Assembly: GCA_902530455.1 (NCBI GenBank)
Contig: CACAAD010000002.1
Location: 1-64,000 of the forward strand
Direction: 5' to 3'
Source of the DNA: an uncultured Pelagibacteraceae bacterium
GTDB lineage: Bacteria > Pseudomonadota > Alphaproteobacteria > Pelagibacterales > Pelagibacteraceae
DNA length: 64,000 bases
Part shown: positions 1-64,000 of the stretch, piece after piece
Position numbering within the stretch: position 1 is the first letter of the stretch
How the letters are laid out: each line of letters begins with the position of its first letter
The notes under the pieces: model-generated
What the model saw: only the letters and a program-made list of their open reading frames with translations
Told to the model about the DNA's origin: nothing
Database searches by the model: none
Program-made: the position numbers and the translations under genes

Positions 1-1
1 A

Positions 2-142
2 ATTCTAAAAAATTTAAAACCTAACTATAAAAATGAGAAGTATTTAATTAAAGATAAAAATGGTAAAGTTATTCAAAAATCAGAAAATTTAAAATTGCTT
101 ATTGATAGAACCAGTTTAGGAAAAATAAAATTAATTAAGTAG
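2..142 (+). CDS. 3' end of a CDS truncated by the window start (hypothetical)
   Basis: Open frame from base 2, ...NGKVIQKSENLKLLIDRTSLGKIKLIK*, TAG at 140-142, convergent with the next gene. Confidence 0.55.
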   Translation: MLKNLKPNYKNEKYLIKDKNGKVIQKSENLKLLIDRTSLGKIKLIK

Positions 143-143
143 A

Positions 144-896
144 CTATCTTCTTTGACCAAAAAGTCTTAAAAGCATTATAAAAAGATTTATGAAATCAAG
201 ATAAAGTGTTAAAGCACCCATCACAGCTTTTTTGCCCATTAGTTCTCCGCTGTCACTTGCTAAATACATATTTTTAATTTTTTGAGTATCGTAAGCAGTT
301 AGACCTACAAATACTAAAACACCAATTATTGAAATCACAAAGTACATCATCGGAGATTTCAAAAATATATTTACTAAAGATGCGATAATGATTCCAATTA
401 AGCCCATCATCAAAAATGAACCTAATTTTGTTAAATCTCTTTTAGTTGTGTAACCGTAGATACTCATTGCTCCAAAAGTACCAGCTGTAATAAAAAAGAC
501 CCTAGTGATACTAGTGCCTGTATAAGCAAGAAAAATAGAAGATAGTGAAGCTCCCATTAATGCTGCAAATATCCAAAAAACTGTTTGAGCTTTAGATGCA
601 CTCATTTTTGCTATCCCGAAACTCATATAAAAAACCACACCAAGTGGTGCTAGCATTACAACCCAAGCTAAACCTGAATTATATAAAGTGTTACCTAGTT
701 GTGTAAGTCCTAAGATTTCCCCGTTCGGACCACTAACTACTGCCATCTTAAACAAAAGCAAAGCAACAAAACCTGTAAGAGCCACTCCTGAGGCCATATA
801 GTTATAAACTTTAAGCATATAAGCTCTTAAGCCCTGATCAATTATTGCTTCAGATGCTGAAGATCTTGTTGCTGAACTTTGTTTATTAATAGCCAT
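144..896 (-). CDS. Bax inhibitor-1/YccA family membrane protein
   Basis: Multi-TM protein with typical C-terminal ...LTAYDTQKIKNMY...LYLDFINLFIMLLRLFGQRR. Confidence 0.9.
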   Translation of the reverse strand: MAINKQSSATRSSASEAIIDQGLRAYMLKVYNYMASGVALTGFVALLLFKMAVVSGPNGEILGLTQLGNTLYNSGLAWVVMLAPLGVVFYMSFGIAKMSASKAQTVFWIFAALMGASLSSIFLAYTGTSITRVFFITAGTFGAMSIYGYTTKRDLTKLGSFLMMGLIGIIIASLVNIFLKSPMMYFVISIIGVLVFVGLTAYDTQKIKNMYLASDSGELMGKKAVMGALTLYLDFINLFIMLLRLFGQRR

Positions 897-967
897 AGGG
901 TTAATATAAGAAATTTTATTGACTTTTCAATAGGCAAATTTTCCTTTAAAAAAACATCACAGTTATT

Positions 968-2005
968 ATGAAATTCAAAAAATTAGGCAATACCGATCTA
1001 GAAGTGAGCCTTATTTGTCTAGGAACAATGACCTGGGGTACTCAAAACAATGAGAAGGAAGCTTTTGAGCAAATGGATTACGCGCTTCAAAATGGAGTAA
1101 ATTTTTTTGATACCGCAGAACTTTATTCAGTTCCACCAACACCAGATTCATACGGAAAAACTGAAATAATGATAGGAAACTGGTTTAAGAAAAGAAACAA
1201 CAGAGATAAAATAATTTTGGCAACGAAAATTGCAGGACCTGGTTGTGAATGGATAAGAGGAGGTGAAAACAACTTCTCCGAAAAAAAAATAGGCTTAGCT
1301 ATAGACGACAGTCTAAAAAGGTTAAAAACAGATTATATAGATCTTTATCAATTGCATTGGCCAGAGAGATCTACAAACTGTTTTGGCAGAAGAGAATTTT
1401 CTATTAATGAAAATGAGAGAAACTGGAATGACTTTGAGTCTATTCTAAAAGCGTTAGATAAATTTATTAAAAGTGGAAAAATTAGATATATTGGAATGTC
1501 TAATGAAACTCCTTACGGTCTATCAAAATATTTAGAATTATCAAAAAATAAAAACCTTCCAAGAATGATGTCAGTTCAAAATCCATATAGTCTGGTAAAT
1601 AGGACATATGAAGTTGGTATGTCAGAAATATCGATTAGAGAAAAATGTGGTTTGCTAGTTTATTATCCTTTGGCTGCAGGTGCGCTTTCTGGAAAATACA
1701 TGAATGGCCAAATGCCAAAAAATGCGAGAATGAGTTTATTTAAAGGATGGGAAAGAATGATTAATCCTTTAGCTATGAAGGCATATGAAGAGTATTCGAA
1801 ATTAGCAAAGGAAAATAATATTACTATGGTCCAACTTGCACAGGCTTTTGTAAATTCAAGGCCATTTGTAACTAGTAACATAATTGGAGCTACATCTATG
1901 AACCAATTAAAAGAAAATATTGGGAGTATTAATATTAAACTAAATCAAGATACGCTAGATAAAATCAATTTAATTCACAATAATAATCCAAATCCAGCAC
2001 CATAA
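968..2005 (+). CDS. aldo/keto reductase (Tas-like)
   Basis: MKFKKLGNTDLEVSLICLGTMTWGTQN..., DYIDLYQLHWPER, IRYIGMSNETPYG. Confidence 0.92.
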   Translation: MKFKKLGNTDLEVSLICLGTMTWGTQNNEKEAFEQMDYALQNGVNFFDTAELYSVPPTPDSYGKTEIMIGNWFKKRNNRDKIILATKIAGPGCEWIRGGENNFSEKKIGLAIDDSLKRLKTDYIDLYQLHWPERSTNCFGRREFSINENERNWNDFESILKALDKFIKSGKIRYIGMSNETPYGLSKYLELSKNKNLPRMMSVQNPYSLVNRTYEVGMSEISIREKCGLLVYYPLAAGALSGKYMNGQMPKNARMSLFKGWERMINPLAMKAYEEYSKLAKENNITMVQLAQAFVNSRPFVTSNIIGATSMNQLKENIGSINIKLNQDTLDKINLIHNNNPNPAP

Positions 2006-2049
2006 TACAAACCATTGAATTAGATTTTTTTTAGTATAAAAAAGCATTT

Positions 2050-2550
2050 ATGAAATTAAAAACCATAATATATTTTTTATTATTTTATTTTATAGCTTCA
2101 AATAGTTTTGCTAATACACCTAAATCCTCCGGTAAGTATAAAAACTGGGAAAGTTTTACTATGATGACTGATAAAGGAAAAGTTTGTTTTGCACAAACAA
2201 AGCCAGTCAAAAGAGCTCCTGCAGCGATAAAGAGAAAGGACTCTAGGATATTTGTAACATTCAGACCATACGAAAATATAAAAGACGAAATAAGTATTAC
2301 AAGTGGTCATACCTATAAAAACTCAACTGTTTCTGCAAAATCAGGAAAAAGTAACTTTTCTTTTTTTTCACAAGGAGACTTTGCGTGGTTGCTTGATGAA
2401 AATGAAGAAAAAAAATTTATAAAGTTAATGAAAAGAGCAACAGATTTGATGATTAAAGGTAAAACAAAAGATGGTGCTGAAACAACAGACCACTATTCTA
2501 TGATGGGATTTACTAAGGCTTACAACACAGCCAAAAAAGTTTGTAGTTAA
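2050..2550 (+). CDS. secreted invasion-associated locus B (IalB)-like protein
   Basis: Signal peptide, then W..F....GK.CFA.T.P and FVTFRP pattern of the IalB family. Confidence 0.6.
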   Translation: MKLKTIIYFLLFYFIASNSFANTPKSSGKYKNWESFTMMTDKGKVCFAQTKPVKRAPAAIKRKDSRIFVTFRPYENIKDEISITSGHTYKNSTVSAKSGKSNFSFFSQGDFAWLLDENEEKKFIKLMKRATDLMIKGKTKDGAETTDHYSMMGFTKAYNTAKKVCS

Positions 2551-3731
2551 TGAAAAAAATTGTTTTAGCTTACTCTGGGGGTTTAGATACCTCAATAATT
2601 CTTAAATGGTTACAAATAAATTATAAAGCTGAAGTCATCGCTTATACTTCAAATATAGGTCAAGATTTAAATAAGAAGAAAATAATTCAAAATGCAAAAA
2701 GACTGGGAGTTAAGAGAATTATAATTGAGGATTTAAAAAATATTTTTGTTAAAGACTATGTTTTTCCTATGATAAGAGCTCATGCTGTTTATGAAGGTGT
2801 TTATTTGCTTGGAACCTCAATAGCAAGACCTTTAATAGCGAAAAGACAAATTAAAATTGCAAAAAAATTTAAAGCTTTTGCTGTTTCACACGGTGCTACT
2901 GGAAAAGGAAACGATCAAGTTAGATTTGAACTTGGATATTCTTTTTTTGGTAAAGAAATAAAAGTGATAGCACCTTGGAGAGAGTGGAGGCTACAGTCTA
3001 GATCAGATTTAATTAAATATGCAAAAAAATATAAAATTCCAATTCCAAAAGACAAAAAAGGGGCTCCCCCGTTTTCAGTTGACGATAATTTATTTCATGT
3101 TTCGACTGAAGGAAAGGTTCTAGAAAATCCGAGAAATGCGCCTCCAGAATTTATTTTTCAAAAAACTATTTCGCCAGAAAAAGCAAAAAATAAAGCCGTT
3201 AAAATAAAAATAGGTTTTAAAAATAGCGATCCTGTCTCAATTAATGGAAAGAAATATAAACCAGAGTTTTTATTAGAAAAATTAAATAACATTGGAGGAG
3301 CAAATGGCATTGGTAGAGTCGATCTTGTGGAAAACAGATTCATTGGTATAAAATCCAGAGGGGTTTATGAAACGCCTGGTGGAACTATATTGTATTTTGC
3401 GCACAGAGCAATTGAGTCTGTAACTTTAGATAAAGCTACAATGCATGCTAAAGAAAGAATAATGCCATTGTATGCTGAATTAGTTTATAACGGCTATTGG
3501 TTTTCAAAAAAAAGACTGAATCTTCAAAAAATAATTGATAAAAAAAGAAATCAAGTAAATGGGGAAGTAATCCTTAAAATTTATAAAGGCAATATTACTA
3601 TTGTATCAAGAAGATCAAAAAACAAAGCTTATTCGTTAAAAAAAGTTTCTTTTGAAGAAAACAAAACATTCAAAAAATCTAAAATTGAGAAATTCATTAA
3701 ATTTCATTCAAAACAATTACATAAACAATAA
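2550..3731 (+). CDS. argG: argininosuccinate synthase
   Basis: KIVLAYSGGLDTSIILKWL; SHGATGKGNDQVRFE; ETPGGTIL. Confidence 0.97.
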   Translation: MKKIVLAYSGGLDTSIILKWLQINYKAEVIAYTSNIGQDLNKKKIIQNAKRLGVKRIIIEDLKNIFVKDYVFPMIRAHAVYEGVYLLGTSIARPLIAKRQIKIAKKFKAFAVSHGATGKGNDQVRFELGYSFFGKEIKVIAPWREWRLQSRSDLIKYAKKYKIPIPKDKKGAPPFSVDDNLFHVSTEGKVLENPRNAPPEFIFQKTISPEKAKNKAVKIKIGFKNSDPVSINGKKYKPEFLLEKLNNIGGANGIGRVDLVENRFIGIKSRGVYETPGGTILYFAHRAIESVTLDKATMHAKERIMPLYAELVYNGYWFSKKRLNLQKIIDKKRNQVNGEVILKIYKGNITIVSRRSKNKAYSLKKVSFEENKTFKKSKIEKFIKFHSKQLHKQ

Positions 3732-3752
3732 AAATTTGTTAAAAGAATAGAT

Positions 3753-4139
3753 ATGAATGCAACGATTCGGAATATTCAGTTAGTAGCAGTATTAATCGTT
3801 CTAGCTGCAACAGTTATTGCTTTCTTTCTTGAAATTCATGAAATGTATCAGAACAGGAACATAAGTTTAGCAGATCTGCTTCTTATGTTTATCTATATTG
3901 AGGTTATTGGACTAGTGAGATCTTATTGGGAGACAAGATCGGTTAGAATAACGTATCCTATGATCATCGCTATAACTGCTTTGGCTCGATTTATAATTCT
4001 TCAAGACAAAGACCAAGATCCAACAAATTTAATTTATATATCTCTTGCAATTTTAATAGTAGCAGCAGCAACCGTCATTATAAGATTTAGAAATAGTAAA
4101 ATATTAAAACTTGATTCTTCAAAATCTAACGAACTTTAA
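3753..4139 (+). CDS. PsiE-like (phosphate-starvation-inducible E family) membrane protein
   Basis: Four-TM small protein with LADLLLMFIYIEVIGLVRSYWE, typical of PsiE. Confidence 0.7.
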   Translation: MNATIRNIQLVAVLIVLAATVIAFFLEIHEMYQNRNISLADLLLMFIYIEVIGLVRSYWETRSVRITYPMIIAITALARFIILQDKDQDPTNLIYISLAILIVAAATVIIRFRNSKILKLDSSKSNEL

Positions 4140-4962
4140 AACATTCTAGAGTATTACTTAGTAAGCATGCTATTGTCATAGGTCCAACTCCACCAGGCAC
4201 TGGTGTGATTGCTTTTGCCTTACTTTTTACTTCATCAAATTTGACATCACCTACAATTTGACTGCCTATTTTATTAATTCCAACATCTATTACAATGCAA
4301 TCTTTTTTCACCCAATCAGATTTTACTAAATTCGCCATTCCTACGGCAGCAACTAATATATCAGCTCTTTTACATTCTTCTTTAATATCTCTAGACTTAG
4401 AATGAAGTATAGTGACTGTGCAATTTTCTCTTAATAAAAGTTGAGCCATCGGTTTTCCATTTAAATTAGATCTACCAATTATTGTAGCGTGCAAACCTTT
4501 AAGATCTTCTTGAACAGATTTTATAAGTTTAATACACCCTAATGGTGTACACGGCACGATGGCATCGTAGCCCGAAGCTAATTTTCCAACATTTAAAGGG
4601 TTAAAACCATCAACATCTTTTTTAGGATCAATTGAATTTATTATTTTTTTCTGACTAATTTGTTTTGGCAATGGTAACTGAACCAATATACCAGTAACCT
4701 CTTTATCATTGTTAAGAGATTTTATCTTATCCAATACTTCTTTTTCTGAAACTGTTTTAGGATACTCTATAACTTCAGATTTTATACCCACCTCTTTAGC
4801 CTTCTTTTGTTTATTTTTTACGTATATCTGACTTGGTAAATAATCACCTATTAATATTACACTTAGCTTAGGAACATCTTTTGTATTTTGGCATATTTTT
4901 GTTATTTCATTTTTAATTTTTTTTCTTAATTTTTCAGAGTGTGATTTGCCATCTATAATCAT
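4126..4962 (-). CDS. folD: bifunctional methylenetetrahydrofolate dehydrogenase/cyclohydrolase
   Basis: ILVQLPLPKQI, DVDGFNPLNVGKL, PCTPLGC, TPVPGGVGPMT. Confidence 0.96.
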   Translation of the reverse strand: MIIDGKSHSEKLRKKIKNEITKICQNTKDVPKLSVILIGDYLPSQIYVKNKQKKAKEVGIKSEVIEYPKTVSEKEVLDKIKSLNNDKEVTGILVQLPLPKQISQKKIINSIDPKKDVDGFNPLNVGKLASGYDAIVPCTPLGCIKLIKSVQEDLKGLHATIIGRSNLNGKPMAQLLLRENCTVTILHSKSRDIKEECKRADILVAAVGMANLVKSDWVKKDCIVIDVGINKIGSQIVGDVKFDEVKSKAKAITPVPGGVGPMTIACLLSNTLECFKVR

Positions 4963-4964
4963 AT

Positions 4965-5255
4965 TTAAAATAAACTCGGAGCTAAATATTCAAAAACTAA
5001 GTTCCTAAAAAATATTAAAACCAAAATCAGTATAACGGGTGAAATATCTATCGAGCCAAGATTTGGCATATATCTTCTTATGAAATTTAATGGAGGAGCA
5101 GTTAATCTATAGGATACATCTAAAACCGCATAAACAAACCTATTTCCTGTATTTAGAATATTAAATGCGACTAACCAACTTAAAACAGCATTAATTATTA
5201 AAACCCATATGTAAAGTGTAACGATATTATCAAACAAAATTAATGCCGATTTCAT
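4965..5255 (-). CDS. YggT family membrane protein
   Basis: Short two-TM protein with RLTAPPLNFIRRYMPNLGSIDISPVILIL. Confidence 0.88.
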   Translation of the reverse strand: MKSALILFDNIVTLYIWVLIINAVLSWLVAFNILNTGNRFVYAVLDVSYRLTAPPLNFIRRYMPNLGSIDISPVILILVLIFFRNLVFEYLAPSLF

Positions 5256-6346
5256 CAGTTTTTCTCCACATAAATTGATGTGCTTGGAAAAGCAAATGAT
5301 GCGCCATTGCTCTCAACAATTTTTTTAACTTCTACAGCTAATCTTTCTTTTACTTTGAGCCATTCACTCCATTCGTTAGTTTTGGTAAAACATCGTACAT
5401 AGAGATCTATTGAGCTATCAGAGAACTTATCAATCCTAACTGCATGCTCAGTATCCCCTCCAATTTTAAAATCTTTATTATTTTCAATATACTTCTCAAT
5501 TTGATCTCTTATATTTTTCAACTGATCTACTGTTGAGTTGTACTGAAGTGTAATTATCCAACTTATCCTCCAATTAGTAGTCTCGCTTATATTTACTACC
5601 GCATTTTCAGCGAACGATGAATTAGGAATTGTTGCTATTGATTTATCAAATTTTCTAATTACTGTTGATCTGAACCCGATTCTCTCTACAATGCCTTCTG
5701 TAATTCCCTCAACATAAATCCAATCACCAATTTTAAATCTTTTTTCTACTAAAACTAAGACGCCCGAAATTAAATTTTTAAATAAATCTTGAGCACCTAA
5801 AGCAACTGCAACACCAAATAAACCTAATCCAGCAATTATGGGTGCAATTTTTATACCCCAAATATCTAATGTCGCTGCAAAACCAAAAAAAATAATCAAA
5901 ATTTTATTAGCTTTTACAACCCAGTTTAATAAATCTTTTGATAAAAGTTCCTCTACCCTTCTTATTAGATAAGTAAGCGGTTCAACAATTTGGTGTATTA
6001 ACCAAAATATTAAAATTGTTATTAATGATCGGTTAATGTTATCAACGAAAACCAACATTTTACCGTCAAATTCCATATACGAACTTGCAACAAATATACC
6101 TAGAACAATGGGAATAAATTTTATTGGACCAGTTGAAGACTTTACTAAAGCGTCGTCAAACTTGTTTGATGTTTTAGCAACGTAATTTTGTAATCTTTTC
6201 AAGATGAAATTTGAAATTAAACCCCTTAATAATAGAAATAATAAAAAAATGACAATGCCAATTCCAATTTGTGTAAAATTAATTCCAGCTATTCCTTGCT
6301 GCCAAATTTCAATAAATAGATTTTTAAAGTTTTCAAATACGTTCAT
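5255..6346 (-). CDS. MscS-family mechanosensitive ion channel
   Basis: GLGLFGVAVALGAQDLFKNLISGVLVLVEKRFKIGDWI. Confidence 0.92.
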   Translation of the reverse strand: MNVFENFKNLFIEIWQQGIAGINFTQIGIGIVIFLLFLLLRGLISNFILKRLQNYVAKTSNKFDDALVKSSTGPIKFIPIVLGIFVASSYMEFDGKMLVFVDNINRSLITILIFWLIHQIVEPLTYLIRRVEELLSKDLLNWVVKANKILIIFFGFAATLDIWGIKIAPIIAGLGLFGVAVALGAQDLFKNLISGVLVLVEKRFKIGDWIYVEGITEGIVERIGFRSTVIRKFDKSIATIPNSSFAENAVVNISETTNWRISWIITLQYNSTVDQLKNIRDQIEKYIENNKDFKIGGDTEHAVRIDKFSDSSIDLYVRCFTKTNEWSEWLKVKERLAVEVKKIVESNGASFAFPSTSIYVEKN

Positions 6347-7047
6347 GTTATTCTTTCAAGTTCTACAATTTCATTCCCAGGATTAAAAATTTTGTTTTTT
6401 TTCCACCCAGCCTTATCCAAATAATCTACAATTTTTTTACTTATACACATAACAATTGATTGTGTCATCATTGGAGCTAAAGAATAATTAGCTACTATAC
6501 TGTTAAAACTCTCTGCGCTTCTTAAGGAATAAACGAATATTACGTTGGGTGGATATTTTTTAATTAAATCAATATTTGCATCATTTAAAGAGGTTATTTT
6601 CTCTGAAAAATAATTGATAAATTTCTTTACTCTAAATCCCTCTTTTGCAAGTTCTTTATCCAATTCAAGTGTTATTTGGTCTCCACAAATGTAGGCTAAT
6701 TTATCATTTTTCTTAAGCTCTTTTGTATTTAGAATTAGGTTCTTAAGCGCATTTACGTTTCCACTTGCAGATATTGTTTTTGTAAATCCATTTAATCTAG
6801 CAATTTTTTCAGTAACAGAACCAACACAAAAACATTTTATGTTTTTCTTTTCTCCTTTAATACTCAAATTTTTCACAGCATTTGAGCTTGTAAAAACTAA
6901 AGCATTAAAATTTTCTATATCTATTTTTTCTAAATTTGCACTTTTAATTTTCAAGGTCGGGATATGTATAATTTTATGACCTAAATTGAAAAGTTCTTGC
7001 ATCAAATTTTCAGCATCATTCAATGGCCTTGTTAAAATTATATTCAT
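6343..7047 (-). CDS. hemD: uroporphyrinogen-III synthase
   Basis: MNIILTRPLNDAENL..., VFTSSNAVKN, adjacent to hemC. Confidence 0.85.
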   Translation of the reverse strand: MNIILTRPLNDAENLMQELFNLGHKIIHIPTLKIKSANLEKIDIENFNALVFTSSNAVKNLSIKGEKKNIKCFCVGSVTEKIARLNGFTKTISASGNVNALKNLILNTKELKKNDKLAYICGDQITLELDKELAKEGFRVKKFINYFSEKITSLNDANIDLIKKYPPNVIFVYSLRSAESFNSIVANYSLAPMMTQSIVMCISKKIVDYLDKAGWKKNKIFNPGNEIVELERIT

Positions 7048-7958
7048 CTTTTTTTTTTATATTTGCCCTTAGATTGTTTTAATAGATCCTGTCCAGCAGA
7101 AATTCCTAGTTGTTCAGGAAATTTTTTATCTCCTTTTTTTTGAATTGAAAATGATTTTAAACCATCATCTGAAAACAGCTGTGAGATAATGGTAATATTA
7201 TCTCTATCTATTTTTGCGTAAGCACCCACAGCTGTATGACAATCTCCTCCTATAGTTTGTAATAAACTTCTTTCTGTTAAGGCACAAATTTTTGTATTTT
7301 TATCATTGATTTTTTCTAAAATTTTTCTGTTTTCAAGATCATTTTTTCTACATTGAACAGCTATAACTCCTTGTCCGGCTGAGGGAATAATTTTTTTTTC
7401 TGAAAATATTTCTTTAATTTTGTCTTCCAGATTAAGCTTTCGAATACCAGCTAAAGCAAGTATTACACCATCATATTCACCATTTTTAACTTTAGAGATT
7501 CTGCTATCGATATTTCCTCTAATGTTTTTAAATCTTAAATTTTTAAAATGTATTTTGAATTGAAGCTCCCTTCTTTTTGAACTTGACCCAATAATAAGCT
7601 TCTCATTATTGAGCGATTTACCTTTTTGAAGAACTATTACATCTCTTGGGTCATTTCTTTTAATGTAAGCACCTATCATTAAGTCATTTTCTTCAAAAGA
7701 ATCCATGTCCTTTAATGAATGAACAGCAATATCAATTTTTTTTTCAGATAATTGCCTTTCAATTTCTTTACAAAAAATATTTTTACCGCCAATATCTGAA
7801 ATTTTTTTATCATGAAATATATCTCCTGATGTTTTAATAGTTTTAATTTCTATTTCTATTTTTTGATATGATGCTGAAAAAAATAACTTTTTTACTATTT
7901 CGGCGTAAGAAAGTGAAAGTTTGCTACCGCGCGCACCAATTATAATTTTTTTATTCAT
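7044..7958 (-). CDS. hemC: hydroxymethylbilane synthase
   Basis: IGARGSKLSLSYAEIV, AVHSLKDMD, SSSKRRELQ, GGDCHTAVGAYA. Confidence 0.96.
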   Translation of the reverse strand: MNKKIIIGARGSKLSLSYAEIVKKLFFSASYQKIEIEIKTIKTSGDIFHDKKISDIGGKNIFCKEIERQLSEKKIDIAVHSLKDMDSFEENDLMIGAYIKRNDPRDVIVLQKGKSLNNEKLIIGSSSKRRELQFKIHFKNLRFKNIRGNIDSRISKVKNGEYDGVILALAGIRKLNLEDKIKEIFSEKKIIPSAGQGVIAVQCRKNDLENRKILEKINDKNTKICALTERSLLQTIGGDCHTAVGAYAKIDRDNITIISQLFSDDGLKSFSIQKKGDKKFPEQLGISAGQDLLKQSKGKYKKKR

Positions 7959-7996
7959 TTAAGTATTTTAAAGTTTATTTTATAATATCTAATCTT

Positions 7997-9073
7997 ATGA
8001 GAAAAAAACTAATTTTTTTAGGTATAGAAACTAGCTGTGACGAAACAGCGGCCTCAATAGTTCAAGAAAATTTGGATGGCAGTGCTAAGGTCTTGTCTTC
8101 AATTGTTTCTAGTCAGATTAAAGAGCATAAAAAATTTGGGGGAGTAGTGCCGGAGTTAGCGGCAAGATCTCATATTGAGAATATTGACTTTATAATTTCA
8201 AAAGCTCTTAAAAACGCTAGAATAAAATTTGAAAAAATTGATGGTGTGGCTGCCACAGCAGGACCAGGTCTAATTGTTTGTTTAACAGTTGGATTAAATG
8301 TTGGTAAAGCTTTAGCGGGTTTCAGCAAAAAACCATTTGTTGCTGTTAACCATCTTGAAGGACACGCGCTAAGTCCAGCTTTAAGTAATAAAATTAAGTT
8401 TCCCTATTTACTTTTGTTAATTTCTGGAGGTCATACTCAATACTTAATTGTTAAAGATGTAGACGATTATAAGCAATTAGGAACTACAATAGATGATGCA
8501 TTGGGTGAAGCTTTTGATAAAACTGCAAAAATGTTAAATCTTGGATACCCGGGCGGGCCTGCGGTTGAAAAATTTGCTAAACAAGGGGATAAAAATTTTT
8601 ATAAATTACCAGAACCAATAATTAATAAAGCTGGATGCAATTTATCTTTTGCAGGATTAAAAACAGCCGTTTTAATTCAGTCGAAGAAAATCAAGGAAAA
8701 TAAAAAACTTAGGTTAAATTTAGCAGCATCGTTTCAAGAAACCATAACTAAAATCTTAAATAAAAAAACTAAAGTTGCTTTTAGTGAGTTCAAAAAATTT
8801 TCTAATAGAAAAAATAATGTTTTTGTTGTGGCAGGTGGCGTTGCTGCAAACCAGAGTATTCGAAAAAGCTTAGAAGAACTCTCAAAAAAAAATAATTTTA
8901 AACCAATTTTTTCTGATCTTAAATTTTGTGGAGATAATGCTGCAATGATCGCTTGGGCAGGAATACAAAGATTTAAAAGAAAGTTATTAAATGATCTTAA
9001 CGTAGAGCCAAAATCAAGATGGCCGCTAGATAAATCTGCTCCTTATATGAAAGGGCCAGGTTTAAAACTTTGA
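7997..9073 (+). CDS. tsaD: tRNA N6-adenosine threonylcarbamoyltransferase
   Basis: LGIETSCDETAASIV, VPELAARSHIE, NHLEGHALSP, SGGHTQYL. Confidence 0.96.
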   Translation: MRKKLIFLGIETSCDETAASIVQENLDGSAKVLSSIVSSQIKEHKKFGGVVPELAARSHIENIDFIISKALKNARIKFEKIDGVAATAGPGLIVCLTVGLNVGKALAGFSKKPFVAVNHLEGHALSPALSNKIKFPYLLLLISGGHTQYLIVKDVDDYKQLGTTIDDALGEAFDKTAKMLNLGYPGGPAVEKFAKQGDKNFYKLPEPIINKAGCNLSFAGLKTAVLIQSKKIKENKKLRLNLAASFQETITKILNKKTKVAFSEFKKFSNRKNNVFVVAGGVAANQSIRKSLEELSKKNNFKPIFSDLKFCGDNAAMIAWAGIQRFKRKLLNDLNVEPKSRWPLDKSAPYMKGPGLKL

Positions 9074-9486
9074 AAAATTACTGGTTAATTAAATCTGAGC
9101 CATATGTTTGGTCTATTGATCAACAAAAAAAAGCTGGTGCAAAGGGTGCGACGTGGGATGGGGTAAGAAATTATCAAGCAGCTAATAATTTAAGAAAAAT
9201 GAAAATTGGGGATGAGTGTTTTTTTTACCACTCGAATGAGGGTAAAGAAATTGTAGGGATAGTATCAGTTATTAAAAACGCATTTATTGATCAAACTGAT
9301 AAAAAAAAAAGATTTATTGCTGTTCAGGTTAGGTTTGAAAAAAAGTTAAAAACACCGGTAACTCTTGAAAATATAAAAAAAACTAAGCAAATTTCCCATT
9401 TACCGCTTATAAAGCAGAGCAGATTATCAGTTATGCCTATCGACTTTAAAAGCTGGAAAATAATTTGTAAGATGGGTAAAATCTAA
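9070..9486 (+). CDS. EVE domain-containing protein
   Basis: NYWLIKSEPYVWSIDQ...TWDGVRNYQAANNLRKMKIGDECFFYHSNEGKEIVGI. Confidence 0.92.
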   Translation: MKNYWLIKSEPYVWSIDQQKKAGAKGATWDGVRNYQAANNLRKMKIGDECFFYHSNEGKEIVGIVSVIKNAFIDQTDKKKRFIAVQVRFEKKLKTPVTLENIKKTKQISHLPLIKQSRLSVMPIDFKSWKIICKMGKI

Positions 9487-9507
9487 AAAAAATAAAGAAG
9501 GTTTATC

Positions 9508-11604
9508 GTGGCTAAAAGATCGAAAAAAAAGAATAAACAAAAAAAAACTAGATTTAAAAAAAAATCTAAGAAAGCGAAAAGACTTAGAAGAAAAACAAGA
9601 AAGATTAAGTCTAGAAGGTCGAAAGGTAGAAGTTCAAAAAAAAATATTATTGTTAAGGATGAAGAAGGAAATTCAGTTATAAAAGTTTCTGACTCTTGGT
9701 CTAATCAAGCTTTAATAAATAGCTCTAAATATAAAAAAAAATATAATTTATCTGTTAAAGAAAATGATAAATTTTGGAAAAAAGAAGGAAAGAGAATTTC
9801 TTGGATCAAACCATATACCAAAATCAAGGATGTAAAATATAGTAAAGATGAAGTAAAAATAAAATGGTTTTACGACGGTACTTTAAATGTTTCAGCAAAT
9901 TGTATTGATAGGCATTTAAAAAAGAATGGAAAAAAAACTGCAATTATATGGGTAGGTGATGATCCCGCAGATACAAAAAAAATAACATACAAAGAATTAC
10001 ATAAAAACGTAAGTAAAGCCGCTAACGCCCTAAAAAGTATAGGGATACAGAAAGGTGACAGAGTGACTATTTATCTAACAATGATACCAGAGCTAGCATA
10101 TACAATGCTTGCTTGTGCAAGAATAGGTGCTGTTCATTCCATAATTTTTGGAGGTTTTTCACCGGACTCTATTGCCACAAGAATTAATGATTGCGAGTCT
10201 GATTATTTAATTACAGCTGATGAAGGTGTGCGTGGAGGAAAAATTATACCTCTAAAAAAAATAGCAGATGAGGCTTTGTCTCAGTGCCCTAACGTAAAAA
10301 AATGCGTGGTAGTAAAGAGAACTGGAAATCAGGTAAGTTGGGATGATGACAGAGATGTTTCTTATGAAGAATTAATTTCAAAAGTATCTGCTAAATGTGA
10401 TCCGGAAGAAATGAGTGCAGAAGATCCTTTGTTTATTCTTTACACATCAGGATCAACAGGAAAACCTAAAGGTGTTCTACATACATCTGGAGGATACCTT
10501 GTGTACGCATCAATGACACATCAATATATATTTGATTATAAACCAAAAGATATTTATTGGTGCACCGCAGATATTGGTTGGGTAACAGGGCACAGCTATA
10601 TCATCTACGGCCCACTTTCTAATGGTGCTACTACAATTATGTTTGAAGGAGTTCCTAATTACCCGGATAGTTCTAGATGGTGGCAGATAGTTGACAAATA
10701 TAAAGTTAATATCTTTTATACTGCTCCCACAGCTATCAGAGCTTTGATGAGAGAAGGCGACCAGCCTGTAAAAAAAACAAGTAGAAAATCCCTAAAATTA
10801 CTTGGTACCGTTGGAGAACCTATCAATCCAGAAGCCTGGATGTGGTATTATAAAACTGTAGGTGAAGGGCGTTGTCCAATAGTTGATACTTGGTGGCAGA
10901 CTGAAACTGGAGGAATTTTAATTGCTCCACAGCCCGGTGCAATTGACCTTAAACCAGGGTCAGCAACGAAACCCTTTTATGGAATTAAACCAGTAATTGT
11001 GGATGAAGCTGGTAAAGTTCTAAAAGGAGCATGCAAAGGAAGATTATGTATGTCTGCCTCATGGCCAGGCCAAATGCGCACAGTTTACGGGGACCATAAA
11101 AGATTCATTGATACGTATTTTTCTCAATTCGATGGAAAATATTTTACTGGAGATGGATGCAGAAGAGATAAAGACGGTTATTATTGGATAACAGGAAGAG
11201 TTGATGATGTAATTATAGTTTCTGGACATAATTTAGGTACAGCTGAAATAGAAAGCGCTTTCGTAGCTCATCCTAAAGTAGCAGAGGCTGCAGTTGTAGG
11301 ATACCCTCATGATATAAAAGGAAATGGTTTGTATTGCTATGTTACTTTAAATGCTGGTGAACAACCTGATGGTGACCTAGAAAGAGAGCTTAAACTTTGG
11401 GTAAGAAAACAAATTGGACCTATAGCTACTCCAGATTTAATTCAGTTTGCTCCTGGCTTGCCAAAAACAAGATCAGGAAAAATAATGAGAAGAATTTTAA
11501 GAAAGATTGCTGCTAATGAACATAAAGAATTAGGTGATACGACTACCCTTGCAGACCCGTCCGTTGTAGAGTCTTTAGTAGAAAACAGACAAAACAAAGA
11601 TTAA
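9508..11604 (+). CDS. acs: acetyl-CoA synthetase with a poly-basic N-terminal extension
   Basis: [38 protein letters not shown] start with AAGAAGG SD; residues 1-46 are K/R-rich. Confidence 0.95.
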
Positions 11605-12228
11605 CTATTTTAGATTTACAGGAATTTTTTCAAAATCAGCGACTACCAACATCCATTTATTTTTAATAGAATTAATTACAATTTCTTTGTCCAATTCTTT
11701 TAATTCATCAGCTATCGGTGCCCAATGAAATAAAGCGTTACAACTATTAGAAAAAGGCTTGTCACTACAATATTCTAATTTATTAAAACTATTTAATTTT
11801 TCCTTAAATCTTGATTTGTATTTTTCACACATTTCATTTGGCAAACCATTTATAATTTCATTTTCTAAAATAGTTTGATAAATTTTATTTGGATCTAAAA
11901 TATCAATGTTATGTTTTTTATTCAAATATGAGACGGCGAAAAAAGTTAAATCTGTTACAGCCTCAGAAAAAATATTCCACTTAGCCTTATTGACGGACTC
12001 GATAAAAATATCATCTGTAAACATCATATTTTGTTTTAAACCCATCCTAGTTTTTAAATAACCGTAAAGAGTTGACTGAGTTACAAAAGCTGATTTTTCT
12101 TTTATAAAATTAATCAAATCACTTTCACTATTAATTTTCAGAAATTTTTTGCTTATTTTTTCGTAAGGAAATAGATAGTCTTTTACTGCTGACAAGACCT
12201 CATATATTGCTTTTAGATTCAATTTCAA
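11605..12228 (-). CDS. conserved hypothetical protein
   Basis: Long intact ORF in gene-dense context; no family recognised. Confidence 0.7.
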   Translation of the reverse strand: MKLNLKAIYEVLSAVKDYLFPYEKISKKFLKINSESDLINFIKEKSAFVTQSTLYGYLKTRMGLKQNMMFTDDIFIESVNKAKWNIFSEAVTDLTFFAVSYLNKKHNIDILDPNKIYQTILENEIINGLPNEMCEKYKSRFKEKLNSFNKLEYCSDKPFSNSCNALFHWAPIADELKELDKEIVINSIKNKWMLVVADFEKIPVNLK

Positions 12229-12343
12229 GTTGTATGCTTTTTTGTCTCTTTTTTTTCCTTTGTTTTTAGGGATTTATAGCACTTCAAAATAGGTTTTTTA
12301 ACTTTTAATTACTCTCAAAATGGGTAGGATCACAACCAATAAG

Positions 12344-12357
12344 TTACGTTAACGTAA
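12344..12357. promoter_or_regulatory. perfect 14-bp palindrome upstream of symporter operon
   Basis: TTACGTTAACGTAA equals its reverse complement; ends 14 bp before ATG 12372. Confidence 0.6.
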
Positions 12358-12371
12358 ATATAGGGGGAAAT

Positions 12372-12626
12372 ATGTCAAATAAAGAAAAACATTGGCAGAA
12401 AACCAAAGGTCATATGATAATGACTTTATGTCTTTGGGCTTTCTTTTCAATGGTGATTTTCCTTTTTGGATATGAAATCAACGGAATGAGCTTTCTAGGA
12501 TATCCTTTAGCTTATTACATGACGGCACAAGGATCACTTCTTGCGTTCGTTATCATTATTTTCTGGTTTGCAAACAAGCAAGAGAAAATCGATGAAGAGT
12601 TTGGTTTCGGAGAGAAGGAGGATTAA
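12372..12626 (+). CDS. sodium:solute symporter small subunit (DUF4212-like)
   Basis: Two-TM 84-aa protein, overlaps start of the large symporter subunit, GGGGGA SD. Confidence 0.85.
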   Translation: MSNKEKHWQKTKGHMIMTLCLWAFFSMVIFLFGYEINGMSFLGYPLAYYMTAQGSLLAFVIIIFWFANKQEKIDEEFGFGEKED

Positions 12627-14464
12627 TGTTTAAAGGTGGATTTATACAAAACCTTCCTAAGATTTATGGTTTGTATACCGGAGGCTTCTTAGTTTTCATC
12701 TTAATGATGGCAATAGCTGAGCAAGCTGGTGTAACAGCAAAAACAATTGGTATTTTGTTTGTTGCATTTACCGTTGCGATATATGCCTTAATTGGTTATT
12801 TATCGAGAACGATACAGGTAGACGCATATTATCTTGCAGGAAGACAAGTCCCAACAGTGTTTAATGGAATGGCGACAGCAGCTGACTGGATGTCAGGTGC
12901 TTCGTTCGTAGCATTAGCAGGTGGTGTTTATTTTGGTGGCTATAGTTATATGGCTTTCTTAGTTGGTTGGACAGGCGGTTATGTGCTTGTGTCAACTTTA
13001 TTAGCACCATACTTAAGAAAATTTGGATGTTACACAGTGCCAGATTTTATAGGAACAAGATACGGTGGAAACGGTGTACGTTTCTGTGCAGTGTTAGTTC
13101 TTGTATTAGCATCTTTCACTTACGTGACAGCTCAGATAAATGCTACAGGTACTATTGCTGCTAGAGCATTAGGTATTCCGTTTGAGGCAGGTGTATGGGT
13201 AGGTTTAGTTAGTATCTTGCTTTGTTCAATGTTAGGCGGAATGAGAGCTGTGACATGGACACAAGTAGCACAATACATTGTATTGATTGTTGCTTACTTA
13301 ATACCAGTATTCTGGATTAGTAACAAAATCGGTGCGGGTGTATTCCCACACTTAATGTTAGGTGATGAGGTAGCAAGAATAACTCAACTTGAAAGTCAAT
13401 TCGGTTTAGTCAAAAACAGTGCCGCTGATGTAAAAGCAGCAGGTGTTCCTGGTGGATTAAAATCTATCGCAGTAGCACACGCTGGTGTAGGTGCAGGTGG
13501 AATGGCAGTATGGAAATACATATCGCTAGCTATCTGTATGATGGTAGGAACCGCGTCGTTACCTCATATCTTAATGAGATACTTCACAACTCCTTCAGTA
13601 AAATCAGCTAGAAAATCAGTAGCTTGGTCGCTATTCTTCATTTTCTTGCTTTACTCTTCAGCTCCGATGCTTGCAACTTTGTCTAAAATTTCATTAATGG
13701 ATCCAAACTTACCGACAGGTATTATTGGAAAATCTATTGCTGACGTACAAAGTATAGAGTGGGTCAAACAATGGTCTTCTCAAAAGCAAGTGTTTATTGC
13801 TGACTTTAACGGTGACGGCGTACTACAGTTAAACGAGTGGTTCATGAGAACAGGTGTAGTAGTTCTTGCAACTCCTGAAGTTGCTGGATTACCATATGTA
13901 ATCTCTGGACTGGTTGCTGCGGGAGGTATGGCTGCAGCGATGTCAACTGCTGATGGATTAGTACTTGCGATTTCAAATGCGTTATCGCACGATGTTTACT
14001 ACAACATGATTGATCCAAAAGCGGATGTTAGAAAACGATTAATAGTAGCGCGTGTTCTATTAGTTGTTGTAGGTGCAGCTGGTGCATATATTGCATCAAT
14101 GCGTATCACTAGTATCCTTGGAGCAGTTGCATGGGCGTTTGACTTTGCGATGTCAGGCTTATTCTTCCCACTTGTACTAGGAGTATGGTGGAAGAGAGCT
14201 ACTAGAGAAGGTGCGATAGCAGGTATGTTATCTGGTCTCGCAGCTGGAACAGCTTATCTAATCTATGTGTATCCTAAGTTTATGGGTAACCCAGCTTGGT
14301 TAGGTATCGACCATTTAAGATTTGGTCTAATTGGTGCTCCAGTATGTTTAGTAGTAATGGTTGTTGTAAGTTTAATGACCAAAGCTCCTGATGCTGCAAC
14401 TCAAAGAATGGTTGATGAAGTTAGGGTTCCTAGCGGTAAAGCTATTCTTGGTAGAGCGCACTAA
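12626..14464 (+). CDS. sodium:solute symporter, ActP-like/VC_2705 family large subunit
   Basis: YYLAGRQVPTVFNGMATAADWMSGASFVALAG; GGMRAVTWTQVAQYIVL; SHDVYYNMIDPKA. Confidence 0.93.
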   Translation: MFKGGFIQNLPKIYGLYTGGFLVFILMMAIAEQAGVTAKTIGILFVAFTVAIYALIGYLSRTIQVDAYYLAGRQVPTVFNGMATAADWMSGASFVALAGGVYFGGYSYMAFLVGWTGGYVLVSTLLAPYLRKFGCYTVPDFIGTRYGGNGVRFCAVLVLVLASFTYVTAQINATGTIAARALGIPFEAGVWVGLVSILLCSMLGGMRAVTWTQVAQYIVLIVAYLIPVFWISNKIGAGVFPHLMLGDEVARITQLESQFGLVKNSAADVKAAGVPGGLKSIAVAHAGVGAGGMAVWKYISLAICMMVGTASLPHILMRYFTTPSVKSARKSVAWSLFFIFLLYSSAPMLATLSKISLMDPNLPTGIIGKSIADVQSIEWVKQWSSQKQVFIADFNGDGVLQLNEWFMRTGVVVLATPEVAGLPYVISGLVAAGGMAAAMSTADGLVLAISNALSHDVYYNMIDPKADVRKRLIVARVLLVVVGAAGAYIASMRITSILGAVAWAFDFAMSGLFFPLVLGVWWKRATREGAIAGMLSGLAAGTAYLIYVYPKFMGNPAWLGIDHLRFGLIGAPVCLVVMVVVSLMTKAPDAATQRMVDEVRVPSGKAILGRAH

Positions 14465-14484
14465 GGAATAAAATTAAATTATTT

Positions 14485-14515
14485 AAAGGGGCGATTTATT
14501 CGCCCCTTTTTTTTT
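14485..14515 (+). terminator. intrinsic terminator after the symporter operon
   Basis: AAAGGGGCG-ATTTATT-CGCCCCTTT followed by a T run. Confidence 0.92.
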
Positions 14516-14539
14516 GTTTCAATAATGATAATGTGAGAA

Positions 14540-14881
14540 ATGCCTATTTGGGTTTACATTTTAGATTATATTTTAGGAATAGTGATGTACACTTTAATTG
14601 GAAGAGCAGCCATGAACATCTTTCAAAGGGAAGACTCCAATTTCTTCTTTATGAGAATTTTCGTAAAATTTACAAATCCAGTGCTCAAAATTTTTGATAA
14701 GATCACACCTGAGTTTTTAGCTAGACCAATTGTTCCATTATATGTTGCATTTTATTTCTATTTAATAAGATTTTATTTGATGCCATGGTTATTAGGTTAC
14801 GGGTCTATGGGGATGTTGTCTTTTCCAATAGATCATGAATTCTCTAGAGAACTATACAGAATATTTAGCCCAGACAAATAA
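14540..14881 (+). CDS. hypothetical integral membrane protein
   Basis: Intact multi-TM ORF in gene-dense context. Confidence 0.7.
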   Translation: MPIWVYILDYILGIVMYTLIGRAAMNIFQREDSNFFFMRIFVKFTNPVLKIFDKITPEFLARPIVPLYVAFYFYLIRFYLMPWLLGYGSMGMLSFPIDHEFSRELYRIFSPDK

Positions 14882-14922
14882 TTTTTTTGACAAGATTATT
14901 ATATAAAATATAAATAAAACAT

Positions 14923-15585
14923 ATGTCATCTAACATAAAGATTTCACCTTCAATCTTGTCAGCTGATTTTAGCAAATTAGGGGAAGAAATAATTTCATTA
15001 GACAAAGCTGGAGCTGATTACATACATGTTGATGTAATGGATGGACACTTTGTTCCTAACATTACCATTGGACCAGAAATTATAAAAAAATTAAGACCTG
15101 TAACTAAAAAAACCTTTGATGTTCATTTAATGATAGAGCCAGTAGATAAGTATATTAAAGACTTTGCTAACGCAGGAGCAGATATAATTACATTTCATCC
15201 AGAAGCAACACCAAGTACAGAAGAAACAATTAATTTAATAAAAAAATTTAACAAAAAAGTTGGTGTATCTTTAAAACCAAAGTCTGATATTAGTCTTATT
15301 GAAAAATATCTCAAAAAAATAGATTTAATATTAGTCATGAGTGTAGAGCCAGGATTTGCTGGTCAAAAATTTATGCCGGATGTTTTACCAAAATTAAAAA
15401 AGCTTAAAGAGATAATTACAAATGAGAATTTGAAAATAGATCTTGAAATAGATGGGGGTATAAATTTTGAAAATTCTAAGGATGCGATTAATGCCGGTGC
15501 TAACGTTTTAGTTTCAGGTTCCACTATTTTTAAACAAAATAACGGGGATTTAAAAAAAAACATTAGTTTATTAAGATCGAGTTAA
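14923..15585 (+). CDS. rpe: ribulose-phosphate 3-epimerase
   Basis: ISPSILSADFSKLGEEI, HVDVMDGHFVPNITIGP, VMSVEPGFAGQKF. Confidence 0.97.
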   Translation: MSSNIKISPSILSADFSKLGEEIISLDKAGADYIHVDVMDGHFVPNITIGPEIIKKLRPVTKKTFDVHLMIEPVDKYIKDFANAGADIITFHPEATPSTEETINLIKKFNKKVGVSLKPKSDISLIEKYLKKIDLILVMSVEPGFAGQKFMPDVLPKLKKLKEIITNENLKIDLEIDGGINFENSKDAINAGANVLVSGSTIFKQNNGDLKKNISLLRSS

Positions 15586-15587
15586 CA

Positions 15588-17234
15588 ATGATCAGTCCTA
15601 GAACTGCTTATTATTATATTCTGGCAGTTAAAATTAATATAATTAAGATTTTAAAGAAGATTTATTTCAAAACAGGATTTTATAAAAAATCTTTAATATC
15701 AAAAGTACCAAGCCAATTTTTTTTCTTCCCAAATCCTTTTTTAATGTCTTGTTTCTCAAATTACAGAAAATTTGCCTTTCAAATTAACGATCTGGATCCG
15801 AATAAATTTTGGAAACAGAATTATTCATATAAAGAAAAAAGTGAACTTCACAATTTTCTTTGGTTAAGTTCAATCGATCGTAAAGATAACTCTTCTACTC
15901 TTAGAAAAATTATAACATTGTGGAATCTCGATAATCTTAGATATAAATCTCACATCTGGGAAACAAGTGTAATTAGTAAAAGAGTAATGAGTTGGATTTT
16001 AAATGCTGATATAATTCTTAAAAATTCTAATTTTGACTTCAAAAGAGAGTTTATCGAGTCAATTATTATTCAAACAAATCATTTAAAAAAAAATTTTAAA
16101 TATGAGATTAACCCTCAAAAAAAAATTGAGGTTATCGCCGTTTTAATTTTATCTGGTTTAGTTTTTAAAGAGTATGAAGAAAATTTTCAAGTTGGCTTGA
16201 AAGAGTTGGAAAAGTTAATTGAAATGTTTTTTGATGATAATGGTTTCCCTTTAACTAGAAGTCCAGACGATTTATTAATTTATTCAAAATATTTTTTATT
16301 GATTAAAGAAGTTATAAAAGATGCTCAAAAATATGTTCCTGGTACTTTAGAAAATACACTTGAAAAAAATTTAGAATGTTTAAAACAGATAACTACGCCA
16401 GCCAACTCACTCCCATTATTTAACGGTTCAATAGAGGAAGATTTAACTAATTTTTACGATTATATTGGTCACTTTAAAATTAAAATTAAAAAACCAAAAA
16501 TTAATGCAGGAAATATTTACGTCCTTAAAAATAAAAAAGACACCATTTTTTTTGAAGCGGGAGATCCTCCGAGGAAAAAATACTCATCTTGTTATCAGTC
16601 TGGGCCTTTGTCATTTGAATATTTTTTTGATGATCAAAAAATAATTACTAATAGTGGGTTTGGAGTAAATATTTCTAATAAGGCCAGACTTTTGAGTCGA
16701 TTTACATCTTCTCAATCAGCATTATGTTTAAATGACACATCCATTGTGAGTTTTGAAAAAAATAACTTAATGAATAAAGCTTATGGATTTTTAATTAAAA
16801 GAGATTTTAAAATTTTTAATTTAGAAAATACTAACGACTCCAATGCGATTCGAATTCAAGCTGGACATGACGCCTATCTTAAAAATTTTGGCTGCTTGCA
16901 CAGTAGAACAATTAGTATTGATAAAATTAATAATAAAATTATTGGTAAAGATAAGCTAACACGAAAGAACTTAAATTCAATAATTAAGTACGATATACGT
17001 TTTCACCTGTGCCCAGGTCTCACAGCTGTTCAGACTATAGGTGGAAGTGCTTTACTTATTCAAATTAATAAAAATAAAGCTTTGTTATTCTCTTCAAATG
17101 AAAAAAACTTAAAAATTGAAAAAAGTATTTTTTTTGGAGCCCAGAAAGTGTTAGATAACTATTGTATACTAATTTCTGGGTTCATGGAAAATAATGAAAA
17201 AAACATTTACTGGGAAATAAATAAAAAAATATAA
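15588..17234 (+). CDS. heparinase II/III family protein
   Basis: Large alphaproteobacterial heparinase-like ORF directly upstream of purH; RMLSR-like region around NISNKARLLSRFTSSQSALCLNDTS. Confidence 0.75.
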   Translation: MISPRTAYYYILAVKINIIKILKKIYFKTGFYKKSLISKVPSQFFFFPNPFLMSCFSNYRKFAFQINDLDPNKFWKQNYSYKEKSELHNFLWLSSIDRKDNSSTLRKIITLWNLDNLRYKSHIWETSVISKRVMSWILNADIILKNSNFDFKREFIESIIIQTNHLKKNFKYEINPQKKIEVIAVLILSGLVFKEYEENFQVGLKELEKLIEMFFDDNGFPLTRSPDDLLIYSKYFLLIKEVIKDAQKYVPGTLENTLEKNLECLKQITTPANSLPLFNGSIEEDLTNFYDYIGHFKIKIKKPKINAGNIYVLKNKKDTIFFEAGDPPRKKYSSCYQSGPLSFEYFFDDQKIITNSGFGVNISNKARLLSRFTSSQSALCLNDTSIVSFEKNNLMNKAYGFLIKRDFKIFNLENTNDSNAIRIQAGHDAYLKNFGCLHSRTISIDKINNKIIGKDKLTRKNLNSIIKYDIRFHLCPGLTAVQTIGGSALLIQINKNKALLFSSNEKNLKIEKSIFFGAQKVLDNYCILISGFMENNEKNIYWEINKKI

Positions 17235-18782
17235 ATGAATAAAATTAAAAACGCTTTAATATCAGTTTTTGATAAAGAAAAACTTAAAATTGTTTTAAAT
17301 ACTTTAAAAAAAAATAATATAAATATAATTACTTCTGGTGGGACATTTAAATCAATAAAAAAATTTGGTTTTAAATGTAAAGAAGTTTCAGAATATACTG
17401 GATTTGAAGAAATGTTGGATGGAAGAGTTAAGACCTTACACCCTAAGATTCACTCTGGAATTCTTTTCAAGAGAGAAAAGAAAATTCACAAAAAACAAAT
17501 GCGAAAAAAACAATTTGAGCCTATAGATCTGGTGATAGTTAATTTTTACCCATTCGAAAAAATAATTAAGGGAAGTGCAAACAGAGACAAAGTTATTGAA
17601 AATATTGATATAGGAGGGCCTAGTATGGTTAGGTCAGCTGCTAAAAATTCGAAAGATGTAACAGTTATTACTGATATAGAAGACTATTCTGAATTAATTA
17701 AAGAACTAAATAAGTTTAAGGGTAGAACAACATTTGATTTTAGAAAGAGAATGGCAAGTAAAGCTTTCAGTTTAACCGCTTATTATGATGCTATTGTTTC
17801 GGAATGGTTTAACAGAGATATTGGTTTAAAGTTTCCCGAAAGAAAGACTTTTTTTGGAAAAAAAATTAGTCAATTAAGATATGGTGAAAATCCACATCAG
17901 AGAAGTTCTATTTACATCAGCAGTCTTAAGAAGAACGAACTTGATTTGCAACAATTGAGCGGTAAAAATTTAAGTTACAACAATTATAATGACGTATTTG
18001 CAGGGCTAGATATATTGATTTCCAATTTAGACTTTCCGTCAACAGTAATTATTAAACACGCTAATCCGTGTGGAATATCTTCAAATAAATCTGCACTTGA
18101 ATCTTTTTTAAATGCTCAAGCTAGCGATCCTATAAGTGCATTTGGAGGAATAGTAGCTTGCAATTATAAGATAAACAATAAAATTGCAAAAGAGATTAAT
18201 AAAACATTTTTTGAGGTAATTTTAGCAAAAGGTTTTGATCAAGGGGCTTTGAGAATATTTAAGAAAAAGAAAAATATGAGAGTTATTGATATTTCAAAAT
18301 TTGATAATGAAGCTAAAACGACAGTTAAGTTTTTTGATAACTCTTTTCTTTTACAAGAGAAAGATGAAATAGTTTTTGATAAAAAAAAGTTAAAATGTGT
18401 AACAAAAAATAAACCATCCAAAGAAGAGCTTAAAGATATAGAATTTGCCTTTAGAGTATGTAAGTATGTTAAATCTAATGCGATTGTAATTGTTAAAAAT
18501 AGTTCAACTATCGGTATTGGTGCTGGACAACAAAATAGACTAGACAGTTGTAGGATAGCTACTCAAAAAGCAAGAAAATTTCAGCCTAAAAATCTTATTA
18601 ATTCAGTAGCTGCATCTGATGCCTTTTTCCCCTTTGCTGATGGAATTAAAACTTTAATAAATGCTGGAGTAAAAACGATAGTTCAGCCAGGTGGTTCAAT
18701 AAGAGATAAAGAAATTATAGAGGCCGCAAACAAAGCTAAGATTAAAATGGTGTTTACTGGAATAAGACATTTTAATCATTAA
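17235..18782 (+). CDS. purH: bifunctional AICAR transformylase/IMP cyclohydrolase
   Basis: ALISVFDKEKL, TSGGTFKSIK, MLDGRVKTLHPKIHSGIL, KHANPCGIS, QPGGSIRD. Confidence 0.97.
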   Translation: MNKIKNALISVFDKEKLKIVLNTLKKNNINIITSGGTFKSIKKFGFKCKEVSEYTGFEEMLDGRVKTLHPKIHSGILFKREKKIHKKQMRKKQFEPIDLVIVNFYPFEKIIKGSANRDKVIENIDIGGPSMVRSAAKNSKDVTVITDIEDYSELIKELNKFKGRTTFDFRKRMASKAFSLTAYYDAIVSEWFNRDIGLKFPERKTFFGKKISQLRYGENPHQRSSIYISSLKKNELDLQQLSGKNLSYNNYNDVFAGLDILISNLDFPSTVIIKHANPCGISSNKSALESFLNAQASDPISAFGGIVACNYKINNKIAKEINKTFFEVILAKGFDQGALRIFKKKKNMRVIDISKFDNEAKTTVKFFDNSFLLQEKDEIVFDKKKLKCVTKNKPSKEELKDIEFAFRVCKYVKSNAIVIVKNSSTIGIGAGQQNRLDSCRIATQKARKFQPKNLINSVAASDAFFPFADGIKTLINAGVKTIVQPGGSIRDKEIIEAANKAKIKMVFTGIRHFNH

Positions 18783-19118
18783 TTAAATTTTATCAATTTT
18801 AGCTGCTAAAATGAAATCACTTTCTGCCAAACCTTTTATGGCGTGTGTTGAAATTTTAATTTTGGCGTACCCCCAACCAAAAGTGATGTCTGGATGATGA
18901 CCTTCAATTTCTGCAATTTTACCAACATTAGTTACAAATTTTTCACTTTCAACAAAATTGTTAAATTTAAAATTTTTTTCAATATAATAATTTTTTTCAT
19001 TATCTTTTAATACATCCCATCCATCTACTTTTTTTAAATATTTGTGTATCTCATTGAGGTCAAAAGCTGGAATACCTCCCTCACAAGCTACACATTTTTT
19101 TTCTGCTAAATCTTCCAT
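18783..19118 (-). CDS. 4a-hydroxytetrahydrobiopterin dehydratase (PCD/DCoH family)
   Basis: FNNFVESEKFVTNVGKIAEIEGHHPDITFGWGYAKIKISTHAIKGL. Confidence 0.93.
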   Translation of the reverse strand: MEDLAEKKCVACEGGIPAFDLNEIHKYLKKVDGWDVLKDNEKNYYIEKNFKFNNFVESEKFVTNVGKIAEIEGHHPDITFGWGYAKIKISTHAIKGLAESDFILAAKIDKI

Positions 19119-19160
19119 GACTGTTTTTAATCTTTTATTAGTTTTGCACCATGTTTAATT

Positions 19161-19235
19161 TGGAGCGGGCAAAGGGACTTGAACCCTCGACCTTCTCGTT
19201 GGCAACGAGACGCTCTACCACTGAGCTATGCCCGC
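19161..19235 (-). tRNA. tRNA-Gly(GCC), CCA encoded
   Basis: Reverse complement GCGGGCATAGCTCAGTGGTAGAGCGTCTCGTTGCCAACGAGAAGGTCGAGGGTTCAAGTCCCTTTGCCCGCTCCA; anticodon loop TTGCCAA. Confidence 0.97.
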
Positions 19236-19296
19236 TTCTTCTATTGGCATTGAAAGTATTAGCTTTTTTGAAATTTAGCAAGTGACAAAATATTAT

Positions 19297-19351
19297 TGGC
19301 TCAGACAAATACTTTTCTGCCGCGAATAGAGCTTCCGCAAAAATTAAGCCA
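19297..19351 (+). ncRNA. candidate small structured RNA element
   Basis: Relatively GC-rich block TGGCT...AGCCA enclosing CAGA/TCTG and GCG-AA/TT-C-CGC hairpins (three-way-junction layout) in an AT-rich intergenic region. Confidence 0.25.
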
Positions 19352-19384
19352 TTTTAAAGATAGAACTCGACATATTATTACAAA

Positions 19385-19414
19385 TTGACAGTTCTATTTT
19401 ATTAATCTTATAAT
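19385..19414 (+). promoter_or_regulatory. consensus sigma70 promoter TTGACA-N18-TATAAT
   Basis: Exact hexamers at 19385-19390 and 19409-19414; predicted +1 falls on the A of ATG 19421. Confidence 0.8.
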
Positions 19415-19420
19415 TAAAAG

Positions 19421-20050
19421 ATGGATAAAAAATTTCCAAAACAAATACCTGTTTTTCCTTTAAGTGGTGTAATTTACTTTCCAAAAACCAATTTACCATT
19501 AAATATTTTCGAAGAAAGATATTTGGAGTTGGTTAATGATTGTTTTAGAAGCAATAAACTAATGGGTATGGTGCAATCAAAAAAAGAAAATAGTTCAGTT
19601 TATAAGGTTGGTTGTCTAGGTAAAATAAGCGACTATCAAGAAACTTCTGATGGCAGAGTGTTAATAAATTTAACCGGAATAACTAGGTTTGAAATTACAA
19701 AAGAGATAACAAATCAAAAGAAATATAGAGAGTTCGAAGTTGATTACAAAAAATTTTATAAAGATGTACTCGATTCTGAAAAAATAGTACTTGTTCATGA
19801 TAATTTCAATTTTATGGAAAAAATTAAAAAATTTTTTGAAAAAAATGGTCTCATGATAAATTGGAAAGAATTTGAAAAACTTGATGAAACACAAAAGATA
19901 AACACACTATCTATGATCGCCCCTATTTCAAATGAAGAAAAGCAAAAACTACTTGAAACTATAAGCTTAAGTGAAAAGACAAGTACTCTGTTAAATATTA
20001 TTGAATTTTATTCTTATGAAAATTCATCAGACAATGAAACAATACAATAA
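19421..20050 (+). CDS. Lon substrate-binding (LON N-terminal) domain protein, no protease domain
   Basis: IPVFPLSGVIYFPKTNLPLNIFEERYLELVNDC, MGMVQ. Confidence 0.9.
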   Translation: MDKKFPKQIPVFPLSGVIYFPKTNLPLNIFEERYLELVNDCFRSNKLMGMVQSKKENSSVYKVGCLGKISDYQETSDGRVLINLTGITRFEITKEITNQKKYREFEVDYKKFYKDVLDSEKIVLVHDNFNFMEKIKKFFEKNGLMINWKEFEKLDETQKINTLSMIAPISNEEKQKLLETISLSEKTSTLLNIIEFYSYENSSDNETIQ

Positions 20051-20068
20051 ATTATAATCTTATAAAAT

Positions 20069-21340
20069 TTAATTTGATTTATTCATTGAATTAAAGAAAT
20101 CAGAATTATTTTTAGTGTCTTTAATTTTTGATATTAAAAATTCAATACCGTCCATAGTGCCCATAGGGCTTATGATTCTTCTTAAAACATTCATTTTTGA
20201 CAAATCATCTTTTTCAAATAAAAGCTCCTCTCTTCTTGTTCCAGATCTTGTTACATCTAACGCTGGGTAAATTCTTTTATCTGCAACTTTTCTGTCTAAT
20301 ATTAATTCTGAATTTCCAGTTCCTTTAAATTCTTCAAAAATGACTTCGTCCATTCTACTTCCTGTGTCTATTAAAGCGGTCGAGATAATTGTAAGTGATC
20401 CTCCCTGTTCGACATTCCTTGCTGCTCCAAAAAATCTCTTCGGTCTCTGTAAAGCATTAGCGTCTACACCGCCAGTAAGAACTTTTCCAGAGCTTGGTAC
20501 TACTGCGTTATATGCTCTGCCAAGTCTTGTAATTGAGTCTAACAATATGACCACATCTTTTTTATGTTCTACAAGTCTTTTGGCTTTTTCAATTACCATT
20601 TCCGCGACTGCAACGTGTCTTGAGGCTGGCTCGTCAAAAGTGGATGAGACCACTTCACCTTTTACAGATCTTTGCATGTCAGTGACTTCTTCAGGTCTCT
20701 CATCAATTAATAAAACCATCAAATAAATCTCTGGGTGATTAGCGGTAATTGATTGTGCAATATTTTGTAAAATTATAGTTTTACCAGCTCTAGGAGGTGA
20801 AACTATCAAGGATCTTTGTCCTTTACCTATTGGACTTACTAAATCTATTAATCTTGCGGTATTGTCGGGTTTTTTCTCCACCTTCGTGCTTTCGATTTCT
20901 AATTTAATTCTTTTATTAGGATATAAGGGGGTCAAGTTATCAAAAGCTATTTTATTTCTACCTTTCTCTGGTTCATCAAAGTTAATTTTATTTACTTTAA
21001 GCAAAGCAAAATATCTTTCTGCGTCCTTAGGAGCCCGCACTTCCCCTTCGACTGTGTCGCCAGTTCTTAATCCAAATCTTCTTATTTGACTTGGGCTCAC
21101 ATATATATCGTCTGGACCAGGCAAATAATTCGACTCTATTGCTCTTAAAAAACCAAAGCCATCTTGCAAAACTTCAAGTACGCCTGAGGCACTGATCTGC
21201 TCGTTTTTCTCTGCTAATTTCTTTAGTATCGCGAAAAGAATTTCTTGCTTTCTTAGGGTACTAGGGTTTTCAATTCCAAGTTTTTCCGCTTGGGAAATTA
21301 AATCAGCTGGGCTTTGTTTTTTTAATTCTTGTAAGTTCAT
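20069..21340 (-). CDS. rho: transcription termination factor Rho
   Basis: [62 protein letters not shown]. Confidence 0.98.
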
Positions 21341-21402
21341 TTGATTGGTTGAATTTGAGGTAAGTTATATAAATATAAGACTTTTTGATAAAATTTCAAG
21401 TA

Positions 21403-21837
21403 TTATAATGGTTTAAAAATTACGACAAATATGATGATAATTAACAAAATTGTAGGAACCTCATTAATAATTCTAAAAAATTTTGAGCTTTTCGTATTGT
21501 TATCAATCTGAAAGTCTTTCAAAACAGCAAGTAAATAAAAGTGATACCCAGTCAAAATTATAACAAGCCCAAGTTTAATTTGCATCCATAGAAAACTAAG
21601 ACTTGTTATACCTTGGGAGTGAATTAAAAGTATTCCAAAAACCCACGACAAAATCATAGCAGGGTTCATGATATAAAAATACAATCTTTTTTCCATTAAT
21701 TTGAAAGTTTCTGATTGACCTCTATTTTCTCTAGTCTCTGCATGATAAACAAAAATTCTGGGTAAATACAATAGTCCCGCCATCCAAGAAATAACTGCTA
21801 TAAGGTGTAAAGATTTAAACGCTAGGTATGCATTCAT
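21403..21837 (-). CDS. hemJ: HemJ-type protoporphyrinogen IX oxidase (UPF0093 family)
   Basis: KSLHLIAVISWMAGLLYLPRIFVYHAE; sits with hemH and hemE. Confidence 0.92.
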   Translation of the reverse strand: MNAYLAFKSLHLIAVISWMAGLLYLPRIFVYHAETRENRGQSETFKLMEKRLYFYIMNPAMILSWVFGILLIHSQGITSLSFLWMQIKLGLVIILTGYHFYLLAVLKDFQIDNNTKSSKFFRIINEVPTILLIIIIFVVIFKPL

Positions 21838-22830
21838 TTATAAATATTTTTTTGTTAGTTGTTCAAATAAGTTTATGTGATCCTCACTATCATTTAAACA
21901 AGGAACTACATCAAAATTGTTTCCCCCAGAATTTATAAAGCTTTCTTTGCCTTGAATAGATATTTCTTCAAGAGTTTCAACACAGTCCGAAGAAAAACCT
22001 GGGCAGATTACAACTACATTTTTTTTCCCTTCTTTTGGCAAGTTTTCTAAAGTAACATCAGTATAAGGCTTCAACCAAGCTTCGGGGCCAAATCTAGATT
22101 GGAATGAAGTCCTTATCTCAACAGTTTTAAATGTTTCCGAGAGCAATCTAGACGTTTTGTGGCAGTAACAATGATAAGGATCACCTTTATCAAAATATTT
22201 TTGAGGGATGCCGTGGTATGAGGCTAGAATTAAATCAGGTTTCCATTCTAACTCTGAGATTTTAATTTTCAAACTATTAGAAAGCGCTTTAATATATAGA
22301 GGTTCCGACTCGTAGTGAGGTATTATTTGAAGACTCGGCTGCCATCTCATTTCCATTAGAGCTCTATAGACCTCATCACATACTGTCGCTGTTGTTGCGG
22401 CGGCATACTGCGGATAAAGAGGTAAGACTATAAGTTTTTCACAACCGGCTTCATGTAATTTAAATATTTTGCTTTTTATGCTTGGATTCCCATATCTCAT
22501 AGCATAATCAACTATAACGTTTTTGCTGCCAATCCTATCTAATAGTTTTTTTGTTTGCATTATAGTGAAATATCTCAATGGAGACATGTCTTCTTTTTTC
22601 ATCCATATCTCTTTATATGCTTTAGCGGTTTTGGATGGCCGTAAATTTAGAATAAACAGATTGAGAATAATTTTCCATAAAAATGGATTCACTTCTATTA
22701 CTCTTCTGTCTGACAAAAATTCTTTTAAATATTTTCTTATATCTAGCCACTTGGTGGAGTCCGGTGTTCCAAGATTTACAAGTAGTACGCCTGTTTTACC
22801 AAAGTTTATTTTTGGGTGATCATTGTTCAT
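21838..22830 (-). CDS. hemH: ferrochelatase
   Basis: GVLLVNLGTPDS, PLYPQYAAATTATV, SYHGIPQKYFDKGDPY, CPGFSSDCVETLEEI. Confidence 0.97.
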   Translation of the reverse strand: MNNDHPKINFGKTGVLLVNLGTPDSTKWLDIRKYLKEFLSDRRVIEVNPFLWKIILNLFILNLRPSKTAKAYKEIWMKKEDMSPLRYFTIMQTKKLLDRIGSKNVIVDYAMRYGNPSIKSKIFKLHEAGCEKLIVLPLYPQYAAATTATVCDEVYRALMEMRWQPSLQIIPHYESEPLYIKALSNSLKIKISELEWKPDLILASYHGIPQKYFDKGDPYHCYCHKTSRLLSETFKTVEIRTSFQSRFGPEAWLKPYTDVTLENLPKEGKKNVVVICPGFSSDCVETLEEISIQGKESFINSGGNNFDVVPCLNDSEDHINLFEQLTKKYL

Positions 22831-23837
22831 CTGTTTATTATATTAACTCTATCTACAATTTTTTTTATTATACTGGGATTTGTCTCTGGCAGAATACCAT
22901 GCCCAAGATTAAATATGTAGGGGGTGTTCTTAAATATTTCTAAATATTTTTCCATTTCTTTCAATGCTATTTTTTCATCTTCGAGAAGAATGTTTGGATT
23001 CATTCCTCCTTGTATACAAACTTTCCCGAAATTGTTTTTTGCCCATGAAGGATCTATTTCATAATCAATGTTTATTGCATTTGGTTTCACCTTCTCTAAG
23101 AAATTTATATAATTTCCTTTTAAACCCTTAGGAAAACAAATAGATGGTATCTTGTTTTCTTCACAAAAATTGACCAGACTTTTATTAGGTTTGTAACAAT
23201 ATTCATCTAAATCTTCATCTTTGATTAGTCCAGCCCAAGAATCAAATATTTGTATTATATCTGCGCCGGCTTGTTTTTGATTAATTATATGAATTTTTAA
23301 GAATTCATCTAATTTTTTTAGAACTGATTTTATTTCGTTTTTATTCTTTATTATTATTTTATTATCAGATTTATTCTGTTCTTTAAAATTATATAAATAA
23401 ATCATTAATGTCCAAGGAGCGCCAACAAATGCAATTAATGATTTGTCTTTGTTTAATATAGTTTTGGTTTTATTTATTGCTTTGTATATAGGTTGTAGGG
23501 TAGAGAGAAAGCTTTTTTCATTTGTATCTAAAAATTTATTAATGTTTAATTTTGAATTTCTTGGTCCATCTTTCTTCCCAAATTCTATGGGTTGGCCTAG
23601 AGCATAAGGTATTACCAATATGTCTGAAAAAATTATTGCGGCATCAAGGTTAAATCTTTTCATTGGCTGTAACGTAATTTCTGAAGCCAGTTTGCTATTT
23701 AAACATAGTTTTAAAAAATTTGGATTTTGGGATCTTAATTGTTTAAATTCAGGCAAATATCTACCAGCTTGTCTCATGAACCATACAGGCACACAAGAAA
23801 TATCTTTATTTATTAAACAATTTAACAATTTACTCAT
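22827..23837 (-). CDS. hemE: uroporphyrinogen decarboxylase
   Basis: PVWFMRQAGRYLPEF, IIFSDILVIPYALG, FVGAPWTLM, NLGHGILPETNP. Confidence 0.97.
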   Translation of the reverse strand: MSKLLNCLINKDISCVPVWFMRQAGRYLPEFKQLRSQNPNFLKLCLNSKLASEITLQPMKRFNLDAAIIFSDILVIPYALGQPIEFGKKDGPRNSKLNINKFLDTNEKSFLSTLQPIYKAINKTKTILNKDKSLIAFVGAPWTLMIYLYNFKEQNKSDNKIIIKNKNEIKSVLKKLDEFLKIHIINQKQAGADIIQIFDSWAGLIKDEDLDEYCYKPNKSLVNFCEENKIPSICFPKGLKGNYINFLEKVKPNAINIDYEIDPSWAKNNFGKVCIQGGMNPNILLEDEKIALKEMEKYLEIFKNTPYIFNLGHGILPETNPSIIKKIVDRVNIINR

Positions 23838-24120
23838 AAATTAAATATTATATTAATAAGAGTAGTTATTGTAATAGGTCATGTTAGTATCGACTATATT
23901 TATTTATACTTACTTTTAAACATTTTATGCCTGCCAAGCAGTCCGAATTTGCTGTAATTTGAATTATTGATTGAATTATACTCACAGTTTATAGTTTTAA
24001 TGTATAAAATAATTCACATCGAATAAAATGTATAAAATATGTTAATTAATGTGAGCAACTTTTTTTTACAAGAGACTTTAGAGAACAACATAAAGTTATA
24101 CGATTATTATTAACAGGATT
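23838..24120. other. putative chromosomal replication origin (oriC) region
   Basis: 283-bp non-coding gap between divergent hemE and ppsR/DUF299, the conserved alphaproteobacterial oriC position; AT-rich; degenerate DnaA-box-like 9-mers TAATTCACA (24010-24018), ATACTCACA (23978-23986), TTGCTCACA (24058-24050, minus); 13-bp direct repeat AATGTATAAAATA. Confidence 0.65.
23999..24039. repeat. 13-bp direct repeat AATGTATAAAATA x2 with 28-bp period
   Basis: Identical copies at 23999-24011 and 24027-24039. Confidence 0.85.
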
Positions 24121-24942
24121 ATGAACGAAAAATACAATGTATATCTTATCTCAGATTCCACGGGGGAAACTTTGGACAGGATATTTCTATCTTTACAATC
24201 GCAATTTAAAAACTTTAAATATGAGAAAAAAGAGTTCTTTTTTGTTAGAACCGAACAACAAGTTGATAGAATAATGGAAGAGGGAACAGGGGTAGATAAT
24301 CCCATTATTCTTTATACAATTGTGGAAACAAAACTTGCTAAATATTTATCAAGAAAAAGTGAGCTTTCAAATATTCCATGTTTTGGTGTCCTAGGGAGTT
24401 TAATTTTAGCTTTTTCAAAACTTCTAAATCAAAAAGCAATTCATAAACCAAGCGCTCAACATGTTTTAGATGATGATTATTACAAAAGAATTGAGGCAAT
24501 TCAATTTACGATGTCCCATGATGATGGAAAAATAACAAAAGACTTGTCAAAGTCAGACGTGATTTTATTGGGAGTTAGCAGAACGAGCAAAACACCAACA
24601 TCCATCTACCTAGCAAATAGAGGTTATAAGACGACAAACATACCTTTAGTTCCAAACCAAGAAATACCCGAAGACTTAAAAAATAAAGATTTTAAATCTT
24701 GCATAATTGGGCTTTATGCAGACCCAGGCAGATTGTCAGACATAAGACGTAACCGAGTAGCCTTGATGCAAGAAAATGGATCCTCTAATTACACGGATGT
24801 TGGCGCCATAAAGAAAGAAGTGGAGGATTCTAAAAATTTGTTTAAAAAATATAGTTGGCCAACCATTGATGTAACAAGAAAATCAGTCGAAGAAACTGCA
24901 GCTTCAATTATTAAAATAATTGAAATTAAAAGAAAAAAATGA
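24121..24942 (+). CDS. pyruvate, phosphate dikinase/PEP synthetase regulatory protein (DUF299, kinase/pyrophosphorylase)
   Basis: VYLISDSTGETLD, DVILLGVSRTSKTPTSIYLANRGYKTTNIPLVP. Confidence 0.95.
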   Translation: MNEKYNVYLISDSTGETLDRIFLSLQSQFKNFKYEKKEFFFVRTEQQVDRIMEEGTGVDNPIILYTIVETKLAKYLSRKSELSNIPCFGVLGSLILAFSKLLNQKAIHKPSAQHVLDDDYYKRIEAIQFTMSHDDGKITKDLSKSDVILLGVSRTSKTPTSIYLANRGYKTTNIPLVPNQEIPEDLKNKDFKSCIIGLYADPGRLSDIRRNRVALMQENGSSNYTDVGAIKKEVEDSKNLFKKYSWPTIDVTRKSVEETAASIIKIIEIKRKK

Positions 24943-25523
24943 GAATTGTTTTAGCTTCCAAAAGTGGTGTTAGAAAAGAAATCTTAGATAAATATGGAAT
25001 CGAGTCAATTGTTTCCCCATCAAATGTAGACGAAGATCAAGTCAAAGAGTCTTTGCTAGAAAAAGGCGCTGACCCAGAAATTATTTCAAAGAACCTAGCA
25101 GAATTGAAATCAGCTAAAGTAAGCTTAAAATATCCTGACAAACTTGTTCTAGGCGCAGATAGCGTTATATCACTTGATCTTAAATTAATAAATAAACCTA
25201 GTTCGAGAGACGAAGCATACAACATTCTAAAATTATTAAATGGCAATAAACATGATTTAATCAGCTCTGTTTGTATTTCTAAAAATGGATCAATGATTTG
25301 GAATTACACTGATAAATCTGAACTAAAAATGAAAAATCTATCTGATAAAGAATTGAAAACATATCTCGAAGGGATAAAAACCGAAACATTGCTAGCTTAT
25401 GGAGTTTATCAAATAGAAGCTGGCGGTTTAAATTTATTTGAGTATATAAAAGGAGATAAAGATTCTATAATGGGATTACCGATTAAACAAATTAAGGAAT
25501 ATATAAATAACTACAAAATATGA
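24939..25523 (+). CDS. maf: Maf-family nucleotide pyrophosphatase
   Basis: IVLASKSGVRKEIL, LVLGADSVISLD, KINKPSSRDEAYNIL. Confidence 0.93.
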   Translation: MRIVLASKSGVRKEILDKYGIESIVSPSNVDEDQVKESLLEKGADPEIISKNLAELKSAKVSLKYPDKLVLGADSVISLDLKLINKPSSRDEAYNILKLLNGNKHDLISSVCISKNGSMIWNYTDKSELKMKNLSDKELKTYLEGIKTETLLAYGVYQIEAGGLNLFEYIKGDKDSIMGLPIKQIKEYINNYKI

Positions 25524-26350
25524 AAAAAAAGAAATTTGCGATAGTAGGTAGTCCCGTATCTCACTCACTTTCACCGATTATGCATAACTACTGGTTTAAA
25601 AAATATAATATTAACGCTGAGTATATCTTTTTAGATACTGATAAAAGTGAAATTCAAAGTGTGATAGATAAGATTAAAAATAAAGAAATTAAAGGAATAA
25701 ACGTTACCTTGCCATACAAGACTACAGTTATATCTTTTTTGAGCAAGACTATAAATGACGCCAATGAAACTCACTCAGTTAATACTGTTATGCTTGATGA
25801 AAAAGATAATTTGATAGGAGAGAACACCGATGTTTTTGGATTTCAGGCAGCTTATTTAAAATCTATTCCAAATCAAGAAAAAAAGAATAAAAAAGTATTA
25901 ATCCTTGGAGCAGGTGGGGTTGCGCCTTCAATTATATTAGCTCTATTAAAATCAAAAATACATAATATTACTTTGAGCAATAGAACATATGAAAAATCGT
26001 TATTTCTTAAAAAGAATTTTAAAAATTTAAATATTATTAAATGGAATGATTTTTCAACAGAGGTTAATAAATTTGACATTATTATAAATGCAACAAGTTT
26101 AGGATTAAATTCTAGCGATGAATTTAATAACGATTTTAGTAATTTCAAAAAAAATTTGGTTTATATAGATACAATATACAATCCACCGGAGACTAAAATG
26201 ATTAAGTATTTTAAATCAAACCAAATTAGAACATATAATGGATTGAATATGCTTATTTATCAGGGACAAAAAGCTTTTTACTTATGGAATAAAATCAACC
26301 CAGAGGTTGACGATGAATTACTAAAATTATTGGAGTCAAAACTAGATTAA
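25520..26350 (+). CDS. aroE: shikimate dehydrogenase
   Basis: AIVGSPVSHSLSPIMHNYWF, GINVTLPYKT, GENTDVFGF, LILGAGGVAPSI. Confidence 0.96.
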   Translation: MKKKKFAIVGSPVSHSLSPIMHNYWFKKYNINAEYIFLDTDKSEIQSVIDKIKNKEIKGINVTLPYKTTVISFLSKTINDANETHSVNTVMLDEKDNLIGENTDVFGFQAAYLKSIPNQEKKNKKVLILGAGGVAPSIILALLKSKIHNITLSNRTYEKSLFLKKNFKNLNIIKWNDFSTEVNKFDIIINATSLGLNSSDEFNNDFSNFKKNLVYIDTIYNPPETKMIKYFKSNQIRTYNGLNMLIYQGQKAFYLWNKINPEVDDELLKLLESKLD

Positions 26351-26907
26351 TGAAAATAGGTATTACAGGCTCTTTATCTTCGGGAAAATCATCAGTTGCA
26401 AAAATCTTATCAAAAAAAAATGATTTGCTATTCAGTGCAGATAAAATAGTTAAAAATTTATATTCTAACGACCAATTTAAAAAAAAGATAAAAAAAAAAT
26501 TTAAAATTAGAAAAAAGAATATTAAAAATGAAATAAGATTTAAATTATTGAATAAAGAATTAGATTTAAAAGAATTAGGAAAATTAATTCATCCTTTCGT
26601 AAGAGAAAAAATGAAAGAATTTTCGAGAAAAAACAAAAAAAAAGATATTATTTTTTTCGAAATACCATTGTTAATAGAAAGTAATTTAATGAATTTTTTC
26701 GATTTCATTATATTGGTAGTGGCCCCTAAAAAAAATAGACTTAATCGTTACATAAAAAGCGGGGGTAAAAAAGAAATGTTCAATCTTCTAGATAATAATC
26801 AAATACCGCCAAAGAAAAAAATTAAATTTTGTGATTATTTAATTGTTAATAACAAATCTAAAAATATTTTAAAACAAAAGGTACATGATATAATTTTAGA
26901 TGTCTGA
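26350..26907 (+). CDS. coaE: dephospho-CoA kinase
   Basis: IGITGSLSSGKSSVAKIL, LIHPFVREKM, EIPLLIES. Confidence 0.93.
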   Translation: MKIGITGSLSSGKSSVAKILSKKNDLLFSADKIVKNLYSNDQFKKKIKKKFKIRKKNIKNEIRFKLLNKELDLKELGKLIHPFVREKMKEFSRKNKKKDIIFFEIPLLIESNLMNFFDFIILVVAPKKNRLNRYIKSGGKKEMFNLLDNNQIPPKKKIKFCDYLIVNNKSKNILKQKVHDIILDV

Positions 26908-27562
26908 AATTTTCTTAGATATTGAAACTACTGGATTATCTTTCAAAGACAATCACAGAATTGTTGAAATAGCATGTATTGAAACTAAAGAGCTTCTTCC
27001 AACGAAAAGAATTTTTCACAAAATAATTAATCCTGAACGCAACGTGCCAGATGAGGCATTTAAAATTCATGGTTTTTCAACCGAATTTTTAAGAGATAAA
27101 CCCAAGTTTAAAGAAATAGCAGATGAACTAATTAATTTTATAAACGGAAATGATCTAATTATACATAATGCGCCATTCGATTTACCTTTCATTAATCATG
27201 AACTTAAAATTTTAAAAAAAGATATTATAATTAAAAATAAAGTTATAGATACTCTTGAATTAGCCAGAGGAAAATATCCTGGAGTGTCAAACTCTCTTGA
27301 TGCACTTTGTAAAAGATTTAACATAGATTTGTCGAGACGAATAAAGCATAACGCGATTTTAGACTGTGAGTTGTTACGAGAAGTTTATATCTACCTTTTA
27401 GATGCTAAAGAACCTAAATTATCATTTAATTCGAAAGTTGAGCAAAAAAAAAATAGCGAGAAAATTTTAAACTATTCAACTAAAATAGTAAATCCTTCAG
27501 AGGAAGAATTAAAAAACCACGAAAAATTTTTGAAATCAGAGCTAAAAAAAAATTATTTTTAG
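26900..27562 (+). CDS. dnaQ: DNA polymerase III epsilon subunit
   Basis: IFLDIETTGLSFKDNHRIVEIA, IHNAPFDLPFINHEL, HNAILDCELL. Confidence 0.95.
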   Translation: MSEIFLDIETTGLSFKDNHRIVEIACIETKELLPTKRIFHKIINPERNVPDEAFKIHGFSTEFLRDKPKFKEIADELINFINGNDLIIHNAPFDLPFINHELKILKKDIIIKNKVIDTLELARGKYPGVSNSLDALCKRFNIDLSRRIKHNAILDCELLREVYIYLLDAKEPKLSFNSKVEQKKNSEKILNYSTKIVNPSEEELKNHEKFLKSELKKNYF

Positions 27563-27975
27563 TTACGTCTCGACAAATATAATTTTTTAAAATCTACTTC
27601 TTGGTCAATCTTGATTTCTTTGAAACCCGAATTCTCAAAAATAAAAATAAAAACCTTTCTAAGTTCTGGATATATTTTATTTGGTATTTCTATTAGTATA
27701 ATTTCCTCTAATTTTTTTTTATCGGTTAGGTTTTTATCTAACTCAACTATAGTAGAGTAGGTAGCAAGTGCGTTAATTTTGTCTAAATTTTCATCTTTTG
27801 ACTCCAAAACTAGCGTGGTTTGCACTTCTATAATATTATCTTTGAAATTATTACTTTTAATGTCTATTTTAAATTTATAATTTGAGATATCTTTAGTAAG
27901 TGAAAAAAACTTATCTGGTTTGGAAATATAAAAGTCGAGTTTTTTTATATATCTAGCGATTATTTTATAGCTCAT
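27559..27975 (-). CDS. secB: SecB-like protein-export chaperone
   Basis: Conserved dnaQ-secB neighbourhood; VQTTLVLESK, IYPELRKVF. Start trimmed to ATG at 27975 (MSYKIIARYIKKLDFYI). Confidence 0.8.
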   Translation of the reverse strand: MSYKIIARYIKKLDFYISKPDKFFSLTKDISNYKFKIDIKSNNFKDNIIEVQTTLVLESKDENLDKINALATYSTIVELDKNLTDKKKLEEIILIEIPNKIYPELRKVFIFIFENSGFKEIKIDQEVDFKKLYLSRRN

Positions 27976-28378
27976 CTTTTTTTTCTTCAATTATTTCAGC
28001 TTCAATTGTTTTATCCTCTTTTGTTTGGTTTTTATTTTTTTTTATAATTGGATAAAGAAAAAGTTTTCTGGTCACTGGAATTAATAATAAAAAACCCATT
28101 GTATCAGTAAAAAATCCTGGAATAATTAGCAACACAGCAGCTATTGCGATTGATGCCCCAGACAGCATCTCGTAAATTGGTAGCTTGTTTTGATAAATGT
28201 TTATAAATCCGGACTTTATGGTCTTTACACCCTCAATTCTTGCAAAATAAACACCAACTATGGCCGTAAAAATTATTAATAAAATCGTATTTATTGCCCC
28301 AATATTCTCCCCAATTTTAATAAATAGCAATATTTCTATTATTGGTATGGCTATAATTGATATTAGTATTGTGTTCAT
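27965..28378 (-). CDS. FxsA family membrane protein
   Basis: IPIIEILLFIKIGENIGAINTILLIIFTAIVGVYFARIEG. Confidence 0.9.
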   Translation of the reverse strand: MNTILISIIAIPIIEILLFIKIGENIGAINTILLIIFTAIVGVYFARIEGVKTIKSGFINIYQNKLPIYEMLSGASIAIAAVLLIIPGFFTDTMGFLLLIPVTRKLFLYPIIKKNKNQTKEDKTIEAEIIEEKKDEL

Positions 28379-28422
28379 TTGTCTGATACAAAAATATATT
28401 AATAATGTATATTTAGCAAATT

Positions 28423-29031
28423 ATGAGTAGCAACTTTGGGTATATAGATATTATTTTACTGGCTATGATAGCTGGTTTTATCATTCTAAGATTGAGAAGT
28501 ATCTTAGGTAGAAAAACTGGCCATGAAGATAAAGTTTATCCTAGATTTTCTGAAAAAAAATTTGAAGAATTTCGAAATCAGCAAGAAGTTAAATTTAAAA
28601 AGAAAAATTCAAATGAATTAAAAGGCGAAGAAAAAGAAAAATTCATTAAAGGCGCTGAAATTGCTTACGAAACCATTATTACAGCCTTTGCAAAAGGTGA
28701 CAAAAAGAGTTTAAAAGGTCTCTTAACGCCAAGAATGGCCACAAATTTTAATCAAGCCATTTCTGATAGAGAAGATAAAGGCATAAAGTCAGAGTTAACA
28801 TTTATAGGCATGAAAGAGTCTAACCTTGAGAAATTTGAGAAGGTTCAAGATAATATTTTTGCTACAGTTAAATTCGTATCTGATATAATCTCAGTTAAAA
28901 AAGATAAAAGCAATAATGTTTTAGAAGGAAATCCTGATCGAATAAAAACCGTAACCGATCATTGGAAGTTTTCTAAGAAAGAGACAAGTGACAGTCCTAA
29001 TTGGTACTTAGCCGAAATATTGCCTAAGTGA
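28423..29031 (+). CDS. Tim44/TimA-domain protein
   Basis: N-terminal TM, then KGAEIAYETIITAFAKGDKKSLKGLLTPRMATNFNQAI. Confidence 0.92.
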   Translation: MSSNFGYIDIILLAMIAGFIILRLRSILGRKTGHEDKVYPRFSEKKFEEFRNQQEVKFKKKNSNELKGEEKEKFIKGAEIAYETIITAFAKGDKKSLKGLLTPRMATNFNQAISDREDKGIKSELTFIGMKESNLEKFEKVQDNIFATVKFVSDIISVKKDKSNNVLEGNPDRIKTVTDHWKFSKKETSDSPNWYLAEILPK

Positions 29032-29441
29032 AGAAAAAAAAACATCTATCAAAAAAAGACAAACAAGATTGGCAAAACTTTTTAAGAGACACATCTCATG
29101 TGCCCGACAAAGATCAAAAAAATAGAGTTGATAAAGTAACCAGTAAATTTCGATTTGACTTACACGGCTTAACTTTGGACGAAGCTAATAAAAAAGTTAA
29201 AGAAATCATTAAATCATGTTGTGAAAGAAATTTTAGAGAAATACTTTTAATTACAGGCAAAGGATTGCATTCAAATCAAAATGATGTGTATAAATCTTCA
29301 GACTTAAGTAAATTAAGATTCTCTGTCCCGGAATTCATTAATTCAGACCCAGAAATTTCTAAATTAATTCAATCAATTGTTAATCCTCCACAAAATGAAG
29401 GTGGCGAAGGCGCATTACTTATCAAGTTGAAAAAGTTATAA
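29028..29441 (+). CDS. Smr/MutS2 domain protein
   Basis: [41 protein letters not shown]. Confidence 0.92.
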
Positions 29442-30815
29442 AATAAATTTTGAAAGATCTGTATCTTTTACAAGGTTCCCTAAGTTTTTTTGAACGAATT
29501 CTTTATCAACTATTATTTTTTCTCCAGCTCTATCAGTAGCGTTAAAGCTAATATCATCTAAAACTTTTTCAATAATTGTGTGTAATCTTCTTGCTCCGAT
29601 ATTCTCTATTGAGGAATTTACCTCAGTAGAAATCTTGGCAAGCATCTCAATACCGTCATCTTTAAATTCCAGATCTACATTTTCTGTTTTTAAAAGAGCT
29701 TTATACTGTTTAATTAAACTGTTATCTGGCTCTTTTAATATTCTAATAAAGTCTTTTTCATTTAAAGCACTTAATTCGACTCTAATTGGTAGTCTTCCTT
29801 GTAATTCTGGTAACAAGTCAGAAGGCTTCGCAAGTTGAAAAGCTCCAGAAGCAATAAATAGAATATGATCTGTTTTTATTGGACCATGTTTTGTATTTAC
29901 AGTTGTTCCTTCTATAAGTGGAAGAAGGTCTCTTTGCACGCCTTCCCTTGAAACGTCTCCTCCAATTCTATCACCTCTAGCAGAAACTTTATCAATTTCA
30001 TCAAGAAAAACTATACCATTATCTTCTGTTGATTTTTTTGCCTCTTGTACAATCTTATCCTCTTCAATCATTTTATCAGACTCTTGAGCGACTAAAATTT
30101 CATGGGACTCTTTTACGGTCATCTTCTTTTTCTTGCCTTTTTTGTTACCCATTGACTTACCTAAAATTTCCCCGATATTTACCATTCCAACATTTGCACC
30201 TGGCATTCCCGGGATTTCAAAACTAGGCATTGATGAAGTATTGTCCATTACTTCGATTTCAATTTGATTATTATCCAAGTCACCACTTCTCAGTCTTTTT
30301 CTGAAGCTTTCTCTAGTAGCAACAGAAGCTTTATTCCCAACCAGCGCATCCAAAACTTTATCCTCTGCCAATAATTGAGCTTTTGCGTTAACCTCTTTTC
30401 TTTGTTTCTCTCGCTCCATCGCTATCGCAATTTCGACTAGATCTCTGATAATCTGTTCAACATCTCTTCCAACGTACCCTACTTCAGTAAATCTAGTTGC
30501 CTCCACTTTAATAAATGGAGCTTCCGCTAATTTTGATAATCTTCTAGAAATTTCAGTTTTTCCGACTCCAGTTGGACCTATCATTAGTATATTTTTAGGT
30601 AAAACTTCATCCTTCATTTCATCTGATAGCGCTTGTCTTCTCCATCTGTTTCTTAAGGCAACCGCAACAGCTTTTTTAGCTTCCTTTTGACCGATAACAT
30701 ATCTATCCAATTCAGAAACTATTTCACGAGGAGATAAAGCACTTACTCTACTTTGTTCTGTTTTTCCTTTATCTTTTACAAGATTTAAGTTTGTAACTTT
30801 TTTTGATCCAGACAT
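29436..30815 (-). CDS. hslU: HslU ATPase subunit of HslUV protease
   Basis: [34 protein letters not shown]; start trimmed to ATG at 30815 (MSGSKK), just after the hslV stop. Confidence 0.97.
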
Positions 30816-30816
30816 C

Positions 30817-31356
30817 TTATAATCTTTCCATTGTAATATTGTTATTTGTAAAAACGCAAATTTCCGATGCAACTTTAATGGCTTTCTTCGCAATTTCCTC
30901 TGCACTCATATCTGTTTCCATCAATACTTTTGCAGCTGCTAAAGCATAATTTCCCCCCGAACCGATTCCAATAATTCCATCCTCTGGTTCTAAAACATCC
31001 CCTGTACCTGAAATTATAAAACTTTTTTCCTTATCAGCTACCGCCATTAACGCTTCTAATCTTCTTAAGTATTTGTCACTTCTCCAATCCTTAGCTAACT
31101 CCACAGCCGCTCTAGAAAGATTTCCCGCATGTTTCTCAAGTTTAGCCTCCAATCTTTCAAATAATGTAAGTGCATCAGCAGTAGAGCCTGCGAATCCTGC
31201 AATCACATTTCGTTTCTCAATCTTTCTGACTTTTTTTGCCTTGCTTTTAAGCACAGTATTACCGAGGCTTACTTGACCATCTCCTACCACAATAGTTTCA
31301 TTATTCTTCCTCAAAAGAACAATCGTGGTTCCATGCCATTTTTCAGCTGTATTCAT
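30817..31356 (-). CDS. hslV: HslV protease subunit
   Basis: [39 protein letters not shown]. Confidence 0.97.
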
Positions 31357-31459
31357 GTTATCCTATGTGGAGATTAATTTTATTTCTTCAATAGACATTT
31401 CGTGTTTATTGATAAAAAGTCCAATTATATATATATCATAAGGTTAATCTGCTATTTTT

Positions 31460-32050
31460 ATGAAAAGAAAAGCAAAAATATTACGAAAAACTAAAGAAAC
31501 AAGTATCTCAGTAGAAGCCAACATCGACGGCAAGGGTAAATACAATATAAAAACAGGGATAGGGTTTTTAGACCACATGCTTGAGCAATTATCAAAACAT
31601 TCTTTGATCGATTTGAATGTTAAAGCGAAAGGAGATACGCATATAGATCTCCACCACACAACAGAAGATAGCGGTATAGCTATAGGTGAAGCAATAAAAA
31701 AAGCTGCAGGTAATTTAAAAGGTATAAAAAGATATGCTTCGACCATGATACCAATGGATGAAACTTTAAGTAGAGTTTCTTTAGATGTATCAAATAGACC
31801 GTATTTAATTTGGAAAGTTGATCTTAAAGTAGAGAAACTCGGTGAAATGGATACAGAGCTTTTTAAAGAATGGTTTCAAGCCTTTTCTCAGTCTGCCGGG
31901 ATAACACTTCACGTAGAAAATCTTTATGGCGATAATAGCCATCATAAAATTGAGTCATGCTTTAAAGGATTAGCAAGGTCTCTAAAGGAAGCTTTTACAA
32001 TCGATAATAGAATAAAATCCTCTATCCCTTCCACGAAGGGTACATTGTAA
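31460..32050 (+). CDS. hisB: imidazoleglycerol-phosphate dehydratase
   Basis: [49 protein letters not shown]. Confidence 0.96.
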
Positions 32051-32062
32051 GCTCGTTTAAAT

Positions 32063-32773
32063 ATGAACATATTTCCAGCTATTGATCTTAGAAATCAAAA
32101 ATGTGTAAGATTAACTAAAGGAAAATTTTCAAGCGAAAAAGTTTACAATGAAGATCCAATTCACCAAGCAGAAATATTTTACGAAAATGGTTTAAAATAT
32201 TTACATATCGTTGATTTAGATGGTGCATTAGCAGGCGAACCAAAGAATTTTAATATTATTAAAACTATAATAAAAAAATTTAAATTAAAAGTTCAAGTTG
32301 GGGGTGGAATCAGAAATGAAGAAAGCATAAAAAAATTGGTTGATATTGGTGCTGATAAAATTATCTTAGGCACAGCTGCAATAAAAAACGACAATTTTTT
32401 AAAAAGGAGCTGTGAAAAATACACAAATTCTATAGCTCTAGCTTTAGACGTAAGATTTAATAAGATCGCTATATCTGGATGGACAGACCAAACAGATCTT
32501 AACGTGGTAGATTATTTAGAAAAAGTTAAAAATTACGGTGTTGCTAGAGTAATTTATACAGATATCAATAAAGACGGTACAAACGAAGGGCCTAATTTTG
32601 TAGATACTTATAAACTTGCTGAAAGATTTAATATTCCTTTTGTAATTTCTGGAGGCATCAGCTCAATGGATGATATTAAAAGATTAATAAAAGAAAAAAA
32701 AATTGAGGGAATAATAATTGGTAAAGCAATTTATGAAAATAAAATTGATCTCTCAATACTAGGAAAAATTTAA
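32063..32773 (+). CDS. hisA: ProFAR isomerase
   Basis: [40 protein letters not shown]. Confidence 0.95.
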
Positions 32774-33531
32774 TGTCTAATATAAGAATTATACCCTGTT
32801 TGGATGTAGATAATGGCAGAGTTGTAAAAGGAGTAAATTTTGTTGATCTTACTGATGCTGGAGATCCAGTAGAACAGGCCAAACTTTATTATGAGGGTGG
32901 AGCTGATGAAATATGTTTCTTAGATATAACCGCTTCTCACGAAAAAAGAAAAGCAATGCTTGAAGTTATAAAAAAAACCACTCAAAATTGTTTTATCCCA
33001 ATTACTGTTGGAGGAGGAGTAAGTAATTTAGAAGATATAAACAATTTACTTTTATCTGGCGCAGATAAAGTATCAATTAATACCGCGGCTGTAAAAAATA
33101 TGAACTTTATTAAAGAAGCATCAAAAAAGTTTGGTGCACAATGCATAGTTGTTGCGGTTGATGCAAAAAAAGTATCAGAGAAAAAATGGGAAATTTTTAC
33201 ACATGGAGGAAGAAAAAAAACTGGTCTAGATGCTATAGAGTATGCAAAAACTGCCCAAGCTAATGGTGCTGGTGAAATTTTACTAACCTCAATGGATAAA
33301 GATGGCACCAAGTCAGGGTATGATCTTAGTTTGCTTAAAGAGATTACATCTTCTTTATCAATACCAGTAATTGCTTCTGGAGGAGTTGGAAATTTAAATC
33401 ATCTATACGAAGGAGTAAAAAAAGGCGGAGCTAGCGCGTTATTAGCAGCTTCTATTTTCCATTTTGGGGAATTATCTATAAGAGAAGTAAAGGATTATTT
33501 AAAATCAAAGAATATTCCAGTAAGGTTATAA
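32773..33531 (+). CDS. hisF: imidazole glycerol phosphate synthase cyclase subunit
   Basis: [49 protein letters not shown]. Confidence 0.97.
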
Positions 33532-33532
33532 T

Positions 33533-33805
33533 ATGCTTAAAAATTTGGAAGATTTAATAAAAACAATCAGAGATCGAAAAAATTCATTGCCCGATAAATC
33601 GTATACGAATAAACTATTAAATGATAAAAGTTTATCTGTTTCAAAAGTAAAAGAAGAATTTGCTGAGCTGATTGAGGCTGTGGAAAAAAATACAAATAAA
33701 ATTCACGAAAGTGCTGATGTGATATATCATCTTTTGGTATACTTAGAAGCCAATAACATTAAGATTGAAGATGTCATGAAAGAGTTAGAGAAAAGAAGAA
33801 AATAA
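33533..33805 (+). CDS. hisE: phosphoribosyl-ATP pyrophosphatase
   Basis: KVKEEFAELIEAVEK...ESADVIYHLLVYLEANNI; end of the his cluster. Confidence 0.93.
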   Translation: MLKNLEDLIKTIRDRKNSLPDKSYTNKLLNDKSLSVSKVKEEFAELIEAVEKNTNKIHESADVIYHLLVYLEANNIKIEDVMKELEKRRK

Positions 33806-34161
33806 TGACTTATGATAAGAATAATATTTTTGCAAAAATTTTAAGAGGAGAAATACCTTGCAAAAAAATCTTTGAAAATGAGCATGTCTTATCTTTTCAT
33901 GACATAAATCCGCAAAAAAAAATTCATGCACTTGTTATTCCTAAAGGAGAATATATTGATTTAGATGATTTCAATAAAAAAGCTAGTGATAAGGAAATTA
34001 CTGAATTTTATAAAGCTGTAAGTCATGTTTCAAGTTTATTAGGGGCTACAGATAAAGGTTATAGGGTGCTTTCAAATATTGGTTCTGATGGAGGTCAAGA
34101 AGTTCCACACTTGCATTTTCATATATTTGCAGGAGAGAAAATCGGAAAGATGGTCGTTTAA
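33805..34161 (+). CDS. HIT family (HinT-like) protein
   Basis: NIFAKILRGEIPCKKIFEN, VPHLHFHIFAG. Confidence 0.95.
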   Translation: MTYDKNNIFAKILRGEIPCKKIFENEHVLSFHDINPQKKIHALVIPKGEYIDLDDFNKKASDKEITEFYKAVSHVSSLLGATDKGYRVLSNIGSDGGQEVPHLHFHIFAGEKIGKMVV

Positions 34162-34162
34162 T

Positions 34163-34672
34163 ATGAAAAAAGTTCAAAGATATTTTTTAGATTATGAGTT
34201 TGCAAATAATCACAACATTTTAGAAATTAAAAACGAAAATTCATTAAAGATTACTCTAAATGATAAAAAAAATTATGATGTAAATAAATTTTTCTACAAG
34301 CAAATTGGAAAAGATCATTTTTGGAGAGATAGACTAGTGTGGACAAATAAACAATGGCTTAATTATACTTCTAACCAACTTTTAGATACCTGGATTCTTA
34401 AGGATAATAAAAATAATTTAATTGGATATTATGAAATTGAAAAACATGAAAACAAAGAATTTGAGTTAATAAATATGGGCGTATTGAGTGAACATAGATC
34501 TCAAGGCCATGGATCTTTTTTGTTAAATCATGTGCTTAAAAAATCTTTTGATAATAAAGCTGAAAAAGTTTGGGTTCATACTTGTTCATTAGACCATAAG
34601 TTTGCTTTAGCGAATTATTTGTCACGAGGTTTTAAATTATTTAGAAAAGAACAAATTAATTTTGTTGCCTAA
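34163..34672 (+). CDS. GNAT-family acetyltransferase
   Basis: MGVLSEHRSQGHGSFLLNHVL; track start at 34079 lies inside the HIT gene, so trimmed to ATG 34163. Confidence 0.85.
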   Translation: MKKVQRYFLDYEFANNHNILEIKNENSLKITLNDKKNYDVNKFFYKQIGKDHFWRDRLVWTNKQWLNYTSNQLLDTWILKDNKNNLIGYYEIEKHENKEFELINMGVLSEHRSQGHGSFLLNHVLKKSFDNKAEKVWVHTCSLDHKFALANYLSRGFKLFRKEQINFVA

Positions 34673-35226
34673 CCTTTAATAGGCAAAGAAAAAATTTTAT
34701 CATTAATCTTTTGATTTATTGAGGCAATCTCAATCTCAAATACTATTTGATTATTATACTGATCAGTAGAGGTCCATCCCGCTAGTAAAAATCTTTCTTT
34801 ATCAAATTTAATTAATGTTTTGACATTATTTCTATCGATAAAAATAATGTTAATATAATCGTCTATAATTGTGCTACTCTCATTAATTATTTTTATTAAT
34901 TCATTCTTATCAAGAATATTTATAAAAGTGGATTTTGATAATGGATAAAAAAGTGATTTGTCATACCTTTTTTGGGTAATTGCCATCATTTTTTTATTTA
35001 CAATAAGCTCCTTTTCATTTTTGTCTTTGTAATTACATTTTAATTTGCTTGGGAAAGCTAGAATACAGATTCCTTTTTCAATATTATCATTTGTTTTTTG
35101 AGTAAATTCAAATTCAATATTATCGATTTTGCTTAGACTATTAATAATTTTTGATTTCTCGTTCACACTAGAGTGTGTAAAAATTAAGTATAAAAAAAAA
35201 AAGATAACAACCCTTATTAATTTCAA
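34669..35226 (-). CDS. lolA: outer-membrane lipoprotein carrier LolA-like
   Basis: NIEFEFTQKTNDNIEKGICILAFPSKLKCNY, directly downstream of ftsK. Confidence 0.85.
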   Translation of the reverse strand: MKLIRVVIFFFLYLIFTHSSVNEKSKIINSLSKIDNIEFEFTQKTNDNIEKGICILAFPSKLKCNYKDKNEKELIVNKKMMAITQKRYDKSLFYPLSKSTFINILDKNELIKIINESSTIIDDYINIIFIDRNNVKTLIKFDKERFLLAGWTSTDQYNNQIVFEIEIASINQKINDKIFSLPIKG

Positions 35227-35228
35227 AA

Positions 35229-37307
35229 TTATAACACCTCTCGTTTACCGACGTGATTTGCTTTACTCACGACACCTTTTTCTTCCATCATGTCAATAAT
35301 TCTTGCTGCTCGGTTATATCCTATTTGCAATTTTCTCTGTAAAAAAGAAGTTGATGCCTTTCCCTCGGTCTTAACAATATTTATAGCTTCGTTATAGAGT
35401 TCATCACTTTCTCCTATTAAAATATTACTATCATCTTCTGGTGAGTTTGAAACAGAAGTAATATCCTCGATATAATCAGGTTCTCCTTGAGCACGCAAAA
35501 CGCTGCTAATTTTCTCTATTTCTTTTTCAGAAACATAAGGACCATGAATTCTTATAATTCTATTTGCTGATGACATAAAAAGCATATCTCCTTTTCCTAA
35601 TAGCTGTTCTGCGCCTTGCTCTCCAAGTATGGTCCTGCTATCTATTTTTGAACTTACTTGAAAAGAAACCCGTGTTGGAAAATTTGCTTTAATGGTCCCA
35701 GTGATCACATCTACACTTGGTCTTTGAGTGGCCATAATAATATGAATTCCTGCTGCTCGTGCCATTTGAGATAACTTTTGAATGTAATTTTCAATTTCTT
35801 TTCCGGCCACTAACATAAGATCGGACATTTCATCAACTACTACAACAATATAAGGCATTTTTAATTTGTGTTTTTCATTATACCCGTCAATATTTCTCAC
35901 TCCGACTTTTGACATAAGTTTATATCTGTTGTTCATTTCTTTAACCGTCCATCCAAGAGCAGAAGTAGCTTTTTTCGCATCAGTAATAACAGGAGACAAT
36001 AAATGAGGTATTCCTTCATAAGCAGAAAGCTCAAGCATTTTAGGATCAATCAAAACCAATTTACAAAGCTCAGGACTTAATTTGTATAACAAAGATGTTA
36101 TTATAGTATTAACACAAACAGATTTACCAGAACCTGTTGTACCTGCAATTAATAAATGAGGCATTGAAGTTAAATCACCTATTATTGGAACTCCTGAAAT
36201 ACTTTTTCCTAATGCAATCGGCAATTTTAAATCACGGCCTCTAAAACGCTCATTTGATATAATTTCTCTTAAATAAACCCCTTCTCTATTTTCATTAGGT
36301 ATTTCTATCCCCACAGTATTTTTTCCTGGAATTACAGCAACCCTTGCTGATGTAGAGCTAGTATTTCTTGCTAGGTCGTCAGATAAGTTTATAATTTTTG
36401 AGACTTTAACACCAGCAGCAGGCTCGAATTCGTATAAACTTACAACTGGTCCATTGTTAATTTTTTGTATTTGTCCATTAATTCCAAAGTCTTGTAAAAT
36501 TCCTTCCATAAATTTTCCATCTGGTCTATTTTTATTCATTTCTTGCGGAGATAATTTCGAATTATTTTTCTCTAGCAAATCGATTGATGGTAATTGAAAT
36601 TTTTTTGATTTTTCCAAAGTTTTTGTCTGATCTTTAGCAAAGAAAAAACTTTGTTGAGTTTCTTTTTTTTCGTCATCCAATATATTTTCTGCCATTACTT
36701 CATTGCTTTCATTTACGACAAATTCATTTCTTTTACCAGAAGAAAATGAAAATAGCTTTAGTACAATTTTTTTAAAATTAATATCAGAGCTTAGAATAAA
36801 AAATAGCAGTGTTAAAACAACCAGAGCAAAACTTGTATACCGGTTTTCAATTAATGGCGTGTACTGGTATATAAAATTATAAACTAGTTCTCCGATAAAA
36901 CCTGAGTTACCGTTATCAAGAAGCCAAAAAGAATTATTAAATGTTATATGTAAAAATGTACATCCAAAAATTAGATACAAAGTTAAAAAGAATAATTTGT
37001 AAATTATATTTTTTAATTCTTTTTCAATTAATAATTTCAAGCCCCATGAAATTAAAGTTGCCAGTATTAAAAACGAAATTAAACCAAAACTCTGTAACAA
37101 GAAATCTGAAACCTTGCTTCCATATATGCCAAAGAAATTTTTTATATTTGAGCTAGATTCACCGTATATTATTGAAGGATCCGATGGAGAATAAGTCGCG
37201 AATGAAATAGTTAAAGCTATTCCTAATGAAATTAGGATCAATCCAATAAACTCAAAGGTTCGCTTTTTTAAAAAATTTGTTAAACTATTTAAAAAGTTTG
37301 TATTCAT
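35229..37307 (-). CDS. ftsK: DNA translocase FtsK
   Basis: MPHLLIAGTTGSGKSVCVNTII, LIDPKMLELSAYEGIPHLL, C-terminal gamma-like domain. Confidence 0.97.
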   Translation of the reverse strand: MNTNFLNSLTNFLKKRTFEFIGLILISLGIALTISFATYSPSDPSIIYGESSSNIKNFFGIYGSKVSDFLLQSFGLISFLILATLISWGLKLLIEKELKNIIYKLFFLTLYLIFGCTFLHITFNNSFWLLDNGNSGFIGELVYNFIYQYTPLIENRYTSFALVVLTLLFFILSSDINFKKIVLKLFSFSSGKRNEFVVNESNEVMAENILDDEKKETQQSFFFAKDQTKTLEKSKKFQLPSIDLLEKNNSKLSPQEMNKNRPDGKFMEGILQDFGINGQIQKINNGPVVSLYEFEPAAGVKVSKIINLSDDLARNTSSTSARVAVIPGKNTVGIEIPNENREGVYLREIISNERFRGRDLKLPIALGKSISGVPIIGDLTSMPHLLIAGTTGSGKSVCVNTIITSLLYKLSPELCKLVLIDPKMLELSAYEGIPHLLSPVITDAKKATSALGWTVKEMNNRYKLMSKVGVRNIDGYNEKHKLKMPYIVVVVDEMSDLMLVAGKEIENYIQKLSQMARAAGIHIIMATQRPSVDVITGTIKANFPTRVSFQVSSKIDSRTILGEQGAEQLLGKGDMLFMSSANRIIRIHGPYVSEKEIEKISSVLRAQGEPDYIEDITSVSNSPEDDSNILIGESDELYNEAINIVKTEGKASTSFLQRKLQIGYNRAARIIDMMEEKGVVSKANHVGKREVL

Positions 37308-37340
37308 ATCGAATCGTAATACTTACTTTTTATCATTATT

Positions 37341-38471
37341 ATGAAAAAACATAAAATATGCATTGTAGGTGGCGGTTTAACTGGTCTGATATCTGCCCTT
37401 GTTTTAAGTGAAAGAAGATTGGATATAGATTTAATTGTTGAAAATACTTCTTCTAAAAACAAAGATTTAAGAGTAACAGCAATATCTGAGAAAAACATGG
37501 AATTCTTAAAATCTACAATAAAAGATATCAATTTAAAATTATTTTATCCTGTAAAAAAAATTAATCTTTTTTTTGAGAAGAATAACAAAATAAAAAATTT
37601 TCTAAATTTTGATGAAAATAAAAATTTAATGTATTTTTTTGAAAACAGATTAACTAAAGACCATTTATCTAAATTATTAAAAAAAACTAAAATTAAAATT
37701 CAAAAAAAAACAATAAAATCAGTCGATCTAGCGGAAAATAAAATCTTTACTAATGTTTCTTCAAAATCATATGATTTATTAGCTTTATGTTTGGGTTCAA
37801 ACTCTCCAATTTATCAAAAAATAAGTGGTAACAGAGAAATAAAAAAAAATTACAAAGAGCACTCCATAACTTGTTCTGTTAAACATCAAATTAAAGATAT
37901 TGGTGCTCAGCAGTTTTTCTTGACAGAAGGACCTCTTGCAATACTGCCCTACAATAAAAATAAGTTTTCTGTAGTATGGAGTATTGAAGATAAGTATTTT
38001 ATTAAAAATAAAAAAAATATTGCAAATTATTTAAAAATCAAATTATCAAATATACTAAAAACAAATAAAATATCTTTAGGAAACATTCAAAGTTATCCAT
38101 TAAAGTTATCATTAAAGAGAAACTATTATAAAAAAAATGCAATAATTTTAGGAGATGGACTGCACATAGTTCACCCTTTAGCAGGACAAGGTTTCAATTT
38201 AATTCTAAGAGATATAAAAAAATTGAATGAACTTATTTTTAGAAATCTTAAATTGGGTCTTACTATAAAAGACTCAAATATACCTAAAGATTTGTCTGAT
38301 AGCAGGAAACCAGAAAACTTATTAATGGGTCTAGGGATAGACACAACAAGAAAATTTTTTAAGAGCAATAAATATTTAGATCCAATAAAAGAAAATATTC
38401 TAAATAATTTTTCCAAATCAAATTTATTAAAAAAAATTACTAAAAGAGTTGCAAACCTAGGTTTAAGCTAA
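37341..38471 (+). CDS. UbiH/UbiF-type FAD-dependent hydroxylase
   Basis: ICIVGGGLTGLISALVLS, ILGDGLHIVHPLAGQGFNLILRDI. Confidence 0.9.
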   Translation: MKKHKICIVGGGLTGLISALVLSERRLDIDLIVENTSSKNKDLRVTAISEKNMEFLKSTIKDINLKLFYPVKKINLFFEKNNKIKNFLNFDENKNLMYFFENRLTKDHLSKLLKKTKIKIQKKTIKSVDLAENKIFTNVSSKSYDLLALCLGSNSPIYQKISGNREIKKNYKEHSITCSVKHQIKDIGAQQFFLTEGPLAILPYNKNKFSVVWSIEDKYFIKNKKNIANYLKIKLSNILKTNKISLGNIQSYPLKLSLKRNYYKKNAIILGDGLHIVHPLAGQGFNLILRDIKKLNELIFRNLKLGLTIKDSNIPKDLSDSRKPENLLMGLGIDTTRKFFKSNKYLDPIKENILNNFSKSNLLKKITKRVANLGLS

Positions 38472-39799
38472 TGAATATTTTTGCTTTGTCCTCTGGTAGA
38501 GGTCCGTGTGGTATAGCTATTATTAGAATGTCGGGACCTGATACTTTAAGTATATGTAAACTGATTTCTAAAGAAAATAAAATTAAAGAAAATGAAATAA
38601 ACCTATGTAAATTTTTTGATCCAAGCAATGATATCATTATTGATCCAGAAGCTTTAATTTTATGGTTTCCAAAGCCAAATAGTTTTACTGGTGACGATTT
38701 AGCCGAATTTCATATTCATGGAAGTAACGCAATCATTAGTTATTTTCTTAAAGTATTATCAAGTCAAAAAAACTGTAGAATGGCGGAACCTGGTGAATTC
38801 ACAAAATTAGCTTTTCAAAATAATAAAATTGACCTATTAAAAGCTGAAAGTATAGGTGATTTAATACATTCAGAAACTGAATTACAAAGAAAGCAAGCAG
38901 TAAATTTAGTTAATGGCCATGCTTCCAAATATTATGATGATTTAAGATCGAAATTGGTAAAGTCACTTTCTTTTATTGAGGCTAAAATCGATTTTGCTGA
39001 GGATGATCTTCCTGAAAATGTCTTAAGAGAAGCCCATAAATCAATTAAATCAATTCACAGTGATATTAGTAAAATTATTAATGATAATAAAGTAGGTGAA
39101 AAAATCAGAGACGGATTCCGAGTATCAATTGTTGGAGAAACAAATGTTGGGAAGTCTTCATTATTAAATTTATTATCAAAAAGAGATGCAGCAATAATCT
39201 CTGATGAAGCTGGAACAACCAGAGATGTCATTGAGACCTATCTAAACTTAGATGGTTATCCAGTTATTCTTGCAGATACAGCTGGGATCAGAGAAGCAAA
39301 AAATGATGTTGAAAAAAAGGGAATATCATTAGCGTTAAGTAAATTTAAAGAAGCCGATTTAAATATTGTAGTAGTTGATAATTCAATCAAAAAAATTAGC
39401 AATAAAATAAGGTCTATGATTAATAAACATTCAATAGTCTTACTAAATAAATCTGATGTTCAAGCTAAAGAAAATCATAAATTTGATGTAGATACCGTAT
39501 TAGCTTCTGTAAAAGATAATAAGAATATTGATAAATTAGTAAATTTAATCAAACAAAAGCTTAATAAAAAATTTTTATCAAATAACAGTGCTTTAATTAC
39601 AAGAGAGAGACATAGAGTAAAGCTAAATGAGTGTTTGAAAGAGATAGATAAGTTTCTAAATAAAGATCAAAACAAAGACTTAGAATTAGCTGCTGAGGAT
39701 CTAAGAATGGCTACACGACACCTTGGTAGTATAGTTGGCAAGGTAGACGTAGAAGAAATACTTGGATCTATATTTAAGGACTTCTGTATAGGCAAATAA
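38471..39799 (+). CDS. mnmE: tRNA modification GTPase MnmE
   Basis: GRGPCGIAIIRMSGP, FTGDDLAEFHIHGS, GETNVGKSSLLN, AGTTRDVIE. Confidence 0.97.
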   Translation: MNIFALSSGRGPCGIAIIRMSGPDTLSICKLISKENKIKENEINLCKFFDPSNDIIIDPEALILWFPKPNSFTGDDLAEFHIHGSNAIISYFLKVLSSQKNCRMAEPGEFTKLAFQNNKIDLLKAESIGDLIHSETELQRKQAVNLVNGHASKYYDDLRSKLVKSLSFIEAKIDFAEDDLPENVLREAHKSIKSIHSDISKIINDNKVGEKIRDGFRVSIVGETNVGKSSLLNLLSKRDAAIISDEAGTTRDVIETYLNLDGYPVILADTAGIREAKNDVEKKGISLALSKFKEADLNIVVVDNSIKKISNKIRSMINKHSIVLLNKSDVQAKENHKFDVDTVLASVKDNKNIDKLVNLIKQKLNKKFLSNNSALITRERHRVKLNECLKEIDKFLNKDQNKDLELAAEDLRMATRHLGSIVGKVDVEEILGSIFKDFCIGK

Positions 39800-39841
39800 A
39801 ATAGCTCTTGTATTATTAATTTAGAGCGTTACATTCACCTC

Positions 39842-41710
39842 ATGACTAAAAAAAGCTATGATGTAGTAGTTATTGGTGGTGGACACGCGGGATGCGAGGC
39901 TGCTGCAGCTTCCGCTAGAATGGGCGTCAATACTGCACTTTTTACACATAAAATTGAGACTATTGGTGAGATGTCGTGTAATCCAGCTATAGGCGGACTA
40001 GGCAAAGGCCATTTGGTTCGTGAAATTGATGCACTTGATGGCGTGATGAGTGTTGTCTCTGATAAATCAGGTATTCAGTTCCGATTGTTGAACAGAAGCA
40101 GAGGTCCAGCAGTAAGAGGACCGCGAACTCAATCGGATAGGGCGCTTTATAAAGAGCACATGCAAAAAATTTTATTAAATTATAAAAATTTAACTGTAAT
40201 AGCTGATCCAGTAGTTCAATTTTTGTTTAATAATAATCAGGTTGAAGGATTCTTATGTCAGAGTGGTAATGAGATCAGATGTAAAGAACTCATTTTGACG
40301 ACTGGAACATTTTTAAATGGATTAATACATATTGGTGAAACTCAAATCCCTGCGGGTAGATACGATGAAAAACCATCTACTGGTCTAAGCGAACAACTTG
40401 CTAAATTTAAAATGAAAATAGGTAGACTTAAAACTGGTACACCTCCTAGGCTGGATGGGTCTACAATTAATTATGATGATTTAGAAATGCAGCCAGCCGA
40501 TAATGATCCTTACTTTTTTTCTTTCTTAACTTCTAAACTAGAAAACAAACAAATTTCTTGTGGCATGACACATACAAATGATGAGGTTCATAAAATTATT
40601 AGCGATAACATTAATCGAAGTGCGATGTACTCTGGTAACATTAAAGGCGTTGGACCAAGATATTGTCCATCCATTGAAGATAAGATTGTTAAGTTTAAAG
40701 AAAAACAAAAACATCAAATCTTCTTAGAGCCAGAAGGATTAAAGGACAATACTGTTTACCCAAATGGTATATCTACATCTTTACCAGAGGAGGTCCAACT
40801 CAAAATATTGAGTAAAATCAAGGGTTTAGAGACCGTTAAAATGAAAAGGGCTGGTTACGCCATAGAGTACGACTATGTAGATCCTAGAGAACTAAATCCG
40901 ACTTTAGAGACAAAAAAAATTAAATCGCTATTTCTAGCAGGACAAATTAATGGAACTACTGGCTATGAAGAAGCTGCTGCTCAGGGACTAATTGCCGGTA
41001 TAAATGCTGCTCTTAAAATTTTAAGAAAAGAAGAATTTATTTTAGATAGATCTGAGTCTTATATTGGAGTGATGATTGATGATTTAATTACTAAAGGAGT
41101 ATCAGAGCCATATCGTATGTTTACATCTAGAGCAGAATATAGATTATCTTTAAGAGCAGATAATGCAGATCAAAGATTAACTCCATCAGGTATTAAAATT
41201 AATTGTGTGGGAAAAACCAGAACAAAAATATTTTTAGAGAAACAAAAAAAATTAATACAGATTTTAGATTACCTTAAATCCAATTTAATATCTCCTAATG
41301 AAGCAAATAAGTATGAAATTAAAATAGCTCAGGATGGTGTGAAAAGATCTGGTATTGAGCTGATGTCACAACGAAATCTAAATATGGCAAAAATAAGGCA
41401 GATATGGCCTTCAATACCATCGTTTGGAGTTGATTTAGACGATCAAGTTGAAATTGATGCTCACTACTCTGGTTACCTTAAAAGACAGTCGCATGATATA
41501 GCCTCTTTCAAAAAAGATGAAGGTATAAAAATACCAGACGAGATTGACTACGATATCTTCAGCGGTCTCTCTAACGAGATCAAATCAAAATTAAAGAAAG
41601 TTAGACCTAAAACATTGGGACAAGCATTAAGAATCGATGGAGTAACTCCAGCCGCAGCGATTATTCTGCTCGGCTACATCAAATCTAGAAAAAAAAGGGC
41701 TTCAGCTTGA
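39842..41710 (+). CDS. mnmG: tRNA uridine modification FAD enzyme MnmG (GidA)
   Basis: [62 protein letters not shown]. Confidence 0.98.
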
Positions 41711-42327
41711 TAACCGAGTCCAATGTCAAAAGAATACTGCTTAAAGATTTAAATTTTGATACTCCAAAGATAAAAAAATTAGACAATTTTGTAGATAAAC
41801 TACTTATTTATAATAAAAAACACAATTTAATATCGAAAAATACCGAAAAACAAGTATGGGATAGGCATATCTTAGATAGTGCACAATTAATTAAATTTAT
41901 AGACGTTAAAAGCTGTTCAGGGATAGCTGATTTAGGTACCGGCGGCGGTTTTCCTGGCATTATTTTAGCTATATACTTTCAAAATTTCAATTTTCACGTG
42001 AAACTTTATGAAAAATCACCGATAAAATCTGTTTTTTTATCAAATATTTCAAATTTATTGGGCCTAAACTGTACTATTATTTGTAATGATATAAATTCTG
42101 TAAAAATTGATTCAAATCATGTTGTTTGTAGAGCTTTTAGAAAATTAAACTATATATTGAATATTTCACGTGAAAACTGTATAAAAAAGCATAAAATGAT
42201 TATTATGAAGGGAAGAAATGCACAACAAGAGATAAATAAAACTTCCAAGATGATAAATTATAAGTACAGATTAGAAAATAGTATTACGGATAAAGATTCT
42301 AAAATAATTATTCTTAATACAGAATAA
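41707..42327 (+). CDS. rsmG: 16S rRNA (guanine527-N7)-methyltransferase
   Basis: [41 protein letters not shown]. Confidence 0.95.
41990..42005. promoter_or_regulatory. parS: parS-like site 1 inside rsmG
   Basis: ATTTTCACGTGAAACT, 13/16 match to TGTTTCACGTGAAACA with full TTTCACGTGAAA core. Confidence 0.8.
42162..42177. promoter_or_regulatory. parS: parS-like site 2 inside rsmG
   Basis: TATTTCACGTGAAAAC, 13/16 match with full TTTCACGTGAAA core. Confidence 0.8.
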
Positions 42328-42332
42328 ATTTT

Positions 42333-43127
42333 GTGAAACCGAATATAATAGCTGTTATAAATCAAAAGGGCGGAGTGGGAAAAACGACTACAGTTATAAA
42401 TTTAGCTGCTTCACTGTCCATTTTGGGTCAAAATAATCTTGTAATAGACTTAGACCCTCAAGGGAATGCAACAACCGGCCTTGGTAAATCAAACAATGAT
42501 GATGATAACAATATTTATAATCTTCTTATCAAAAGAATTAAATTAAAAGATGGATTGCAAAAAACAGACATAACTAATCTTGATGTATTTGGATCAAATG
42601 TAAATCTCTCAGGTCTGGAAGTGGAAACTGCTAATGATGAAAATAGAGTATTCATCTTAAAAGACATTCTAAGTAGGAATTATGAAATCTTAAAAAAATA
42701 TAATAATGTCTTTATTGATTGCCCACCTTCCTTAAGCTTACTGACCATTATGGCTTTAGTCAGTGCTAATGAGATTCTGGTACCCCTACAGACAGAATTT
42801 TTCGCATTAGAGGGGATTACACAATTGGTTAAAACAATAGATAGAATTAAAATCAAACTTAATCCTTCTTTAAGTGTAAGAGGGATATTGTTAACAATGT
42901 TTGATAAAAGAAATAAATTATCAACACAAGTTGATAAAGAGGCAAGGAATTATTTTAAAGAAAAAGTTTATCAGTCAGTAATACCTAGAAATGTAAGATT
43001 ATCTGAAGCACCCTCCCATGGGCAACCCTGTGTAACATATGATAAGACTTGCAGTGGTAGTAAAGCATATTTGAAATTAGCTAAAGAATTCATTAATCAA
43101 AGAAATAATATTGGGAGTGCTGCATGA
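42333..43127 (+). CDS. parA: chromosome partitioning ATPase ParA/Soj
   Basis: IIAVINQKGGVGKTTTVINLAASLS, DLDPQGNATTGLG. Confidence 0.97.
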   Translation: MKPNIIAVINQKGGVGKTTTVINLAASLSILGQNNLVIDLDPQGNATTGLGKSNNDDDNNIYNLLIKRIKLKDGLQKTDITNLDVFGSNVNLSGLEVETANDENRVFILKDILSRNYEILKKYNNVFIDCPPSLSLLTIMALVSANEILVPLQTEFFALEGITQLVKTIDRIKIKLNPSLSVRGILLTMFDKRNKLSTQVDKEARNYFKEKVYQSVIPRNVRLSEAPSHGQPCVTYDKTCSGSKAYLKLAKEFINQRNNIGSAA

Positions 43128-43981
43128 TTTCAAAAAAGAAAAAAGGACTCGGGAAAGGTTTATCGGCTCTTTTTGGAGATCAAAAAAAGCCAGAAAATAC
43201 GGGAAAAAATGAAAATAATATTCAAAAAGCACTAATTGGTGAATTGGCCCGAAATAAATATCAGCCTAGAACTATTTTTGATGAGGAAAAACTACAGGAG
43301 CTTTCTAAATCAATTAAGAAAAATGGAATGATCCAACCTATTGCTGTACGAAAAAATAACTTGTCTTCCGAACCATATGAAATTGTAGCTGGTGAAAGAA
43401 GGTGGTTAGCTGCACAAAAAGCTGGCCTGCACGAAGTGCCGATAACAGTATTAGAATTAAATGATAGTGAAACTTTAGAAGTTGCTATAGTTGAGAATAT
43501 ACAGAGAGAAGATTTAAATATTGTTGAAGAGGCTAAAGGTTATAAAAGACTAAATGAAGAGTTTGGATATGATCAGGATAAAATTGCTTTAATGATGTCC
43601 AGAAGTAGAAGTCATATAAGTAATACCTTAAGATTATTAAACCTACCAAAAGATATTATAGCAATGCTAGAACAGGGTGAACTAACTGCTGGCCAAGCTC
43701 GTCCATTAATTGGTATGCCCAATGCTTCCTCTATCGCAGAAGAGATAGTTGCAAAAAAACTTTCTGCGAGATCAATCGAAAATATAAAAAAAAACAAATC
43801 AAAATCATTTACTATTGATCCTAACATTTTTGATGCACAAAGAGATATTGAAAGATCTATTGGATTAAAAGTAACAATTCTTAATAAAAAAAATAACTCT
43901 GGTAAACTAAGTATTGAATATAAAAATTTGGATCAATTAGAATTGATTTCTAAATTACTTAAAAATATGCCCAAGAATTAG
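43124..43981 (+). CDS. parB: chromosome partitioning protein ParB
   Basis: KKGLGKGLSALFGD, NKYQPRTIFDEEKLQELSKSIKKNGMIQPI, EIVAGERRWLAAQKAG. Confidence 0.97.
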   Translation: MISKKKKGLGKGLSALFGDQKKPENTGKNENNIQKALIGELARNKYQPRTIFDEEKLQELSKSIKKNGMIQPIAVRKNNLSSEPYEIVAGERRWLAAQKAGLHEVPITVLELNDSETLEVAIVENIQREDLNIVEEAKGYKRLNEEFGYDQDKIALMMSRSRSHISNTLRLLNLPKDIIAMLEQGELTAGQARPLIGMPNASSIAEEIVAKKLSARSIENIKKNKSKSFTIDPNIFDAQRDIERSIGLKVTILNKKNNSGKLSIEYKNLDQLELISKLLKNMPKN

Positions 43982-44960
43982 TACAAATATTTAAGATTGC
44001 ATTTTTTACAATTGTTAAGCTGTTCAAAGAGCTATTTTTTTTAAGTTTTACTTCCGTATGACCCAAATACTCCAAGGCTTCTATAATGCTTTGTTTATGC
44101 CATTTTCTGAGCAGTTTTAAATATAATGGTTTGTCTTTCCAGAAAATGGGAGGACGTATCTTTGTTATTGTTAGGTTAAAATCGTTATATCTCTCATTTT
44201 CCTTATGAATTTCTAAAAGTTTTATCAATTTAAAGTTTATCATATTTAAATAAAGAAAAGCATCATCATTTGAAAAAGAAAAATTATTTAACAAATTATT
44301 AAGTTTATTTTTTTCACCGATAAGTGAGGCATCTCTTATATTCTCAAAAAACTCATTTCTATCAGAATTTAATAGTATCTCTAAACTTTCCTCGGATAAA
44401 ACTTTTTTATCATAAAATGATTTTATTTTATCTATATTGTTTATAATTGTTTTCCTATTCAAGTTTGAATAGTTTAGTATCATATTTATAGCGTTATTAT
44501 CCAAGTTTTTAAATTCTTTTAATTCGGTACTAATTAGTTTCCTTAAAGTAATATCATTATCCTTATAACAAGGAATTATTGCCAAATTATTTTCTTTTTC
44601 AAACATTGCTCTAAATTTTGATTTTTTGTCTAATATGTCTGCTATAAAAATAATTTTTATTTTTTCTTTACTTTGCAATATTTTATCAAGTTCTGCAAAA
44701 TTTTTTTCATTTACATGATTAACTATAATTATTTTTTCTTCTGAAAATAAAGAGATATTTTTAATTTCACCAAGTATTATATTTTTGTCCTTGTTCAAGT
44801 CCTCTTGATATAAATTTATAATTTCTGCTTTTTTATTTAAGCTTATAATATTTTTTTTTAAATTATCTTTTAATCCAATATTTTCACCGTAAATAAGGAT
44901 AAATTTATATTGTAGAATTTTCTTAATATTATTTTCTATTTCAAAACTTTTTAGAATCAT
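43959..44960 (-). CDS. holA: DNA polymerase III delta subunit
   Basis: YKFILIYGENIGLKDNLKK..., conserved leuS-lptE-holA-parB order. Confidence 0.88.
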   Translation of the reverse strand: MILKSFEIENNIKKILQYKFILIYGENIGLKDNLKKNIISLNKKAEIINLYQEDLNKDKNIILGEIKNISLFSEEKIIIVNHVNEKNFAELDKILQSKEKIKIIFIADILDKKSKFRAMFEKENNLAIIPCYKDNDITLRKLISTELKEFKNLDNNAINMILNYSNLNRKTIINNIDKIKSFYDKKVLSEESLEILLNSDRNEFFENIRDASLIGEKNKLNNLLNNFSFSNDDAFLYLNMINFKLIKLLEIHKENERYNDFNLTITKIRPPIFWKDKPLYLKLLRKWHKQSIIEALEYLGHTEVKLKKNSSLNSLTIVKNAILNICTNSWAYF

Positions 44961-45431
44961 CTAATTAAAATAAATTCTTAATTGATCTAATACTTCTTCA
45001 ACAATAATGTTTATCAATGAATTATTTGCTTCTTTTAAATTATTAATTGTAGCAGAGTGATTGTCTTCGACGTTATATATTCTTGTAGCGGTAAAAGTTC
45101 TTTTTATCTCTCTTGTAGAATTAAGATCCATAATTTTGACATTAGCTATTAATGTAAGATTATATTTAGTCACTTTATTTTTTATGTTTTTTTCTTCTAT
45201 CGTCTTATTTTTATTTAATTCAACTAAAAGTTTAATTCTATTGCCACCATCTTTATTTGAAAATCTTTGAATTTTCTTCTGAATTAAAAATGATGTTCTT
45301 GTGTCTCCAGTAATATCAAACTCTTGTATATAAAATTTTTTTTGATATTTAGAATTCATATTTTGATACGAACAGGAATTGATTAACAGTAACATTATTG
45401 AAATTATAAATGTGTTTTTAATTTTATCCAT
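44961..45431 (-). CDS. lptE: LptE-like LPS-assembly lipoprotein
   Basis: Lipobox LLINSCSYQ; between leuS and holA. Confidence 0.8.
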   Translation of the reverse strand: MDKIKNTFIISIMLLLINSCSYQNMNSKYQKKFYIQEFDITGDTRTSFLIQKKIQRFSNKDGGNRIKLLVELNKNKTIEEKNIKNKVTKYNLTLIANVKIMDLNSTREIKRTFTATRIYNVEDNHSATINNLKEANNSLINIIVEEVLDQLRIYFN

Positions 45432-47956
45432 TATTTTGTAATAAAGTTTATAATTTTATCTTTTACAAAAATGATTTTATTGATGGGCTGATTTAAAATC
45501 TTATTTTTTACTTTAGCATTATTTTTACAAATTTTTTCAACCGAAACTTGACCCACGCCCCTATCAATTTCAATTACCTCTTTCGTTCTGCCATTGATTT
45601 GTATTGCCATCTTCACTTTTTCTTGTTGGATTAATTTTGCATCAATTTTTGGCCAAGTCTTTATTTCTTTTGCCCCTAACATTTCTAGACATTCATAAGC
45701 TATATGAGGTGTAAATGGTATAAGCATCTTCATTAGTTTAATTAAATTTATTTTAAGACATGAGTCTGAAACTTCTTTAGCAATATGACTTTGAAATAAA
45801 TTATATATTTCATAAACATTTGCTACAACTACATTTAAATTAAAGTCATTTATGGACTTTGTGATTTTGTTAATGTAGGAATTCATTTTTAAATTAAAAT
45901 TTTCATCTAAGTTATTTTTTTTTTCTGAACTCTTTTTAATTTCACAACAAAGATTATATATTTTTTGAAGAAACTTATGAGCTGCGTTTACACCTTGATT
46001 TGACCATTGAATATCCTTTTCGGGAGGGCTATCTGAAAGTATAAACCATCTAACGGAGTCGGCTCCATATGATTTAATCATATTCTCGGGATCAACAACA
46101 TTTTTCTTAGATTTTGACATTGACTCTGATGAACCTACAATAACTTTAGTTTTATCTGATATCTTTTGAAATGTTCCATTTGAATTTTTTTCAACTTCTG
46201 AAGGGTTAAGCCATTTTCCGTTTTGATCTTTGTAAGTTTCATGACACACCATACCTTGAGTAAATAAACCTTTAAAAGGTTCGTTGTCTTTAATTTTTTG
46301 GTTATTTTTCTTTAGTGCTCTCATGAAAAATCTTGAATACAACAAATGTAAAATTGCGTGCTCTATTCCACCTATATACTGGTCTACCGGCATCCAATAA
46401 TTAACTTTTTCAATATCAAAAGGTTCAGAACTTATTTTAGGTGAGCAAAATCTCAAAAAATACCAAGAGGAGTCCACAAAAGTATCCAGAGTATCAGTTT
46501 CTCTAATTGCTGACTTACCAGTCTTCTTGTGAACTGTATTTTTCCAACTTTTATGACTCTCCAAGGGATTTCCATTTTGATTTAAATCAATATCTTCTGG
46601 AAGTTTAATTGGAAGTTCACTTTTATCAACTGGCACAATCGATCCATCCTCTAAATGTATCATTGGGATGGGACATCCCCAATATCTCTGTCTGGAAATT
46701 CCCCAATCTTTTAATCTAAAGGTTATTTTTTTTTTACCTATTCTTAATTTTTCAATTTCTTTTATAATTTTATCCTTAGCTTGTTCTACTGTTAACCCAT
46801 CTAAAAAATCTGAGTTAATTAATGTTCCGTCGTCAGTAAAAGCCTCTGATAAATTTTTAAAGTTTTTAGATTTAGTCGGATTATCAGAGACCACTTCTTT
46901 AATTTCAAGATTGTACTTTTTTGCAAAATCTAAATCTCTTTGGTCATGAGCAGGGCAACCAAATATTGCACCTGTCCCATAATCCATTAAGATAAAGTTG
47001 GCTACATAAACTGGAATTGTTTTTCCTTTAATAAAAGGATGAGTAGCGAATAAGTTAGTGTCATACCCAATTTTTTCTGCATTAGCCAAAGCTTCTTCTG
47101 TTGTTCCAACTTTAAGGCATTCATTTTTGAAACTATTAAATTTGTCATTTTTTAAAAATTTTTCACATATAGGGTGATCTACTGAAACTGCTAAAAAAGA
47201 TGCACCAAATATTGTGTCTGGCCGGGTAGTAAAAACATTGATTTTTTTATTCTCCCCTTGAATTTCAAAATTAATTTCGCATCCAATCGATTTTCCAATC
47301 CAATTTTTTTGCATTATTTTTACTTTTTCAGGCCAATTATTTAGTTCGTCTAATCCTTTAAGTAAGTCATCAGAAAATTTTGATATGTCAAAAAACCATT
47401 GGGAAAGCTTCTTTCTCTCTACTACAGCACCAGATCTCCAACCTTTACCATTAACAACCTGTTCATTGGCCAATACTGTTTGTTCGACAGGATCCCAATT
47501 CACATAATTTTCTTTTCGTTTGACCAATCCCTTATTATAAAAATCGATAAAAATTTCTTGTTGGTGTTTGTAATAACTTTCATGACATGTAGAAACTTCT
47601 AAATCCCAATCTATTGAAAGCCCCATAAGTTTAAGCTGCCTTTTCATTTCTGAAATATTTCTTTCTGTCCATTTTTTTGGATGTAAATTATTTTCTTTTG
47701 CAGCATTTTCTGCCGGTAAACCAAATGCATCCCATCCCATTGGGTGCAAAACATTGTATCCATTCATAAATTTAAACCGGGCAATAACATCACCTATCGT
47801 GTAATTTCTCACGTGTCCCATGTGAATTTTTCCTGAAGGATAGGGAAACATTTCTAAACAATAGAATTTTTTTGAACCCTTATTATTGTAAAGCTTTTCT
47901 TTATCAAAACTAGATTGCCATTTTTTTTCAATTACTTGAAAATTGAGTCTTTCCAT
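45431..47956 (-). CDS. leuS: leucyl-tRNA synthetase
   Basis: [52 protein letters not shown]. Confidence 0.98.
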
Positions 47957-47967
47957 AAATCAAAATT

Positions 47968-48489
47968 TTATTTTTTTACTTGTTTTTCTAAAATTGTTGC
48001 TTCTTTTAAAATAGATGCAATTAGCTCCTCTTGTATTCTTGATTTAAATATTTCTACATTACAAGATTGATTGACAGAACATTTTTTTCTATGAACTGTA
48101 ATTTTGAGACTATTAGATTGAACTACATTCGACATAAATCTAACAGTTATTTTTAAAGCTTGATTTTTATTTGTTTCATCAGTGTACCAATCAGAAATTA
48201 TTATACCACCTGAATAATCCACAGTTGTCAGAGGTAAAAAATCTAATATATCTAACGTTGCTCTCCACATTGGGTTTGAGGTACTAAATTCATAGTTAGT
48301 AGAGTTTCCTCCTTTTCCGATCATTTTTCCAAGTCCAACACCTCTTCCCTCTTTAACATTTTGTTTAGCTCTTTCCGGTCCAGATATTGGAACTTTTCTT
48401 GTATCAACCTTTTTAAAAAAACCTTTCCCGCAAGACACAAGCAAAGAAAAAATTAGAAAATAGACTGTAATTTTGAAAAAATTTCTCAT
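47968..48489 (-). CDS. DUF3576 domain lipoprotein
   Basis: Lipobox LLVSCGKG; NPMWRATLDILDFLPLTTVDYSGGIIISDWYTD. Confidence 0.88.
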   Translation of the reverse strand: MRNFFKITVYFLIFSLLVSCGKGFFKKVDTRKVPISGPERAKQNVKEGRGVGLGKMIGKGGNSTNYEFSTSNPMWRATLDILDFLPLTTVDYSGGIIISDWYTDETNKNQALKITVRFMSNVVQSNSLKITVHRKKCSVNQSCNVEIFKSRIQEELIASILKEATILEKQVKK

Positions 48490-48567
48490 TATAAGACTTT
48501 AAACTCATTAAATAGCATTGTTTACCTAAAATCCAACAAAAATCAGTAAAAATAGGGCTTTTTAGCA

Positions 48568-48585
48568 TGTTGTAATAATACAACA
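48568..48585. repeat. inverted repeat upstream of porin
   Basis: TGTTGTA-ATAA-TACAACA, perfect 7-bp arms. Confidence 0.8.
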
Positions 48586-48655
48586 GTTAATGAAATAATT
48601 GGCTGATTTAATAACTTTAGATACAAAATTATCAATAAAAATAAGATAAAAGACT

Positions 48656-48671
48656 GTTAATTATAATTAAC
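48656..48671. promoter_or_regulatory. perfect 16-bp palindrome upstream of porin
   Basis: GTTAATTATAATTAAC equals its reverse complement; ends 21 bp before the ATG. Confidence 0.6.
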
Positions 48672-48692
48672 GTTTAAACAAAAGGAGAAACA

Positions 48693-49772
48693 ATGAATAA
48701 ATTAACAAAACTATTGTTCTCAGTTTTTACTTCAGTAGCTATAGCTACATCAGCTTTTGCTGGTGAGTTCACAGTTTCTGGTAGTGCAAAGGCAACTTAC
48801 ACTATTTTGAGTAACACTGGAACAGCAGGTACGCATGCAATTGGTAAAGGAATTGGTATATCAAACGAATTTTCTTTAACAGCTTCAGGCGAACTCGATA
48901 ACGGTATGACATGGTCATATGCGCAAGATATTGATAATGCAACAGTACAAGACGATGCATCAATCACATTAGGTACAGATTATGGTACAATTAAAATTTG
49001 TGTATCTGAGTGTGGATTATCAACAAAATACGCATTCGATAACTCAGCTTACGGAATAGGTTCTGATAACGGTTACGGACACGGTGCAGCTGCAACAACA
49101 ACTATGCAGTACGGAAAAAACATCAGTGGCTACAACAACGTTCAGTACCACTTACCAGCTGACATGTTACCATTCTCAACTACTTTCAAAGTAGGTGTTA
49201 CACCAGGTGGTGCAGGTGGAAGTGCAAACGCTTCATCTCACTCAGTAAATGGTGATGTAACAGGTGAAATGACTCAATACGCTATAACAACACAGCCGAT
49301 TGATGGTTTAACTCTTGCAGCATCTTACTATGACTTCGGTCAAATGGGTAAATCTGACGCTAGACAAAAACAAGAAGGTGGTTCATACTCTGCGAACTAC
49401 TCAATGGGTCAATTCTCAGTAGGTTACGGTGAAACTATATTTGCCCCAGCACAAGCGGCGGGCGTGGGTGCATCTGCAGCAGTTGTAACAGACTACTACG
49501 ATAACTCAGGTTACAGTATTGGTTTTGCGGTTAACGATAATTTGTCAGTATCTTTCACAGAGGAAGAGTCTACGATTAATCGTAAGTCAAAAGCAACAGC
49601 TACTGATGCTATAACTAGAACAGACGTAACAATGGAAATCCAAACGATTGACGTTGCTTACACTGTTGGTGGTGCTACATTCTCAGTATCTACATCAGAA
49701 GGTAAGAATGATACGTACACAACAGGTGATGACACTAACGAGCATATCTTCGCTATGTCATTAGCGTTCTAA
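48693..49772 (+). CDS. outer-membrane porin
   Basis: Signal peptide MNKLTKLLFSVFTSVAIATSAFA|GEF; Gly/Thr/Ser-rich beta strands; C-terminal aromatic ...IFAMSLAF. Confidence 0.93.
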   Translation: MNKLTKLLFSVFTSVAIATSAFAGEFTVSGSAKATYTILSNTGTAGTHAIGKGIGISNEFSLTASGELDNGMTWSYAQDIDNATVQDDASITLGTDYGTIKICVSECGLSTKYAFDNSAYGIGSDNGYGHGAAATTTMQYGKNISGYNNVQYHLPADMLPFSTTFKVGVTPGGAGGSANASSHSVNGDVTGEMTQYAITTQPIDGLTLAASYYDFGQMGKSDARQKQEGGSYSANYSMGQFSVGYGETIFAPAQAAGVGASAAVVTDYYDNSGYSIGFAVNDNLSVSFTEEESTINRKSKATATDAITRTDVTMEIQTIDVAYTVGGATFSVSTSEGKNDTYTTGDDTNEHIFAMSLAF

Positions 49773-49791
49773 TTTAGTTAATTAGAAAATT

Positions 49792-50367
49792 TTAAAAAAG
49801 CCGGTTAATAAATTTAGCCGGCTTTTTTTTTATGGCAGATAAGCATGCAAAAGATTGAGACAAAACACTATTTAATTTAGACAAATTTTCAATGTTTATA
49901 CCGCCTAACGGGATTAGTTCAGTGTTAGATCTAAGGAAAATAAAATTAAACTTTTGAACTCCTAAATACCCATGTTTATATTGGTAATTAGTCTTAAAAA
50001 GTCTGGAAAATATCACTTCCTTGCAACCTTGTTTAATTTTTAGATCTAGTTCTTTTTGATTATGAGCGGCCCCAATGACTTGAAACCCTTTTTTGGAATA
50101 TGTATTTGTACTTAAATCTTTGTTGCTAGCCGATATATACAATCCATCAGCATTAATTTTAGTTAACAGCTTCGTACTATTGGCTACAAAAAAATTTATA
50201 CCCTTTTTCTTACAATTTTTTCTATAAACTTTCAGTTCCTCAATACTTTCTTTAGTTGTTTGATTTCTATAAATAATGTTAAATTTATTCTTAATTTTAA
50301 TTAAATTTAAATTGAATTCCCTAGTATTTTCTATGAATAAGTAGTATTTCTTTTTAAAAATCAACAT
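49792..50367 (-). CDS. thiamine phosphate synthase/TenI-like family protein
   Basis: GFQVIGAAHNQKELDLKIKQGCKEVIFSRLF...ELIPLGGINIENL; start trimmed to ATG at 50367. Confidence 0.75.
   Translation of the reverse strand: MLIFKKKYYLFIENTREFNLNLIKIKNKFNIIYRNQTTKESIEELKVYRKNCKKKGINFFVANSTKLLTKINADGLYISASNKDLSTNTYSKKGFQVIGAAHNQKELDLKIKQGCKEVIFSRLFKTNYQYKHGYLGVQKFNFIFLRSNTELIPLGGINIENLSKLNSVLSQSFACLSAIKKKPAKFINRLF
49794..49831 (+). terminator. intrinsic terminator after porin, overlapping the 3' end of the convergent gene
   Basis: AAAAAAGCCGG-N13-CCGGCTTTTTT plus T run. Confidence 0.9.
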
Positions 50368-51015
50368 ATGAACATAATAACTAATTTTGAGAAAATAAAA
50401 CAAGAAATTAAAAATAATTCGTCTCAAAACGAAATTGAAGTTATCGCAGTAAGTAAAACGTTTTCAATTGACCATATTATGCCATTAATTGAATACGGTC
50501 ATAAACACTTCGGAGAAAATAAAGTCCAAGAAGCTGAAAAAAAATGGAAAGAATTAAAAAAATCCAATATTGATTTGAGACTACATATGATAGGAAGATT
50601 GCAATCAAATAAAGCAAAGAAGGCAGTGGAATTATTTGATTTTATACATTCCTTAGATAGCGAAAAGTTAGCTAATGAACTAAGTAAAAGACAAAAAGAA
50701 AAAGAAAAAAATTTAAGTTATTTTATTCAAATAAATTTAGGTTCTGAAGAACAAAAAGGCGGTGTTGAAATAAGTGAATTAAAAAATTTTAGTGATTATT
50801 GCGTTAACGAACTTAATCTGTCAGTTCTTGGACTAATGGCAATACCACCTAATGATAATAATCCAGATAAATATTTCAAAAGAATATCTGAACTAAATAA
50901 ACAATTTAATTTTCGATATCTTAGTATCGGAATGTCCAATGATTATTTGAAAGCCATAAAATACGGAGCTTCTCATGTTAGAATTGGCAGTGCTATCTTT
51001 GGATCTAGAAATTAG
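50368..51015 (+). CDS. yggS: YggS-family PLP homeostasis protein
   Basis: VIAVSKTFSIDHI, FGENKVQEAEKKW, LHMIGRLQSNKAKKAV, LSIGMSNDYLKAIKYGASHVRIGSAIFG. Confidence 0.96.
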   Translation: MNIITNFEKIKQEIKNNSSQNEIEVIAVSKTFSIDHIMPLIEYGHKHFGENKVQEAEKKWKELKKSNIDLRLHMIGRLQSNKAKKAVELFDFIHSLDSEKLANELSKRQKEKEKNLSYFIQINLGSEEQKGGVEISELKNFSDYCVNELNLSVLGLMAIPPNDNNPDKYFKRISELNKQFNFRYLSIGMSNDYLKAIKYGASHVRIGSAIFGSRN

Positions 51016-51503
51016 AGAATTTTTAAAAAAGTTTTTTTATTTAAAATTGACAATAAGCATCTAAGGTCTTTTTTTGATAATGCGATACAGCCATTAGTAG
51101 GCTTGTAATTCTTTCTTGCCACGTGCAAAAAAACGGCACTCCCCTTTTTTCTCCTTATAGGATTGAGGTTATAATTAATTACAACAATAATATCGTAAAT
51201 ATTTTCTTTTATATGTAATTTTTCAGCACTGCCTTTAAATGGAAATTTTATAAATTTATTGTAAAATTTCGACTTTGTATCATCACACCAACCATAATTT
51301 TTTTTGATTGGAATTACCTTTAGTTTTGATAGGAGTTTTTTAACTCTCTCTTTTCTGTAAAAAATATATTTAAGCTGAAATCTTCCTCTAGGGGTACAAT
51401 TATCCCCCTCAATTTTTCTGCTTACAATTCCTCTTTTACCGACAGCACATTTTGCTTTATAATCTTTAAAAAGGACAAATTTATTTTTTAATATTACATC
51501 CAT
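51012..51503 (-). CDS. L,D-transpeptidase (YkuD catalytic domain)
   Basis: FLHVARKNYKPTNGCIALSKKDL (H...NGC motif), GDNCTPRGRFQL; start trimmed to ATG at 51503. Confidence 0.88.
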   Translation of the reverse strand: MDVILKNKFVLFKDYKAKCAVGKRGIVSRKIEGDNCTPRGRFQLKYIFYRKERVKKLLSKLKVIPIKKNYGWCDDTKSKFYNKFIKFPFKGSAEKLHIKENIYDIIVVINYNLNPIRRKKGSAVFLHVARKNYKPTNGCIALSKKDLRCLLSILNKKTFLKIL

Positions 51504-52128
51504 GATTGATAAAAAAAATACCATTTTAGCATTCGGAAATAAAGAATTTAATAATTCTTTAAATGAAATTAAAGAATTTCTTAGTTTCAATTTAATAATT
51601 TTAGATAATATTAAAGACTATAATTTTTCAGAAAATTATCAGGGAATTATAATCCACGAGGATGCTTTTAAAGATAAAAATTTGAAAGATTTAATCAATA
51701 ATCAAAACGTTAATAAAATTATCTTTTACAATTCAAAAAAAGTTCAAGATTTAAATGCTGAAAAATTAAATTTACCCGCATCTTTTGATCAAATTAATAA
51801 AATTGTAATAAACAATATAGTAAAAAAAAAATTTAAAACAAATTCATCTCTAAAAATAAATAATTACAAGTTAGATAAAAACTTAAGACAATTAATCAAA
51901 GATACTGTCTATTTAGAGTTAACTGAAAAAGAAATAGATCTTATAGAGTTATTAAAAAAAAAATCATTTATAAAAAAAAAGGAAATTCTCTCTACCATTT
52001 GGAAATATTCAGATGATGCAGACACACATACCGTAGAGACACATATTTATAGATTAAGAAAAAAAATTAAAGATATTTTTAATGATGAAAAATTTATTAA
52101 AAGTTCAAAAAAAGGATATACCATTTGA
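51502..52128 (+). CDS. OmpR/PhoB-type winged-helix regulator with degenerate receiver domain
   Basis: C-terminal LTEKEIDLIELL...TVETHIYRLRKKIKDIF...SSKKGYTI; N-terminal half lacks recognisable receiver acidic pocket. Confidence 0.85.
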   Translation: MIDKKNTILAFGNKEFNNSLNEIKEFLSFNLIILDNIKDYNFSENYQGIIIHEDAFKDKNLKDLINNQNVNKIIFYNSKKVQDLNAEKLNLPASFDQINKIVINNIVKKKFKTNSSLKINNYKLDKNLRQLIKDTVYLELTEKEIDLIELLKKKSFIKKKEILSTIWKYSDDADTHTVETHIYRLRKKIKDIFNDEKFIKSSKKGYTI

Positions 52129-52253
52129 AAAAGAGAAATAAGTTTGCCAAAGATTTAATGACCCCAAAATACCGGACAAGAGTCGTAAAACCAAAAAAAG
52201 GTAAAGGTAGTTTTAAGAGAAAAAGAAACAAAAAGTTTTTGGAATTAAATTAA
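52125..52253 (+). CDS. arfA: ArfA-like alternative ribosome-rescue factor
   Basis: TTG start overlapping the upstream TGA: (M)KKRNKFAKDLMTPKYRTRVVKPKKGKGSFKRKRNKKFLELN*. Matches ArfA core RxRVxxxKKGKGS[YF]xRK; 42 aa, missed by the ORF track. Confidence 0.78.
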   Translation: MKKRNKFAKDLMTPKYRTRVVKPKKGKGSFKRKRNKKFLELN

Positions 52254-52258
52254 AAAAA

Positions 52259-53185
52259 TTATAATCTTGCTCCTATTTGTTGAATTATTTTAGAGGAAAG
52301 TTCAGTTCCTTTTTCTAAACTTTTTTCCAAAGAAAGTTGATTAATATATCCATGTAAAAATCCGGCAGCAAATAAATCACCTGCCCCAGTCAAATCTCTA
52401 ATATTTAAATTTTTTTTTGCATTGCATTTTATTACTTGATCGTTCAGAATTGCTACAGCACCATTCTTACCTCGAGTTACCACCATCAACCTTTTAATCT
52501 CTTTTGCGAAAGTAACTACATCTTGAAAACTTTTTGCGCTTATTAAAGCCATAATTTCTTGTTCATTAGCAAAAGTTATATTTAGTTTATTTTTAACTAG
52601 TTCTAAAAAATAATCTTTATGTCTTTCGACACAAAATAGATCAGAGAGAGACATGGCTGATTGTTTTGAATAACTAATTGCTTTATTAAATGCTTTTTGA
52701 GGATCTCCTTTATCCCATAAATATCCTTCAAGGAAAGTCACTTCACTTTTTTTAATTATTTTTTCATCAATATCATTTTCATTTATCTTTCCTGCAGTTC
52801 CTAAAAAAGTGCACATTGTTCTTTCTGAGTCTGGAGTTATTAAAATCAAACATGTACCTGTCGGTGTTTTTTCAGATTTAATATTGTAATGGAATTGAAC
52901 TTTTTCTTTTTTAAGTCCTTCTGAATATTTTTTACCCAAATCATCATCATTTACTTTTCCGATAAAACCGACTTCATTACCCAGCTGCGAAAGACCAACA
53001 ATTGAGTTAGCTACTGAGCCCCCAGATATTGTCTTTTCAATTTTTAAATTATTAAGAAGTTTTTTAAATTCTTTTTCATCAACTAGTTTCATTGTGCTTT
53101 TAGTAAGTCCATTATTACTCAGGAAACCGTCATTTATTTTACATATAACATCGACAATAGCATTTCCTATACCTAGAATTTTCAT
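52259..53185 (-). CDS. PfkB-family sugar/adenosine kinase
   Basis: GSVANSIVGLSQLGNEVGFIGKVNDDDLG, DLTGAGDLFAAGFLHG; start trimmed to ATG at 53185. Confidence 0.93.
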   Translation of the reverse strand: MKILGIGNAIVDVICKINDGFLSNNGLTKSTMKLVDEKEFKKLLNNLKIEKTISGGSVANSIVGLSQLGNEVGFIGKVNDDDLGKKYSEGLKKEKVQFHYNIKSEKTPTGTCLILITPDSERTMCTFLGTAGKINENDIDEKIIKKSEVTFLEGYLWDKGDPQKAFNKAISYSKQSAMSLSDLFCVERHKDYFLELVKNKLNITFANEQEIMALISAKSFQDVVTFAKEIKRLMVVTRGKNGAVAILNDQVIKCNAKKNLNIRDLTGAGDLFAAGFLHGYINQLSLEKSLEKGTELSSKIIQQIGARL

Positions 53186-53186
53186 G

Positions 53187-53840
53187 TTAAGCTTTCTTTG
53201 CAACAAATTTCTTTTTTCTATTTGGGTAACAGCTTTTACAAATTTTGCAAGTTAAACCAAAGCAATCCCTTGCCTTACAATACTCTCTTCCATACCAGAT
53301 AATTTGAAGATGGAGTTTATTCCAATTTTTCTTTGGGAATATAGATTTTAAATCCTTTTCAGTTCTCACAACACTTTTACCGCTAGTCAATCCCCACCTT
53401 TGAGCTAAACGATGAATATGAGTATCAACAGGAAATGCAGGATAGCCAAAGCCCTGGGACATGACAACACTCGCAGTCTTGTGTCCAACACCAGGAAGTT
53501 GCTCAAGTTCTTCGTAAGTATTTGGTACTTTATTCTTATATTTTTCAACTAAAGTTTTTGAGAGATAATAAATACTTTTAGCTTTAATTCTGTAAATTCC
53601 AATTTTTTTAATTAATCTTTCTATCTTTTTTCTTCCCAATTTTACAAAATGTTTTGGATGATAATATTTGGGATAAATATTTTTGGTTACATTATTAACA
53701 TTTACGTCAGTACATTGCGCTGAAAGCAAAACAGAAACGAGAAGAGTAAAAGTATTTTTATAACTAAGAGGTATTGGTACCTCAGGATAGATTTTATTCA
53801 ATATTTTTTGAATAATCTTAGATTTATTTTTCTTGTTCAC
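53187..53840 (-). CDS. nth: endonuclease III
   Basis: LLSAQCTDVNVN, LEQLPGVGHKTASVVM, VDTHIHRLAQRWGLT, CxxxxxxC...C Fe-S motif. Confidence 0.97.
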   Translation of the reverse strand: MNKKNKSKIIQKILNKIYPEVPIPLSYKNTFTLLVSVLLSAQCTDVNVNNVTKNIYPKYYHPKHFVKLGRKKIERLIKKIGIYRIKAKSIYYLSKTLVEKYKNKVPNTYEELEQLPGVGHKTASVVMSQGFGYPAFPVDTHIHRLAQRWGLTSGKSVVRTEKDLKSIFPKKNWNKLHLQIIWYGREYCKARDCFGLTCKICKSCYPNRKKKFVAKKA

Positions 53841-54613
53841 TTAAAGTTTAACAGATCTCTCATCGAATATAGACCTGGTTTTTTTTTCATCAACCATTTA
53901 GATGCGGATAAAGCGCCTTCAGAATATAAAGCTCTATCAAAAGACTCATGATTTAATGTTACTATTTCTTTTCCACTTGAAAAACTCACTTCATGTTCAC
54001 CAATAACATTACCTTTTCGGATTGAATTAAAATTTATTTTTTCTCCATAAGGAAAAGTTTTTTTATTTAAGTATTTCTTTCCTATTAAATTGTAAAAGTT
54101 TTTATTTTTTCCATCCGCTATTCCCCTTCCTAGCATTAAAGCTGTTCCAGACGGATGATCTTTTTTATACTTGTGATGAACCTCATATACTTTTGTAAGA
54201 AAATTATTACCTAAAGATTTAGAGGTAATCTCTGTTAAATACATTAAAAGGTTTACACCCAAACTCATATTACCAGCCTTAAGAATTGGTATTTTTTTTG
54301 AAAATTTTTTTATTAAACTCTCTTCTCTATTAGAAAAGCCGGTAGTTCCGATTACTACTCTTTTTCCAAGTTTTGAAGCAATTTTTAAAACCTGCAAAGT
54401 ACATTTCGGTATTGTGAAGTCAACAATCACACTTGCTTTCTTAAAAGCTTCAATAGTATTAAGTTCGAGATTAATACCAGAAATTTTTTTTGAAATAATC
54501 TTGTTCTCTGTTAAAGCAACTATTTTAAAATCTTTGTCATTTTTAGAGGATTTAATGAGCTGTTGCCCCATTCTTCCTAGACAACCAGTTATAGCTAAAT
54601 TGATTTTTTTCAT
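53837..54613 (-). CDS. dapB: 4-hydroxy-tetrahydrodipicolinate reductase
   Basis: LAITGCLGRMGQQLI, VIGTTGFS, EVHHKYKKDHPSGTAL. Confidence 0.96.
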   Translation of the reverse strand: MKKINLAITGCLGRMGQQLIKSSKNDKDFKIVALTENKIISKKISGINLELNTIEAFKKASVIVDFTIPKCTLQVLKIASKLGKRVVIGTTGFSNREESLIKKFSKKIPILKAGNMSLGVNLLMYLTEITSKSLGNNFLTKVYEVHHKYKKDHPSGTALMLGRGIADGKNKNFYNLIGKKYLNKKTFPYGEKINFNSIRKGNVIGEHEVSFSSGKEIVTLNHESFDRALYSEGALSASKWLMKKKPGLYSMRDLLNFK

Positions 54614-54780
54614 TATAAAAATAGATTAATAATTACAACAATAATCAACACAATTATAGTCCAAATAAAAAGATTTTGAATTAATTGTTTCCGTTTTCTG
54701 TTGGTATTTAAAAATGAGGGAAGAACTAAAAATAACACTGCTATCAGAAAGATAGCAGACACAATTTCTTGCATAGCCAT
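54613..54780 (-). CDS. small membrane protein (55 aa) between dnaJ and dapB
   Basis: MAMQEIVSAIFLIAVLFLVLPSFLNTNRKRKQLIQNLFIWTIIVLIIVVIINLFL*; two predicted TMs, TAATG stop/start coupling to dapB; below the track's length cutoff. Confidence 0.7.
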   Translation of the reverse strand: MAMQEIVSAIFLIAVLFLVLPSFLNTNRKRKQLIQNLFIWTIIVLIIVVIINLFL

Positions 54781-54786
54781 AAATAA

Positions 54787-55914
54787 TTATGATTTTTTCC
54801 AAAATTTTTTTGCTTTTTCAAAAAAATTTTTAATAATTGGGCTAGATTTTTCGTACTCAATTTTTCGAAATTCTTCTAAAAGCTCCTTCTGTTTTGAATT
54901 TAAACCCGAGGGAACCTCAGTGACTATTTTTATATATAAGTCGCCGAAACCATTGCCTCTTAGTACCGGCATACCCTTACCCCTAAGTCTTAACTGTTTT
55001 CCATGTTGTGTTCCAGCAGGAATTTTGATCTTTGCCTTACCACCATCAATAGAAGGTACTTCCACAGAGGTGCCTAGAGCTGCATCTGTGAATGTTATAG
55101 GCAGTTCAAAATATAAATGTTCATCCGATCTATTAAAAATACTATGATTATCAACCGAAATAAATAAATACAAATCTCCAGAAGATCCACCTTTGCTTCC
55201 CGCCTCTCCTTTGCCAGAGACTCTTATTCTAGTTCCATCATCAACACCTTTTGGAATTTTAACTGAAACACTTTCATTACTTTGAATTTTACCGATACCA
55301 CCACATTGTTTACAAGGATTACTAATTTTTTCTCCATACCCACTACAATCAGGGCAAGTTTGCTGAATAGTAAAGAACCCTTGATTTGATCTTACTTTAC
55401 CTCTTCCATTACAGTATTTACATGTTACAGGTTTTGAGCCAGGCTCCGACCCTTGACCCGTACATCTAGAGCACTTTTTATAAGTTGTATAATTTATCTT
55501 TTTATTTAAGCCAGAATATGCTTCCTCCATGCTTATAGACACATCATATCTTAAATCATTTCCTCTATTTGAGGATCTTCTCGCAGATCTTCTACCACTA
55601 CCAAATACATCATCCCCGAAAAAATCTTCAAAGATATCAGAGAACGAAGATCCAAAATCAAAATTACCAAATCCTTGATTTCCTCCACCTTCAAAAGCTG
55701 CGTGACCGAACTGATCGTAATTAGTTTTTCTTTTATCGTCTGAGAGTACGTGATACGCCTCACTCGCCTCTTTAAACTTATCCTCTGATGCTTTGTCACC
55801 TTTGTTTTTATCTGGATGATATTTTAGTGCTAATTTGCGATAGGCTTTTTTAATTTCATCCTTAGAAGCGGATTTAGATACACCTAAGATTTCATAATAA
55901 TCTCTTTTTGCCAC
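54787..55914 (-). CDS. dnaJ: chaperone DnaJ
   Basis: [34 protein letters not shown]; CxxCxGxG zinc repeats. Confidence 0.98.
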
Positions 55915-55937
55915 AAGAAATTGCTCCTTTTTTTATC

Positions 55938-57863
55938 TTAGGCGCTTTTTTCTTTGTCCTCTTTTACATCTTCGAAGTCAGCGTCAACAACATTTTCTTT
56001 ATCATCACCCTTGTTTTTGGGATCTTGGTTGTTTTTATCGTCTTTTGGTTGATTTTTTTGTTGGCTTTTGTAAATAGCTTCACCAAGTTTCATTGAAACC
56101 TGTATAAGGCTTTGAGTTTTTTTTTTTATATCTTCTGTGTCTGTGCCTTTTAAGGCTTCCTTAAGATCAGCAACGCCAGTTTCAATAGCTTTCTTCTCTT
56201 CAGCTGAAACTTTATCACCGTGTTCTTTTAAACTCTTTTCAGTAGAGAAAACAATACTATCTGCTTGATTTCTCGCATCAACACCATCTCTTTTTTTCTT
56301 ATCAGCCTCTTTGTTTGCTTCTGCATCTTTTACCATTTTATTTATTTCTTCTTCAGACAAACCACCAGAAGCTTGAATTTGTATCTTTTGTTCCTTTCCT
56401 GTCCCCTTATCTTTTGCTGAAACGCTAACTATTCCGTTTGCATCAATATCAAAGGTTACTTCAATTTGAGGAGTCCCTCTTGCAGCTGGAGGTATGCCAA
56501 CTAACTCAAAATTTCCCAAAAGTTTATTATCAGCTGCCATCTCTCTTTCTCCTTGTAAAACTCTAATGGAAACAGCAGGTTGATTATCTTCTGCAGTAGA
56601 AAATACTTGGCTTTTTTTTGTAGGAATAGTTGTGTTTTTATCTATAAGTTTTGTTGATACTCCACCTAAAGTTTCTATTCCTAATGACAATGGTGTGACG
56701 TCCAAAAGCAGAACATCTTTAACATCACCTTGAAGAACACCAGCTTGGATTGCTGCACCCATTGCAACAACTTCATCTGGATTTACACTTTTATTAGGCT
56801 CTTTACCAAAAAAGTTTTTAACTGTTTCAATTATTTTTGGCATCCTAGTCATGCCGCCGACTAATACTACCTCATTAATTTCTGCTGCAGAAAAACCAGA
56901 GTCTTTCAAAGCTGTTTTACATGGGCTTAAAGTTCTTTCAATCAAACTTTGGACTAAGGCTTCCAATTTTGCTCTAGTAAATTTTAAATTTAAATGTTTT
57001 GGACCAGTTTTATCAGCCGTAATAAATGGTAAATTTATTTCAGTTTGTGTTGCTGAAGAGAGCTCAATTTTCGCTTTTTCTGCAGACTCTTTTAATCTTT
57101 GTAATGCTAGTTTATCAGATTTTAAATCTATTCCATTATCTTTTTTAAATTCGTTAACTAGATATTCAACTATAGTGTCATCAAAGTCTTCACCACCTAA
57201 AAATGTGTCTCCATTTGTAGATTTTACTTCAAATACTCCATCTCCAATTTCTAAAATTGATACATCAAAAGTACCACCTCCTAAATCGTAAACAGCTATT
57301 TTTTTTCCGCCTTTTTTATCTAAACCATAAGCCAAAGAAGCTGCCGTCGGTTCATTGATAATTCTTAAGACTTCTAGTCCTGCAATTTTACCAGCGTCTT
57401 TTGTTGCTTGTCTTTGAGAGTCATTAAAATAAGCAGGTACAGTTATAACTGCTTTGGTAACTGCTTGACCTAAATATTTTTCTGCTGTCTCTTTCATCTT
57501 TTGAAGCACAAATGCTGAGATTTGAGCAGGTGAATATTTTTTACCCTTACCTTCTACCCAAGCATCACCGTTATCAGATTTAATTATTTTATATGGAACT
57601 TTCGAAATATCTTTTTGCACTGATGGTCCATCAAATTTTCTACCTATGAGTCTTTTAACTGCAAAAATGGTATCTTCAGGATTTGTTACCGCTTGTCTTT
57701 TTGCAGGTTGACCAACTAATTTTTCTTCCTTCTCTAAAAAGGCTACTACTGACGGTGTAGTTCTTGCACCTTCAGCATTTTCTAAAACTTTCGCTTGTGT
57801 ACCATCCATTATTGCTACACAAGAATTAGTGGTTCCTAAATCTATTCCTATAACTCTACTCAT
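55938..57863 (-). CDS. dnaK: chaperone DnaK
   Basis: [33 protein letters not shown]. Confidence 0.99.
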
Positions 57864-57886
57864 ATTTTCCTTTGTTTACAGTTTTT

Positions 57887-57914
57887 ATATGGGGTCTAAT
57901 TACTATTCTACAAG
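57887..57914 (-). promoter_or_regulatory. RpoH (sigma32)-type promoter upstream of dnaK
   Basis: Minus strand CTTGTAG-N13-CCCCATAT versus CTTGAAA-N13-17-CCCCATNT; ends 23 bp before dnaK ATG. Confidence 0.75.
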
Positions 57915-57931
57915 GAGTTTTTTCATTTATT

Positions 57932-58495
57932 TTAATCATTTTTTTTACCTTTTTTCTTTGAAATTGCTACAAATGATGGTCTCAACAATCTCTCACCAAA
58001 CATAAATCCTGGTTGAATTTCTTGAATAATAGTACCTGGCTCAACCTTCTCATCTTCGATTTCTAGCATTGCTTGATGAAAATTCGGATCAAACATTTTA
58101 TTTAAACATTTGATTCTGACAATTTTGTTTTTTTCGAAAGTAGAAACTAAATCTTTTTCAATTATTTCTATATTTTTAATAAATTTTGTAAATTCTTTAC
58201 TTTTTTTAAGATCCTCATCCTCTTGCATTGATTTTTTTGCTCTTTGTAGGTTATCTAATGATGTTAATATTTCTCGAGCAAAGTTGAAACCTCCGAAATC
58301 AAAGGCATCTCTAATTTCTTTTTCAAACCTTCTTCTTTGATTTTCAGAGTCTGCTAAAGATCTCAGTAGTTTTTCTTCAGATATTTTTAATTTTTCTTCA
58401 ATAGTATGTTCAACTTTTTCACTCTTGGTCTCTTCAGCAATTGAAGATTTATTATCTTCTTTATTTATTTTTTCGTCTTTGTTAGATTCATTCAT
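57932..58495 (-). CDS. grpE: nucleotide exchange factor GrpE
   Basis: SLADSENQRRRFEKEIRDA, MFDPNFHQAMLEIE. Confidence 0.95.
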   Translation of the reverse strand: MNESNKDEKINKEDNKSSIAEETKSEKVEHTIEEKLKISEEKLLRSLADSENQRRRFEKEIRDAFDFGGFNFAREILTSLDNLQRAKKSMQEDEDLKKSKEFTKFIKNIEIIEKDLVSTFEKNKIVRIKCLNKMFDPNFHQAMLEIEDEKVEPGTIIQEIQPGFMFGERLLRPSFVAISKKKGKKND

Positions 58496-58536
58496 AATTG
58501 CTATATAATGTTTAAAAATACAATTACTAGTATCTA

Positions 58537-59136
58537 ATGAAAAAAAATAATATATTGCTTATAGGCACTCATAATAAAGGAAAATTTAAGGAAATAAGTA
58601 AATTAATTAACAAAAAAATTAAGAAGATTTCACCAAAAATTTTAAAAATTAAGGCACCAAAAGAAACTGGTAAAACTTTTAGATCAAATTCTGAACTTAA
58701 AGCTAATTTTTTTTTTAAAAAGTCAAAACTTATCTCAATATCGGATGATTCTGGTTTAGAAATATTAGCATTAAAAAAAAAACCAGGAATTTATTCAGCA
58801 AGATGGGCAAAACGAAGTGGAAGTTTTAAAAAGGCGATGATTAACATTTTAAAAAAAATTAAAAATAAAAAAAATAGAAAGGCAAGATTTATTTGCAGTT
58901 TATCAATAAAGTTGAATAAAAAAAAAATAATTACCTCTGTGGGAATTATAAATGGGAATATTTCATTCAAAATTTTAGGAAATAAAGGATTTGGTTATGA
59001 TCCGATTTTTATTCCTAATAACTCTAAACTTACATTTGGACAGATAAGTGGTGAAAAAAAAATGAAAATTGATCACAGAAGTATAGCTTTCAAAAAATTA
59101 AAAAGAAAATTAAAACTTCGTAAATTTTTTATTTGA
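58537..59136 (+). CDS. rdgB: non-canonical purine NTP pyrophosphatase
   Basis: LLIGTHNKGKFKEISKLI, SDDSGLEILALKKKPGIYSARWA, GFGYDPIFIPN. Confidence 0.95.
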   Translation: MKKNNILLIGTHNKGKFKEISKLINKKIKKISPKILKIKAPKETGKTFRSNSELKANFFFKKSKLISISDDSGLEILALKKKPGIYSARWAKRSGSFKKAMINILKKIKNKKNRKARFICSLSIKLNKKKIITSVGIINGNISFKILGNKGFGYDPIFIPNNSKLTFGQISGEKKMKIDHRSIAFKKLKRKLKLRKFFI

Positions 59137-60264
59137 AACTTTATACATATTTAGCTTTTGAATTAATTTACCATCTTTTAAACTGAATGTTCCAATTTTA
59201 CCTTTAATACTATCTTTTATAATAAAGTCTTTCATAGAAGTTATTTTAAAATCCTTTTTGTTCCAAATGTAATAAATGAGTCCAAGAGCGTCATAAGTTA
59301 AAATAGTAATTTCAGTAGGTTGTAAACCATAGGTTTTAAAGTATTTTCTTTTGTATTTTTTAAAATTATCTATGTCAACAGACGGATAGTATAAATTTTC
59401 TATTGAATTTTCTAAAAAGATACTTTTATCAAACCATTGATTTACAGTTACAATTAAAACTTCTTCTTGATCTACATCTGAATATGCTAATGAAGTAAGT
59501 GCACTTTTTAAGCTGTCTCCAAAATCAATGATTATTACTGAGTCAAAATTTACTTTTCCAATCGTGTACTTTTGTTCTAAACTTTTTAATTCTAATTTAG
59601 ATGCCTCATCATCTTTCTCCTCTAATATTTTTACTCTTGAAATTAGATTTCTTTTTCTTTGTTTATAATTAGTTAATTTTTCAATGTCACTGGTAAGAAC
59701 CTTTGGATCAGCGCTGTATTTGAATACTTTTTTATTATTGATCTTAATGTTGCTAATTTTAGAATCAATCAAAGGTGCGTATTTATTTTTTGGATACATA
59801 ATAATTGTTTTTTTTCTCTCTTTTATTTCAATAAAGTTTTCGATTGATTTTATTTGAGACTCTAAACTAATACCAACACTTAAAATATTGGATTGAACTT
59901 TTGGATCGATATTCGAAGGAGAAATAAAGATCATATCTCTATAATTTGATAATAACTTAAAATCTTCGTGGCTTATTGGACCTATAACAATTTTAATGTT
60001 TTCATCTTTTAAAGACTCCACAGATTGAATTAATTTTTCAGGATTATTAAAACCAGAGTCCCTAGGAAATATTTTTATTTTGTCATCATCGATCTCATCT
60101 AGAGCTAGCTGCAAGGATAACATTATTGATTGACCTATATCTTTGTATTCACCGCTAAATGGAGCCAAAAGTCCCACTCTAAGATTTTTTTGGTTCTCGT
60201 TCGCAAAAGAGTTAAAATTATTAAATAATAATATATAAGTAATAATGAGTATTTTTTTTAACAT
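59110..60264 (-). CDS. penicillin-binding protein activator (LpoA-like)/periplasmic-binding fold protein
   Basis: LRVGLLAPFSGEYKDIGQSIMLSLQLALDEI; divergent from rsmI as in other proteobacteria. Confidence 0.82.
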   Translation of the reverse strand: MLKKILIITYILLFNNFNSFANENQKNLRVGLLAPFSGEYKDIGQSIMLSLQLALDEIDDDKIKIFPRDSGFNNPEKLIQSVESLKDENIKIVIGPISHEDFKLLSNYRDMIFISPSNIDPKVQSNILSVGISLESQIKSIENFIEIKERKKTIIMYPKNKYAPLIDSKISNIKINNKKVFKYSADPKVLTSDIEKLTNYKQRKRNLISRVKILEEKDDEASKLELKSLEQKYTIGKVNFDSVIIIDFGDSLKSALTSLAYSDVDQEEVLIVTVNQWFDKSIFLENSIENLYYPSVDIDNFKKYKRKYFKTYGLQPTEITILTYDALGLIYYIWNKKDFKITSMKDFIIKDSIKGKIGTFSLKDGKLIQKLNMYKVSNKKFTKF

Positions 60265-60270
60265 GGTTTT

Positions 60271-61101
60271 ATGAATAATTTTGAAAAAGGCTTATATATC
60301 GTTTCAACACCAATAGGAAATTTAAAAGATATAACATTTCGAGCAGTTGAAGTTCTTAAGAATTCTGATTTTATTCTATGTGAGGACACAAGACATTCAA
60401 CAAAACTATTAAATATTTTCAACATAAAAAATAAATTAATTCCATATCATAAGTTTAATGAAAAAAAATCTGTAAGTAAAATTATACAATATTTAAATGA
60501 GGGCAAAATTTTGTCTTTAATTTCAGATGCGGGAACACCGGTTTTATCTGACCCAGGAAATATAATAATTAAGGAATGTATTAAAAAAGACCTTAAAGTT
60601 TTTACTGTGCCAGGACCATCTGCTGTAGCTGCAGCGGTTAGTTTATCTGGATTTGGAGATAAATTTTTATTTTACGGTTTCCTTCCTAAAACCGAAAACG
60701 AGCTTAATATAAGTTTAAAAAAATTGAATATTGAAGACTTTTCATTAGTATTTTTTATACCAGCAATCAAAATAAATTTTTATATAAAATTTTTTAAGAA
60801 ATATTTCTCTGGAAGAGATATTTTTATAGCCAGGGAAATGACAAAAAAATATGAGACTTATTATAGAGAAAGTATAAATAATATAGGATCTTTTAAATTA
60901 CAATTAAAAGGTGAATTGACTATTGTCATTTCTAAAAAGATTAAAAAAAAATTATTAACAACCGATTATGTAAAAATTGAAAAACAAGTTAAAAAATATT
61001 TAAAAAGTTATACAGTGAGAGACGTTGTTGAACTTATATCAAAAAAAGAGGAAGTGCCAAAAAAAGTAATTTATAATCTCTGTATAGAAAACAAAAAATG
61101 A
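60271..61101 (+). CDS. rsmI: 16S rRNA (cytidine1402-2'-O)-methyltransferase
   Basis: LYIVSTPIGNLKDITFRAVEVL, CEDTRHSTKLL, SDAGTPVLSDPG, VPGPSAV. Confidence 0.97.
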   Translation: MNNFEKGLYIVSTPIGNLKDITFRAVEVLKNSDFILCEDTRHSTKLLNIFNIKNKLIPYHKFNEKKSVSKIIQYLNEGKILSLISDAGTPVLSDPGNIIIKECIKKDLKVFTVPGPSAVAAAVSLSGFGDKFLFYGFLPKTENELNISLKKLNIEDFSLVFFIPAIKINFYIKFFKKYFSGRDIFIAREMTKKYETYYRESINNIGSFKLQLKGELTIVISKKIKKKLLTTDYVKIEKQVKKYLKSYTVRDVVELISKKEEVPKKVIYNLCIENKK

Positions 61102-61679
61102 GAGTTCATTTATCAATTTTTTTAATAATAATCTTTCTATCAAGTTGCTCGCCCGCAGGTCGTTTTGGAGCTGGAGTAGATGTTACTTTTGATCCAAGAA
61201 CAATTGGAATGCAAATTGATGATACAATTATGCAAAAAAACTTAATTGCTAGATTATCTTTGAGTGAAAAAAGGTATTTTTTAAATATTCAAGTAGAAGT
61301 TCTAGATGGAAGAATTTTCTTATCTGGAAAAGTCAATGAGCCTGAAGAAAAAATTAAAATTACAAAATTAGCCTGGGAAACTAAAGGGGTAAGAGAAGTT
61401 AAAAATGCGGTAACAATAAAAGGTCAATCAAATTTCAAACAAACTGCAAAAGATATTTTGATTACCAGCCAATTAAGAACAGCTTTAATACTTAATAAAA
61501 AAACTAAATCACGAAATTATACTTTAGAGACAATTAACAAAAAGATTTATATTTTTGGTATAGCAATGGATATTGAAGAAAAAAAGGAAGTTTTATCTGA
61601 AGCAGAAAAAATATATGATGTTGAAAAAGTTATTCCTTCGATTTATTTAGCTACAGAGCTTAGCAGAAGTAAAATCTAA
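61098..61679 (+). CDS. BON-domain lipoprotein
   Basis: Lipobox LSSCSPAG; VLDGRIFLSGKVNEPEEKIKITKLAWETKGVREVKNAV. Confidence 0.9.
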   Translation: MRVHLSIFLIIIFLSSCSPAGRFGAGVDVTFDPRTIGMQIDDTIMQKNLIARLSLSEKRYFLNIQVEVLDGRIFLSGKVNEPEEKIKITKLAWETKGVREVKNAVTIKGQSNFKQTAKDILITSQLRTALILNKKTKSRNYTLETINKKIYIFGIAMDIEEKKEVLSEAEKIYDVEKVIPSIYLATELSRSKI

Positions 61680-63961
61680 TTTTTTTTATAATCGATTACA
61701 TCCGCGGAATAAGCAGCTATTGATGCAAGATTTAAAATATCGGACGTGCTAGATCGTAATGGTGCAACCTCAATTGGCAAATCTAATCCAATTAATAGCG
61801 GTCCAATTAATTTAGCACCTCCAAAAGATTTCATTAATTTAGTTGATATCGCAGCGCTGTGAAGTGCTGGCATAATTAAAATGTTTGCCCTTCCAACTAT
61901 CTTAGAAAAAGGATAAATATCTTGGTAAATAGGATTTAAGGCAACATCTGGCTGCATTTCTCCGTCAAAATCAAACTTAACTTTTTCATTTTTTAATAGA
62001 TCTATTGCATCTCTAACATGTTTTGTATTTCTAGAAATTGGCTTACCAAAAGTTGAATGCGATAAAAACGCTACTTTGGGCTCAAAGCCAAAAAGCTTCG
62101 ATACTCTTACACATGATTTTGATATTTCGACCAATCTTTCCGAAGAAGGAAAGTCCTCAACATTGGTGTCCGCAACAAGAACAGTTCTCCCCCTAAATAC
62201 CATCATTGTCATACCAAAAATAGGCTCGCCTTTTCTCGCATCACAAACATTTTTTAATTTTTCTATTGATGCAGCGTAATGTCTAATATTACCAGTAACC
62301 ATCGCATCAGCATCTTTACAAGCAATCATAGAGGAACCGAAAGCTATTCTATCATTACGAACTAACCGGTCTACATCTCTTTCTAATTGACCTGTTCTTT
62401 GAAGTTTTTTGTACAAATACTTTGTATATTTATCTCTTTTATCTTTATTAGTTGAATTGACAATTTCAATTTTAAAATTTTCATCTAAACCAATATTTTT
62501 TAAAGTTTCCTTAACTCTTCTTTCGTTTCCAATCACCACTGGTATCCCTAATTTATTTTTACCAAATTCTATTGCTGCTTTTAACATATTCTCATCCTCA
62601 CCTTCTGCAAATACAACTCTTTTAGGACTTTTTTTTATGTTTGCATTTATCCCTTGCATTAAAGACATGGATGGATCTAATCTTGCTGTTAGTTGATCTT
62701 TGTAATTCTCTAAATTTTCAATTTTTTTCCCCGCTACACCACTTTTCATTGCAGCTTCAGCTACAGCTGAAGGAATTCTTCGAACTAGTCTAGGATCAAA
62801 AGTTGAAGGTATTATATAATCTTTTCCATACCTTGGTCTTTCACCTCCGTAGGCTGAAACAACTTCATCAGGAACGTCTTCTCTAGCTAATAATGCTATT
62901 GCTTTAGCTGCAGCAACTTTCATTTCATCATTAATTATCTTAGCCCTAACATCTAGTGCTCCTCTAAAAATATACGGAAAACCAATTAAATTATTAACCT
63001 GGTTGGGATAGTCTGATCTTCCAGTAGCAATTATTACATCATTACGTACTTCATTTATAATCTCTGGCTTAATTTCAGGATCTGGATTCGCGCACGCAAA
63101 CACTATAGGATTTTTTGCCATTGATTTAATCATTTCACGATTAACAACATCCTTAGCAGACAAGCCAAGAAATACATCGGCATCTTTCATAGCCTGCTCT
63201 AATGTTCGAAGTTTAGTCTCAACAGCATGAGCAGATTTGAATTGATCTACTTGACTTCTTCCCTTGTAAATCACACCTTTTCTGTCACACATTATCACAT
63301 TTTCATTTTTTACACCTATTTTTTTAAATAAGTTTGTACATGCTATTGCTGATGCACCTGCTCCGTTTACAACTATTTTAACCTCGTTAATTTTTTTCTT
63401 TGAGATATCTAATGCATTAATTAAAGCAGCTGTTGTTATAATTGCTGTTCCATGTTGATCATCATGAAAGACAGGAATATCTAAAATTTCTTTCAACTTC
63501 TGTTCTATAATGAAACAATCAGGAGCGGCGATATCCTCAAGATTTATCCCGCCAAAAGTGCCAGCAATATTTTTAATTGTAGAAATTATTTCATCTGCGT
63601 TATGGTTATCAATTTCTATGTCTATCGAGTCAATATCTGCAAATCTTTTAAATAATACTGCCTTTCCCTCCATTACAGGTTTTGAAGCTAACGAACCCAA
63701 ATTCCCTAAACCAAGTATTGCTGAACCATTACTTATAACCGCTACTAAATTTCCTTTAGAGGTATAATCATAGGCTTTGGTGGAGTCTTTGGAAATTTCC
63801 TTTACAGGCGCCGCAACACCAGGCGAATAAGCAAGTGATAAATCTCTTTTAGAGATAAGAGGTTTAGATGAATTAACCTCAATTTTGCCAGACTTATTGC
63901 CTATATGAAAATCTAAAGCCTCTTTATCTGTATAATGATCAATTTTTGATTTTTTTGTCAT
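61676..63961 (-). CDS. maeB: NADP-dependent malic enzyme with phosphotransacetylase-like C-terminal domain
   Basis: RDLSLAYSPGVAAPVKEI, FHDDQHGTAII, ATGRSDYPNQVNN, C-terminal PTA-like domain. Confidence 0.96.
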   Translation of the reverse strand: MTKKSKIDHYTDKEALDFHIGNKSGKIEVNSSKPLISKRDLSLAYSPGVAAPVKEISKDSTKAYDYTSKGNLVAVISNGSAILGLGNLGSLASKPVMEGKAVLFKRFADIDSIDIEIDNHNADEIISTIKNIAGTFGGINLEDIAAPDCFIIEQKLKEILDIPVFHDDQHGTAIITTAALINALDISKKKINEVKIVVNGAGASAIACTNLFKKIGVKNENVIMCDRKGVIYKGRSQVDQFKSAHAVETKLRTLEQAMKDADVFLGLSAKDVVNREMIKSMAKNPIVFACANPDPEIKPEIINEVRNDVIIATGRSDYPNQVNNLIGFPYIFRGALDVRAKIINDEMKVAAAKAIALLAREDVPDEVVSAYGGERPRYGKDYIIPSTFDPRLVRRIPSAVAEAAMKSGVAGKKIENLENYKDQLTARLDPSMSLMQGINANIKKSPKRVVFAEGEDENMLKAAIEFGKNKLGIPVVIGNERRVKETLKNIGLDENFKIEIVNSTNKDKRDKYTKYLYKKLQRTGQLERDVDRLVRNDRIAFGSSMIACKDADAMVTGNIRHYAASIEKLKNVCDARKGEPIFGMTMMVFRGRTVLVADTNVEDFPSSERLVEISKSCVRVSKLFGFEPKVAFLSHSTFGKPISRNTKHVRDAIDLLKNEKVKFDFDGEMQPDVALNPIYQDIYPFSKIVGRANILIMPALHSAAISTKLMKSFGGAKLIGPLLIGLDLPIEVAPLRSSTSDILNLASIAAYSADVIDYKKN

Positions 63962-64000
63962 TGGTTTTTGAGTATGTAATATATAAGTGAATATATCACT

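Follow-up and report, generated by a model that had tools for sequence, protein, structure and literature searches.

A short ArfA-like gene in Pelagibacteraceae, a probable minimal ribosome-rescue factor without tmRNA control

A short open reading frame that follows a regulator gene in the window (the whole 64,000-nucleotide stretch of Pelagibacteraceae DNA analysed here) belongs, on sequence, to the ArfA protein family and very probably encodes a minimal ArfA, which would recruit release factor 2 (RF2) and be free of tmRNA control. The protein would enter the A site of ribosomes stalled at the 3' end of stop-less mRNAs, where its basic tail, KPKKGKGSFKRKK, would occupy the vacant mRNA channel and the N-terminal half, which is short (N-x-[IF]-A-x-D-L-x-T-x-K-[YF]), would position RF2 for cleavage of the peptide from the tRNA. 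Steady translation of arfA would result from its overlap with the upstream gene.

A published survey covering more than 15,000 genomes recorded no arfA among 2,376 Alphaproteobacteria (PMC11633108), whereas we find the gene in about 80% of the genomes of the Pelagibacteraceae, which are among the most abundant marine bacterial families. The survey probably missed the SAR11 genes due to their length of 35-42 codons and their variable NTG starts, and a literature search found no paper reporting a SAR11 host arfA gene. Already known are the ArfA of one pelagiphage and a single precedent, ArfT, for a stop-terminated rescue peptide without tmRNA control; new are the host distribution, the extreme shortness, the accompanying absence of ArfB and the scale of phage carriage. 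The SAR11 protein would rank among the smallest rescue factors known, and it would represent an ArfA without tmRNA control in cells without ArfB.

Identity of the gene

The Pfam model for ArfA (PF03889) matches the predicted protein with 31.1 bits (gathering cut-off 25.5, E 1.6e-7) and is the sole Pfam family to match at E-values up to 10. A genome-wide search returned the same frame with an E-value of 2.7e-7, and other SAR11 and phage members score between 27 and 40 bits. In a PDB sequence search the matches were six chains of E. coli ArfA (E 0.004-0.008) and one irrelevant chain (E 1.1), leaving ArfA chains as the only credible ones. An NCBIfam scan of the protein gave no match, which fits with the annotation having missed the gene.

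The sequence-only reading had proposed this frame and its relation to ArfA. The frame was reproduced exactly, homology and selection mark it as a real gene, and the Pfam score, the PDB matches and the alignment with E. coli ArfA agree on its identity. The E. coli sequence given there is correct as compared with arfA in NC_000913, and the core seen as common to both proteins (basic-x-R-V plus KKGKGS[YF]xR) is present in both. On its own, the peptide is probably disordered.

Table 1. Features at and around the arfA-like gene (positions in the window) and copies of the tmRNA segment elsewhere in the same genome.
Feature	Position	Strand	Basis
Upstream gene, OmpR-type winged-helix protein (regulator)	51502-52128	+	Pfam Trans_reg_C 51.5 bits, residues 138-206
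AAGGA Shine-Dalgarno-like site, 8-nt spacer to TTG	52112-52116	+	Sequence; enriched at this position in relatives
TTGA stop-start overlap with upstream regulator gene	52125-52128	+	NTGA in named-genome loci (78/80)
arfA-like gene, 42 aa, TTG start, TAA stop	52125-52253	+	Pfam PF03889 match, frame conservation, family spread
Conserved core segment common to E. coli ArfA	52194-52211	+	(Nearly) invariant in alignment of 30 SAR11 proteins
Convergent sugar-kinase-like gene, conserved right-hand neighbour	52259-53206	-	tblastn synteny in most loci read
tmRNA segment copies	L284 855-886, 1687-1718, 1960-1991, 3413-3444 (G000:C7:9500-13600)		

Distribution, conservation and neighbourhood

A family-wide search covered 298 Pelagibacteraceae genomes at least 80% complete and detected an ArfA match in 241 of them, distributed over eight of ten genera. 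The record nearest to the window's gene comes from AG-404-C23, a single-cell genome (98% identity); the named carriers include HIMB058. At all 80 homologous loci from named genomes the frame is open and free of internal stops. Its pN/pS amounts to 0.196, as compared with 1.06 and 4.16 in the other forward frames and 0.37-2.53 in the reverse frames, and the five alternative frames are broken by stops in 11-80 of the 80 loci. The third codon position is the most variable (0.13, 0.06 and 0.31 for positions 1, 2 and 3). The arfA-like frame is under purifying selection, and conservation across SAR11 genomes, which had been proposed as a check on the gene, extends from the frame to its synteny.

The regulator gene, whose N-terminal half gave no receiver domain match in a Pfam scan, adjoins arfA in most genomes read, and an L,D-transpeptidase-like gene lies beside the regulator throughout the family. 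Downstream, 5 bp separate the arfA stop codon from the end of the convergent gene, which we take to be sugar-kinase-like from general knowledge of its gene family. Closed genomes of another Pelagibacteraceae genus keep the gene order found in the window, which presumably reads thiE, YggS, L,D-transpeptidase-like, regulator, arfA, kinase (convergent), nth, dapB and dnaJ, some of these names being assigned from general knowledge. In closed genomes of the family without a match, the regulator and kinase genes abut with nothing between them, and this clean absence indicates that the gene is not essential for the clade.

Start codon and coupling to the regulator

The proposed overlap of the start codon with the TGA of the regulator gene is present, and the start in the window is indeed TTG, but this codon is only one among ATG, GTG, TTG and CTG at the site in relatives. 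The 80 loci comprise 35 ATG, 25 TTG and 20 GTG starts, and among 30 genomes from the genus of the window two have CTG. The variable base of NTGA (A, G, T or C) also forms the third position of the regulator's final codon. Contrary to the view that the frame is devoid of a Shine-Dalgarno sequence, an AAGGA motif precedes the TTG (Table 1). A 4-nt Shine-Dalgarno core occupies this position in 36 of the 80 homologous loci, as compared with a background of 6% of windows taken from the upstream gene, an excess that is inflated in part by the Gly-Tyr codons conserved in the wing of the regulator.

Translation of arfA probably proceeds by termination-reinitiation. Coupling to the regulator, as put forward by the sequence-only reading, holds insofar as the overlap is usual (78 of 80 loci), but it is not universal: in genus g5 arfA is free-standing, has its own ATG and lies about 1.4 kb from the regulator.

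Protein anatomy and loss of tmRNA control

An alignment of 30 SAR11 proteins yields the consensus MKKRNxIAKDLFTxKYxKRVVKPKKGKGSFKRKKK, in which N5, L11, K25, G26, K27, G28 and R32 are invariant and S29 is nearly so. Conservation extends to the N-terminal half (N5, A8, L11 and Y16) and is stronger in the basic tail than in the release-factor patch. Most SAR11 proteins comprise 34-42 amino acids, and the frame stops directly after the basic KKGKGSFKRKK core. Their alignment with E. coli ArfA (PF03889; PDB 5mgp, 5h5u and others; NC_000913) runs from N14 to about K44 with no internal gap, and N14, hydrophobic residues at positions 16 and 20 and an aromatic residue at position 25 are common to both. 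Within the RF2-contact patch the F25 position holds Y or F and L20 is kept; A18, L19 and L24 are replaced, the first two by K and D. The SAR11 protein also lacks about nine N-terminal residues of the RF2-activating minidomain (residues 2-31) of E. coli ArfA, part of which touch S12 and h44.

In E. coli, arfA is expressed from a self-truncated message, and tmRNA thereby suppresses ArfA. The known RNase III/terminator site of the E. coli gene served as a control and was recovered as a 3'-end hairpin of -28.1 kcal/mol (z -7.3). No such hairpin was found in SAR11 arfA, where over 80 loci the median for the most stable 50-nt segment is -6.3 kcal/mol, and no terminator-like site was found in the window. 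The hydrophobic C-terminal degradation tail is absent in 80 of 80 SAR11 loci, the frame ending at most about 8 residues past the basic core, which bears out the missing tail claimed before. With neither tail nor hairpin, both devices that place E. coli ArfA under tmRNA control are missing in SAR11, and the gene is not of the tmRNA-controlled E. coli type.

The tail of E. coli ArfA serves regulation (PMC5378476, PMC3989581, PMC8012679), and the protein cut at Asn47 is still functional (PMC5378476). SAR11 forms of 34-35 amino acids end at about E. coli residue 44, slightly before the tested limit of 47.

Other rescue factors and release factors

The genome from which the window stems harbours tmRNA (G000:C7; tag ANNKFALAA) as well as SmpB, the two components whose presence had been left to be checked. 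A substitute for lost trans-translation is thus ruled out, and the SAR11 ArfA-like protein would be an addition to trans-translation. ArfB (YaeJ), which serves Alphaproteobacteria such as Caulobacter as a back-up for rescue, differs from the SAR11 protein as a GGQ hydrolase of about 140 amino acids. It was found in none of 18 SAR11 genomes, most of them near-complete, in which proteins with an RF-1 domain (PF00472) are only of RF1 or RF2 size; in a class-wide sample of Alphaproteobacteria the ArfB model exceeded its cut-off in 19 of 58 genomes. A Pfam scan detected no GGQ-containing RF-1 domain in the 42-amino-acid protein. Since tmRNA and SmpB are present and ArfB is absent, the ArfA-like protein is, as judged by these searches, the only other known rescue factor found in SAR11.

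RF1 and RF2 are both present in SAR11. In RF2 the switch-loop Trp (IGWG[HS]Q) and the pocket Phe are conserved, and the third contact position holds Val or Ile, as compared with the contact residues of E. coli RF2 (PMC5378476, PMC6299226); the window's genome encodes an RF2 with such residues. These residues are equally kept in lineages without an arfA gene and hence provide permissive evidence only for the use of RF2.

Proposed function and alternatives

The stop codon after the core, the lack of tail and hairpin and the translation through overlap make continuous production alongside trans-translation most likely, and the "always active" factor envisaged by the sequence-only reading fits this anatomy. 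Rescue activity and the use of RF2 are suggested by the likeness to E. coli ArfA. The release-factor contact is the weak point of this assignment, because with the N-terminal segment missing and Ala18, Leu19 and Leu24 replaced, activation of RF2 is not assured. The same features, a contact patch that is only partly kept and a missing N-terminal segment, would suit a factor resembling ArfT of Francisella tularensis, in which an ArfA-type basic tail senses the empty channel and RF1 or both release factors are recruited via other contacts. ArfT comprises 40 amino acids, has a KGKGS-like tail and an ordinary stop codon, is active without tmRNA-dependent truncation or regulation and, according to its authors, evolved independently and shows low similarity to ArfA (PMC6299226). 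The SAR11 protein falls into the same size class, has its own stop codon and lacks the hairpin, but it passes the Pfam ArfA model and retains Tyr or Phe at the F25 position, an aromatic residue that ArfT does not have (PMC6299226; ArfT was compared in size and gene layout). The conserved RF2 pocket likewise argues against such a factor, although lineages without the gene share it, and overall we regard an ArfT-like mode as unlikely.

More improbable still is the idea that the protein acts as a decoy or plug, sitting in the mRNA channel of empty or stalled ribosomes and triggering no release, for instance during hibernation or phage takeover. Such a role would agree with the stronger conservation of the basic tail, with wide phage carriage and with the finding that cells infected by pelagiphage HTVC027P are without detectable ribosomal RNA (PMC11066056), but a pure channel plug would have no need for the conserved N-terminal half, and there is no known case in the ArfA family. 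Hardly any weight is left for the notion that the frame merely extends the regulator by frameshifting, or is a chance frame, and gives rise to no separate protein. It does overlap the stop codon of the regulator, and an A-rich run precedes the overlap, but free-standing ATG copies in genus g5 and in phages rule out the extension, and ArfA homology together with a pN/pS of about 0.2 rules out a chance frame. A minimal, RF2-recruiting ArfA is by far the favoured explanation.

Phage copies

Pattern searching of IMG/VR brought up at least 194 contigs of viral origin with an ArfA relative. The proteins read range from 22 to 138 amino acids by the start rule used (mostly 30-67), all contain the KPKKGKG core, and the viral representatives tested all pass the Pfam ArfA cut-off; in PHROGs the viral relatives fall only into families of unknown function. 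Each of four contigs read presents a phage context. In a T4-like contig (L212) arfA comes after the large subunit gene of the clamp loader and ahead of genes for the small subunit and for a translation repressor of the RegA type, and in a second contig (L227) it precedes a late sigma factor and an SbcD-like nuclease; the other two carry an endolysin (L198) and a phage exonuclease (L235). A few other viral contigs with ArfA relatives may be host DNA.

Gene product gp30 of pelagiphage HTVC027P was annotated as ArfA by PF03889 in 2025; it is a phage and not a host gene, and the passages on gp30 in that report do not mention a SAR11 host gene (PMC12753301). Given the wide carriage by marine phages, cultured phage-host pairs make it possible to test why a phage should bring along a rescue factor. 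Small ArfA-like genes are common in marine viral contigs (L178-L257), including within clusters for T4-like replication and late transcription.

A BLAST search of a phage collection with the window protein matched only Roseobacter phage CRP-13 (E 5), by chance and inside a 313-amino-acid protein, and a second phage query matched nothing; the low-complexity filter probably renders this search nearly blind for a lysine-rich protein.

Relatives in other lineages

SAR11 lineages without a KGKGS-type ArfA carry small NPxAKxLRTPK[FY] proteins. In genus g283 a SAR11-trained profile finds MKRNPIAKALRTPKFKKKVIKDKKKYNRKK... elsewhere in the genome, and two of the three g283 proteins (L287, L288 and L290) score as DUF7230, with 27.0 and 27.8 bits versus a cut-off of 27. 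Similar NPIAKxLRTPKY proteins without KGKGS occur in the sister family f2 (L289, L291 and L292). DUF7230 (PF23876) resembles ArfA in its RNPxAKxLRxxxF+xKVxxxK-type core but has no KGKGS motif. DUF7230 members found independently of ArfA scored 25.1 against the SAR11 ArfA profile, as compared with 12.4 for the best of 40 column shuffles. A literature search on DUF7230 found no paper. These likenesses suggest a link between ArfA and DUF7230 as a lead, making the latter a candidate homologue. A broader scenario, which we put forward as a speculative and rather doubtful one, would have SAR11 swap the ArfB of other Alphaproteobacteria for a constitutive ArfA of about 35-42 amino acids that circulates between hosts and phages and is joined to DUF7230 proteins as further rescue factors without KGKGS.

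Small ArfA-scoring frames are scattered in other Alphaproteobacteria (L043, L048, L049 and L050), for example RNPVAARLSRARFQPKQVIPRKGKGSYKRRSKHPQG, and the PF03889 matches elsewhere in the class, such as L048, L049 and L050, look partly real.

A side observation concerns the tmRNA locus of the window's genome, where a GC-rich stretch of 32 nt from the tmRNA gene recurs three times no more than 2.6 kb away from that gene (Table 1). About a dozen further genomes in the genus show similar weak matches to the tmRNA model next to their tmRNA. The repeated segments may be attachment-site scars, left by integration that took place repeatedly at tmRNA.
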